Below, in pieces: positions 1 to 45,965 of a DNA stretch of 45,965 nucleotides. Made by a program: the position numbers and the translations under genes. Origin of the DNA: an uncultured Verrucomicrobiales bacterium (GTDB lineage Bacteria > Verrucomicrobiota > Verrucomicrobiia > Limisphaerales > Palsa-1400); NCBI GenBank assembly GCA_903927905.1, contig CAIYOY010000146.1:1-45965 (forward strand), read 5' to 3'. Positions within the stretch are counted from its first letter, which is position 1. Each line of letters starts with the position of its first letter. The notes below the pieces were generated by a model. That model did not search any database. It was not told the DNA's origin and was given only the letters and a program-made list of their open reading frames with translations.

Positions 1-75
1 GATTTCAGCCGTGGTTTTACCCGCATCATAGAGGTGGATGATGCGTTGACGGATGGGAACAGGTATGGCGCGCAT
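1..75 (-). CDS. IS630-like transposase, N-terminal fragment (cut by window edge)
   Basis: Reading leftwards from an ATG at 75, 25 codons stay open to the window edge and give a peptide that starts MRAIPVPIRQRI and ends YDAGKTTAEI. This resembles the first helix-turn-helix of IS630-family transposases, where a PxxLRxRIVxxYxxG pattern leads into a TxxEIA helix. The catalytic DDE part would lie outside the window. No terminal inverted repeat could be recognised in the 88 bases upstream. A free-standing helix-turn-helix protein cannot be excluded, because only 25 residues are visible. Confidence 0.55.
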   Translation of the reverse strand, partial: MRAIPVPIRQRIIHLYDAGKTTAEI

Positions 76-163
76 AATGTCGCCAGCCTACCTGACCCCA
101 TCGACCATTTGCAAGCTACATGTTTTATGGAAATGCTCTAAACACAGACAACTGAGACCCTCT

Positions 164-1474
164 TCACTTCTTCAACCGGAAAAATCTGTTCCCATTAGTC
201 GTGCTGTTGGTAAAGGCATACTGCCCATTTACAATTCCCGGCAGCGGTGAAGCCGCCACCCAAGCCAGCGAAAGATTCGTCGTCGTTTCCAGCGTGTAAC
301 CGCTGACATTCGTTGGCCAAGATAGCAGCAGGGTATGACTGGAGGACGACGGCGTGAAACTAAATGTCGGAGTGGAATAAACGGTGAACGACTGGTCCAC
401 GTACGGCGACGCGTTGTAATTGGCGTTGCCCGGTTGCGTTGCGCGAACCGTCACCATGCCGGTGTTGGTCAATGTCACCACGCCATTCGTAATCGTCGCC
501 GGTCCTGATAAAATACTGAAACTGACCGGCAAACCCGAACTCGCCGTGGCGCTGACCGTAAAAGAAGGTTCCCCGAATGTCCGATTGGCCAATGCGCCAA
601 AGGTAATCGTCTGATTCGTTTTTGCCGCCACATAAGAAAACCCGATCACATCCAGCGCCCGCAGTTCCACGCCCAGCGTGGGAGTTGAACCTTCGGTGGC
701 AAAAGCATCCTGCACTTCCGGCGTGCCTTGCGGCACGCTGCCTCCGTTATAATCGCTATACCAATCACCAAAGTCGCCGCCCTGATATTGATTGAACCGC
801 GCCAGCGTCGTCGTTCCATCAATGGAAAAGTAGGCCGCCGAATTAAGATTCGTGGTGAAGCTTCTTGCGCCAGTGCCATCGTAGCGGAATAAATCTTCCG
901 GATAGATAGGCCCGGAAGCAGCCCCGCCCTGGGCGATTCCATCCAAGGCCGAACCCAATCCCAGCACTTCATCAATCTCGTGCGAGGCCACGGCAAACAG
1001 TGAATAGTTGGTGGCATTGGTCTGGGCGGCAGAAAGATTCATGATCGGGGTGTTCAAATAAATCGTGCCATCAGATGAGCTGGCCGCGCTGAAGCCCAAA
1101 GCGCGGGCCAGAGGCAGATGCAGGTTCACGGTTGTGTTGCCATTGACCGGATTTCCTGTGCCGCTGGCCAGATGGGCTAGGGCATTGGTGTCATCCGCCG
1201 TGGACTGATGTGTCACCAAAGCAGCGCGATAACTCGAATAGGAAAATCCGATGTATGACCAACTGCTTTGCCCCAGATCAATGTTTGTGTCCTTCATAAA
1301 AGTGATCGCCACCGTGATCGGATTGGTGAAACTGGTTTCATAAACCAGGATGGCCGAATTGATCGTCGCTTCAATCGTCGCGGCCTGCGGATCGTTGGTG
1401 ATGGTGCTGTCGAAAGTGGGATTGATCACCAGACCGATGCGTGACAACACGGTGATGGCCGTCCCCGCGCTCAC
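164..1474 (-). CDS. 3' part of a frameshifted secreted CARDB/metalloprotease gene: protease, Ig-like and C-terminal domains
   Basis: This frame carries the second half of a protein whose first half is the reading frame ending at 1479. It begins with a GTG inside the end of a CARDB domain, which is unlikely to be a true start. It then has a protease-like domain with the motif SHEIDEVLGLGS, which matches the HEIxEVLG zinc-site pattern of putative metalloproteases found in Verrucomicrobia and PEP-CTERM genomes. An MBG/Ig-like segment follows (starting NQTITFGALANRTFGEP), then a short C-terminal domain ending NRFFRLKK that is typical of verrucomicrobial secreted proteins. Removing one G at 1494-1497 fuses the frames into about 820 residues. 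The substrate is unknown. The protease call rests on the motif and is moderately sure. Confidence 0.75.
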   Translation of the reverse strand: MSAGTAITVLSRIGLVINPTFDSTITNDPQAATIEATINSAILVYETSFTNPITVAITFMKDTNIDLGQSSWSYIGFSYSSYRAALVTHQSTADDTNALAHLASGTGNPVNGNTTVNLHLPLARALGFSAASSSDGTIYLNTPIMNLSAAQTNATNYSLFAVASHEIDEVLGLGSALDGIAQGGAASGPIYPEDLFRYDGTGARSFTTNLNSAAYFSIDGTTTLARFNQYQGGDFGDWYSDYNGGSVPQGTPEVQDAFATEGSTPTLGVELRALDVIGFSYVAAKTNQTITFGALANRTFGEPSFTVSATASSGLPVSFSILSGPATITNGVVTLTNTGMVTVRATQPGNANYNASPYVDQSFTVYSTPTFSFTPSSSSHTLLLSWPTNVSGYTLETTTNLSLAWVAASPLPGIVNGQYAFTNSTTNGNRFFRLKK

Positions 1475-1478
1475 GTCA

Positions 1479-2624
1479 TTATTGGTGCTGCTGCCCCTGG
1501 GTCACTTCGTTGCTCGCATCCACCGTGACATAGGCGTAATAAACGCCCGGCACCGAGCCGGCCAGCGACAGGCTGCGACTTTCATTGGCCGTGGCATAAG
1601 CCGCCAGTGTGACGGTCGTAAAAGTTTGCTGAACAAGAATATTGTTGGCCGCATCTTTGATCTGCACCTTCGTATGGCTGGCCGGTGCCGTCACGCCGCC
1701 CAGATTGGCCACTGTGTAATTGACTGTAACCGTGCTGTTCGTTGCGGCCGGATTGGGTGTCACCACCACATTTTGCGGAGCCAAATCCGCCCGGGCGGTG
1801 ACCGTCACGGTCCAATAAAAAATGCCGTTGTTCGTTTCCGTGCATTCCGTCACTTCATTCAGATCATCAATTTTATAACCCAGATAATACGTGCCGTTCG
1901 AGGCCGACGAAGGAATGGTCACGCTTGGATTCAGGGTCACGGTGCCATTGGCCGGACACCCCGCCACAGCTGTTTCCTGAAAGGCGCCTGCACCGCTGAA
2001 GGTATTATTGGTCGAAAAATAAAACCCAACGTGAAACGCGCCTGAATTGGTGGTGCCGCTGGCGCAAGGTTGATTCGTGATTGTTATGCTCACCGGGACC
2101 ACATCGCCAGCATGGGGTGTTAAATTGGTGATGCTATCCGTGCTGCGAGCCAGGTCGGGCATTGGCGGAGTGCCGACGGTGATGGTCTTCGTGTAGGAAT
2201 TGTCCCCTTCATTGCTTTCCGTCACCGTGTTCCCCGGGTCCGCCGTGATTGAAACCGTGTGTGACCCAGAACTTAGCGACCCGATCGGATAATCTGTTGC
2301 ATAGAAATAATTATTTGCCGGCAATGCACCGCCAGAACTCCAGAATGTTTGTAAAACCCCATCCACATAAAGGTTTACCACAAATGAGTTCGTCGTCGTC
2401 GAATTCCCGTTGTTAATCACCGACCAATTCACATATAAGGAATCCGTCGGCACGAGCGAAGTGCTGTCCGTCGTTGTCCCCGTTGTCCGCGCCACCACAA
2501 TCTTATCCGACCATCCCGATGGTTTATAAGGCGTCAAATTTGGCGCGCCCATCACCGTCCCGGCGGAAAGAAACGCGAAGAACGCGAGAACGACTTTAAG
2601 CCCCTTGATGTATCCAGAATTCAT
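1479..2624 (-). CDS. 5' part of the same gene: signal peptide and three CARDB domains
   Basis: The product starts with a clear signal peptide (MNSGYIKGLKVVLAFFAFLSAG, cleavage near VMGA) and continues with three CARDB (cell-adhesion-related, Ig-like) repeats. Each opens with a PDLxP-like strand and closes with a NEVTE-S-N-N motif (NTVTESNEGDN, NEVTECTETNN, NEVTQG). The third repeat is interrupted: the frame ends in QGQQHQ and stop, whereas the other frame supplies the expected SSTNNDVSAGTAITV. The gene and its 3' part are therefore one open reading frame broken by a single base. It is divergent from the YeiH-type transporter gene, with 136 bp between the start codons. Confidence 0.8.
   Translation of the reverse strand: MNSGYIKGLKVVLAFFAFLSAGTVMGAPNLTPYKPSGWSDKIVVARTTGTTTDSTSLVPTDSLYVNWSVINNGNSTTTNSFVVNLYVDGVLQTFWSSGGALPANNYFYATDYPIGSLSSGSHTVSITADPGNTVTESNEGDNSYTKTITVGTPPMPDLARSTDSITNLTPHAGDVVPVSITITNQPCASGTTNSGAFHVGFYFSTNNTFSGAGAFQETAVAGCPANGTVTLNPSVTIPSSASNGTYYLGYKIDDLNEVTECTETNNGIFYWTVTVTARADLAPQNVVVTPNPAATNSTVTVNYTVANLGGVTAPASHTKVQIKDAANNILVQQTFTTVTLAAYATANESRSLSLAGSVPGVYYAYVTVDASNEVTQGQQHQ
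1494..1497 (-). other. Frameshift site in a GGGG run
   Basis: On the minus strand the run reads CAG GGG CAG in the upstream frame. With three Gs it would read CAG GGC AGC AGC ACC AAT AAT GAC, restoring QGSSTNND, the expected end of a CARDB repeat. An error in the assembly, a real inactivating mutation, or slippage in the short G run would all give this picture. Confidence 0.75.
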
Positions 2625-2760
2625 GATTTTTTGCTGTTGATTGGGAGATGCGACGTTCGAGAATTATAACAAATACACCCATCTTTCTCAAGTTAGAATT
2701 CACCATTTTTTCACTTTCCCCTTCCCACGATTCATTCAGCACTCTAAGATTTCCCGTCTT

Positions 2761-3993
2761 ATGTCAAATATTTCTGCAGAAGAGCCAAAAGATTATTCCT
2801 GGGCTGAGTATCTCGACTGCATGGAGGGCGGCTCTGATGTCGTCTCGTTGCCGCAAGCCAAGCCGGCGAAAACCGATGCCTCCAAACCGGTCGCGCTTCC
2901 GGACAAACCTCTTTTCGGTTTCGCGCTCGCGTTTGTTCTCATGCTCATCGCGGTCTGGGGCAGCGAACTTCCGGTCTGGCCTTTCACCGTGGTGGGCGGA
3001 CGTCATCCCATCGAACCGGTCATGCTCGCCATCATCCTGGGCATGGTTCTGAGCAATCTTTGGTCCGTCCCAAAAAAATGCAATCCAGGCATCAAATTCT
3101 CGGTCAAAAAACTTTTGCCGCTCGGCATCGTTTTTCTCGGAGCCAGATTAAACTTCATGGATATCGTCAAAGTCGGCGGCGAAGCCATCGTCCTGACCCT
3201 CTTGGAAACGGTCGTGGCTTTTTCACTTCTCCTCTGGCTGGCCAAAGTCATGAAGCTCCAGCGCAAACTTGGTTTGCTCCTGGCGGTGGGCACGGCCATT
3301 TGCGGCGGCACGGCGATTGTCGCCACCGCGCCGGTCATTGAAGCCGAGGAAAAAGATGTCGTTTTCAGCGTGGCCACGGTGACGTTGCTCGGACTGATCG
3401 GCATGTTTCTCCTGCCGGTTCTTGGTGGTTTAATGCACATGAGCGCCAAAGCATTTGGCGTCTGGGCCGGACTTTCCATCCATCAAACTCCGCAAGTGGT
3501 CGCCGCCGGTTTCTCTTACCACGCCAACGGTGAATCCGCCCAGGTCGCCGGACAAACCGCCACCATCGTCAAACTGGCTCGCGTCTGCCTCCTTGCCCCC
3601 GTCGTTTTTATCGTCGGCGTCCTGCACGCTCGCGGCGAAGCCCGGGACAACGGTGGCGCAACCAAAAAGCGCATCAACTATCTGCACCTTTTCCCGATGT
3701 TCGTCTTTGGCTTCCTCGCGATGGCCCTTGCGCGGACGCTCGGTATCTTGCCGGATCTTCATTTCGCCAAATCCGCTTTCCTCGGCGGCGGCGTCTATGA
3801 CGTGAACCTTGCCAAAACCCTCGAAGACCTTTCCAAATATTGCATCGTCATCAGCATGGCCGGGGTCGGTTTGGAAACTCGGTTCGCCGCCATGCGGCAA
3901 ACGGGTCTTAAACCTTTCGTCGCCAGCCTCGTGGCCGTCCTCGTCGTCGCCACCATGGTGCTAGTTCTCATCCGCGCCATGAATATTGGCTGA
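2761..3993 (+). CDS. YeiH-family putative sulfate exporter
   Basis: This is a multi-pass inner-membrane protein of the YeiH/UPF0324 family (PF03601), whose members are predicted anion (sulfate) exporters. The family signature is the glycine-rich helix GTAICGGTAIVATAPVI at about residues 178-195, followed by EAEEKDV. About ten hydrophobic segments follow the family pattern. The ATG at 2761 is chosen because the 40 codons upstream look non-coding. Even so, about 55 polar residues precede the first membrane helix, more than in the usual family member of about 350 residues. TTGGGA and TATAAC, 18 bases apart at 2641-2670, could form a promoter. The transported substrate is inferred only from the family name. 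Confidence 0.92.
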   Translation: MSNISAEEPKDYSWAEYLDCMEGGSDVVSLPQAKPAKTDASKPVALPDKPLFGFALAFVLMLIAVWGSELPVWPFTVVGGRHPIEPVMLAIILGMVLSNLWSVPKKCNPGIKFSVKKLLPLGIVFLGARLNFMDIVKVGGEAIVLTLLETVVAFSLLLWLAKVMKLQRKLGLLLAVGTAICGGTAIVATAPVIEAEEKDVVFSVATVTLLGLIGMFLLPVLGGLMHMSAKAFGVWAGLSIHQTPQVVAAGFSYHANGESAQVAGQTATIVKLARVCLLAPVVFIVGVLHARGEARDNGGATKKRINYLHLFPMFVFGFLAMALARTLGILPDLHFAKSAFLGGGVYDVNLAKTLEDLSKYCIVISMAGVGLETRFAAMRQTGLKPFVASLVAVLVVATMVLVLIRAMNIG

Positions 3994-4001
3994 TGTCCGG
4001 C

Positions 4002-4148
4002 GGAGTGCGGACATTCCTGTCCGCAGAAGGGTGGAGCGTTCAAGTGGCATAATTTATTTAAAAGACGGTCTGTGCGGGTGGTTGGTTCTGGTTAATTCTT
4101 ACGCGTTTTTATTTGTCACGCTGCTGCGGACAGGAATGTCCGCACTCC
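4002..4148. repeat. Perfect 25-bp inverted repeat pair (GGAGTGCG family)
   Basis: The arms at 4002-4026 and 4124-4148 are exact reverse complements over 25 bases, with 97 bases between them. Each arm also folds on itself (GCGGACA-TTCC-TGTCCGC). The arms share the GGAGTGCG core with the elements near 17.3 kb and 29.0 kb. The pair fills most of the gap between the yeiH-like gene and the adaptor gene, and could act as a two-way transcript end. Confidence 0.85.
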
Positions 4149-4235
4149 GGGCCATCGCTTTAAATCGCGCCTCCTTCCCCAAACAACATTGACCTTTCGC
4201 CGCAAAACCTAAAAACTAGGGGCTGAAAAATTTGC

Positions 4236-5447
4236 ATGAGCACTGAAAAGAGCGGCCTGGAAGAATTAAGGATTGATCGCACCCGCGCCAAACGTCCCGC
4301 CTCAAAAAGCGGCTGGATCATTGCCGTTGTCCTGCTGCTTTTGTGCGCCGCCATCTTTTGGTTCTGGCGCAATTACAAAGGCGCCGCCTCGGTCCGCACC
4401 ATCGCCGCGATGGAGGCTGGCGCTGGTCCGCAAACCGTCCTCAACGCCTCTGGTTACGTCACCGCTCAACGTCAGGCCACCGTCGCTTCCAAGATCACCG
4501 GCCAGATGATTGAAATCCATTTTGAAGAAGGCCAGAAGGTCAATAAAGGCGACATCCTGGCCCGGGTTGATCCGTCAAATATACAAACCGGCCTGGCCCT
4601 GGCCGAAGCGCAATTGAAAGTGGCCCAGGTCGGCCTGACTGAAACCAAGACGCAATTGGACCAGGCGGAACGCGATCTGAATCGCGCCCATTCGCTCGCG
4701 ACCAACGACGTGGTTTCGCCCGCAGAAGTGGAGCGGGCGCAGGCGCAGCAGGATATGCTGCGGGCGCGCATGGACCGGCTCCGCGCTGAAATCACCGTCG
4801 CCGAACGGCAGATCGCGACCTGGCAGCAACAGTTGGAAGACACCATCATTCGTGCGCCCTTCGACGGTGTGGTCGTGGCCAAGAGCGCGCAGCCCGGCGA
4901 AATTATTTCACCCCTTTCCGCCGGCGGCGGTTTCACGCGCACGGGCGTTTGCACCCTGGTGGACATGACTTCGCTCGAAGTGGATGTGGATGTGAATGAA
5001 AATTACATCAACCGCGTCACCGCCGGCCAGGTGGTCGAGGCCAAGCTCGACGCCTATACGGATTGGAAAATCCCCGCCAAGGTCATCGCCATCATTCCCA
5101 CGGCTGACCGCCAAAAAGCCTCGGTCAAAGTTCGCATCGGTTTTGACCAACTCGACCCGCGCATTTTGCCCGACATGGGGGTCAAGGTTTCCTTCAAAGG
5201 CGGCGCGGAGACGGCCGTGGGCGAAGGAGCGGTGGTCATCCCCAAGACGGCTCTCACCACCGATGGCGGGCACACTTATATTTGGGTCGCGCAAGATGGC
5301 AAAGCGGAGCGGCGCGAAATCAAAGTGGCGCAGGAACGCGGCGAGGAAGTGGTGATCGCTTCCAGCCTGAGCCGGGGCGAAAAAGTGATCGTGGAAAATC
5401 AGGCCGGGCTCAAAACCGGTGACCGCATCCAGGAAAGCAAGTTATGA
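4236..5447 (+). CDS. HlyD/MacA-family periplasmic adaptor subunit
   Basis: This is the membrane-fusion component that links an inner-membrane ABC exporter to an outer-membrane channel. A short cytoplasmic tail is followed by a membrane anchor (GWIIAVVLLLLCAAIFWFW, about residues 26-45). The next parts are a first lipoyl half (GQMIEIHFEEGQKVNKGD), a long alpha-helical hairpin rich in Q, E and R (about 105-185), the second lipoyl half (IIRAPFDGVVVAKSAQPGE), and a beta-barrel plus membrane-proximal domain to residue 403. It is the first gene of a run of four, and its stop overlaps the ATPase start in ATGA. No TolC-like gene lies nearby. Confidence 0.93.
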   Translation: MSTEKSGLEELRIDRTRAKRPASKSGWIIAVVLLLLCAAIFWFWRNYKGAASVRTIAAMEAGAGPQTVLNASGYVTAQRQATVASKITGQMIEIHFEEGQKVNKGDILARVDPSNIQTGLALAEAQLKVAQVGLTETKTQLDQAERDLNRAHSLATNDVVSPAEVERAQAQQDMLRARMDRLRAEITVAERQIATWQQQLEDTIIRAPFDGVVVAKSAQPGEIISPLSAGGGFTRTGVCTLVDMTSLEVDVDVNENYINRVTAGQVVEAKLDAYTDWKIPAKVIAIIPTADRQKASVKVRIGFDQLDPRILPDMGVKVSFKGGAETAVGEGAVVIPKTALTTDGGHTYIWVAQDGKAERREIKVAQERGEEVVIASSLSRGEKVIVENQAGLKTGDRIQESKL

Positions 5448-6151
5448 GCGCAGCCGAGAACGGCCGGGAAGTTCTGGTGCGGGTCAAAGGCGTGGGCAAA
5501 GTTTACCGCCGCGGCTCAGAGGACATTCATGTGCTGCGAGACCTGGATCTGGAAGTGCGGGCCGGGGATTTTCTCGCCTTGATGGGACCTTCCGGTTCCG
5601 GCAAAAGCACGTTGCTCAATCTGCTCGGCGGCCTTGATCGCCCAACCGAAGGCATCCTGACCGTCGGCGGCGACAGCATCGCGGATTTGACTCCGCGCGA
5701 ACTGGCCGCCTGGCGCGCCCGGCATATCGGTTTTGTTTTTCAACTGTACAATCTGCTCCCAACGTTGACCGCCATCGCCAATGTGGAATTGCCCTTGCTC
5801 TTGACTCCGCTTTCCAAGAGCGAACGCCGTTCGCATTCCGAAGCCGCGCTGAAAATGGTCGGGCTGGGCCATCGGTTGAAACACTATCCGCGCCAGCTTT
5901 CCGGCGGCGAGCAGCAACGCGTCGGCATCGCGCGCGCCATTGTGGCCGACCCAACGATCCTTTTATGTGATGAACCAACCGGTGACCTCGATCGGAAATC
6001 CGGCGATGAGATATTGTCGCTGCTCCAGGAATTGAACCGGGCGCAGGGCAAGACCATCATCATGGTGACGCACGACCCCCATGCCTCTCATCGTGCGGGC
6101 CGGACGATTTATCTGAACAAGGGCCAGATCAGCGACACGATGCCGGAATGA
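5444..6151 (+). CDS. MacB/LolD-type ABC transporter ATP-binding protein
   Basis: This is the ATPase of the exporter encoded here. All key motifs are present: Walker A GPSGSGKST (48-56), Q-loop FVFQLYNLLPTLTA (about 95-108), signature LSGGEQQRV (about 152), Walker B ILLCDEPTGDLD (about 172-183) and the H-loop VTHD (about 207). The 235-residue length and the LLNLLGGLDRPTEG stretch place it in the MacB/LolD/FtsE branch, which works with FtsX-type permeases, such as the two encoded downstream. Translation is probably coupled to the adaptor gene through the 4-base overlap. Confidence 0.95.
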   Translation: MSAAENGREVLVRVKGVGKVYRRGSEDIHVLRDLDLEVRAGDFLALMGPSGSGKSTLLNLLGGLDRPTEGILTVGGDSIADLTPRELAAWRARHIGFVFQLYNLLPTLTAIANVELPLLLTPLSKSERRSHSEAALKMVGLGHRLKHYPRQLSGGEQQRVGIARAIVADPTILLCDEPTGDLDRKSGDEILSLLQELNRAQGKTIIMVTHDPHASHRAGRTIYLNKGQISDTMPE

Positions 6152-6162
6152 GCTTAAAAACT

Positions 6163-6307
6163 GAAACCACAGATGGACACAGATAAACACCGATGGGAAA
6201 GCAAGCAAGGCGACGGACAGGATGAAGAATCTTTATCCATTCCCCATCCTGTCATCCGGTCTTTTTCTGAGCTGTGTCCATCTGTGTCTGTGTCCATCTG
6301 TGGTTTC
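6163..6307. repeat. 21-bp inverted repeat pair inside the ABC operon
   Basis: The arms GAAACCACAGATGGACACAGA (6163-6183) and its exact complement (6287-6307) enclose 103 bases, between the ATPase stop at 6151 and the permease start at 6343. The right arm is followed inward by a partly repeated TGTGTCCATCTGTGTC unit. If transcribed, the pair could form a long stem in the operon mRNA. Confidence 0.8.
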
Positions 6308-6342
6308 GTTTCTTTTTCTAAAATTCAACTTTCGGATTCGGC

Positions 6343-7500
6343 ATGAAATACTTCAGCCTCATCTGGAGCAATCTGCTGCGGAAAAAACTGCGCACCACCC
6401 TGACCCTGCTTTCCATCTTCATCGCCTTTCTGCTCTACGGTTATCTGGCGGCCATTCGCGGGGCCTTCGCCGGCAACATCAGCATGCAGGGAGCGGAACG
6501 GTTGATCACGCGCCACAAAGTTTCCATCGCCCAACTGCTGCCCATCCGTTACCGCTCGCGCATCGCCCAGATCCCCGGAGTCAAAAATACGGTCACCTGC
6601 ACTTGGTTCGGCGGCATTTACCAGCATCCCTATAATTTCTTCCCGCAGATCGTGGTCAATCAGGAATCTTATTTCGACGTTTATTCCGAGTTCAAAGTTT
6701 CCGAGAAAGAAAGGCAGGCCTGGCTCAATACGCGCGATGGCGTGATTGTCGGGCGCAGCACGGCCCGGCGATTCGGTTGGAAGATCGGCGACCGCATTCC
6801 CATCCAGGCCACCATCTGGATCAAGCCCGGCGGCAGCCAGGCTTGGGAATTTGAGATCGTCGGCATTTACGACGGCCAGGATAAAGAGACCGACTCCAGC
6901 CAGATGTTCATCCGCTACGATTACTTTGACGAAACCCGCCTGTTCGCCAAGGGCCAGATCGGCTGGTTTGTCGTGAAGGTCGCTGATCCGCAAAACTCCT
7001 TCTCCATCATCCGGCAGATTGACACGGAGTTTGCCAACTCGTCCGCCGGCGAAACCAAATCAGAAACGGAGAAAGCGTTCGCCCAGGCTTTCGCCAAACA
7101 GATCGGCGACATCGGCAAAATCCTGATCGCGATCTTGAGCGCGGTGTTTTTCACCATTTTGCTGGTGGCCGGCAATACCATGGCCCAGGCCGTGCGCGAG
7201 CGGCGCGAGGAACTGGGCGTCTTGAAGGCCATCGGCTTCACCAACGCCGGTGTTCTCGGGTTGGTGCTGGGCGAATCCATCGTTTTGTCCGGAGTCGGTG
7301 GCTTCGCCGGTTTGGGGCTGGCCATCATCATCATTGCCCAGGGCGACCCGACCCACGGCGCGCTGCCCGTTTTTGTTTTCCCGGCCTCTGATGTGCTCCT
7401 CGGCGTGGGCATCACGATCGGCCTCGGATTGTTGGCCGGAATTTTTCCCGCGCTCCAGGCCATGCGTTTGAACGTGGCGGAAGCATTAAGGAGAATGTGA
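6343..7500 (+). CDS. ABC transporter permease, FtsX/MacB type (first)
   Basis: This permease has the standard MacB/FtsX layout. An N-terminal helix (about 15-38) is followed by a large extracytoplasmic domain of about 220 residues, then three C-terminal helices carrying the FtsX domain (RERREELGVLKAIGF and GVLGLVLGESIVL motifs, ending LQAMRLNVAEALRRM). It probably pairs with the permease encoded immediately downstream, with the ATPase and the HlyD-type adaptor. The substrate cannot be told from the sequence. Its stop overlaps the next start in GTGA. Confidence 0.93.
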   Translation: MKYFSLIWSNLLRKKLRTTLTLLSIFIAFLLYGYLAAIRGAFAGNISMQGAERLITRHKVSIAQLLPIRYRSRIAQIPGVKNTVTCTWFGGIYQHPYNFFPQIVVNQESYFDVYSEFKVSEKERQAWLNTRDGVIVGRSTARRFGWKIGDRIPIQATIWIKPGGSQAWEFEIVGIYDGQDKETDSSQMFIRYDYFDETRLFAKGQIGWFVVKVADPQNSFSIIRQIDTEFANSSAGETKSETEKAFAQAFAKQIGDIGKILIAILSAVFFTILLVAGNTMAQAVRERREELGVLKAIGFTNAGVLGLVLGESIVLSGVGGFAGLGLAIIIIAQGDPTHGALPVFVFPASDVLLGVGITIGLGLLAGIFPALQAMRLNVAEALRRM

Positions 7501-8702
7501 CCATGATGCATTTTCTTAACTGGTTCCGCCAAACCCTCGTCATCACCCGGTTCAGCATCCTGACCATCCCCCAGCGCCTGGGTGCTTCGGTCACGGCGAT
7601 TTTCGGCATTGCCGGCGTGGTCGCAGTGATGATCGGGGTCCTGTCCATCGCCCAGGGTTTTCGCAAAACCATGATGACCGCTGGCGATCCGGACACGGTC
7701 ATCGTCATGCGCAGCGGCGCGGACAGCGAATTGACCAGCATCTTGAGCAAAGAAGAAACGCGCATTGTGGCCGACGCGCCGGGCATCTTGCGGGTGAACG
7801 GGCAGCCCGCCGCTTCGGCGGAATTATTCGTCAGCGTGGACTTGCCCAAACGCTCCACCGGCACCGACGCCAACGTCCCCATCCGGGGCGTCGGTCCGGC
7901 GGCCTTTCGCATCCGCCAAGCCGTCAAGATCCGCGTTGGCCGCCGTTTTATTCCCGGCCGCAATGAAGTGATCGTCGGCTGCGCGTCCGAAGGCGAATTT
8001 GCCGGACTGGGCCTCGGCGAGCAATTGAATGTGAACGGCGATAAATGGACCATCGTGGGCATTTTCTCGTCGGAAGGAGGCTTGTCTGAATCCGAAATCT
8101 GGACGGATACGGTGTCGTTGCAGGCCGCTTATCAACGCCAAACCAGCTTCCAATCGGTCTTCGTTAAATTGCAATCGCCGGAATCATATCAGATCTTCAA
8201 AAACGCCCTCACTTCCGACCCGCGCTTGAATGTCAAAATCGTTCGCGAGACCGATTATTACGCCGAGCAATCGCGGATGCTGACCAATTTGATCACGAAA
8301 CTGGGCAGCATCGTCGCCGTCCTGATGGGCATCGGTGCGGTCTTCGGCGCATTGAATACGATGTATTCGGCGGTCTCCTCGCGCACGCGCGAAATCGCCA
8401 CCCTGCGCGCATTGGGTTTTGGGGCCAGCCCGGTGATCGTCTCCGTCCTGCTGGAATCTTTGGTGCTGGCTTTGGTGGGGGGAGCCATTGGTGGCGGGGT
8501 GGCGTATTATCTTTTCGACGGCTACCGCGCCGCGACCATCAACTGGCAAACCTTCAGTCAAGTAGCCTTCGCCTTCGCCGTGACGCCGGAATTGCTGGTG
8601 CAAGGGGCGATCTATGCGATCGTTATTGGGTTTTTTGGCGGATTATTCCCGGCCATTCGCTCGTCGAGGATGCAGATTGCGGCGGCGTTGCGGGAGCTAT
8701 AG
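7497..8702 (+). CDS. ABC transporter permease, FtsX/MacB type (second)
   Basis: This second permease has the same layout as the first: a helix near residues 30-50, a periplasmic domain, and three C-terminal helices with the FtsX signature SSRTREIATLRALGFGASPVIVSVL. It ends in RSSRMQIAAALREL. The GTG at 7497 gives a 4-base overlap with the upstream stop, while ATGs at 7503 and 7506 are alternatives. Two different permeases with one ATPase suggest a heterodimeric exporter. A convergent gene begins 18 bases after the stop. Confidence 0.93.
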   Translation: MTMMHFLNWFRQTLVITRFSILTIPQRLGASVTAIFGIAGVVAVMIGVLSIAQGFRKTMMTAGDPDTVIVMRSGADSELTSILSKEETRIVADAPGILRVNGQPAASAELFVSVDLPKRSTGTDANVPIRGVGPAAFRIRQAVKIRVGRRFIPGRNEVIVGCASEGEFAGLGLGEQLNVNGDKWTIVGIFSSEGGLSESEIWTDTVSLQAAYQRQTSFQSVFVKLQSPESYQIFKNALTSDPRLNVKIVRETDYYAEQSRMLTNLITKLGSIVAVLMGIGAVFGALNTMYSAVSSRTREIATLRALGFGASPVIVSVLLESLVLALVGGAIGGGVAYYLFDGYRAATINWQTFSQVAFAFAVTPELLVQGAIYAIVIGFFGGLFPAIRSSRMQIAAALREL

Positions 8703-8719
8703 ACCCACGGGATGATATT

Positions 8720-10426
8720 TTACTTCTTCCACGCCAACACCTGCTTATCCGCCAGCAATCGCTCCTTCAGTTTTTCGTAAGAAATTTTTTGCACCGGCGT
8801 CTTTTCTTCAATCGCTTCGTCCGCGATCGTGGCCGCCGATTGCCCCAGCACCATGAAGACCGGTTCCATGCGGATGGAGCCGTAGGCGATGTGGCTGGCC
8901 GATAAACAAATCGGCACCACCAGGTTTTCGCATTCTTTTTCCTTCGGCACCAAGGCGCGCAGGGAAATGGGATAAGGTTTGCCGGGTGCTACCTGCACAT
9001 CGCCCTCATTGCGGGCGAAGCCATTCTCCACGATGCGGCGGCAGTTATGCGAATCCATGTTATAGGCGGCCAGTCCGATGGCGTCCGACACCACCTCCTG
9101 GCCGCGACAGTTTTTCTGCGTCATCACATAATCCGAAACCATCCGGCGCGCTTCGCGCACGTAGAGCTGATGTGGCCAACCCTCGGTATCGGCAAACTCA
9201 TCCTTGCACAAACCCCACGATTGCATTTCGGAACGGATGGACTCCGGCACGCGCGGATTGGTCGCGAGAAAATGCAGGAAGCCGCGCGTATAATTTTCGT
9301 GCTCCTGCCAGATGCGGGCGCGCTCCTTGTAATTGGCTTCGGGATATTTGTAATTGCCGCCAATGAAATCCGTGGAGAACCCACCATTGTTATTGATGTC
9401 CGTTTTCCCATTCGGCATGGCTTGGATGTGCATCAATTCGCCGAGTTTTGGCGTTTTTCCAGCGGCCACCAATGCCTCCAGATACCTCGCCAGCAATTCA
9501 TATTTCTCCGCCGAATAATCCGGCGGCGGACGAATCGGAATCTGGTTCTCCAGATTTTGAGTCAAACATAGCCGAAAATTATACGCTTGAACCGATTGGT
9601 CGCCCGCGCCCGGAATTCCCAATTGGTCCTTCTGCACAAACGGCAGCAGTCCGCTCTTCGGCTGGCCTGGAATTTTGTATGGATCCACGTCCACAAGGAA
9701 TTGATGTTTCGGAGTTTTCTCGCGAATACCATCCAGCGTTTCGCCATAAGTGACATTCGCCTCGCGTCCGACAAAATACGACACCTTCGCCTTGGCCATC
9801 AGGTCCCCCTCATAAGTCGCATCAATAAAAACTTTCGCGTGATAAATCGTGCCGTCCTCCATTTTGATTTCTGTGATGCGCGTTCCGTGTTTCTTGACCG
9901 AGGCGAGGTGTTGCCGAAAATAAGCCGGAATTTTGGCCTCGGTGATCATGTTGCGAAAAACTTTTTCCGCCACGCTCGGTTCCAGTTTCCAGACTTCATT
10001 GGTCCCGTAATGTCGGCCCATCCGCTGATAAAACTCGCGCGCGATGCCGCCAATGGCTCCTTTATTGCCGATGTCCGTCTGGCTCAATCCACCGGAAGTC
10101 ATCCCGCCGAGATGCTGGCCGAACTCCGTCAGGACCACCTTCTTTCCGATCCGCGCCGCCTGCACCGCCGCCACCACGCCGCCGGCCGTGCCGCCGAACA
10201 CGCAGATGTCGGCTTCGATTATTTGTGGAGGAGGTGTTGGTTCGGTGAACGTTTGGGCGGAAGCACCCAGGACCAACATCCAACATCCAAGGAAGCACCA
10301 AATCCCAAATTTCAAAAATGCCTTCCTGCCGAACAGTATAAAATTACGTAAAATCGCCCCATTGAGGCTTGGAGTTTGAAGTTTCATTGGAGCTTGGATG
10401 TTGGAATTTGGAATTTTTATTTTCAC
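8720..10426 (-). CDS. Exported FAD-dependent oxidoreductase (xanthan-lyase-like family)
   Basis: The mature part starts with an FAD-binding Rossmann motif (DICVFGGTAGGVVAAVQAA) followed by GQHLGGMTSGGLSQTD, the signature of the FAD_oxidored family (PF12831). Planctomycetes and Verrucomicrobia carry many members, often annotated as xanthan lyase, and their true reactions are mostly unknown. The GTG at 10426 overlaps the upstream stop (GTGA), and an ATG lies at 10387. Either way a hydrophobic stretch (FGIWCFLGCWMLVLGASAQ) forms a signal peptide that ends in an AxA-like site. Much of the N-terminal 45-58 residues is encoded by a dispersed repeat (10273-10418). The C-terminal part (NLVVPICLSASHIAYGSIRMEP) is also family-typical. 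Confidence 0.9.
   Translation of the reverse strand: MKIKIPNSNIQAPMKLQTPSLNGAILRNFILFGRKAFLKFGIWCFLGCWMLVLGASAQTFTEPTPPPQIIEADICVFGGTAGGVVAAVQAARIGKKVVLTEFGQHLGGMTSGGLSQTDIGNKGAIGGIAREFYQRMGRHYGTNEVWKLEPSVAEKVFRNMITEAKIPAYFRQHLASVKKHGTRITEIKMEDGTIYHAKVFIDATYEGDLMAKAKVSYFVGREANVTYGETLDGIREKTPKHQFLVDVDPYKIPGQPKSGLLPFVQKDQLGIPGAGDQSVQAYNFRLCLTQNLENQIPIRPPPDYSAEKYELLARYLEALVAAGKTPKLGELMHIQAMPNGKTDINNNGGFSTDFIGGNYKYPEANYKERARIWQEHENYTRGFLHFLATNPRVPESIRSEMQSWGLCKDEFADTEGWPHQLYVREARRMVSDYVMTQKNCRGQEVVSDAIGLAAYNMDSHNCRRIVENGFARNEGDVQVAPGKPYPISLRALVPKEKECENLVVPICLSASHIAYGSIRMEPVFMVLGQSAATIADEAIEEKTPVQKISYEKLKERLLADKQVLAWKK
10273..10418. repeat. Inverted pair of CCAACATCCAAG-type repeats spanning a gene start
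   Basis: The left part (10273-10313) reads CCAACATCCAACATCCAAGG and continues ACCAAATCCC. The right part (10370-10418), read on the other strand, has ATTCCAACATCCAAGCTCC, then AAACTTCAAACTCC. The two are imperfect inverted copies. On the minus strand they encode much of the N-terminus and signal peptide of the FAD oxidoreductase. Confidence 0.6.
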
Positions 10427-10899
10427 TCCGCTCTTCTTTCCGCCGCCGCCTTCGTTTCCCGGAAATTTCCCCGTTCACAAGAATACACAAAACCCTCGGT
10501 CACCGTCTTCAGCTTCTCCCACCGCGCCCGGATGGATTTGGCCTCGGCGGGCGTGATCTGATTATCCCCCGCCGCCGTCGCCATGACCGACAACAGATCG
10601 GCAAATTCCTGCACCACCTCATTCATGGCCGGAACCAGAAAGGCCGGATGCGGATGATTGGACGCCGGGTTCTTGATGAAAAAACCGCCCGCCTGCTGGC
10701 AGAGCCACTGCACGATGCGCGGATCATTGCTGAACTTGACCAGTCCGGCGATGCGATCGAGCGGATTGACCGCGCCGCTTTTTTGGTCGGGCGGTTCGGC
10801 CCATTTGTAAATCATGGAAAGGGACAGGCCGAGTTCCGCCGCCACCTGTTTCGGGCTGGCCTTCTGAAAGACATCGCGCAAAAGCTCATGGGATTCCAT
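10423..10899 (-). CDS. Phage-regulator-CII-like DNA-binding protein
   Basis: The 158-residue protein has an N-terminal helix-turn-helix (SPKQVAAELGLSLSMIYKWAE) followed by NPLDRIAGLVKFSNDPRIVQWLCQQAGGFF. That arrangement is typical of the phage CII/CP76 regulator family (PF06892). Chromosomal copies of this family in Verrucomicrobia are not necessarily phage-derived. No other phage gene is visible here. It overlaps the FAD oxidoreductase gene by four bases, so the two may be co-transcribed, though the pairing makes no obvious functional sense. Confidence 0.85.
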   Translation of the reverse strand: MESHELLRDVFQKASPKQVAAELGLSLSMIYKWAEPPDQKSGAVNPLDRIAGLVKFSNDPRIVQWLCQQAGGFFIKNPASNHPHPAFLVPAMNEVVQEFADLLSVMATAAGDNQITPAEAKSIRARWEKLKTVTEGFVYSCERGNFRETKAAAERRAE

Positions 10900-11048
10900 G
10901 GCGCAAAAATGAGCCGTCCGCCGATTCTTGGCAAGTCAATAGGCGCATTCCTTGATGGCGGTGGGGCGAGGCTACCGACGAGCCGGGGTTGTTACTGGGA
11001 AAACCTAACTGGTTTTAATCCCTCCAGTAAGGCAGGAAGAGTGGTAAG

Positions 11049-11930
11049 CTACGCCTTCCCCGCCAAAACCCCTGCCCGCCTCTGCAACTCATCCAAAAAC
11101 AATTGCGTCAACGGCGCCGCCTTGCCCCGCCACAGCGCGCCCACCGTCACTTGCGGGAAATCCGGCAGCGGCAACACCCGCACGCCCGGCGAAAACTTGA
11201 CCCCGGGAATCTGCACCGAAAGCCCTACGCCGTAACCATTGGCGGCATACGCCTCCACCAAATTCAGCGAACTGACCTCCACGCTCGGAAACCAATCCAC
11301 CTTGAGGCGCCGCAAATGTTCCTGAAACGTTTTGCAGACCAGCTCATTCTCCGGCAGGGCGATCAGCGGTTCTCCTATTTTGTCGCGTTTCCACAACTCT
11401 TTGGCCGACTTGATCGGACTGTCTTTCGCCACCAACAAACCGAGTGACAGACTGATCAGCGGGGCGGTGTGGATGCCCGGCGGCGACTTAGAGTTGAGCA
11501 GTGTGACCGCCAGGTCAATCTCCCCGCTTTCCAGCCAGCTTTCCAATTGCGGCTGATGCGATTCGCGCAAAGAAATTTTCAATTTGGGAAATTTTTTGCG
11601 GATGTTTTTCACCAATTCCGGCAAATGATCCCGCAGCACGATCTCCGAGGCCCCGATGCGGATCTGATGCGCCGTGCCGCCCTGCAACTTTGTGGTCATC
11701 GCGCCGATATTGCAGAAAAACGGCTCGATGAACTGAAACAATTCCTGCCCCGCTGGCGTAAGGGTGAAAGGTCGGCGTTGAAACAGCGTCACGCCGAGGA
11801 ATTCTTCCAATTGAATGATTTGTCCGCTAACCGCCGGTTGCTGGATGCCATAGGGGATGTTGCGCACCGCCTCGCTGATGCCGCCATGTTTGGCCACGTA
11901 ATAGAAAAGTTCGAGGTGATGAACATTCAT
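11049..11930 (-). CDS. LysR-family transcriptional regulator
   Basis: The 293-residue protein has the LysR design. A winged helix-turn-helix occupies the first 60 or so residues (MNVHHLELFYYVAKHGGISE, then QQPAVSGQIIQLEEFLGVTLFQRR). A linker helix follows, then a periplasmic-binding-like effector domain (HQIRIGASEIVLRDHLPELV to the end). The effector is unknown. The gene is read leftwards and no divergent partner gene starts nearby, so its target is not evident. The stretch between it and the CII-like gene (10900-11048) holds only short palindromic sequence. Confidence 0.93.
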   Translation of the reverse strand: MNVHHLELFYYVAKHGGISEAVRNIPYGIQQPAVSGQIIQLEEFLGVTLFQRRPFTLTPAGQELFQFIEPFFCNIGAMTTKLQGGTAHQIRIGASEIVLRDHLPELVKNIRKKFPKLKISLRESHQPQLESWLESGEIDLAVTLLNSKSPPGIHTAPLISLSLGLLVAKDSPIKSAKELWKRDKIGEPLIALPENELVCKTFQEHLRRLKVDWFPSVEVSSLNLVEAYAANGYGVGLSVQIPGVKFSPGVRVLPLPDFPQVTVGALWRGKAAPLTQLFLDELQRRAGVLAGKA

Positions 11931-12036
11931 TGGTTTATATCAATGGTCCGGCCAGTTTTATCAATTAACACCCCAGAAGCAAGAGCCGTTACCTTGAGGC
12001 CATGAATAAGAGTGCATCTTGTCATTGCTGCGTAGC

Positions 12037-12076
12037 GCCGACTGGTAGTCGGCTGTATCGCCGATTGTAAATCGGC
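12037..12076. repeat. Double-hairpin repeat, copy 1
   Basis: Two 17-base hairpins (GCCGACT-GGT-AGTCGGC at 12037-12053 and GCCGATT-GTA-AATCGGC at 12060-12076) are separated by TGTATC. A second copy lies at 19878-19917 with the same spacing. The flanks share a leading GTAGCG. Confidence 0.85.
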
Positions 12077-12197
12077 ATGGGCTATTTTGGAACGAACGCC
12101 CTAAAAATTTGTAGCGGTGAATGGATACGCCCAACGCAGAAGACTTTAAACATTGAACCTTGAACTTTAAACTTTTTCATGGCAAATAAACCGGGCT

Positions 12198-12848
12198 ATG
12201 AAAAATTTAAAAGCTCTTTTATTCCCGTGCTTTGGTTTGATGCTCTTTGCCGCGTTGAGCCAGGCAGAACCGGCCACCAACGACACTGCGAAAAAATCCG
12301 ATGCCGCTCCGGCCGCGAAAACCGACGCCGCCAAACCCGCCCCAGCCGCCGACGAAGTCGCCGTCATCACCACCAGCGAAGGCGTCATGGTCGCCGAATT
12401 CTGGCCGGACGTCGCCCCGAAGACCGTTGAGAATTTCAAGAAGCTCGCCAAAAAAGGCTTTTACGATGGCACCGCTTTTCATCGCGTGATCCCGAACTTC
12501 ATGATTCAAGGCGGCGACCCTTTGACCAAAGATGCGTCCATGGAAGCCCGCTGGGGTACTGGTGATCCCGGCTACAAAATTGATGCCGAATTCAACGATA
12601 AATCGCATACCCGCGGCGTCCTGTCCATGGCCCGTTCTAATGATCCAAATTCTGCCGGCAGCCAGTTTTTCATCTGCCATGGCAGTCCGACGTTTCTCGA
12701 TCACAAATACACCACCTTCGGCAAACTCATCAAAGGCGACGACGTCCTCGAAAAAATCGCCACCACCAAAACCCATCCGCCCGATCGCCCCGACAAACGC
12801 ATGAACGTGGAGAGCATCAAGATCGTCCCCCGCAGCAGCATCAAGTAA
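12198..12848 (+). CDS. Exported cyclophilin-type peptidyl-prolyl isomerase
   Basis: Cyclophilins catalyse cis-trans isomerisation of proline peptide bonds in folding proteins. A signal peptide (MKNLKALLFPCFGLMLFAALSQA) and a linker rich in A, P and K (about 25-52) precede a complete cyclophilin domain. The catalytic strand FYDGTAFHRVIPNFMIQGGD contains the active-site arginine, and SAGSQFFICHGSPTFLDHKY contains the substrate-binding Q and F. The export signal places it in the periplasm or at the envelope. The next gene encodes a close paralogue without the signal peptide. Confidence 0.95.
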   Translation: MKNLKALLFPCFGLMLFAALSQAEPATNDTAKKSDAAPAAKTDAAKPAPAADEVAVITTSEGVMVAEFWPDVAPKTVENFKKLAKKGFYDGTAFHRVIPNFMIQGGDPLTKDASMEARWGTGDPGYKIDAEFNDKSHTRGVLSMARSNDPNSAGSQFFICHGSPTFLDHKYTTFGKLIKGDDVLEKIATTKTHPPDRPDKRMNVESIKIVPRSSIK

Positions 12849-12867
12849 TCCTTTACCCTAATTATAT

Positions 12868-13371
12868 ATGAGCAATGAAGTAGCGGTCATCAAAACCACC
12901 GAAGGCGATATGGTCCTGGAATTCTGGACCGATGTCGCCCCCAAGACCGTGGAAAATTTCAAGACCCTGGCCAGGAAGGGCTTTTACGATGGCACCGCTT
13001 TCCATCGTGTCATCAAGGGTTTCATGATCCAAGGCGGCGATCCGCTGACCAAAGACCCGTCGAAGGAACACTCTTGGGGCACCGGCGATCCCGGCTACAA
13101 AATCAAAGCCGAGTTCAATGATCGCTCGCACAAGCGCGGCGTCATTTCCATGGCCCGCTCCAATCATCCTGATTCCGCTGGTAGCCAGTTTTTCATCTGC
13201 CACGGCGACCCGTCTTTTCTGGACAATCAATACACCGCCTTCGGCAAATTGATCAAAGGCGACGATGTGCTCGAAAAAATCGGCACCACCAAAACCCATC
13301 CGCAAGACCGGCCGGACAAGCGCATGGGAGTGGAAAGCATCAAAATCGTCCCGGCCGATTCGGTCAAATGA
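12868..13371 (+). CDS. Cytosolic cyclophilin-type peptidyl-prolyl isomerase
   Basis: A single cyclophilin domain of 167 residues starts directly at strand 1 (MSNEVAVIKTTEGDMVLEFW). It keeps the catalytic FHRVIKGFMIQGGD and the SAGSQFFICHGDPSFLDNQY motif. It lacks an export signal and so probably acts in the cytoplasm. Long identical blocks shared with the upstream protein (GTGDPGYKI, DDVLEKI, TKTHP) show a tandem duplication. The two genes are 19 bases apart, and the stop overlaps the next start in ATGA. Confidence 0.95.
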   Translation: MSNEVAVIKTTEGDMVLEFWTDVAPKTVENFKTLARKGFYDGTAFHRVIKGFMIQGGDPLTKDPSKEHSWGTGDPGYKIKAEFNDRSHKRGVISMARSNHPDSAGSQFFICHGDPSFLDNQYTAFGKLIKGDDVLEKIGTTKTHPQDRPDKRMGVESIKIVPADSVK

Positions 13372-13562
13372 CCGCGGCCGAGCTTGCTCCGGTTCTAGTC
13401 GCCCTGGGCTGTCCGTCGGAAAAATCGGCGGAGATGGCCGCGCAACTGGACAAGCGAGCCCGGCAATTGGCCGCACAAAAAAACGAAACCTACGAAAACG
13501 CCCTGGCGCATCTATTGCGCCTGATGCAACAAGGCTGGGCGGCGAAGGAGAAGGGTTTGTAG
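13368..13562 (+). CDS. Small helical protein of unknown function
   Basis: The 64-residue product is rich in A, L, E and K and is predicted to be all helical, with PVLVALGCPSEKSAEMAAQL followed by a second amphipathic helix (YENALAHLLRLMQQGWAAK). There is no signal peptide or membrane segment. The 4-base overlap with the cyclophilin gene and the sensible composition suggest that it is real and translated together with it. I do not recognise the family. Confidence 0.65.
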   Translation: MTAAELAPVLVALGCPSEKSAEMAAQLDKRARQLAAQKNETYENALAHLLRLMQQGWAAKEKGL

Positions 13563-13619
13563 ATGATTCGAAACTGCCTAAACGATGCTTGGTTATGGAT
13601 TTAGCGCTTCGCGGAGAAA

Positions 13620-13794
13620 GTTCGTCCTCACCCCAACCCTCTCCTCCGAGGAGAGGGAGTAGTCTAATTTCGTCTCTGGTTTATTCTCACATCTCCTCGC
13701 CAATCCCGTTTCAAGATGTTAGACGATTATCTGTAACCGCAGCGGAAAACAATTCTCCCTCTCCTCGGAGGAGAGGGTTGGGGTGAGGACGAAC
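13620..13794. repeat. Perfect 40-bp inverted repeat pair (CCTCACCCCAACCCTCTCC type)
   Basis: The arms at 13620-13659 and 13755-13794 are exact reverse complements over 40 bases and enclose 95 bases. Each contains an internal palindrome (CTCTCCTCCGAGGAGAG). Similar CCCTCACCCCAACCCTCTCC palindromes are widespread repeats in many bacterial phyla. This pair fills the gap between the small-protein gene and the Nudix gene. Confidence 0.9.
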
Positions 13795-13825
13795 AACAGC
13801 TAACTTTTCTCCCCTCCTCACTTCC

Positions 13826-14371
13826 ATGATCAAACCCTGGCCAAAAAAATCCTCAAAAAACCACGGTGACTTCCGCATCTTCACCGTTCGTTCCGACAAC
13901 AAAATCTCCCCGCGCACCAACACCGCCCACGATTTCGTGGTCATCGAAACCGTCAACTGGGTCAACGTCGTCGCGCTCACCTCTGACGATCAGATGGTCA
14001 TGGTCGAACAATTCCGTCACGGCTCCGAAACCGTCGAACTCGAAATCCCCGGCGGCGTGATGGACCCGCACGAGACCTCGCCCGTGGCCACCGCCATCCG
14101 TGAATTGCGCGAAGAAACCGGCTATGAAGGCACCGGTGCCACCCTCATCGGCCAGGTCTATCCCAACCCGGCCATCATGAACAACACGTGTTACACCGTG
14201 CTGATTGAAAATTGCCGGGCGATTCACCCGGTTGAATTTGACAGCACCGAAGACATGATTACCACACTGCTCCCATTAAAACAAATCCCCGAACTGGTGG
14301 CCGCCGGAAAAATCCGCCACAGCCTCGTGGTGACAGCGCTGTATTTTTACGACCTTTGGCAAAAGCGGTGA
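13826..14371 (+). CDS. Nudix hydrolase (ADP-ribose pyrophosphatase-like)
   Basis: The 181-residue protein has the Nudix fold with a slightly irregular box: GGVMDPHETSPVATAIREL, then REETGY. The RELREETG helix that binds metal is intact, while the first glutamate is shifted by one residue relative to the GX5EX7RE spacing. The overall layout (a strand with VEQFRHGSETVELEIPGG before the box) resembles ADP-ribose/NDP-sugar pyrophosphatases. The exact substrate is uncertain. The ATG at 13826 lies just after an inverted repeat, without a good Shine-Dalgarno site. Confidence 0.9.
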   Translation: MIKPWPKKSSKNHGDFRIFTVRSDNKISPRTNTAHDFVVIETVNWVNVVALTSDDQMVMVEQFRHGSETVELEIPGGVMDPHETSPVATAIRELREETGYEGTGATLIGQVYPNPAIMNNTCYTVLIENCRAIHPVEFDSTEDMITTLLPLKQIPELVAAGKIRHSLVVTALYFYDLWQKR

Positions 14372-14394
14372 GGGTGGGTACATCTTTTCGTAGC

Positions 14395-14426
14395 AGCGGA
14401 TGTGAATCCGCTCTAATTTTTTCTTT
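14395..14426 (+). terminator. Hairpin with T-rich tail after the Nudix gene
   Basis: AGCGGAT-GTGA-ATCCGCT (14395-14412) is followed by CTAATTTTTTCTTT. The shape fits a rho-independent terminator, although the hairpin may itself be a dispersed palindromic repeat. Confidence 0.45.
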
Positions 14427-14477
14427 AGCACAAAAATTTCTCTCGCCACCAGCCCACACCTAAGCAACGTTAATCCC

Positions 14478-17228
14478 ATGCGGAAAATTATTCTTTCTCT
14501 CGTCGCCTTGTGCGCCATGTCTTTGACTCCGGCTTTTGCCGTGCCCGATGTCCAGATTGACATCCCTTACAAAAAATTTGTCCTGACCAACGGCCTCACC
14601 CTGCTCGTCCACGAAGATCACAAGGCCCCGATCGTCGCCGTCAACACCTGGTATCATGTCGGCTCCAAAAACGAAAAACCCGGCAAGACCGGCTTCGCCC
14701 ATCTCTTCGAACACATGCTCTTCACCGGCAGTGAAAACATGAAAGGCGGCGGCGACCAAAAAGCCTTTTTCGCCGCCATGGAAAAAATCGGCGCGACCGA
14801 CCTCAACGGCACCACCAGCGAAGACCGCACCGACTTCTTTGAAAACGTTCCGCGCAACGCCCTCGACATCGCGCTCTGGATGGAATCCGATCGCATGGGC
14901 CATTTCCTCGGCGCGGTCACCCAGCCCAAACTCGACGAACAGCGTGGCGTCGTGCAAAACGAAAAACGCCAGGGCGAAAACCAGCCTTACGGCGTCACGC
15001 GCGAACTCATCACCAAAGGCACCGCGCCCGTCGGCCATCCTTATTCCTGGACCGTGATCGGTTCCATGGAAGACCTCAATGCCGCCTCGCTTGAAGACGT
15101 TCAGAACTGGTTCAAAACTTATTATGGCCCAGCCAATGCCGTCCTCGTTCTCGCCGGTGACATTGATCCCGAAACCGCACTCAAAAAGGTCGAACACTAT
15201 TACGGCTCCATTCCCTCCGGCCCGCCCGTTGCGAAATATCAGGAATGGATCCCAAAAATTCCCGGCGAACGCCGCCAGATCGTTTCCGACCGCGTGCCAC
15301 AGGCGCGTCTCTACAAAATCTGGAACGTCCCGCGCTACGGCGAAAAAGACAACGTCAACCTCGACCTCGCCGGTGACCTGCTGGCTTCCGGTAAAACTTC
15401 CCCGCTCTACAAACGCCTCGTCTATGACGAACAGATCTGCACCGACGTTTCCGCCGGTGTGGATACCGGCGAAATTTCCAGCCTCTTCGAAATCATCGCC
15501 ACCGCCAAACCCGGCGGCGATCTTGCCAAAATCGAACGCGCCATAGACGAAGAAGTTGCCAAATTTCTCGCCAAAGGCCCGACTCAAAAAGAACTCGACC
15601 GCACCAAAGCCGGCGACCTCGCCTCCTTCGTGCGCGGTGCCGAACGCATCGGCGGTTTCGGTGGCAAATCCGATGTTCTGGCCATGAACGAAACCTATCG
15701 TGGCAGCGCCGATTTCTATAAAACCAACCTTCAATACTATCGCGACGCCACCACCGATGATGTGAAAAAAGCCGCCCGCCGCTGGCTGACCGATGACCTC
15801 TACATCCTCGAAGTCCATCCTTTTCCCACTTACGCCACCAATGCGACCGTGGTAGATCGCGCCAATCTCCCCACTCCTGACGCGCCGCCCCAGGTCAAAT
15901 TCCCCGCGCTCCAACGCGCCACCCTCGCCAACGGCCTGAAAATTATTCTGGCCGAACGCCATGCCACCCCGCTCCTTTCCTTCAACCTCCTAATAGACGC
16001 CGGTTATGCGGCTGATCAATTTTCCTCCCCAGGCAACGCCAAACTCGCCATGTCCATGCTGGACGAAGGCACCAAACATCGCACCTCCCTGCAAATCAGC
16101 GACGAACTCGGCTCCCTCGGTGCCAGCCTCGGCACCGGTTCCGATCTCGATTCCTCCTCCGTCAGTCTCTCGACCCTGACCGCCACCCTCGACCCTGCGC
16201 TTGACATATATGCCGATGTCATCCTCAACCCCATTTTTCCCGAAGCCGATTTTGCCCGTGTCCAAAAACAAACCATCGCCGCCATCCGCCAGGAAAAAAA
16301 CACCCCGTTAAGCATGGCCTTGCGCGTCTTCCCCAATCTGCTCTATGGCAACAACCACGCCTACGGCAATCCCCTGACTGGTTCCGGCACCGAATCCGCC
16401 ATCCAAAAAATGACCACTGCCGACATGAAAAAATTTCATGACACCTGGTTCAAACCCAACAACGCCACGCTGGTCATCGTGGGTGACACCACCCTCGCCG
16501 CCATCCAACCCAAATTGGAAAAACTTTTCAGCGCCTGGACCGGCGGCGAAGTGCCCAAGAAAAACATCAGCGCGGTCGAGCATCCCAAAAAATCCACCAT
16601 CTACCTCATGGATCGTCCTGATTCCTTCCAATCCATCATCTTCGCCGGCGAAGTTGCTCCACCCAAATCCTCACCCGATGAAATCGCCATGCGCTTGATG
16701 AACCACGTCCTCGGCGGCACCTTCACCTCCCGCCTGAACATGAATCTGCGCGAAGAAAAACATTGGTCCTACGGCGCACGCACCTACCTCATGTCCGCAC
16801 GTGGCCAGCGCCCCTTCCTCGCCTACGCCCCTGTGCAAACCGATAAAACCTCCGAATCCATGATTGAAATGGACAAGGAATTGCGCGGCATTTTGGGCAA
16901 GCGTCCCGTGACCGAAGAAGAAGTCAAACAAGCCCAGGACAATCAAACCCTCAAACTCCCCGGCTCGTGGGAAACCATCGGCGCCGTCTCCGGTTCCCTC
17001 GCTGAAATGGTCAACTTCGGTTTGCCGGATGATTACTTCGTCACCTTTCCGGACAAAGTCCGCGCTTTGACAGTCAATAATATCGTCCAAGCCGCCGATG
17101 AAATTGTCCACCCCGACCAAATGGTCTGGGTCGTGGTTGGTGACCTTAAAAAAATCGAACCCGGCATCCGCAAACTCGGCTGGGGCGACATTCAATTACT
17201 CAATGCGGATGGTCAGCCGGTGAAGTAG
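14478..17228 (+). CDS. Exported two-domain M16 (pitrilysin-family) zinc peptidase
   Basis: A signal peptide (MRKIILSLVALCAMSLTPAFA) leads into an active M16 domain with the inverted zinc motif HLFEHMLF (H75, E78, H79). The third ligand is probably the glutamate in VVQNEKRQGENQPYG (about 162). A second M16 domain (from about 475, FPALQRATLANGLKIILAER) lacks the HxxEH motif, as expected for the partner half of the clam-shell. The 916-residue length fits the fused two-half type. The enzyme probably degrades peptides in the periplasm. The reverse strand carries a 500-codon open frame, which is taken as a shadow. Confidence 0.95.
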   Translation: MRKIILSLVALCAMSLTPAFAVPDVQIDIPYKKFVLTNGLTLLVHEDHKAPIVAVNTWYHVGSKNEKPGKTGFAHLFEHMLFTGSENMKGGGDQKAFFAAMEKIGATDLNGTTSEDRTDFFENVPRNALDIALWMESDRMGHFLGAVTQPKLDEQRGVVQNEKRQGENQPYGVTRELITKGTAPVGHPYSWTVIGSMEDLNAASLEDVQNWFKTYYGPANAVLVLAGDIDPETALKKVEHYYGSIPSGPPVAKYQEWIPKIPGERRQIVSDRVPQARLYKIWNVPRYGEKDNVNLDLAGDLLASGKTSPLYKRLVYDEQICTDVSAGVDTGEISSLFEIIATAKPGGDLAKIERAIDEEVAKFLAKGPTQKELDRTKAGDLASFVRGAERIGGFGGKSDVLAMNETYRGSADFYKTNLQYYRDATTDDVKKAARRWLTDDLYILEVHPFPTYATNATVVDRANLPTPDAPPQVKFPALQRATLANGLKIILAERHATPLLSFNLLIDAGYAADQFSSPGNAKLAMSMLDEGTKHRTSLQISDELGSLGASLGTGSDLDSSSVSLSTLTATLDPALDIYADVILNPIFPEADFARVQKQTIAAIRQEKNTPLSMALRVFPNLLYGNNHAYGNPLTGSGTESAIQKMTTADMKKFHDTWFKPNNATLVIVGDTTLAAIQPKLEKLFSAWTGGEVPKKNISAVEHPKKSTIYLMDRPDSFQSIIFAGEVAPPKSSPDEIAMRLMNHVLGGTFTSRLNMNLREEKHWSYGARTYLMSARGQRPFLAYAPVQTDKTSESMIEMDKELRGILGKRPVTEEEVKQAQDNQTLKLPGSWETIGAVSGSLAEMVNFGLPDDYFVTFPDKVRALTVNNIVQAADEIVHPDQMVWVVVGDLKKIEPGIRKLGWGDIQLLNADGQPVK

Positions 17229-17243
17229 CGGACACGAATAAAA

Positions 17244-17340
17244 GCGCCAAAGGACTGGCGCACTCCAAAAGCTTCGCCAATTCTTTAATCGTTCGTCCAC
17301 GCGTTAGCGTCTTGGACTGCGGTTGTCCTCTACCGCTTTT
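17244..17340. repeat. Inverted pair of GGAGTGCG-family units
   Basis: The left unit contains GCGCCA-AAGGAC-TGGCGC (17244-17261) followed by CACTCCAAAAGCTT. The right unit reads AGCGTCTTGGACTGCGG and closes as GCGGT-TGTCCTCT-ACCGC (17319-17336), followed by TTTTT. Read in the same direction, both match the units at 29.0 kb. The right hairpin with its T run may also end the peptidase transcript. Confidence 0.7.
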
Positions 17341-17364
17341 TACGCGTGATAATAAAAGGCATGT

Positions 17365-17577
17365 GAACCAGCCAGACACGTTCCCGACGCCGCGAGTCGA
17401 AGGCCAGCGGCTTTTCGCACCAGCAAACTCCGGGGAGCGACTTTTATTCCCGAAGCTGGTGACCTAAGTTAAAGGACACGGTCCTCCATCTGGCCTTCGA
17501 CTCGCAGCGCCCGGATCGCCCTGCGCCTGATCACATCCTGCGTTTGATTATAAGATGAAAAAGAGGCTGGCTGGTTC
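17365..17577. other. Nested dyad upstream of the sigma-factor gene
   Basis: An outer perfect 11-bp arm pair (17365-17375 with 17567-17577, GAACCAGCCAG) encloses an inner perfect 16-bp pair (17392-17407 with 17490-17505, GCGAGTCGAAGGCCAG). It lies in the 428-base gap (17229-17656) that otherwise holds only the repeat pair at 17244-17340. It could be a compound repeat or a structured leader of the sigma-factor operon. Confidence 0.6.
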
Positions 17578-17656
17578 CCCAAAAAAATGAGAAACTGCGT
17601 CAACCCAAATATTTCCGGGAACTAAAATGCCGGTTGAACCCTCATAACCACGAGCG

Positions 17657-18187
17657 ATGCGAGACAAAGGTGAACTGGATTTCCAGGGCCTGGTAGATCT
17701 CTACCACGGCCCATTGTACCGGTTTGCCCTGAGCCTGGCGCACTCGGAAAGCGATGCCTGCGATCTGGTTCAGGAAACATTTGCCGTTTGGGCGACCAAA
17801 GGACATCAATTGCAAGACCTGTCAAAGGTGAAAACTTGGTTGTTTACAACCTTGTACCGCCGCTACCTTGAGTCGCGGCGTCACGCCACCCGTTTTCCCC
17901 ATGTCGAAATCAGCGTCGTCCAGGATGAGCTGCCGACGATTGACCCCGATTTGATCAGTCGCATGGATGCCCGCCTTATCGTCGCCCTGCTCGGCCAGGT
18001 GGACGCGGTCTTTCGCGGGCCGGTGGCTTTGTTTTATTTGGAAGATTATTCGTACAACGACATTGCGGCGATCCTCGGCGTCCCACTGGGGACCGTCAAA
18101 TCGCGCATCGCCCGCGGCTTGGCCGAATTAAAACGCCTGGTCGCCGCCTTGCCTGAATTTCGCGAAAAGGAAAATAAACCCTTGTGA
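17657..18187 (+). CDS. ECF-type RNA polymerase sigma factor
   Basis: The 176-residue protein has sigma region 2 (FQGLVDLYHGPLYRFALSLA, then DACDLVQETFAVWAT) and region 4 with a helix-turn-helix (YSYNDIAAILGVPLGTVKSR). There is no region 1 or 3, so it belongs to the extracytoplasmic-function class. It overlaps the next gene, which encodes a membrane protein, in GTGA. That pairing is typical of a sigma factor and its controlling partner. A GGAACT motif about 36 bases upstream of the start resembles an ECF -35 element but has no convincing -10 partner. Confidence 0.93.
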   Translation: MRDKGELDFQGLVDLYHGPLYRFALSLAHSESDACDLVQETFAVWATKGHQLQDLSKVKTWLFTTLYRRYLESRRHATRFPHVEISVVQDELPTIDPDLISRMDARLIVALLGQVDAVFRGPVALFYLEDYSYNDIAAILGVPLGTVKSRIARGLAELKRLVAALPEFREKENKPL

Positions 18188-18927
18188 CCATCAACGAAGC
18201 AAAAAAAATTCTTGAGCTTTACCGGCCCGGCGCCAACGACGGGGCGGATCTGGAAGTCGCCCAGGCGCTTGCCCTTGCCCGCCAAGACCCTGAGTTGGCC
18301 GGATGGTTGGATGAACGTGTTCGCTTGCAAAAAGCGCTGCAGAGAAAATTCCGGGAGATTCCCGTTCCGGTCAGCCTCAAAGGCGACATCCTCGCCCACC
18401 CCAAACAATTGGTTCGTCCCCCTTGGTGGCGCGATCCTGACTGGCTGCCGTTGGCCGCCTGCATCGTCCTGCTTCTCAGCCTGTGTGTCGCCCTGGAAGG
18501 CATGTGGAAAGGCGCGCGCGTCCCGGACCATTTTGTTGACTTTGAAGGGCGCATGGTGCGGTCCGCCTTGCGCGAATACCGCATGGATATTTTGACCAAT
18601 GACCTGCCCCAGGTGCGTCATCACCTTTCCACCCGTGGCGCCCCGGCTGATTTTCCCCTGCCCATTCCGCTGACCAAACTTTCCGTGATGGGTGGCGGCG
18701 TTTTGCACTGGCGCAATAATCCGGTTTCCATGGTTTGCTTTGATCGCGGTGACAAACAAATGCTTTTCCTTTTCGTCATGAACCGCACCGCTGTCAAAGA
18801 TCCGCCCGGCTGCGCCCCCTCCATTCAACAGATCAGCTCCCAAACCGTGCTCGGCTGGAGCGAGGGGGACAAGGCTTACGTGCTGGCCGGCCCCGAGGAA
18901 GCGGATTTCTTAAAGAAATATTTTTAA
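18184..18927 (+). CDS. Membrane protein, likely anti-sigma-type partner of the ECF factor
   Basis: A cytoplasmic part of about 90 residues is rich in Q, K and E. One membrane helix (LPLAACIVLLLSLCVALEGM, about 95-115) and an external part of about 130 residues follow. This is the topology of anti-sigma factors, but no zinc-binding HxxxCxxC motif is seen and the family is not recognised. The external part (PIPLTKLSVMGGGVLHWRNN, then PVSMVCFDRGDKQMLFLFVM) resembles the C-terminal domain of uncharacterised verrucomicrobial membrane proteins encoded behind sigma factors. Function is inferred from position and topology. The GTG start overlaps the sigma-factor stop. Confidence 0.8.
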   Translation: MTINEAKKILELYRPGANDGADLEVAQALALARQDPELAGWLDERVRLQKALQRKFREIPVPVSLKGDILAHPKQLVRPPWWRDPDWLPLAACIVLLLSLCVALEGMWKGARVPDHFVDFEGRMVRSALREYRMDILTNDLPQVRHHLSTRGAPADFPLPIPLTKLSVMGGGVLHWRNNPVSMVCFDRGDKQMLFLFVMNRTAVKDPPGCAPSIQQISSQTVLGWSEGDKAYVLAGPEEADFLKKYF

Positions 18928-18947
18928 CGCGCGGCCAAAGGACTTCG

Positions 18948-19814
18948 TCATCCAATGAATTGCGGATGCCCTTGCAATTTCTCCCATGATGCCGCCGAAA
19001 GATGCGCTTGTCTATAAACCGGCTCCCACATCGGCTCCGCGCTTTTCGATTTGCGCACCCGCTCCAGCCAAGAGCGGGGCAGTGGTTCATCCAATAAAGC
19101 CGGCGTGTTGGCCGCAATCGTCGTTTCGTCCTTCTCCCCGGTCGGATGGCCGACCCCGACAAAAAACCCCGCCAACAACAACGTCACCCGCAACATCGTG
19201 CTGCGCGAATAAGTCGGCAACGCACAGGGCCGCGCCGGGTCAAGCAATCGAAACAAATTGGCGAACAGCGGCGCCGTCCACATGTCCGGATTGGTCGCGG
19301 GCGAATAGGCGTCAAATAAAATGGCATGAGGCGCGCTAGCCTTGGTGGCTGTGTTCGTGAGAACACGGCTGATCAAATCCGGGAATTCCCCTAACCGCAA
19401 TTCCCATTTGACCGGCTGCTTCCCATTCAAAAACGATGTCCCCCCATCTTTAATAAAATCTTTTACCGGCGTGGCATAACCTTCGAGATAACCCAACTCG
19501 CCCGCATGTTGCAGCGCAAATTCCAACGGCTCGATCGTGCGATCAAAACTGACGATGCGAACCGGACAACTCACTTCCCGTGTCGCCCGCAACGCCGTCA
19601 GCACATTCGCCGCCGCCCCCAGGCCCACGTCCCAGATGACAAATTCTTCCGTGCATTGCGCCATGCGCTCAACGAGTTTGAGTTGATTGACATAAAGCGC
19701 CTGCGCCTCGGCCACGGGGCCGACCACGGGGTGAAACGTTTCCTTCTCCGCCAGCGAATGAATGCTGAAGGTGCCATTGACCAATTGGACCAGTTTATAA
19801 TTTGACGCGCACAT
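18948..19814 (-). CDS. MnmD-like SAM-dependent methyltransferase (Methyltransf_30)
   Basis: This product resembles the methyltransferase half of MnmC, which makes the final methylation of 5-methylaminomethyl-(2-thio)uridine at tRNA position 34. Visible features are the glycine-rich SAM loop (WDVGLGAAANVLTAL), the acidic strand RIVSFDRTIEPLEFAL and the family motif FDAYSPATNPDMWT. A C-terminal VGVGHPTGEKDETTIAAN corresponds to the GxGxKRE end. The oxidase half is absent, as in stand-alone MnmD. The ATG at 19814 is preferred, because the longer frame to 19988 would translate the double-hairpin repeat at 19878-19917. Confidence 0.85.
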   Translation of the reverse strand: MCASNYKLVQLVNGTFSIHSLAEKETFHPVVGPVAEAQALYVNQLKLVERMAQCTEEFVIWDVGLGAAANVLTALRATREVSCPVRIVSFDRTIEPLEFALQHAGELGYLEGYATPVKDFIKDGGTSFLNGKQPVKWELRLGEFPDLISRVLTNTATKASAPHAILFDAYSPATNPDMWTAPLFANLFRLLDPARPCALPTYSRSTMLRVTLLLAGFFVGVGHPTGEKDETTIAANTPALLDEPLPRSWLERVRKSKSAEPMWEPVYRQAHLSAASWEKLQGHPQFIG

Positions 19815-19877
19815 CGAACGCCGGATTAAAACACATCCGCGCCCAAATGAACACCCCCGCAATAGCTTCCTTGTAGC

Positions 19878-19917
19878 GCAGATTGGCAATCTGCTGTATT
19901 GCCGATTGTTAATCGGC
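19878..19917. repeat. Double-hairpin repeat, copy 2
   Basis: The hairpins GCAGATT-GGC-AATCTGC (19878-19894) and GCCGATT-GTT-AATCGGC (19901-19917) match the copy at 12037-12076 in spacing and flanks. In the first stem two positions differ from copy 1, and both strands of the stem have changed together (C-G to A-T and C-G to T-A), so pairing is kept. Confidence 0.85.
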
Positions 19918-20006
19918 AGGCGGTATTTTGGCTCAGTCACCCATAATTCTCCAACCCATCCTCTTTCTCCTTTCTCTCCCCCGCTCATTCCTGCTAACTA
20001 TCTGCC

Positions 20007-20486
20007 ATGGATTTACTGCTGAAATTACTGCACGAAAACGGCGCGCTCCAACCCGCGCAACTCGCAAAGATGCTCAATCTTTCCGAAAGCGAAGTCGCCG
20101 CCAAAATTAAAACCTACGAATCGAGCCAGGCCATTCTCGGTTACCGCGCGATTTTGAATGAAGAAAAAATCGGCCTGGACATCGTCCGCGCCGTCATCGA
20201 AGTGAAAATCACCCCGGAACGCGACGGCGGTTTTGACCGCCTGGCCGAACGCATCGCCAAATATTCCGAAGTGCATTCCTGCTATCTGATGTCCGGCGGT
20301 TACGATCTGATGGTGGTGGTCCAGGGAAAAAATCTGCGCGAAGTCGCGACCTTTGTCTCAGAAAAACTGGCGACCATCCAGGGCGTTGTTTCGACCGCGA
20401 CCCATTTCATGCTCAAGACTTACAAGGAACAGGGCATGTTGATGGCGCTGGAAAACAACGAGGAGCGGCTGGCAGTTTCGCCGTAA
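20007..20486 (+). CDS. Lrp/AsnC-family transcriptional regulator
   Basis: The 159-residue protein has an N-terminal helix-turn-helix (QPAQLAKMLNLSESEVAAKI) and then the RAM effector domain, with GLDIVRAVIEVKITPERDGG and the strand HSCYLMSGGYDLMVVVQG. The family senses amino acids or related metabolites and works as octamers. The end (KEQGMLMALENNEERLAVSP) is duplicated, with only silent differences, at 43955-44020. Neighbouring genes give no hint of the target. Confidence 0.93.
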   Translation: MDLLLKLLHENGALQPAQLAKMLNLSESEVAAKIKTYESSQAILGYRAILNEEKIGLDIVRAVIEVKITPERDGGFDRLAERIAKYSEVHSCYLMSGGYDLMVVVQGKNLREVATFVSEKLATIQGVVSTATHFMLKTYKEQGMLMALENNEERLAVSP

Positions 20487-20598
20487 AAATGAACGCTGGT
20501 CAGGTCCTGATTTCCCGATCCCGCCGGGGTTGGGTCCAATAAGGGCCCCTCCTTTCTCTCTTAACTTCCAAACCAGGACCGTGTTAAGCTGCGCTCCC

Positions 20599-21246
20599 AT
20601 GAAACCGTTCGACCAATGCCATCTCTATACTTTTATTGACACGGCTTATTTGCATGGTCGAAAGCCTTCCGAAATCGCCCGACAACTTTGCGCCGGCGGC
20701 TCCGACCTGATCCAACTCCGCGCCAAAAAATCTTCCCCCGACGAAATCCACCGGATGGCCGAAGAGATCCAACCCATCCTGCAAAAGTCCAACGTCGGCC
20801 TCGTCATCAACGACCACCCCGACATCGCCAAAAAAATCGGCGCCGATTTATGCCACCTGGGCCAGGAAGATTTCTTCGATCTTCCTCACTCTCAACGCCC
20901 AACTCTCAACTCTCAGCTTGGTTTAAGCACTCACTCCCCCGATCAAGCCGCCCGCGCCCTGGCCGCCAACCCCGCCTACATCGCCATCGGTCCCGTCTAT
21001 GCCACCGGCACCAAACCCACCGCCAAACCCGTCACCTTGGAATACGTCCGCTGGGCCGCCGCCAACGTAAAAACCCCCTGGTTCGCCATCGGCGGAATAA
21101 ACCTAACAACCTTGGAAGACGTTCTTGTCGCCGGAGCCAATCGGATCTGTGTCGTCTCAGCCATCTTGAACGCGAAAGACGTCGCCGAAGAATGCCAGAA
21201 ATACTCGGTGATGCTGAGAAGTGTTAAGCGAGCCTCGTTACGCTAG
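20599..21246 (+). CDS. thiE: Thiamine phosphate synthase
   Basis: ThiE joins the thiazole and pyrimidine units to make thiamine phosphate. The barrel carries IQLRAKKSSPDEI, VGLVINDHPDIAKKIGADLC, HLGQED, LGLSTHS, AIGPVYATGTKP and FAIGGINLTTLEDVLVAGAN, in the usual order. Residues between HLGQEDFFD and LGLSTHS (LPHSQRPTLNSQ) are encoded by a low-complexity CTCAACTCTCAA stretch that looks like a repeat insertion tolerated in a loop. The last residues (SVKRASLR) extend into sequence mirrored at about 21376-21388. The ATG at 20599 fits the family start; no other thiamine gene is near. Confidence 0.9.
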   Translation: MKPFDQCHLYTFIDTAYLHGRKPSEIARQLCAGGSDLIQLRAKKSSPDEIHRMAEEIQPILQKSNVGLVINDHPDIAKKIGADLCHLGQEDFFDLPHSQRPTLNSQLGLSTHSPDQAARALAANPAYIAIGPVYATGTKPTAKPVTLEYVRWAAANVKTPWFAIGGINLTTLEDVLVAGANRICVVSAILNAKDVAEECQKYSVMLRSVKRASLR

Positions 21247-21560
21247 AACAAAGAATTCTGATGTTGCCAAATTGTTTGGCTCGTGAGTTCCATAAAGCAA
21301 TGAGCGCTCAATTTAATGATGAACCAACGCTTACAGGTGCAGATTCAGCTGTGAACACACGATCCAGATTTGTTTTAACGAGGCTCAGCCCCCTCTTTTT
21401 AAGAGAACGGTGAGAAATATGAGAATAGTGTCCACTATGTACACGCCACCCTCATCCATTTCTGCCATCATGCCCCCATCGGCCTCTCATAGGCCCGCTC
21501 TTTGACATTTATAACCACGGTTAAACCTTGGTCCTGAGCCACTTGCAAAACAAAACGGCG

Positions 21561-21610
21561 TAAAGGCAAATAAAGGTAAATTCAGCCAAATTAAGGTAAA
21601 TTAAGGTGAC
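21561..21610. repeat. Five 10-bp repeats in exact phase upstream of rpsB
   Basis: The units TAAAGGCAAA, TAAAGGTAAA, TTCAGCCAAA, TTAAGGTAAA and TTAAGGTGAC follow each other with no gap. The 10-base period is close to one DNA turn. This lies in the 579-base gap between thiE and rpsB. The rest of that gap holds a TTGACA (21502-21507) without a clear -10 box, a small GCCAAA-TTG-TTTGGC dyad (21266-21280) and the hairpins downstream. Confidence 0.7.
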
Positions 21611-21660
21611 CTCGGTGAAAAAAATCACCAAAATAAGATTGCGCAACCACCCCGGACTGC

Positions 21661-21775
21661 TTACCTTCACCACTCCTTTGGGAAAGTTTCCCGAAAGGTA
21701 ACGGCCTCAAATCCGGCTTCGTGTGAAGTCGGGCGGCCATAATAACACTAAAAATAATCCCGTGTTCCGCGGGAT
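21661..21775 (+). promoter_or_regulatory. Structured leader of rpsB-tsf
   Basis: Three hairpins can be drawn just before rpsB. The first is TTACCTT (21661) with AAGGTAA (21701), with GGGAAA-G-TTTCCC inside. The second is CCGGCTTC-GTGT-GAAGTCGG (21713-21732). The third is ATCCCG with CGGGAT (21757-21775). A good Shine-Dalgarno site (AAAGGA, 21813-21818) follows. Ribosomal protein S2 controls its own mRNA in some bacteria, so a regulatory leader is plausible, but no known motif was recognised. Confidence 0.4.
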
Positions 21776-21825
21776 GGTTCGTCAGACGCACAACGCGCTG
21801 CGGACTTCTAACAAAGGAAAATTAT

Positions 21826-22623
21826 ATGATTAGCATTGGTATTAAGGAATTGTTGGATTCAGGCGTTCATTTTGGTCACCAGACCAAGCGTTGGAATCCC
21901 AAGATGAAACCCTTCATCTTCGACGCCCGCAACGGCATCCACATTATCGACCTCAGCAAGACGTTGACCCAGCTCGAAACCGCCTGTGATTTCCTCACCA
22001 GCGTCGTCGGCAAAGGCGGTCATGTCCTGTTCGTCGGCACCAAAAAGCAAGCCCAGGAAGCCGTCAAGGAATCGGCCAAAGCCTGCGGCCAGATGTATGT
22101 CACCGAACGCTGGCTCGGCGGCACCCTGACAAATTTTCAAACCGTCAAACGCTCCATCGCCCGTCTCAAGCAGATCGAAAAATGGGAAACCGACGGCAGC
22201 ATCAATAACTACGTCAAACAAGAACAATCCATGTATCGCCGCGAAGCCGGCCGCCTGTTCAAGAACCTGGACGGCATCCGCACCATGGACAAGTACCCCG
22301 CCGCCATGTTCGTCGTGGACATCAAGCGCGAGCATAACGCCATCGCCGAAGCCCGCCGCCTGAAAATCCCCATCGTTGCTTTGGTTGACACCAACTGCGA
22401 TCCTTTGCTGGTGGATTATCCGATCGCCGGCAACGACGACGCCATCCGTTCCGTCCGTTTGATTTTGCAAACCGTGGTCCAGACCATCACGCAAGCCAAA
22501 GCGGAATACGAAGCCAAGTACGGCCGCAAAAAAGCCGCCGAAGAAGCCGCTGCTGCCGCCCCGGCTGACCCCGCCGCCGCCGCTGCCACCCCGGAAGCCG
22601 TCGCCTCGTTGGTTACTGCTTAA
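21826..22623 (+). CDS. rpsB: 30S ribosomal protein S2
   Basis: S2 binds the head-body junction of the small subunit and is needed for recruitment of S1. The start [20 protein letters not shown] is family-typical, as are [61 protein letters not shown] and [12 protein letters not shown]. After the core, about 35 residues rich in alanine and proline form a low-complexity tail. A clear AAAGGA ribosome site lies 7 bases before the ATG. It forms an operon with tsf, the usual arrangement. Confidence 0.98.
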
Positions 22624-22636
22624 TCAACTTTGACGT

Positions 22637-22668
22637 CAGAGCGGCGGTGCAAAAACGCCGCCGCTCTG
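22637..22668 (+). promoter_or_regulatory. GC-rich hairpin between rpsB and tsf
   Basis: CAGAGCGGCGG (22637-22647) pairs perfectly with CCGCCGCTCTG (22658-22668) across a 10-base A-rich loop. There is no T run, so it is more likely an attenuator, an mRNA-processing site or a repeat than a terminator. Confidence 0.6.
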
Positions 22669-22707
22669 CGTCTCTCAACTTTTAACGAAGAACGCTCAAC
22701 TTTTATT

Positions 22708-23556
22708 ATGGCTGAAATTACCGCTGCCGCTGTGGCCAAACTGCGCGAAATGACCGGCGCAGGTCTGATGGATTGCAAAAAAGCCCTGGTCGAATCAAAC
22801 GGCGAAATCGAAGGCGCCGTGGACATCCTGCGCAAAAAAGGCGCCGCCTCCGCCGCGAAAAAATCCTCGCGCGATGCGAAGGAAGGCGTCATCGCCCAAT
22901 TCATCCAACCCGGCGCCAAAGCCGGCATCCTGGTGGAGATCAATTGCGAGACCGATTTTGTCGCGCGCAACGAATCATTCAAAGCGTTTTGCGATGACAT
23001 CGCCAAAAAACTTTTGGCCACGCCCGATGTGGCTTCGGTCGAAGCCGACCGCGTCGCGTCCGTCGCGAAGATCGGCGAGAACATCAAAGTCGCCCGTTTC
23101 TGCCGTTATGAAGTGACTGGCAGCGGATTGGTGGCTGCCTACATCCACACCGGCGCCAAAGTCGGTGTCTTGGTGGAAGTCGGCGCGGGCAAAGATGCCA
23201 CCGTGGCCCACGAAGATTTCAAACAATTGGTCCGCGACATCACCCTGCAGATCGCCGCCGGCAATCCGACGGTCGTTTCCCGCGAAAGCGTCGCCACCGA
23301 TGTTTTGGCCAAGGAAAAAGAGATTGCCGCTGAACAGGTCAAAGGCAAGCCGCCCCAGGCCATCGCCAAGATCGTCGAAGGCAAGTTGGAGAAATTTTTC
23401 CAAACGTGCTGTTTGGTTGACCAGGGTTTCGTCAAACGCAATTCCGAAGTGTCCGTGAAGGAACACCTCGGCAGCGTGGCCAAGCAATTGGGCGACGAGA
23501 TCGTCATCCGCCGTTTCGTCCGCTTCCAAGTGGGTGAAACCCCGGCTGCGGCTTAA
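22708..23556 (+). CDS. tsf: Translation elongation factor Ts
   Basis: EF-Ts reloads EF-Tu with GTP. The N-terminal UBA-like domain has ITAAAVAKLREMTGAGLMDC and KKALVESNGEIEGAVDILRK. The core follows with INCETDFVARNESFKAF and YIHTGAKVGVLVEVG, and the end has FVKRNSEVSVKEHL. The 282-residue length is normal. The ATG at 22708 begins the conserved MAEITAAAV. The longer frame from 22630 would run through the hairpin region and is rejected. Confidence 0.97.
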   Translation: MAEITAAAVAKLREMTGAGLMDCKKALVESNGEIEGAVDILRKKGAASAAKKSSRDAKEGVIAQFIQPGAKAGILVEINCETDFVARNESFKAFCDDIAKKLLATPDVASVEADRVASVAKIGENIKVARFCRYEVTGSGLVAAYIHTGAKVGVLVEVGAGKDATVAHEDFKQLVRDITLQIAAGNPTVVSRESVATDVLAKEKEIAAEQVKGKPPQAIAKIVEGKLEKFFQTCCLVDQGFVKRNSEVSVKEHLGSVAKQLGDEIVIRRFVRFQVGETPAAA

Positions 23557-23580
23557 ATCATTTCCAATCTTATTGAGCAG

Positions 23581-23613
23581 ACAGGCCGTCCGAAAGGGCG
23601 GCCTGTTTTTTTT
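23581..23613 (+). terminator. Rho-independent terminator of rpsB-tsf
   Basis: ACAGGCCGTCC-GAAA-GGGCGGCCTGT followed directly by eight or nine Ts. The stem is GC-rich with a stable GNRA tetraloop, the classic terminator form. Confidence 0.92.
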
Positions 23614-23757
23614 ACCGCTCCAATAATCCGGAAATGATCGAACGATCTTCATCGACTCCATGCTCGCGGCGCAGACGCGTCGCAAGGGTTCGATGACCTT
23701 TTTCTTGGGGTGAGAAAAGCGGCAGATGATTTTGCCACCGCACCTCCAGGCAGGAAA

Positions 23758-24678
23758 TCAAACTTTTGCCTTCACCAATCGTTGTTCCTGCACCGCCACC
23801 AAGTCCCCGATCATCCCGCTCTTGGCTGGAACCAGCGTGATGTCGGCTTCGCCTTCCACGATTTTTTGGGCTTCGAGGATTTCGAACATGGCTTTGGCGA
23901 TGTCCTGGTCCTGGGAAATGATTTGCAGGGCTTCGCCGACGATGCGTGGGCGCATGGCGGCGGCTTTGGCGAATTCGATCGCGGCCTGGCGTTCGGCCGT
24001 GCTGGTGATGACGCTGACTTGATTGGCTCCGTCTTGCTTGATGGCGGAGGTGACCTGGCGCAGGCGGTTGACCACTTTTGCCTCGATGCCTTTCATCATG
24101 CCTTCATCGCGGAAATGAACCTTGCGGATATAGACGGAGCCGAGGTCGTAACCCCAATCTTTCGAGGTGGGCGAAACTTCGGCTCGGACGGTATGGCTCA
24201 TGGCGTGGCGGTTTTCCAGCATGTCGGCAAGTTTCATGTTGCTCAGGCAGCGGACGGTGGCGTTGCTGACGTTGGCGGCGAGCGAGCCGCGCGGGTCGGC
24301 GTTTTTGAAGAGATAGGAAACGGGGTCGCTGATGAACATTTCGTACCAGATGCCGATGCCCATGGGCGCGCCTTCCTCGGAATTGACGGCCTGGCTGCGG
24401 ACGTATTCCTGGTCGAGCCGCATGTCAACCACATGGCAGCGGCCCAGCCAGTTGACGATGGGGGCGCGCAGGCCCATTTTCAGCCAGAGGAAATGGAGGC
24501 CCGGCTCGTTGATGATGGCGATGACTTTGCCGAAGAGCATATAGACCTTGCACTGGCGCTCGGCGACGATGGTGTAGAAACCGAACATCTGCACGATGCC
24601 CAGGATGATCGGCACGATGATGAACATGCCGAAGAAGGTGGCACCGGCGGCGATGAAAAATTGCACGATATTATTCAC
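23758..24678 (-). CDS. SPFH/band 7 membrane protein (second of a pair)
   Basis: An N-terminal membrane helix (FFIAAGATFFGMFIIVPIIL) precedes a domain that begins VAERQCKVYMLFGKVIAI and contains KMGLRAPIVNWLGRCHVVD. An SPFH-like core and a C-terminal helical region follow (STAERQAAIEFAKAAAMRP, then ALQIISQDQDIAKAMFEIL). Such proteins build membrane microdomain rings, often regulating proteases. The gene starts with GTG and overlaps its upstream partner by 8 bases. The pair recalls HflK/HflC, but sequence similarity visible by eye is only to the superfamily. Confidence 0.85.
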   Translation of the reverse strand: MNNIVQFFIAAGATFFGMFIIVPIILGIVQMFGFYTIVAERQCKVYMLFGKVIAIINEPGLHFLWLKMGLRAPIVNWLGRCHVVDMRLDQEYVRSQAVNSEEGAPMGIGIWYEMFISDPVSYLFKNADPRGSLAANVSNATVRCLSNMKLADMLENRHAMSHTVRAEVSPTSKDWGYDLGSVYIRKVHFRDEGMMKGIEAKVVNRLRQVTSAIKQDGANQVSVITSTAERQAAIEFAKAAAMRPRIVGEALQIISQDQDIAKAMFEILEAQKIVEGEADITLVPAKSGMIGDLVAVQEQRLVKAKV

Positions 24679-25660
24679 GGCCCACCTCCAGAATCACGCG
24701 GCGAGCTTCGCTGAAAAGTTTCAAGCGGACGTTGCGCACGTAGGTGGGCAGGCTTTCCGGGCCGCTCTTTTTCAGTTCGCGCAGTTGCGCGGCGAGGGCG
24801 GTGAGCGGTTCGACTTCGGCTTGGGCGTTCAAGGTGTTGATTTCCACGGCGCGATGGGATTGGACAATTTTTTGGTCGGCGGAAGCCTGAGCCAGGCTGA
24901 TGTCGGAGGAGACCTGGTTATACGCTGTGTTGATGGCCGCGAGGGCGGATTCGACTTCCGGCGGCGGATCAATGCCGGTGATGAGCGAGGCATCGAGGGA
25001 AATGCCGTAACGCGCGGCGGAAGCGGCACATTCCTTGTCCATGTGATCGTTGATGTCGCGGAGATTTTTGCGGAGGTCGTTGATGGAAATACCGATGGCG
25101 GCGGAGGCGGCTTCGGGCGTGCCGTCGGAAGCGGATTTGGCTGGCGCTTCGAAATTGGCGATGCGCTCGCGCAGGACGGAAACGAAGTAGCCCATGACGT
25201 GGACGATGGGGCGTTTTACGCCGAAGAGGTAGGCATAAAGATTTTTTTCGGATACGCGGTAACGGATTTGGCCTTTGAGACCGGTATCAAGCTGATCCTT
25301 GGTCACGGCGGAAAGAATGGTGCCCTGATTATTGGCGTCGGGATTTTCGGGGTCGAAGGCCATGTTGACGGTCTGGGTGGCGACGGAAATTTTATAGACC
25401 CGTTCCCAGGGCCATTTGAAATACGGCCCTCCGGGTTGGATGACGCGGACTTGCGGATAATCGTAACGCTCGCGTTCGTCCGGTTGAAGATGCTCGGAGA
25501 TGGGATCTTGCAGGGTGGTGGCGTTGCCGACGCGTTCGGCGCGGCCGAAGCTGGTTTTCACGGCGCGCTCATTTTGATCCACCGTGTACATGCCGGCGAC
25601 AAGGTAACGCACGAGGAACCATGCGACAAAACCAACTCCGCAACCGAACAGGATAGTCAT
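24671..25660 (-). CDS. SPFH/band 7 membrane protein (first of a pair, HflK-like)
   Basis: The protein has one N-terminal membrane helix (LFGCGVGFVAWFLVRYLVAG) and the SPFH start MYTVDQNERAVKTSFGRAER, very close to HflK/stomatin-type proteins. It continues with GLKGQIRYRVSEKNLYAYLF. An A/Q/E-rich helical stretch (SSDISLAQASADQKIVQSHR) forms the coiled coil. It probably assembles with the product of the next gene. The ATG at 25660 faces the DUF4175-like gene at 25826, so the two transcription units share a 165-base divergent region. Confidence 0.9.
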   Translation of the reverse strand: MTILFGCGVGFVAWFLVRYLVAGMYTVDQNERAVKTSFGRAERVGNATTLQDPISEHLQPDERERYDYPQVRVIQPGGPYFKWPWERVYKISVATQTVNMAFDPENPDANNQGTILSAVTKDQLDTGLKGQIRYRVSEKNLYAYLFGVKRPIVHVMGYFVSVLRERIANFEAPAKSASDGTPEAASAAIGISINDLRKNLRDINDHMDKECAASAARYGISLDASLITGIDPPPEVESALAAINTAYNQVSSDISLAQASADQKIVQSHRAVEINTLNAQAEVEPLTALAAQLRELKKSGPESLPTYVRNVRLKLFSEARRVILEVGRE

Positions 25661-25825
25661 AGGTGATTTGTTGTTGGCTGATTGTTAACGCGGGCCGGAC
25701 GCGGAACCAAGAGAAATATAATTACAAAACTGGCTGGAGATTGTAGCTGGTCGCTGTTTTCGCAGTCATCGCAGTATTTTAACAGTAGGATATGGCAGAA
25801 ATCCGGTGTAAGCTTGAGCCGCAGC

Positions 25826-28800
25826 ATGGCTGAATCTGACAACGATTTTTCTTTAACTCTGCCGGCGGGATTGCAGCGGCAGTTTGAGGAGGTGGAACGG
25901 CGGTTGTGGCGCGTGGAAACAACCGTCGCCGCCTGCGCGTTGCTTGGCGGGTTGATGGTTTCGTTTCTGGCGCTGTTTATCTCCGATCGGTTTTGGGACA
26001 CGCCCGTCTGGTTGCGTTGCGGGATTTTGGCGACGGGACTGGTGGCTGGTGCCGTGGCTGGGATGAAATGGGCAAGGCATTGGGTGGTGAAACGACGCGA
26101 TCTGCGGGCGCTGGCCAATATCGTCCAGAAGAAATTTCGCCGACTCGGCGATCGGTTGCTTGGCATCGTGGAACTGGCGAATGAACAGCGCCATCTGGCG
26201 AATTTTTCCCCAGCCCTCTATCACGCGGCGATTCATCAGGTGGCGGAAGAAGCGGAGGGGTTGGATTTTTGCGAAAGTATCAGTGCCCAGCCAGCGCGGA
26301 AGTTCGGCGGTTTCGCCGGGGTCGCGTTGGCGCTGGTGGTGGTTGGGGCAATGGTCATGCCGCAAGCGAGTTGGAATGCGCTCCAACGGTGGGTTGAACC
26401 AACCTCGAAAACCCCACGCTATACGCTGGTGAAATTGGAGAATTTCCCGGAGATCTTGATCACGCCGCACGGGGAGGATTTTGAAATTTCCGGGACGGTT
26501 CAATATCGTTCGTTCTGGCATCCGACCCGCGTCATGGGACATCCGGGCGCGGGCACGGTTTCGCCGGATGGAAAAATCCGGGTGAAAGTTCCTGGATTGG
26601 TGGACAGTCAAGTTTTGGTGGTGACGCTCGGCGATGCGGAAGCGCGGATCAAAATTTCGCCGCAGTATCGTCCGTCGCTCAAGGAATTGACCGCCACGAT
26701 TCAGATGCCGGATTATTTGCGCTACTCGAATCAAACAGAGACGGTGCAAAGCGGCGCGTTGCTGGCGCTTGAGGGAAGCAAAGTGGCCTTTCATGCGCAG
26801 ACCAGCCGTCGGCTCACGGCCGCACAGGTGCAAAGCGGGGCGGAACCTGCCGCGCCATTGAAGGTGGAGGGCAAGGGGTTTGAGACCACGCCGACAGAGT
26901 TGGCCGGGACCGCGCAATTTGCTTTTAATTGGCAGGATTATCTTGGCCTCTCCAACGCCGCTCCTCTCCGGTTGGCGGTGCAGACGCAAAAAGATGCACC
27001 GCCGCAACCCGATCTGCCAGACATGCCGCGGGATTTCGCGGTGCTGGCCACCGATGTCCTCAAGGTCCGCGTGCAGGCGCGCGATGATTTTGGGGTGAGT
27101 GATCTGGGGTTGAGTTGGGACGTGGTTTCCGATACGCCGATGACCGCCACTTCCGCCATGGAGGTCAAAGTGATGACGGCCACGCCGCATGAAAAAAAGG
27201 CGGAGAAAATTTTCCAATGGAGTCCGGGCTTGAACCACATCCCGGCGGACGCCACGGTGGAGTTGCAGGGTTTTGCCCATGATTTTTATCCGGAACGCGA
27301 ACGCACGCGCACGTCGCCGTATCGCGTTCACGTCCTGAGCAAGGAACAGCATGCCGAAATGTTGCGGCAGCAATTGGAATCGGTCATGGCGCGAGTGGAG
27401 GAAGTGACGCGTCTTCAGGAAAAGGTGGTGCAAAATACCGCTGAAGCCAAAGACGCCGCCGACCGTGCGCCGTCCGAACGCAAAGCGTCCGACGAAGCCA
27501 AGGAAGCGGGCAAAATCAGTCAAGCGAAGGATGATCAGATGCAGAACTCGGCCAATTTGCAGGAGATGGCGCAGCAGGCGGAACAAACGTTGCGCGAGGC
27601 GATGAAGAATCCGCTGTTCACCGAAGAAATGATCAAGCAGTGGAGCAAGACCGCGCAGGATTGGCAGAAGATGGCGCAGGAAAAAATGAAAGACGCCGCT
27701 GGCGCGATGAAGTCCGCGCAACAAAACCAATCTTCCCGCAAACAAGACCTGGCGGACGCGCAGAAAAAGGCCGAGGACATTCTCAAGTCGTTGGAAAAAA
27801 TGCAGAACAAGGCCAATGAAAACTTGGACCAGTTGCAAGCCATGACTTTGTCGCAACGTTTGCGAAAAATCAGCACGCAGGAAACGGACATCAGCGGGCA
27901 ATTGGTGAAAACAGCCGACGACACCGTGGGCCAGTTGCCATCGGAATTACCGCAAAAATTCAAGCAACTTGACACCAATCTGGCGAAGGAGCAGCAAAAG
28001 GCGCAGAAAGAATCCGGAAACTTGGAAGGTGAGATCAGCCGGTTTTTTGAACGGACGCAGAAAACCAATTATCATCAGGTCAGCCGGGAAATGAAAGACA
28101 CCACCGTGACCGATGAGTTGGATCACGTCGGCGGCATGATCCAGAACAATGTGGCCCTGGAAGCATCGGGCCGTTTGGATGACTGGTCAAAACGTTTCTC
28201 CGACTGGGCTGACAAGCTGGAGCCGAAAAGCGAAGATTCCTCCAGCAGCAGTTCTCAAAGCGGCGACAAGCAAAAAACAAAGGACATGACCAAGCAGCTC
28301 ATCGCCCTGTTGCGAATGCGCGAGAAGGAAATGACGCTGCACGATCAAACTGGTTTGTTGGACGCGGACAAAGGCGACGCGGCGAATTACAAGGACAAGG
28401 CCAATGGGCTTTCGTCCGGGCAAAAAGACTTGTTACAAGAAGTAAAAAAAATGCAGCAGGAAAACGACCTTTCCGAGCTGCAACAACCGTACACCGAAAC
28501 CAGCGCGGTGATGAACGAAACGGCCACCCTCCTGGAAAAACCGCAAACGGACAAAATCACGGATGACAAAGAAGTGAGCGCGGTCGAGCATCTTTCTGAT
28601 TTGATCAACTTGATCAATGAACAGGCCAAAAAGAATCCGCCACCATCATCCGGACAGCCGCAGCAACCACAACAGGCTGGAAATCCCAGCGCGGAAGAAA
28701 TGGCGTTCCTGATGAGCATGATGAAGAACCAGCCGGGCAACAAACCGTCGCCCATGGCCCCGATGGGCGGGGACAATCAGAACGGCGGCGGAGCCGGTCG

Positions 28801-28951
28801 CGCGGGCCGAAACGCCAATGGAAATGTGACGGGTCAAGCCGGTGCCACGAGAAATGTGAACAAAGCGGCTGGAGTGATGGAGAATTCTCCGACAGAATTT
28901 CGCGAAGCATTGGACAATTATTTTCATGCGATTGAACAGAATAAAAATTAA
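25826..28951 (+). CDS. DUF4175-like large membrane/coiled-coil protein
   Basis: The 1041-residue protein has three membrane segments near its N-terminus (AACALLGGLMVSFLALFISD, ILATGLVAGAVAGM and GVALALVVVGAMVM). A beta-rich region (about 200-480) holds Ig-like strands such as ELTATIQMPDYLRYSNQTET. A very long coiled coil rich in Q, E, K and A follows (about 500-900), then a tail rich in Q, P, G and N ending EALDNYFHAIEQNKN. This layout matches DUF4175-type proteins of Verrucomicrobia and Planctomycetes, whose role is unknown. The ATG at 25826 starts the clearly coding part. It heads a four-gene run. Confidence 0.85.
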   Translation: MAESDNDFSLTLPAGLQRQFEEVERRLWRVETTVAACALLGGLMVSFLALFISDRFWDTPVWLRCGILATGLVAGAVAGMKWARHWVVKRRDLRALANIVQKKFRRLGDRLLGIVELANEQRHLANFSPALYHAAIHQVAEEAEGLDFCESISAQPARKFGGFAGVALALVVVGAMVMPQASWNALQRWVEPTSKTPRYTLVKLENFPEILITPHGEDFEISGTVQYRSFWHPTRVMGHPGAGTVSPDGKIRVKVPGLVDSQVLVVTLGDAEARIKISPQYRPSLKELTATIQMPDYLRYSNQTETVQSGALLALEGSKVAFHAQTSRRLTAAQVQSGAEPAAPLKVEGKGFETTPTELAGTAQFAFNWQDYLGLSNAAPLRLAVQTQKDAPPQPDLPDMPRDFAVLATDVLKVRVQARDDFGVSDLGLSWDVVSDTPMTATSAMEVKVMTATPHEKKAEKIFQWSPGLNHIPADATVELQGFAHDFYPERERTRTSPYRVHVLSKEQHAEMLRQQLESVMARVEEVTRLQEKVVQNTAEAKDAADRAPSERKASDEAKEAGKISQAKDDQMQNSANLQEMAQQAEQTLREAMKNPLFTEEMIKQWSKTAQDWQKMAQEKMKDAAGAMKSAQQNQSSRKQDLADAQKKAEDILKSLEKMQNKANENLDQLQAMTLSQRLRKISTQETDISGQLVKTADDTVGQLPSELPQKFKQLDTNLAKEQQKAQKESGNLEGEISRFFERTQKTNYHQVSREMKDTTVTDELDHVGGMIQNNVALEASGRLDDWSKRFSDWADKLEPKSEDSSSSSSQSGDKQKTKDMTKQLIALLRMREKEMTLHDQTGLLDADKGDAANYKDKANGLSSGQKDLLQEVKKMQQENDLSELQQPYTETSAVMNETATLLEKPQTDKITDDKEVSAVEHLSDLINLINEQAKKNPPPSSGQPQQPQQAGNPSAEEMAFLMSMMKNQPGNKPSPMAPMGGDNQNGGGAGRAGRNANGNVTGQAGATRNVNKAAGVMENSPTEFREALDNYFHAIEQNKN

Positions 28952-30101
28952 TCTGATGGCGGAACGGAGCGTTTGTGACCCTTCGCCAGCTAGGCTGCAA
29001 AGCGGCACAATAACTGCGCGGAGCGTCTGGAGTGCGGGCAGATTGCTCCCGCTTTCGCACCGTCAAAAGCGCCGGCAAGCCGGGCGCACTCCAGACGCTT
29101 CGCGCGGTTTTCAACCCTCCGTCGCCTGCGCCATTTTGGCGGTTTCGCTTGGTTGGATATTTTTTTCCGCAAACGCTCAGGAAATTTATTCCGGGTCGGG
29201 CAGTTTGCCGGCCGAGGTGGACCATCTCTATACGCGAGGCGTGCAATATCTGGTGAAGAGCCAGTCGCCGACCGGGAGTTGGCCGGACCAGCCGCATGGC
29301 CAGGAACCGGCCGTGGCCGGACTCGCGGTGGTCGCGATGCTCGCGCATGGCGATGATCCGAATCTCGGTCCGTATAGCGGGGCCATTCGCAAGGGGCTGG
29401 ATCACATTCTCAAGCAGATGAATCCGAAGACGGGTTACATCGGCACTTCGATGTATAACCACGGTTTTTCCACGCTGGCGCTGGCGGAATCTTACGGGGC
29501 GGTGGACGATGCGCGACTGGGGCCGGCCTTGCAAAAAGCGGTGAAACTGATCATTGGCGCGCAGGAGGGAAACAGTTTTCACGCGTGGCGTTATGCGCCG
29601 GAAGCAACCGACGCGGACACCACAGTCAGCGGGGCGCAACTGGTCGCGTTGATGGCCGCCCGCAACGCGGGCATTCCCGTGCCGGAAAAAACCATCCAGG
29701 ACGGTTTGAAATTTTTCTTTCAATGTCAGACGAAGGAAGGCGGCTTTGGTTATACCTCGGCGGTCGCGCCGAATGGTCCGCGCACGGCGATCGGTTGTCT
29801 GGTGTTGTCGCTGGCCAAGGAAAAAAACTCCGCTGCGTTCAAAGCAGCTTTTGAGTTTCTAAAAAACAATCATACTGACAATCAGTATCCGCAGTATTTT
29901 CTTTATTACGGTTCGCAGGCGTTTTTCCACGGTTCACCGGAATTGTGGCAGAACTGGAATCGCGAAAATATCAACAGCCTGCGCGCCTCGCAGGGGCCGG
30001 AAGGAAATTGGGACGGACAATTCGGGCCGACCTTCGGAACGGCGACTTCGCTGTTGTCCCTCGCGCTCAACTATCGTTACTTGCCGATTTATGAGAGATG
30101 A
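28926..30101 (+). CDS. Exported prenyltransferase/squalene-cyclase-like alpha-barrel protein
   Basis: The mature part has repeated alpha-alpha units of the terpene-cyclase type (GVQYLVKSQSPTGSWPD, GLKFFFQCQTKEGGFGYTS, INSLRASQGPEGNWDGQFG). A DADTTVSGAQLVAL segment resembles the acidic DxDD region of class II cyclases, but it is DADT here. The length is short for a true squalene cyclase. An export signal (SVACAILAVSLGWIFFSANA) sits about 65 residues from the first ATG. The stretch before it is mainly encoded by the repeat at 29015-29107. The ATG at 28926 overlaps the upstream gene by 26 bases; an ATG at 28956 is an alternative. Confidence 0.82.
   Translation: MRLNRIKINLMAERSVCDPSPARLQSGTITARSVWSAGRLLPLSHRQKRRQAGRTPDASRGFQPSVACAILAVSLGWIFFSANAQEIYSGSGSLPAEVDHLYTRGVQYLVKSQSPTGSWPDQPHGQEPAVAGLAVVAMLAHGDDPNLGPYSGAIRKGLDHILKQMNPKTGYIGTSMYNHGFSTLALAESYGAVDDARLGPALQKAVKLIIGAQEGNSFHAWRYAPEATDADTTVSGAQLVALMAARNAGIPVPEKTIQDGLKFFFQCQTKEGGFGYTSAVAPNGPRTAIGCLVLSLAKEKNSAAFKAAFEFLKNNHTDNQYPQYFLYYGSQAFFHGSPELWQNWNRENINSLRASQGPEGNWDGQFGPTFGTATSLLSLALNYRYLPIYER
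29015..29107. repeat. Inverted pair of GGAGTGCG-family units within a coding start
   Basis: GAGCGTCTGGAGTGCG (29021-29036) is mirrored by CGCACTCCAGACGCTT (29085-29100), with outer GCGCG pairing as well. Between the arms are two further palindromic parts. The units match those near 17.3 kb. They are translated into the N-terminal extension of the cyclase-like protein. Confidence 0.75.
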
Positions 30102-30120
30102 AACGGTTATGACGATAATT

Positions 30121-30218
30121 GGAGCGCGGCTTTTAAGCCACTTCGGCGTGAATGAACGTGCTGGTTCTATCTGCTCTTTGGCGATTTTCATGTTGAAGCG
30201 ACTTAAAAGTCGCGCTCC
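30121..30218. repeat. Inverted pair of GGAGCGCG-type units at a signal-peptide start
   Basis: The arms at 30121-30144 and 30195-30218 match in 21 of 24 positions as reverse complements (GGAGCGCGGCTTTTAAGCC and its partner). The right arm directly follows the ATG at 30190 and encodes the basic start (KRLKSRAP) of the next protein's signal peptide. Confidence 0.8.
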
Positions 30219-31563
30219 TATCGCTGCGGTCGCGTTTCTGATTTTCTGCGCCAAAGCCGCGCCAGCGCCCGAAACGAAAAGCGACTTGTTGCAATTCCTC
30301 GATGGCTCGGCCATGCACGGGCGGTTGAAAGAATTGGAGGGGACGAAGGGATTAAGTTGGGAACATCCCGAGGCGAAGGGGCTGATTGAATTGACTGCGG
30401 CGCATATTGATTACATCCGGTTTGCCCAGGCCGGTTCGGTCAGCGCCACGCCGGGCTGCCATTTTCGTTTTGCCAATGGTGACGATCTTTACGGCACCTT
30501 GACTTCGCTCAATCAGGATCAGGTGGGACTGGCGACCTGGTTTGGAGGCGAGGTGAAAATTCCGCGCGCCGCGCTGCAAAGCATCACGTTTTTGTCCAAA
30601 GCGTACAAGGTTTTATATGAGGGGCCAACGGATGATAGCGGCTGGGAAATCGGCCGGACCTCGCCGGCTTATTGGACTTATCGCGACGGGGCTTTTATCG
30701 GCACCGGGCCCGGCGCGCTGGGGCGGGATGTGCAATTGTCCGGCTCGTCCAGCATTGAGTTTGATCTCGCGTGGACCACGGCGTTCGAGTTGCTGGTCAA
30801 TATTTACAGCGAATCTTACGAGCATTTGGATTACGGTTCGCATTCCTATTTCATTGAGTTGACACCGGAACAGATCGGCTTGCAGCGCGTTCACGCCGGG
30901 GCGAATCCGAGCAATCTGGGAAACGCCGCCATGCCAAGCCTCAAGGACAAAAGCAAAATTCGCGTCACGATTTTTGCGAACAAGGAAGAAGGCACGGTTG
31001 CTGTGCTGGTGGACGGGGTGTTGGTCAAGCGCTGGAAGGACAGCAATGGTTTCGGCGGGGCTGGCCACGGAATACTTTTTTACGTGATGCGGCCGGGCAT
31101 GGCGATCAAGCTGAGCAATATTCTGGTGAGCGCATGGGACAGTAAATTCGAGCCGGTCGGCAGCGCCGGCGTCCGAACGAATAATGACGCTGTTTCCTTC
31201 ATCAATCATGATCGGGCTGGAGGCAAAATTGAAACGTTGCAGGATGGCAAAGTCGGTCTGGTTTTCGGTGGGCGTCACCTCAACGTGCCGTTGGAACGCA
31301 TCACGCAAATTGATTTCGCCGCGACCAATGCAGCGGCTGCGGCACATGGGCCGGGAGAAGTGCGGGCCTGGTTTCCGGGCGGAGGCAGCCTCTCTTTCAA
31401 GCTGGAAAAATGGGACGACACTCACATTGCGGGGCAAAGCGAAGTTTTCGGACCGCTGGCTTTTCAACCGCGCAGCATTCGGGAACTGGAATTTAATCTG
31501 GATCGCCCCAAGGAAACTCCAGGCCGCGTGGAGCGGGATGAATTGGAGGGGTTGGATGAATAA
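30190..31563 (+). CDS. Secreted protein of unknown function, paralogue A
   Basis: The product starts with a signal peptide (MLKRLKSRAPIAAVAFLIFC, cleavage near AKAAPA). Two short repeated units of the form FxDGSxMxGRLxxL or FANGDDLYGTLTSLN follow, then a LamG-like or DUF1080-like beta domain with WTYRDGAF and VDGVLVKRWKDSNGFGGAG. The C-terminal part again has a GxI..VPLERITQIDF unit. No catalytic motif is recognised. It is paralogous to the next gene over its full length. The ATG at 30190 is chosen because the longer frame from 30091 lacks a signal peptide at its start. The reading frame ends inside the next gene by 8 bases. Confidence 0.85.
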   Translation: MLKRLKSRAPIAAVAFLIFCAKAAPAPETKSDLLQFLDGSAMHGRLKELEGTKGLSWEHPEAKGLIELTAAHIDYIRFAQAGSVSATPGCHFRFANGDDLYGTLTSLNQDQVGLATWFGGEVKIPRAALQSITFLSKAYKVLYEGPTDDSGWEIGRTSPAYWTYRDGAFIGTGPGALGRDVQLSGSSSIEFDLAWTTAFELLVNIYSESYEHLDYGSHSYFIELTPEQIGLQRVHAGANPSNLGNAAMPSLKDKSKIRVTIFANKEEGTVAVLVDGVLVKRWKDSNGFGGAGHGILFYVMRPGMAIKLSNILVSAWDSKFEPVGSAGVRTNNDAVSFINHDRAGGKIETLQDGKVGLVFGGRHLNVPLERITQIDFAATNAAAAAHGPGEVRAWFPGGGSLSFKLEKWDDTHIAGQSEVFGPLAFQPRSIRELEFNLDRPKETPGRVERDELEGLDE

Positions 31564-33025
31564 GTTTTTAGCTAGGTCAGGGCTGTTATGGTTGGCGTTG
31601 TGTCTTTTTATCCCCCAGGGGTGGGCGCAGTTGCAGATTATTGGCAACGGGCAAACAACCATCAAGATGGCCACGGTGCCGGCATTAAAAACGGCGGCAG
31701 GCAATGCCAGTTTCGGGACCAAAGACGCGCTGGTTTTTCGCAATGGCGATTTGCTCTATGGTCAATTGCTTGGCATCGACGCGGAACATGGCATCCGCTG
31801 GAGTCACGCCGACTCGACGCAGCCGATTGAATTCAAATCCGACAACGTGGTCGCGATTGATTTTCCCGCGCAACCCGTCCCTTCATTCCCGGCTGATTCT
31901 CCGTGCCGCGTCCGGTTCAACAACGAGGAACTGCTCGACGGCAATCTGATTTCAGCGGACGCTCAAACCCTCACCCTCGACACCTGGCAGGCCGGAAAGT
32001 TGAAACTGCAACGCTCCTCCCTCCAGTCAATCACTTTGATTTCCCAGGCCCCGGCGGTTTTCGCCGGGCCGACGGGCAAGGAAGGCTGGACTTCCGGGAA
32101 ATCAGCGGTGGCCGCAGCGGCGGATTCGGGCGAATGGATCTATCGCAACGGTGCTTTTTATGCGGCCAAAGCGGCCTCCATCGCGCGCGATTTAAAATTG
32201 CCCGACGTGGCTGAGATACAATTTGACCTCGCGTGGAAAGGTTCGCTCTATGTGGCCATTGCGCTTTACACCGATTCTTTGCAGCCGGTCAACCTGGTCT
32301 CGAAGGAGAACGAACCGGACTTCGGCGGTTTTTACAGTTTGCAAATCAACGGCACCTTTCTGGATCTGAAACCGATCACGAAACATGATCCGCTTCGTTC
32401 GTTGGGGCAATTAATCATCCCTTCGCTCGGCGAAAAACCTCGGGCGCACCTTGATCTGCGCGTGAATAAACCTAAAGGCACCATCGCATTTTTTATCAAT
32501 GACGCGCTGGTCATCGAATGGAAAGACCCGCAGGGTTTTATCGGCCAAGGCACCGGGATGCGTTTTGTTCATCAAGGCATGGGCGCGGCCAAGCTCAGCG
32601 GTTTGCGCATCACGCAGTGGGACGGTCAGATGCCCGTGCCATCGGCGGAGACCAATATCATGACGCAAGATGTCGCGTGGTTGCGGAATGGCTCACACTC
32701 GGCGGGAGTGATCGAAGGGATTCAGAACGGGAAACTGATCATACAAGGTGCCTTGGGGAAATCAGAAGTTTCATTGGCAGAAATCAGGCAAATAGATTTC
32801 ACCGCGCCGAAAAGCCCAGCCATCGCTTCCGGCAACGTCCGCGCGACCCTCACCCAGGGCGCAAGTCTGACTTTTCAATTGGAAAAATGGACGCCGGAAG
32901 GAGTCGTGGTAAGCAGTCCAAACTTTGGCCAAGCGACATTTAAGCCAGCGGCTTTTACCAAGCTGCAATTCGGCTTGTCCCCGGCGGAGCGGAAACAGGG
33001 CGCGGTTAAATCGGATCTGGAATGA
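31556..33025 (+). CDS. Secreted protein of unknown function, paralogue B
   Basis: The 489-residue product has a signal peptide (MNKFLARSGLLWLALCLFIP, ending GWAQ) and the same plan as paralogue A. An FRNGDLLYGQLLGID unit and an FNNEELLDGNLISAD unit are followed by LQSITLISQAP and a LamG-like domain with WIYRNGAF and INDALVIEWKDPQGFIG. The C-terminal part carries a VSLAEIRQIDF unit. Both paralogues contain the core LQSITxxS and IxxWKDxxGF motifs. The ATG at 31556 overlaps the upstream stop by 8 bases. Function is unknown; co-location with the DUF4175-like and cyclase-like genes suggests a joint envelope role. Confidence 0.87.
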   Translation: MNKFLARSGLLWLALCLFIPQGWAQLQIIGNGQTTIKMATVPALKTAAGNASFGTKDALVFRNGDLLYGQLLGIDAEHGIRWSHADSTQPIEFKSDNVVAIDFPAQPVPSFPADSPCRVRFNNEELLDGNLISADAQTLTLDTWQAGKLKLQRSSLQSITLISQAPAVFAGPTGKEGWTSGKSAVAAAADSGEWIYRNGAFYAAKAASIARDLKLPDVAEIQFDLAWKGSLYVAIALYTDSLQPVNLVSKENEPDFGGFYSLQINGTFLDLKPITKHDPLRSLGQLIIPSLGEKPRAHLDLRVNKPKGTIAFFINDALVIEWKDPQGFIGQGTGMRFVHQGMGAAKLSGLRITQWDGQMPVPSAETNIMTQDVAWLRNGSHSAGVIEGIQNGKLIIQGALGKSEVSLAEIRQIDFTAPKSPAIASGNVRATLTQGASLTFQLEKWTPEGVVVSSPNFGQATFKPAAFTKLQFGLSPAERKQGAVKSDLE

Positions 33026-33029
33026 GACA

Positions 33030-33048
33030 CGCCGAGCAATGCTCGGCG
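33030..33048. terminator. Hairpin at the end of the paralogue operon
   Basis: CGCCGAGCA-A-TGCTCGGCG is an almost perfect 19-base palindrome directly after the stop at 33025. It sits between convergent genes and could end transcription both ways, or be a REP-type element. A shorter GCCGAGCA-like copy lies within the end of the next gene. No long T run follows. Confidence 0.45.
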
Positions 33049-33054
33049 CTCCGA

Positions 33055-34098
33055 TTATTTGCCGAGCAAATGCTCGATGACCATCTGATCCAAGTCCTGG
33101 TAATTACGGTCGGCAATTAATTTCTGCGCGGCCTTGTCGTTGAAGGTGCGGGCCTTCTTCACCAGTTTCAGGAATGTTTTGCGGCTGTTGTCCAAATGAT
33201 TGAGCCAATGTTCCGGACGCGTGGTGCGGAACGGATGCACATCGAAGCAGACATATTCCCCGTGCTTGCCGTAACCGGTGCGTTCGAGGACGCGGACTTG
33301 GTTGAAGGCGCTGCGCAGATTGGTGCTGCCAAAAGGTTTGTCCTGGTCGAACTTCATTCCGTTCTGGTCGTTCAAATGCAGCGACCAAAGCTTTTTGAAG
33401 GTCATGGCAAAATCAATTTCATCGGCTGGATCAAGCCCGGCCAGAATGGCATGGGCGCTTTCGATCAAACAACCAACGCGCTTCGAATCAATGGTCAGTT
33501 GCGCGATGGCCAGAGCGTGGCCGATGGTCGGAACATAAGCGTGATCCATCGGTTCATTCGGCTTGGGCTCGATGGAAAGACGGATTTTTTTGTCGTAGGA
33601 CAACATTTTGTCAAACGCTTGCACCAACAGATCCACGCTGCGGCTGGCGTTTTTCGCTTCACGTAGATAGGTGCCTTCGCGGGCGAGCCAGAGAACGATG
33701 AGGTCGGTGTCAAGAATATGGGCGAGATCAATGCAGCGCAGCGAACGTTCGATGGCGTAATGGCGATCGGCGGCGCTGTTGCTGGTGTAAGCGCCATCAA
33801 TCGTGCGCGGCGAAAACCACAGGCGCGGTGCCACCATTTCGGCAGCGATGCCATGGTCGTCCAGCTTCTTCTTCAATTCCTTGCATTCCTTGCGGATTTG
33901 CGCGTCGGACTTGCCGTCAATGTCAGGAACCGCGTCGTCGTCATGAAACATCATGGCATCGTAACCATGTTTTTTCAGGGCCTTGAGTTTCCAATCGAAA
34001 TTCTGGGCCGGGCGGGTGGTGGGACCATAAGGGTCCTGGCCTTCGCTGATGTTCCAGGGTCCAAAGCAAAATTTATATGTCGTGGGCATAGGGGGCAT
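33055..34098 (-). CDS. Xylose-isomerase-like TIM-barrel protein
   Basis: The protein follows the xylose isomerase family (XylA, actinobacterial length type): RPAQNFDWKLKALKKHGYDA, FSPRTIDGAYTSNSAADRHY, IEPKPNEPMDHAYVPTIGHA and SLHLNDQNGMKFDQD can be aligned. Metal ligands are conserved as E in EPKPNEP, E and H in LIESAHA, D residues in HLNDQN and KFDQD, and D in CFDVHPFRTTR. The usual WGGREG is replaced by WLAREG. It may isomerise a sugar other than xylose. The neighbouring, divergent PfkB kinase gene would fit a sugar pathway. Confidence 0.85.
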   Translation of the reverse strand: MPPMPTTYKFCFGPWNISEGQDPYGPTTRPAQNFDWKLKALKKHGYDAMMFHDDDAVPDIDGKSDAQIRKECKELKKKLDDHGIAAEMVAPRLWFSPRTIDGAYTSNSAADRHYAIERSLRCIDLAHILDTDLIVLWLAREGTYLREAKNASRSVDLLVQAFDKMLSYDKKIRLSIEPKPNEPMDHAYVPTIGHALAIAQLTIDSKRVGCLIESAHAILAGLDPADEIDFAMTFKKLWSLHLNDQNGMKFDQDKPFGSTNLRSAFNQVRVLERTGYGKHGEYVCFDVHPFRTTRPEHWLNHLDNSRKTFLKLVKKARTFNDKAAQKLIADRNYQDLDQMVIEHLLGK

Positions 34099-34230
34099 AC
34101 GTTAGACGGACTGCGGGAAAATGAAAACAGGAAAAAACAGCAATTTGACCATGATCGGTTTGAACCTTGAATTTCCTCCAGACTTCCCCTACCGTCGTCC
34201 GCTCGACTTAAACTTTAAAATTGAAAAAAC

Positions 34231-35130
34231 ATGAGCGTCTTGATTGTTGGTTCCACCGCCCTCGATTCCATTAAAACCCCGCGCGCGGAAAACCCGCGCC
34301 TGCTCGGCGGCTCCGCCAGCCACGCCGCCGTGGCCGCGAGTTTTTTTGCACCGGTCAAAATGGTCGGCATTGTCGGCAAAGATTTTCCGAAGCGTTATAT
34401 CCAGCTTTATCGCAAACATAAGATTGATCTCGAGGGCCTGCAGATCGCCGAGGGAAAAACGTTCCATTGGTCCGGGGAATACGAAGTGAACATGAACAAT
34501 CGCCGCACACTCGAAACCGAGTTGGGTGTTTTTGAAACGTTCACCCCCCACCTGCCTCGCTCGTATCAAAACAGCCCGTTTGTCCTCCTGGCCAATATTG
34601 CCCCCAGCCTGCAACACCACGTCCTGGACCAGATGCGCCGGCCAAAATTCGTCGTCGCTGACACGATGGATCTCTGGCTGAACATCGCCATGGCTGATCT
34701 GCTCAAATTGATCAAACGGGTGGATGGATTTGTTTTAAATGAAAGCGAAGCCCGTCAATTGACCAAAGAAGACAACCTGGTGAACGCAGCGAAAAAACTT
34801 CATAAGCTCGGCCCGAAATACGTCATCGTCAAAAAAGGCGAGCACGGCGCGATTCTTTCCGGCCCCAAGGGACTGTTCATTTCGCCGGCCTATCCCTTGC
34901 CGCACGTCGTTGATCCCACCGGGGCGGGTGATTCATTCGTCGGCGGCATGATGGGCTATCTCTCCACCGCGAAAGGTTCTATTGACAGCAATCTGCGTCG
35001 CGCCATGATTTACGGCAGCGTGGTGGCGTCATTCTGCTGCGAAGGTTTTGGATTGAACTTCACCACCCGGGTGACTCGCAAAGCCATTGAAAAACGGGTG
35101 AAAGAATTGGAAGCTCTGGTTAAATTCTAG
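34231..35130 (+). CDS. PfkB-family carbohydrate kinase
   Basis: The 299-residue kinase has the N-terminal glycine motif (PRLLGGSASHAAVAAS) and the C-terminal ATP/active-site signature VDPTGAGDSFVGGMMG (about 227-242) with the catalytic aspartate in GAGDSF. Other family features are KRYIQLYRKHKIDLEGLQI and FVLNESEARQLTKED. It phosphorylates a sugar, nucleoside or related alcohol. The substrate is not determined. The gene is divergent from the isomerase-like gene, and the next gene (PNP) is convergent, so a ribose/nucleoside salvage link is possible. Confidence 0.93.
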   Translation: MSVLIVGSTALDSIKTPRAENPRLLGGSASHAAVAASFFAPVKMVGIVGKDFPKRYIQLYRKHKIDLEGLQIAEGKTFHWSGEYEVNMNNRRTLETELGVFETFTPHLPRSYQNSPFVLLANIAPSLQHHVLDQMRRPKFVVADTMDLWLNIAMADLLKLIKRVDGFVLNESEARQLTKEDNLVNAAKKLHKLGPKYVIVKKGEHGAILSGPKGLFISPAYPLPHVVDPTGAGDSFVGGMMGYLSTAKGSIDSNLRRAMIYGSVVASFCCEGFGLNFTTRVTRKAIEKRVKELEALVKF

Positions 35131-35145
35131 CCGTAGTGGCAGAGG

Positions 35146-35961
35146 CTATTTCCCCGCCTGAAGCTGCGCAAAGATATTCAAGAATTGCGCGACTTCGTCT
35201 TTTTTCTTTTCGCCCATGGCCAAAACATCCTGATGAATCACCGCCGCGCCTTTGACTCCGGTCTCATTGGTGATGCACGAAATGGCCGCCACAGATAACC
35301 CGCATTGCCGCGCCACAATCGCTTCCGGCACGGTGCTCATGCCGACCGCGTCCGCGCCCCATTTCCGAAAGGCCGCGATTTCCGCCGGGGTCTCATAATT
35401 CGGCCCCGACACCGCCAGATAAACGCCCGTGTGCCAGCGCAACTTGCTTTGTTTGGCCGCCTTTTTCGCCGCCTCAAACAGCGGACGATCATAGACCGTG
35501 GTCAGATCCACAAAGCGCGGCAACCCCGGCCGCGCCGGGCCGCGCAACGGACTCGTGCCGATGAAATTGATGTGATCATCCAAGACCATGAAGTCCCCGG
35601 CACGATACGATTTATTCACCGCGCCCGCCGCATTTGTCAACAATAACGAGCGGATGCCGAATTCCGCCAGCACGCGAATGGGAAAGGTCAGCCGATCCAT
35701 CTCAAACCCCTCATAATGATGCGCCCGCCCCTTGAGGACGACCACGGGAATTTTTTCGAAGTGCCCAAAAATAAGTTTGCCCGCATGTCCCGCCACGCCG
35801 ACCGTCGGGAAGCCCGGCAACTGTCCGTAGCCGATTTCCCGCGTCACCGTCAGTTTGCCGAGGGCGTTTTGAAAACCGCTGCCCAGAACCATGGCCAGCG
35901 TGGGACGCAAGGGCGTCTCCTTTTTCAGGACTGCGGCGGTGGCTTTGGCATCTAAAATCAT
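35146..35961 (-). CDS. Purine nucleoside phosphorylase, class II (trimeric type)
   Basis: PNP splits purine nucleosides with phosphate into base and pentose-1-phosphate. The fold signature is present as LAMVLGSGFQN (phosphate loop), GRAHHYEGFEMD, LLTNAAGAVNKSYRAGDFM and DHINFIGTSPL. The substrate-side motifs GPNYETPAEIAAFRKWGADA and VGMSTVPEAIVARQCG follow, then ISCITNETGVKG. The length of 271 residues fits the trimeric class. It is read towards the PfkB kinase gene, 15 bases away. Confidence 0.95.
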   Translation of the reverse strand: MILDAKATAAVLKKETPLRPTLAMVLGSGFQNALGKLTVTREIGYGQLPGFPTVGVAGHAGKLIFGHFEKIPVVVLKGRAHHYEGFEMDRLTFPIRVLAEFGIRSLLLTNAAGAVNKSYRAGDFMVLDDHINFIGTSPLRGPARPGLPRFVDLTTVYDRPLFEAAKKAAKQSKLRWHTGVYLAVSGPNYETPAEIAAFRKWGADAVGMSTVPEAIVARQCGLSVAAISCITNETGVKGAAVIHQDVLAMGEKKKDEVAQFLNIFAQLQAGK

Positions 35962-36009
35962 ACGTCACCAGATTATTGGCTGATTCCTCCCGGTCAGCGC
36001 AATCTAAAT

Positions 36010-38823
36010 TCAGCCTTCCAGCGCCCCTGCCAAAACCTCCGCGATATGCCGTGGATGTCGCTGGCTTAAGTGTTCGATCTGATGACGGCAACTCGTCCCC
36101 GACGCCACTACCACACAATCCTTCGTTTGCGCTTCCAATTGCTTCAGCAAGGGTTGGGCGACTTGGACGGATAAGTCATATTTGCTTTCCATCGCCCCAA
36201 ATGCCCCGGCCATCCCGCAACACCCCGTTTCGAGCAGCACGGCTTTCTTCCCGGCCCGTTCGACCAATCGCTTCATAAATGAGGGGTTCAATAACGATTT
36301 GGCATGGCAATGGGCATGGATCGCCACGGTTCCCGCGCTGGCCTTGAATCGGATCGCTTCCGGTTCCCGCGCCAGCAAGGCCTCGATAAATTGCTCAAAG
36401 AGAAAAGCGCGTTTCTTCACTTCCGCCGCGCCGTCCAGTTTCAATTCCGCATAGTCTTCTGCGAACATCGAATAACAGGACGCTTCCAAAAATAAAATTG
36501 GTTCTGTTCCGCCGCGCAGTAATTCCAGATTGTGCCGACCGAATTCAGCGGCTTTTTCTAACACGCCCTGACTGAAGGCGGGACGGCCACAACATTTTCG
36601 ACCGGTTGCCAGAGCCACTTCAAAGCCGGCGGCTTCCAGCACGGCGACGGCGGCTTGGCCGATGTGGGGTTCGTGATAACGGACAAAGGTGTCGTCCCAC
36701 AAAATGACCCGCCCGCGTTTTGGCGTCGAACGAGTCGGCCTCTGCGCAAACCAATGGTCAAACCGTTCGTCCGCGTAAGGCGGCAATGGTCGCCGTGCCG
36801 CAAAACCAAAAAACTTTTCCATCACCACGCGCAATGGCGCAAACTTCAAACTAAAATTCGCCAGGCCCGGCACCAGACAACCCAGCTTTCCCAGCAGATC
36901 CACCGAACTGATCATCCGTTCCCGCAACGTGATCCCATCGCGCCGATGCCGTGCATGGATCAATTCTGCTTTCAACAACGCCAAGTTCACATTCGACGGA
37001 CACTCGGTCGTGCAAGCTTTGCACGACAAACAATTACTCAGCGCTGTTTCCATTTCCGCGCAGGCCAGGGCATCACCGCTCCCGCGCAACTCCAGCGCGG
37101 CGCGGATCGCATTTGCGCGGCCGCGCGTGGACATGATCTCTTCGCCCGTTGCCAGAAATGTCGGGCACATCGTCGGCGCATCCTTCCGGCAACCGCCGCA
37201 GCCGTTGCATTGCTCGAGATTGCCGATGAACGACCCATCCTTCGCCGCAAACGCCAACACCGGTTCAAACGGAAGTTTCAATTCATAACCCGGACCCATC
37301 CGCAAAAGCGTATCTATCTTATAACGATCATCGGGAAAGATCTTACCGGGATTGAACAGTCCTTTGGGATCGAAGACATTTTTGATTTCGCGCATCAGGC
37401 CGAGCAGTTCTGGGCCCAATTGTTCCGGCATGTATTCCGTTCGCGCGATGCCCACGCCATGCTCCGCCGCGAGCGAACCTTTGAACTGCAACACCAAAGC
37501 CGCCACTTCATCGGAAACGATGCGGAATTTTTTTAAGTCTTCTGCGCTGTGCAGATCGAGCACAGGGCGGACGTGTAACAACCCCGAGGCCGCATGGCCA
37601 TAAAAACAGGCGTCGAGATTTTGTCGGCGTAAAATAGTTTGCAACTCGCCGACATAGGCGGGCAATTGCGCCGGTCGCACCGCTGTGTCCTCAATCGCCG
37701 TCACCGGCTTGGCCGCGCCTTTGCAACCTGTCAACAATGACAACCCCGCCTTCCGCATGTTCCACACCAGATTCATGGATACAGCATCCTCCAGCAACAA
37801 CGTCCGCAGCCCGAGATTCCGTTGGCCAACCGTTTTCAGCCGATCCCCGTTGTCGTCAAAAAATTCCACCAGCAAAATCGCCTCGCACGGCTTCGCATCC
37901 AACTCCATCAGGTCCCGGGCTGCCTTGAAATTCAATTGCCCGCGCGTCTGATCAAACAACACCCGGTCAATGTGCTCGATCGCCGCTGGTTGCAGATCCA
38001 GCAACGCCACCGTCGCTTCCATCGCTTCCATTACCGACGCAAAAAAAATCAGCCCCAATGATTTCTTCTTCGGCGGCGCCATGATTTTCAATTCCGCTGA
38101 TACGATCGCCGCCAGCGTCCCCTCGCTCCCGCCGAGCAAGTGACACAAATTCGTCTCCTTCAAAAACCGGTCCACGCCATATCCCGGCCAGCGCTTCAAC
38201 AAATCCGCCGGCATCCGCGCCTCGATCTCCTTCGCAGACTTCCCCACCAACGCCGCCAGCGCCGCCTTCCTTCCGGCCAACCCATCAGTTTCCCAATCCA
38301 GCGTCGTGATCCGGCCATCCGCCAGCACCACCTCCAAAGATTTCACATGATCCGCCGTGCAACCATAAACCGGCACATGCGCGCCGGAGGAATTATTCGC
38401 GATCATGCCGCCAATCGTCGCCCGTGAACTGGTTGCAACGTCTGGCCCGAAACAGAAACCCTTGGGTTTGAGAAAAGCGTTCAGTTGATCGAGAACAACG
38501 CCCGCTCCGACGCGAATGGTTTGGCGTTCTGGATTGAAATCGGAAACCTGGCGGTTGAAGCGGGAAAATTCAACGATGAGACCCTCGCCGATGGCCCCGC
38601 CGACGAGACCGGTTCCGGCTCCGCGAGGAATGACGGAGAGACCACTTTCCGTAGCGGCTTTGACGGCAGCGGCCGCCTGTTGCGCGTTCGCGGGAAAAGC
38701 AATAGCCGCCGGTTCGATCTGATAAACCGAAGCGTCCGTGGCATAAAGCTGACAAGTCAGATTGTCGAAAGCGATTTCGCAATCCACTCGTTGCATCAGG
38801 CTTTGTTGGTTGGCAGACAACAT
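36010..38823 (-). CDS. FAD/Fe-S D-lactate dehydrogenase-type oxidoreductase
   Basis: The 937-residue fusion joins an FAD-binding domain (IPRGAGTGLVGGAIG, GPDVATSSRATIGGMIANNS) and a FAD-oxidase C-terminal domain (GLLHVRPVLDLHSAED, GSLAAEHGVGIARTEYMPEQ) to an iron-sulfur half. That half has two ferredoxin motifs (CNGCGGCRK about 538, CLSCKACTTECP about 596) and two CCG domains (GRKCCGRPAFSQG about 743, ETGCCGMAGAFG about 866). It resembles the GlpC/GlcF-fused D-lactate or 2-hydroxyacid dehydrogenases (YdiJ type) that pass electrons to the quinone pool. The ATG at 38823 is used; a TTG at 38880 is less likely. Confidence 0.93.
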   Translation of the reverse strand: MLSANQQSLMQRVDCEIAFDNLTCQLYATDASVYQIEPAAIAFPANAQQAAAAVKAATESGLSVIPRGAGTGLVGGAIGEGLIVEFSRFNRQVSDFNPERQTIRVGAGVVLDQLNAFLKPKGFCFGPDVATSSRATIGGMIANNSSGAHVPVYGCTADHVKSLEVVLADGRITTLDWETDGLAGRKAALAALVGKSAKEIEARMPADLLKRWPGYGVDRFLKETNLCHLLGGSEGTLAAIVSAELKIMAPPKKKSLGLIFFASVMEAMEATVALLDLQPAAIEHIDRVLFDQTRGQLNFKAARDLMELDAKPCEAILLVEFFDDNGDRLKTVGQRNLGLRTLLLEDAVSMNLVWNMRKAGLSLLTGCKGAAKPVTAIEDTAVRPAQLPAYVGELQTILRRQNLDACFYGHAASGLLHVRPVLDLHSAEDLKKFRIVSDEVAALVLQFKGSLAAEHGVGIARTEYMPEQLGPELLGLMREIKNVFDPKGLFNPGKIFPDDRYKIDTLLRMGPGYELKLPFEPVLAFAAKDGSFIGNLEQCNGCGGCRKDAPTMCPTFLATGEEIMSTRGRANAIRAALELRGSGDALACAEMETALSNCLSCKACTTECPSNVNLALLKAELIHARHRRDGITLRERMISSVDLLGKLGCLVPGLANFSLKFAPLRVVMEKFFGFAARRPLPPYADERFDHWFAQRPTRSTPKRGRVILWDDTFVRYHEPHIGQAAVAVLEAAGFEVALATGRKCCGRPAFSQGVLEKAAEFGRHNLELLRGGTEPILFLEASCYSMFAEDYAELKLDGAAEVKKRAFLFEQFIEALLAREPEAIRFKASAGTVAIHAHCHAKSLLNPSFMKRLVERAGKKAVLLETGCCGMAGAFGAMESKYDLSVQVAQPLLKQLEAQTKDCVVVASGTSCRHQIEHLSQRHPRHIAEVLAGALEG

Positions 38824-39085
38824 TGGCGAAATCTTATGGGCGGCGGGCTGGACTGACAACGCGGAAAAGAAAGGCGGCAACCGCAGAGAGGGAGTTTTTT
38901 AACCGCGAAAAATGCGAAATACACGAACGGGAATGGGAAGCTGCAACCAAAGACGCAGGCAAAATGATAAAGGCAGGAAGTCAAAAAGATGCAGATCAAA
39001 AATTAAAGATTTTGAGGAATAGTAATACAGGGGGGGAAACTCCCCGCAGCGAAGCAGAGGGGGCGGAGATACGCAGGGAATTTTT
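38824..39085. other. Gene-free stretch with repeat-derived sequence
   Basis: These 262 bases hold AACCGCGAAAAATGCGAAAT (38901-38920), which resembles a dispersed sequence type of verrucomicrobial genomes, and a run of seven Gs near 39031. An 88-codon open frame on the plus strand is low-complexity and rich in K, E and R, and is not taken as a gene. The stretch marks the downstream border of the restriction-modification pair. Confidence 0.5.
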
Positions 39086-41764
39086 TTAAACCAACCTTGT
39101 TATTTCCGAGAAATCGCTTTTGGTGGGCATAATAAAGAGGCATTTACTGCCGCTACGGGACGACCAGACGGCACCGACCGCACGTTTTTCATCAGCGTCC
39201 GGACCGCCGTATAGGTGTCCGCCTTTATATTCCACCGCCAAGACACGCCCATCAACTAACTGGCAGAGAAAATCGGGGTAAAACCAATCGGTGGAAGTTT
39301 GCAGACGGAACGAAGTTGATTTGCGCGACAAATTACGAATCCAATATTTCACCTCAGCCAAGCCGTCGATGAACTGGGCGCATTTAAATTCTTCGGTAAT
39401 ATTTCCGCCCGGAGTTTTTTCGGGGAGTTCGCCGGGCTTTGGGCCGAAGTAATGCTTTTTAAACTGGAAGCCACCTTCGTAGAGCCAGCTCGGTTCGTAA
39501 CTCATTGTTTTGAAATTAATCGCCCGCTCCGCACTGACCGCGAGCGGGGCTTCAGGAAGGAGAAACGTTTGGAAAGCTATTCGGTTTTCATTTTCGCGAT
39601 GCTGCTGGATTCGTGCTTCAATTTGGTCGCGTAATCGAAAACGATCCAGGGCCAGCACACTAATGTCGGTGATGCCGTGTTTCGCCATCAGGCCGCGAAT
39701 TACTTTCCGCAAAAACTCCGCCGACTCCCCAGCGGGAATGTCTTGATGATCAATATGGGAATCAAGCCAGGCCACCAGCATCTCCATTGTCCAATCGCCG
39801 GCACCGCCAAGTTGAAGCACGTTTTGATGAAGGGTGGCGATGAAATCGTTGGCTGGCATTTCCTCCTGGAGAACGCTGCTTTGTACCTCCCCCTTGTCCC
39901 CAATATCAATCACGCCGGATTTGCCGACCGGCCGCACCAGTGGATTATAGCTTTCGGCAAGGGAAGCATCTTTCGCACTTAGTTTCCAAGGCTGTTCGAT
40001 CAGAAATGTTTTCTCGAACTCAAACAAGTTGCCGTTCTCTTTCACGCACAACAGAGGCACGACAAAATCCAGTTGCAACTCGTACGGTGAAGGAATACGG
40101 GTTTGGCCGGTTCCGCCAAATGCTTTCTCCGCTTCCTCGACCAACTTGACGGCCTCGGCCACCTTTGTCTTGGCTTCGGGTGTCGTCACGCAACTGGATA
40201 ATTTTTCTCCCTCCTCCTTATTGAGCGGGACGATGACGGTAATAGTGCCTTTAATGGAATCAATGCGGACCTTGCCAGCCAGAGCTGATTCTTGCGCCGC
40301 CGCCACCGTGGCATCAATTTCAGCCGGGGCAATCTGCACGGTCTTGGGTTGGGAGCCCAGCGGAAGAACACCCTGCGGAATGGGAATAATAATGCGCTCC
40401 GCTTCAGCGGCTGTAAAACCGTTGCTCTCCAGGGCTTCCCGCAATTCGGCTAATATTTCCGTGATGGAAGGCGAAATGGAAAAGGCGTAGGCGCAATTCA
40501 GGTCGGGATGTTTTTTGGATTTTGCGCCCGGCAGACGGAGGATGCGGCCAACAATTTGTTCAATGGCCGTGGCCGAACGGGTTTCTTTGAGACTGCACAA
40601 GACATAAGCAAACGGACAATCCCATCCCTCGCGCAACTTTTGCACCGTGATGATGAAGCGAACGCGACACTTGGGTGACTTGATTTCGTCTGCTCCGGGC
40701 AATTCATCCAAACTGCCGACAGAAATTTTTATTTCCTCTTTGGAGATATTAAATTCCGCAACCAAACGCTCACGCAACGGTTCGCACGCGTCCACTCGCT
40801 CGGCCTGAATCAGCATGATGGGGCGCAGATATTCACTCGTCTGCTGAGCTTCGCTGGCGGCCAGTTTTTCGAGATCGGCACGCAGTGTGATGGCCTCGGC
40901 CAATAATTGATCTTTTTGACTCGGATGCCGGGTGATGACACGCAAGGGCAGCTTGATCATGTCCGCCGCCTTCAATTCCGCCGCTGACACGCGATGCAGA
41001 ATGTTGGAGGGGTGCTTGGTTCTATCCGGGGTGGCAGTGAACTCCACGATGCAGGAGGGTAGCACGTTGCCAAGCGTGGAAAAACTCAAGTCCGTGCGGG
41101 CATTATGTGCCTCATCCACAATGACAATGGGACGCCGCAGCCTAAGCATATTCACCAATGAGGGCTTTGGTTTTCCATCCGCACCGGGCAGCAAATCGGC
41201 CAAACGGTCGGCGGGTACATTGAGCAAGTGTTCGGAAAAAGAACCATTTTGGTCATAGACTTTTCGGCCCGTGGTATCTTCTACCCGGAAAGATTGAATG
41301 GTTGACACAATTACGACGGTCTGGCCTTCCACTGTTGCTCTCGGCAAACGCAATGCTTCCTCAATGGTCACGACCTCAATGGCGCCACAGGCCAATTCCA
41401 ATGCACGGCGATAATCATGGCGCGGGTCGCGCAATGCATCGGCAGTCTGGGTGAGAATGGTGTTGCTCGGCACAAGCCAGAGAACGACGGCGCGATCCGC
41501 GTGAAGCAACTCACTGATGGCGAGGCCGGCAGCATGACAGGCGAGCAAGGTTTTGCCGCCGCCAGTTGGCACGCGCAGGCAGACGTAGGGCATGCCGGGC
41601 GTCAACCCCGCCGCTTGCACAGGGATATACGGGACCACCGCGCGATTGTTCTTTATTTGGACGTCCTGGAACGCGCCTTCCGGGCGACCGTCTTTGGAGC
41701 ATTGACGGAAAAAGTCGCGGAGTGATTCGAGCACCCGATTCTGATAATCCTTGAGAATAATCAT
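39086..41764 (-). CDS. Type III restriction enzyme Res-like subunit: helicase with PD-(D/E)XK nuclease
   Basis: The 892-residue protein has an SF2 helicase core with Walker A VPTGGGKT (about 65-72), DEAH motif VIVDEAHNA (about 211-219), VEFTATPDR and motif VI QIVGRILRLPG (about 402-412). The far C-terminus carries a nuclease-like motif, FYPDFLCQLVDG...LAVEYKGGH (about 826-847), giving PD-x-ExK. This is the layout of type III Res subunits, which cut DNA after ATP-driven sliding and need the Mod subunit. The ATG at 41764 overlaps the mod stop in ATGA. The longer frame to 41977 would run back through mod and is rejected. Confidence 0.9.
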   Translation of the reverse strand: MIILKDYQNRVLESLRDFFRQCSKDGRPEGAFQDVQIKNNRAVVPYIPVQAAGLTPGMPYVCLRVPTGGGKTLLACHAAGLAISELLHADRAVVLWLVPSNTILTQTADALRDPRHDYRRALELACGAIEVVTIEEALRLPRATVEGQTVVIVSTIQSFRVEDTTGRKVYDQNGSFSEHLLNVPADRLADLLPGADGKPKPSLVNMLRLRRPIVIVDEAHNARTDLSFSTLGNVLPSCIVEFTATPDRTKHPSNILHRVSAAELKAADMIKLPLRVITRHPSQKDQLLAEAITLRADLEKLAASEAQQTSEYLRPIMLIQAERVDACEPLRERLVAEFNISKEEIKISVGSLDELPGADEIKSPKCRVRFIITVQKLREGWDCPFAYVLCSLKETRSATAIEQIVGRILRLPGAKSKKHPDLNCAYAFSISPSITEILAELREALESNGFTAAEAERIIIPIPQGVLPLGSQPKTVQIAPAEIDATVAAAQESALAGKVRIDSIKGTITVIVPLNKEEGEKLSSCVTTPEAKTKVAEAVKLVEEAEKAFGGTGQTRIPSPYELQLDFVVPLLCVKENGNLFEFEKTFLIEQPWKLSAKDASLAESYNPLVRPVGKSGVIDIGDKGEVQSSVLQEEMPANDFIATLHQNVLQLGGAGDWTMEMLVAWLDSHIDHQDIPAGESAEFLRKVIRGLMAKHGITDISVLALDRFRLRDQIEARIQQHRENENRIAFQTFLLPEAPLAVSAERAINFKTMSYEPSWLYEGGFQFKKHYFGPKPGELPEKTPGGNITEEFKCAQFIDGLAEVKYWIRNLSRKSTSFRLQTSTDWFYPDFLCQLVDGRVLAVEYKGGHLYGGPDADEKRAVGAVWSSRSGSKCLFIMPTKSDFSEITRLV

Positions 41765-43365
41765 GACACCTTGATTTCGTAAGGGGATTGGCGGATGAGG
41801 ATGCTCTCCGCTTGCAGCCGTTCGCGTCCGAGCAAGCACCCGGCGCAATAAATAACCTTTGGCCCATCGAACTTCGGCAGTTGTGCCAACACTGTGCGGG
41901 TAAGAACATTCCCACCGTTCACGGTCTTGTCGCCCAAGATTCCATTGTAGAGCAGATAAATCCCGACGCCTCGACACTCGCCGATGAAAGGAGACTTCGT
42001 CACGCGTTCGCGCGGCAATGGCGCGCCTGTTTCTGAGAAATAAACGTGCCTCGCCAGATCAGTGAAACGTACAATGTCTCGGATTTTACCACCCTCGTCG
42101 AATAAGGGGTCGCCTAGTTCACCGAAACGGAAGCCGCCACCGAGACCTGCCACCTTCACACCTCTTTGATCCATATATCCCTCTGCTACACTCTTTACTC
42201 GCTTGGCTGTAATATCGCGTGCTATGTTTGGCTCCATTTCCACCAAAATAAATCGCCGTGGCGGCGATTTTGGTGAAGCTGCATTGAGTTTCAAAATCGC
42301 ATGTCCTGTTGTCCCAGAACCTGCGAAGGAATCGAGAACAAGATCGCCTGGCTTGGATGCAATTTGAAGTATGCTACCAATTAGGGTCGTCGGCTTGGGG
42401 TTATCAAAAACGTCTTCGGACGTACTCAAAACAGACTTTACTTCATCTCGTCCGATATGATTATCACCGACAGCCTCATGTGTCCAAAGTGTCACCGGGA
42501 CGAGCCCCTCTGACAGAGAACCGAGAAAAGTTTTCCTCGATGGAACAGCAGTTCCTTTGGCCCCAAAGAAAATTTCATCGTTTTCATCCATCCGTTCCAT
42601 TGACGCGTCATTAAATCGACGAAACGTTCCGGCAGGTGGGGTCCAAGTTATTCCATTTTTGAATGTGTAGCTGGAATTGTCAGTCCCACTTTTTGCATGC
42701 AATGGAGTCGCTTTCCAGGGCCCCAATCGGTGATTGTCGGGGTTTTTATACGCCCTATCCTGCACCTCACCCCGCTCAAGCCGCCCTATTGTGAATAAAT
42801 CCTTTTGCTTCGCATAGGCTAACAAGTGGTCGTGATTGTCACTGAAGTGTTTGGCATCGTTTGCCCTAGTGTATTTCTTTTGCCATACGCAATTGGCCAG
42901 CAAGTTGGCACCCCCGAAAATCTCATCCATGAGTAATCTGGCATGACCAATCTCATTATCGTCCAAGCTGACGAAAATAACCCCATCTTTACGAAGAAAT
43001 TTCCTTAGCAACACAAGGCGTGGGTACATCATGCAAAGCCAACGGTCGTGTCGGTCAAGGGTTTCGCCTTCTTTGCCCACCACTTTACCGAGCCACTCGC
43101 GCATCAGTGGACTATTGACGTTATCGTTATACACCCAGCCTTCGTTTCCCGTGTTGTAAGGAGGATCTATATAGATGCACTTAACTTGGCCAGCGTAGTA
43201 GGGCAAAAGTGCTTTCAGTGCGACGAGATTATCCCCCTGGACAATGAGGTTGCCGCTGCCGGGATCGCCACAGGCGAGTTCGGGCACGTCTTTAAGCAGA
43301 TGGAAAGGGACGGATTGATGATGGTTCACCACCGCCTCTTTCCCAATCCAATTAAGGGTAGGCAC
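41761..43365 (-). CDS. Type III-like DNA methyltransferase (Mod), beta-class
   Basis: The protein carries motif IV YIDPPYNTGN (about 63-72) before motif I DSFAGSGTTGHAI (about 344-356), the order of beta-class N6-adenine methyltransferases such as type III Mod. LNWIGKEAVVNHH near the N-terminus and VIFVSLDDNEIGHARLLMDE are family-typical. The C-terminal part (about 410-534) is variable and could hold target recognition. The start is a GTG at 43365, which agrees with homologous starts. The central part uses more A and T than neighbouring genes, which hints at transfer. It is translated together with the Res-like gene. Confidence 0.92.
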   Translation of the reverse strand: MPTLNWIGKEAVVNHHQSVPFHLLKDVPELACGDPGSGNLIVQGDNLVALKALLPYYAGQVKCIYIDPPYNTGNEGWVYNDNVNSPLMREWLGKVVGKEGETLDRHDRWLCMMYPRLVLLRKFLRKDGVIFVSLDDNEIGHARLLMDEIFGGANLLANCVWQKKYTRANDAKHFSDNHDHLLAYAKQKDLFTIGRLERGEVQDRAYKNPDNHRLGPWKATPLHAKSGTDNSSYTFKNGITWTPPAGTFRRFNDASMERMDENDEIFFGAKGTAVPSRKTFLGSLSEGLVPVTLWTHEAVGDNHIGRDEVKSVLSTSEDVFDNPKPTTLIGSILQIASKPGDLVLDSFAGSGTTGHAILKLNAASPKSPPRRFILVEMEPNIARDITAKRVKSVAEGYMDQRGVKVAGLGGGFRFGELGDPLFDEGGKIRDIVRFTDLARHVYFSETGAPLPRERVTKSPFIGECRGVGIYLLYNGILGDKTVNGGNVLTRTVLAQLPKFDGPKVIYCAGCLLGRERLQAESILIRQSPYEIKVS

Positions 43366-43410
43366 AGGCTGAGTTTTGGTTACGAGCGTACTCAGCGCTG
43401 TTTGTTGACC

Positions 43411-43563
43411 GTCTTTGTGGGAACTCTGGTGCCTGAAATAGAAAAGGGACGCACTTACTTGCGTCCCATCTCAGGCACCTAGGAGGGCCCACAAAAGAAC
43501 GCTTTCAATGCGCCCCATGTGGGGCGCATCTCAAGCGCTGTCTTTTGTATGAAATTTCCTAGG
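43411..43563. other. Array of two large nested hairpins upstream of the modification gene
   Basis: Unit 1: TCTTTGTGGG (43412) pairs with CCCACAAAAGA (43498), enclosing GGTGCCTGA/TCAGGCACC (43429/43479) and GGGACGCA-CTTACT-TGCGTCCC (43446-43467). Unit 2 is bounded by CCTAGG at 43478-43483 and 43558-43563. It pairs ACAAAAGA with TCTTTTGT and GCTT with AAGC, and has ATGCGCCCCA-TG-TGGGGCGCAT at the tip (43508-43529). The two units overlap in the CCCACAAAAGA segment, so only one outer stem can form at a time. No coding frame is present. It lies in the 856-base gap before accC. Confidence 0.75.
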
Positions 43564-43784
43564 TTTCGAGACGGACAGCAGCCGAAGCTACGCAAAATTT
43601 GTTAAATTATATGTTTATTACATTTTTTGGTTCACGGAATAAATCGGCGTTAGCTTAACGCAGTGGTGGAAGACGCCGCAAGGCGGAAAGGGAGGCGGGA
43701 AGTGGAGTTCGGCGTTCCAAGGTCAAATTCGCGGGACAGTGTACCGCGAATTAGAACATCTCGGCTGGCCGACGAGCAGTGACA

Positions 43785-43931
43785 ATTTCCTCACCACTGG
43801 TGAGGAAATCCTCTGGAGGCATTATGTCCCTGTCACAGAGGGAAACTCAGCCGTCCCTTTGGGACTTCGTTTGTTTGACGCCAAGACCCGGCATTGAAAT
43901 GCCGGGCTATTATCATAAGTCCCTCCGGGAC
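43785..43931. repeat. Cluster of four short palindromes
   Basis: The palindromes are ATTTCCTCACC-ACT-GGTGAGGAAAT (43785-43809), GTCCCTTTGGGAC (43853-43865), CCCGGCAT-TGAA-ATGCCGGG (43887-43906) and GTCCCTCCGGGAC (43919-43931). The second and fourth, with flanks CCGTCCC and GGGACTT, are imperfect inverted copies. This is REP-type sequence and explains the short open frame on the plus strand. Confidence 0.75.
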
Positions 43932-43954
43932 GGGGAGGAATGCACGCTCAGTTT

Positions 43955-44020
43955 TTATGGCGAAACCGCCAACCGCTCCTCATTATTTTCCAGCGCCATC
44001 AACATGCCCTGTTCCTTATA
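43955..44020 (-). pseudogene. Fragment of a second Lrp/AsnC gene (last 21 codons and stop)
   Basis: The minus strand reads YKEQGMLMALENNEERLAVS, P, stop: the exact C-terminus of the Lrp/AsnC protein encoded at 20007-20486. The 66 bases differ from that gene at six positions, all silent (for example AAC/AAT twice, CTG/TTG, CCG/CCA). Similarity continues for about 12 bases after the stop and ends abruptly upstream of the tyrosine codon. It is therefore the tail of a related functional gene whose front part has been lost. Confidence 0.85.
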
Positions 44021-44221
44021 TGGCGATTGCCAAAAATAATTCCGAAACGATGGGCTGGGTGTAGGCCGGAAGTTCCGTCTCTGACGGACAGCGGTTGTGG
44101 TCGGGAAACAGGGTCCGGCCGCCGCGCGTGGCAACAAACCCGGCTTGTTGTCAGCACAATAAAATGAAGCACCCTTCGTTGTGAGGTGGCCTCGCCCCGC
44201 CAAAGTGGCCCATTACCAGCG

Positions 44222-45604
44222 CTAGGCTTGTTCTTCGATCAATTCCCGCCGGGCGCCGCCGAGCAGTTGCTCGATGAAATTGGTCGAGTAAACCCCGCGC
44301 CGGAAATTCGGGTCCTGCATGATGGCTTGCTCAAAGGCGATGGTCGTCTTGATGCCGGTCAGCATGTATTCGTTCAAGGCCCGGGCCATGCGGTCAATCG
44401 CTTCTTTGCGGTCTTTGCCGCGGGTCACGAGTTTGCCGATGAGAGAATCGTAGGTTGAAGGGATGGTATAACCGGCGTAAGCGTGGCTGTCCAAACGAAC
44501 GCCGCGACCGCCGGGGGCGTAATACATTTCGATGCGGCCGGGGCAGGGCCGAAAATCGTCGAAGGGATCTTCGGCGTTGATGCGACATTCGATGGCGTGG
44601 CCTTTGAAATGGATGTCGCTTTGGGATAATTTCAACGGCTCACCCATGGCCACCATGATCTGGAGCTTCACCAGGTCAATGTCAGTGACTTCTTCGGTGA
44701 TGGGATGTTCCACCTGGATGCGCTTATTGACTTCGAGGAAATAGTAATTGCCCTTGTCGTCCACGATGAATTCGACGGTGCCGGCGTTGGTGTAATTGGC
44801 CATCTCGGCGATGCGCACGGCGTCTTTGCCCATTTTTTTGCGCAGATGCTTGAATTTATTTTCGAGCAACGGCGAGGGCGTTTCTTCCACCAGCTTTTGG
44901 TTGCGGCGTTGAATGGAGCAATCGCGTTCGCCCAAATGGATGATGTTGCCCTTGTTGTCGCCAAAGATCTGAAACTCGATGTGATGCGAAGTTTCGATGA
45001 ATTTTTCGATATAGACGCTGGCGTTGCCGAAGGATTTTTCAGCTTCAGTGCGGGCGGTGTGATAACCCTTCACCAAAGAAATATCATTGTGCGCCACTCT
45101 CATGCCGCGACCGCCGCCGCCGGCGACAGCTTTGATCATGACGGGATAACCGATGCGTTTGGCCGTGGCCAAGGCGACCGCTTCGCTTTCCACCGTGCCC
45201 TCGGAACCGGGAGGGGTCGGCACACCGGCTTTTTTGGCCAGGGCGCGGCTGATCTGTTTGTCTTCGAGCGCGTTCATCGCCCGGGAACTTGGCCCGATGA
45301 AGCGGATGTTGCAGTTTTCGCAGACATCGGCGAAGTGGGCGTTCTCCGAAAGGAAACCGTAACCTGGATGGATGGCGTCTACATCGGCGATTTCCGCCGC
45401 GCTGACGATGCGGTCAATCCGCAGATAGCTTTCGCTGCTGGGGGCTTTGCCGATGCAGATGGCTTCGTCGGCCATTTGGACGTGGATGGAATTGACGTCG
45501 GCTTCGGAATAGACCGCGACGGTGCGGATATTCAGCTCCTTGCAGGCGCGAATAATGCGGACGGCAATTTCACCGCGATTGGCAACGAGAATTTTTTCAA
45601 ACAT
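44222..45604 (-). CDS. accC: Acetyl-CoA carboxylase, biotin carboxylase subunit
   Basis: AccC carboxylates the biotin on AccB using ATP and bicarbonate, the first step of fatty acid synthesis. The start [20 protein letters not shown] is classic. [24 protein letters not shown] (ATP glycine loop), the ATP-grasp segment [18 protein letters not shown] and the C-terminal [13 protein letters not shown] follow. The 460-residue length is normal. It is read leftwards, 29 bases after accB. Confidence 0.98.
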
Positions 45605-45633
45605 GGAACAAGCAGTCGAACGAAGCCCCGGGG

Positions 45634-45965
45634 CTAGGTCGGCCGGATTTTGAACATGGGCTGGCCAAACTCGACGGGCTTGGCGTTATCTACGAGAATT
45701 TGGGTAACGACCCCTTTGACCTCGGCCTTGATTTCATTCATGACCTTCATGGCTTCAATAATGCAAACGACCGTTTCAGGGCCGACTTCGGTTCCAACCT
45801 CGACATAGTCACCTGATTCCGGTGATGGTGCGCGATAGAAAGTGCCGATCATGGGCGATTTAATATCCAACGTTGCCACGGCCGGGGCTGCCGGAGCGGC
45901 GGCTGGTGCGGCAACTGAACCGCCAGAAGCTGGGGCCAACGCTTGAGGGGCAGCGTAAATAATAC
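45634..45965 (-). CDS. accB: Biotin carboxyl carrier protein (start cut by window edge)
   Basis: AccB carries the biotin of acetyl-CoA carboxylase. The reading frame is open to the right edge ([16 protein letters not shown]), so the N-terminus is missing. A linker rich in A and P is followed by the biotinyl domain: [20 protein letters not shown], then [18 protein letters not shown] with the biotin-accepting lysine in EAMKVM (near 45746). It ends [11 protein letters not shown]. An internal TTG at 45939 is not taken as the start. Confidence 0.96.

Follow-up and report, generated by a model that had tools for sequence, protein, structure and literature searches.

A probable riboswitch-like leader RNA before a type III mod-res operon, with relatives before unrelated defence genes in Verrucomicrobiota

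The window – the whole stretch of DNA analysed here, 45,965 nt – covers positions 1-45,965 of the forward strand of contig CAIYOY010000146.1 (assembly GCA_903927905.1), from an uncultured Verrucomicrobiales bacterium (Verrucomicrobiota; Verrucomicrobiia; Limisphaerales; Palsa-1400). Its minus strand carries the two genes of a type III restriction-modification (R-M) system. The start codon of mod is a GTG (43365-43363, minus), while the true start of res probably lies downstream of the longest-frame start given here.

41761..43365, minus strand: mod, type III DNA methyltransferase (Pfam N6_N4_Mtase, 4.9e-35; PADLOC MTase_III, E 9.8e-194)
39086..41977, minus strand: res, type III restriction subunit (Pfam ResIII, 1.1e-13; longest open frame)

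An earlier reading of the letters without database searches (the sequence-only reading) had placed two overlapping nested hairpins at 43411-43563, 45-200 bases upstream of the start of a type III-like modification gene. This description held: both units are found there, the distance to the mod GTG is 46-198 bases, and PADLOC confirms the nature of the gene. Unit 1 is built from the inverted repeats 43428-43439/43468-43479, 43441-43453/43460-43472 and 43414-43426/43483-43495, and unit 2 from 43490-43517/43520-43547, with its outer words ACCTAGGA/TCCTAGGT at 43477-43484/43557-43564. The CCTAGG words that were said to mark both ends of unit 2, 80 bases apart, are indeed there, at that spacing from start to start. 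The same is true of the segment common to both units, which makes the outer stems mutually exclusive: on the minus strand, TCTTTTGTGGG has two possible partners, ACAAAAGA in unit 2 and CCCACAAAGA in the outer stem of unit 1. The folding of this 191-nt stretch is far from random, with a z score against shuffles of -6.7 as DNA and of -8.5 and -8.9 as RNA of the two strands, and none of 200 shuffles folds as well. A search for tandem repeats found none.

Three features had been missed. The hairpins face mod and, since mod and res are both encoded on the minus strand, it is the minus-strand RNA which is relevant; they comprise an intrinsic terminator, made of the inner hairpin of unit 1 and a T-run on that strand; and the feature extends past them both ways, with a UUCG hairpin upstream and a hairpin at the start codon downstream. 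Read in this direction, the putative leader is about 230 nt long and displays, from 5′ to 3′, the UUCG hairpin, an irregular long stem whose internal loops are invariant (43596-43468, minus), the terminator, a post-terminator segment and the start-codon hairpin. The parts of this RNA, delineated in part with a covariance model (R1) built from 53 relatives, are as follows.

43446..43596, minus strand: core leader RNA, sensor-like stem and terminator (R1 positions 1-151; the window scores 170.7 bits)
43578..43591, minus strand: P0, 5′ hairpin GUAGC-UUCG-GCUGC (near-invariant in the column statistics of 102 copies; 98% of cells paired)
43573..43576, minus strand: invariant GUCC, antiterminator-like P1a (predicted partner, the 5′ arm of the terminator in nascent RNA)
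43568..43572, minus strand: P1b, 5′ strand (partner 43468-43472; up to 4 Watson-Crick pair types per position, 96-98% paired)
43557..43563, minus strand: P1c, 5′ strand, with one CCTAGG word (pairs with 43478-43484; 4 pairs changed on both sides)
43541..43548, minus strand: P2, 5′ strand (changes on both sides in 8 of 8 pairs)
43499..43538, minus strand: P3 and P4, with a conserved UYGA/GAAA internal loop between them (covariation)
43491..43498, minus strand: P2, 3′ strand, or segment X, common to two mutually exclusive helices (three-way covariation)
43478..43484, minus strand: P1c, 3′ strand, with the other CCTAGG word (covariation)
43468..43472, minus strand: P1b, 3′ strand, adjoining the terminator on its 5′ side (covariation)
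43446..43467, minus strand: intrinsic terminator hairpin GGGACGCA-AGUAAG-UGCGUCCC, then UUUUCUAUUU (terminator scan)
43428..43435, minus strand: post-terminator CAGGCACC, complementary to GGUGCCUG of the core and conserved before defence genes
43414..43427, minus strand: segment Y (AGAGUUCCCACAAA), alternative partner of segment X
43368..43396, minus strand: start-codon hairpin, ending 2 nt before the mod GTG (fold z in the window, -3.1)

Three internal loops of the core are conserved (GAAAC/GUGCCU, AAUUUCG/GGGC and UYGA/GAAA), P1b is a stem of 5 bp, the length of P1c differs among copies, and nearly all relatives retain the terminator hairpin. In front of defence genes the leader runs on with ACAG and GGCTGA, then the start-codon hairpin; 23 of 29 leaders have this hairpin ending 0-2 nt ahead of the start codon (start codons were taken from the longest open frames). 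Its stem shows compensated variation in some copies, with GCAGA/TCTGC in L124 and a different stem body in L231.

The surroundings deserve a few words. A sigma-70 scan found no promoter of that type before the leader. The approximately 45 nt upstream of the element form, in the 102 copies, an A/C-rich and G-poor stretch (about 43597-43640 in the window, minus strand), which might serve as promoter or as Rho-type site, or be a 5′ tail without structure. The same intergenic region also houses, on the strand opposite to the leader, an Acido-Lenti-1 RNA (RF01687, 40 bits, above the gathering score; 43887-43932, plus strand), and a second copy of this RNA (748-792) was met in L226, a locus that also has the leader.

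Covariation of base pairs shows that the core is a conserved RNA structure. In a MAFFT alignment of the relatives 88.8% of the cells are paired, and 355 cells are changed on both sides where shuffles give 107 ± 11. With the 96 copies (92 distinct) aligned to the model – an alignment that is biased toward it – the values are 93.1% paired and 658 both-side changes, against 177. When the partners are slid by 1-3 columns in the MAFFT alignment, the paired fraction drops to 36-50% (36-52% over the slid controls as a whole). The CCTAGG words themselves are swapped in relatives for GCTAA/TTAGC, TGGC/GCCA and others, the pairing being kept. This bears on a first rival explanation, that of DNA operator palindromes bound by a repressor of the R-M operon, in the manner of C proteins or RptR. 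The location before R-M genes and the palindromic nature of CCTAGG speak for it. However, the stems are long and imperfect, with conserved internal loops, and their sequence varies freely while pairing is kept, when a protein operator would keep the sequence. We regard this account as very unlikely.

That two mutually exclusive helices are both conserved is shown as well. Segment X is complementary to segment Y in the 53 copies that have the motif GGCAC (or GGCGC) after the terminator: the mean duplex energy is -19.2 kcal/mol, against -13.8 kcal/mol (sd 0.43) when Y is permuted among copies, and none of 2000 permutations did as well. A referee may object that this covariation is drawn from related sequences; when the set is thinned to 35 dissimilar copies, the effect still reaches a z of -10, and the next 24 nt downstream of Y, used as a negative control, are flat. 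The effect is absent from the 31 copies without the GGCAC motif. Position by position, X changes and yet keeps a standard pair both with the 5′ strand of P2 and with Y; five positions upstream of the conserved GG, for example, the triplets formed by the P2 5′ strand, X and Y are GCG (15 copies), AUA (13) and CGC (11). Because X holds standard pairs with both partners while changing, selection appears to keep both helices. The exclusion of the outer stems, already visible in the window, is thus itself conserved by covariation.

The link to the terminator is of a weaker kind. In predicted folds of RNA truncated in the terminator loop, 80 of 85 leaders have GUCC paired with the terminator's 5′ arm, a pairing that the completed terminator is predicted to displace. 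Both sides being invariant, the pairing has no support from covariation and rests on energy alone. RNAalifold also proposed that the second block of the leader pairs with the UUCG region at the 5′ end; this was rejected, as nearly all the pairs involved are invariant or variable on one side only.

How widespread is this RNA? The genome of the window has a single copy. G005, a genome of the same family, has two, with 85-86% identity, one before an unrelated PLD/SNF2 helicase gene and the other at a contig end. A DNA search of the phylum retrieved 19 genomes with the element, and the invariant pattern of the 5′ block, GCTTCGGCTGCTGTCC-N5-6-GAAAC, occurs in at least 119 stretches among 84,980 species genomes, mostly of Verrucomicrobiota, with a few metagenome-assembled genomes (MAGs) labelled Phycisphaerae, Victivallales, Lentisphaerae or others. 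With the covariance model, about 12% of the sampled genomes prove to have the element, 45 of 384 in the class and 46 of 384 in the phylum, each with 1-7 copies; many of the searched genomes are MAGs. Weaker full-length matches (26-75 bits) form diverged subfamilies in which the layout is unchanged. In the phylum of the Phycisphaerae copy 7 of 294 genomes match, part of them weakly, and matches are few in Planctomycetota. In the phylum of a MAG labelled Deltaproteobacteria nothing matches beyond that MAG, which makes its label or its binning doubtful.

Some further observations go with this survey. L254-L259, from the phylum of the Phycisphaerae copy, represent a diverged subfamily with the same layout, and in three of these six (L255, L256 and L257) a zinc-ribbon-like protein (VHVLRCPNCGADLDV) is encoded downstream. 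Two copies may also be close neighbours, within 1.5 kb in L202 (3678-3829 and 5223-5373) and within 6 kb in L069 (1016-1172 and 6997-7153). Mean identity of leaders is 0.82 within a genome versus 0.78 between genomes. Gene conversion, or descent together with the downstream gene, was considered as the main pattern of similarity and rejected, as within-genome, homologous-gene and unrelated comparisons differ only weakly. Carriage by phages or plasmids was rejected too: phage and plasmid collections gave no match, and viral contigs no match to the exact pattern.

The genes that follow the leader tell a more pointed story. The next gene is on the strand of the leader in 91 of 102 cases (a first set gave 62 of 69, with p 4e-12, and a second one 29 of 33), and the strand of the upstream gene shows no bias (42:35). 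Among 62 downstream proteins scanned with Pfam, N6_N4_Mtase is found 15 times and ResIII 9 times, together with MmeI, type ISP, C5 methylase, BrxA, DUF1156, Mrr and RadC domains; additional scans recognized HsdM, DUF499, full-length HmaB and PLD helicases. Other downstream proteins carry domains usual in secreted proteins (TSP3, LamG or beta-helix). The set of R-M and defence domains is not enriched in 77 upstream proteins. Altogether, 47 of the 91 next genes belong to R-M or defence, by a Pfam domain or by BLASTP to such a protein, a few of these calls being softer (RadC followed by methylase and helicase-like frames, L054 with a weak HSDR_N match, and L220 with DUF499). These systems are unrelated to one another – types I, II, IIG, III, ISP, BREX, Hma and PLD-helicase – and the remainder is mostly made of genes for secreted proteins. 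The association with defence genes and the orientation are shown.

The orientation, together with the spacing, weighs against a second rival, a REP-like or MITE-like mobile palindrome landing in intergenic space. In its favour, some genomes have up to 7 copies and the distribution is patchy. Against it, copies within a genome are mostly diverged and the genome of the window has only one, the element is oriented toward genes, the distance from leader to defence gene is nearly constant at about 220 nt, and the copies are constrained by three-way covariation. This makes it very unlikely. An ordinary REP, an outcome that the sequence-only reading had allowed for, is likewise disfavoured, with copies few per genome and diverged, 91 of 102 pointing toward the next gene, and a layout conserved up to the start codon.

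The leader comes in two forms. Its second block is present before 36 of the 47 defence genes versus 3 of the 44 others (p 4e-12), and X:Y pairing tracks defence genes in the same way (37 of 45 versus 5 of 34). Second block, X:Y pairing and start-codon hairpin go mainly with defence genes: the full switch is found mainly there, and the core with its terminator mainly before genes for secreted proteins. In L046, L103, L219, L233 and others, for instance, a leader without second block precedes large secreted proteins with LamG, TSP3, beta-helix, Calx-beta or Ig-like domains. In L038, the leader and a gene for a type ISP R-M protein of 1695 aa sit between homologues of gapA and pgk, as if they had been inserted together.

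The short form invites a third rival, an independent small RNA that acts in trans, ends at its own terminator and lies before defence genes by chance. A strong terminator closes the core, and the copies before secreted-protein genes have core and terminator, mostly without the second block. Yet the conserved features after the terminator – Y, which covaries with P2, and the start-codon hairpin – require read-through, and the orientation of the element is fixed toward the next gene. We find this explanation unlikely.

The reading we prefer is that the hairpins are a cis-acting, riboswitch-like, bistable leader RNA of the mod-res operon (we would give it a probability of about 0.8, from sequence alone and without transcript or expression data), and a member of a family common to many unrelated R-M or defence genes and to some genes for secreted proteins. 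Of the three possibilities raised by the sequence-only reading – RNA switch, regulated operator, mobile palindrome – it is therefore the first which is supported; both of the things that it had named as support, copies upstream of other mod genes and compensatory changes, turned up. One correction to its view of a mod-res leader is that the leader is not specific to mod.

The conserved structure and the terminator are shown; transcription as a leader, conditional termination and a step at translation are inferred. As the RNA emerges, its 5′ domain would fold (P1b to P4) and the invariant GUCC would hold the 5′ arm of the terminator. If a signal (a ligand or a protein) stabilised this fold, the terminator would not form and RNA polymerase would read through; without signal the terminator would form, and transcription would end about 80 nt before the gene. 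In the read-through RNA, Y would capture X, the 3′ strand of P2, and together with CAGGCACC would zip the molecule into one long hairpin around the terminator, so that the 5′ domain is dismantled. This hairpin, with the one at the start codon, would be a second control, probably of translation. Since Y is made after the terminator, the X:Y helix comes too late to decide termination; it must affect RNA that has already read through, and its effect, we infer, is most simply exerted on translation or stability, beside the start-codon hairpin. The likely sensor is the core, with its invariant loops, and the likely link to termination is the predicted pairing of GUCC with the terminator arm. As for the sign of the control, off by default (a double lock) and on with signal is the option we favour, but it remains undetermined, and our confidence in it is below even odds.

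Two more specific ideas found no support. A NusG paralogue as partner is not indicated, NusG-family counts being alike in 20 genomes with and 20 without the element. The other idea, a leader peptide with its end in the terminator loop, was encouraged by 14 sequences but is broken in at least 7 others: the GTG-CCN...TRA frame over the loop suffers 1-nt shifts or lost stops in L050, L117, L086, L097, L099, L108 and L072. Concerning the signal, about half of the copies precede genes for secreted proteins or others, mostly without the second block, so that it need not concern defence. A bolder reading can be entertained as a possibility: a new class of RNA switch might sense one signal tied to phage infection or foreign DNA, conceivably a nucleotide, a second messenger or the transcription state of the host, and R-M types I-III, ISP, BREX and Hma, though chemically unrelated, might be under one RNA control across Verrucomicrobiota.

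The element matches no family of Rfam release 15 at the gathering score, in the window or in nine further loci (the best match below threshold over the element has 21.3 bits, for a threshold of 45), and we did not find a description of such a leader in the open-licence literature searched, an absence that is weak evidence. Within these limits, the earlier remark that no described element with this layout was known still stands. A 2010 report of 104 candidate structured RNAs does not mention restriction or methyltransferases in its main text (PMC2864571).

The closest likeness is with riboswitches that use intrinsic terminators as platforms: a conserved 5′ domain with invariant loops, exclusive helices, a terminator, a structured start-codon region and a position in cis to the gene. 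Unlike them, the leader belongs to no known Rfam class and precedes unrelated defence and secreted-protein genes rather than those of one pathway. Several criteria of riboswitches are met (a structured domain with compensated changes, exclusive helices, position in cis), regulation of the gene being inferred; that it works like a riboswitch or an attenuator is likewise an inference from sequence alone, and there are no data on ligand binding, the defining point of riboswitches. Leaders of processive antitermination, such as put RNA or the EAR element, are structured RNAs placed before long operons that may govern read-through. The present leader resembles them in being a structured RNA before an operon with possible control of read-through, but differs in containing a terminator itself and, beyond it, a refolding partner; among the genomes compared, those with the element have no excess of NusG-family proteins. 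REP/BIME or MITE sequences share with it nested intergenic palindromes and several copies in some genomes, but lack its orientation, its distance to the start codon, its terminator and its three-way covariation.

Finally, little is settled about what silences defence systems and what activates them, and the known shared regulators are DNA-binding proteins. RptR, a protein, is the shared repressor of type I R-M islands (PMC12255303); like C proteins, it resembles the leader in being a shared regulator found with many R-M systems. Those proteins bind DNA and act on promoters. Here, one RNA family with two conserved alternative folds stands before unrelated types of defence genes throughout a phylum, which suggests that a single RNA device switches very diverse defence systems in these bacteria. 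A signal common to defence expression may act through it, which can be tested; the genes behind it should point to additional defence operons; and, as one more orphan switch class, it invites the search for a ligand.
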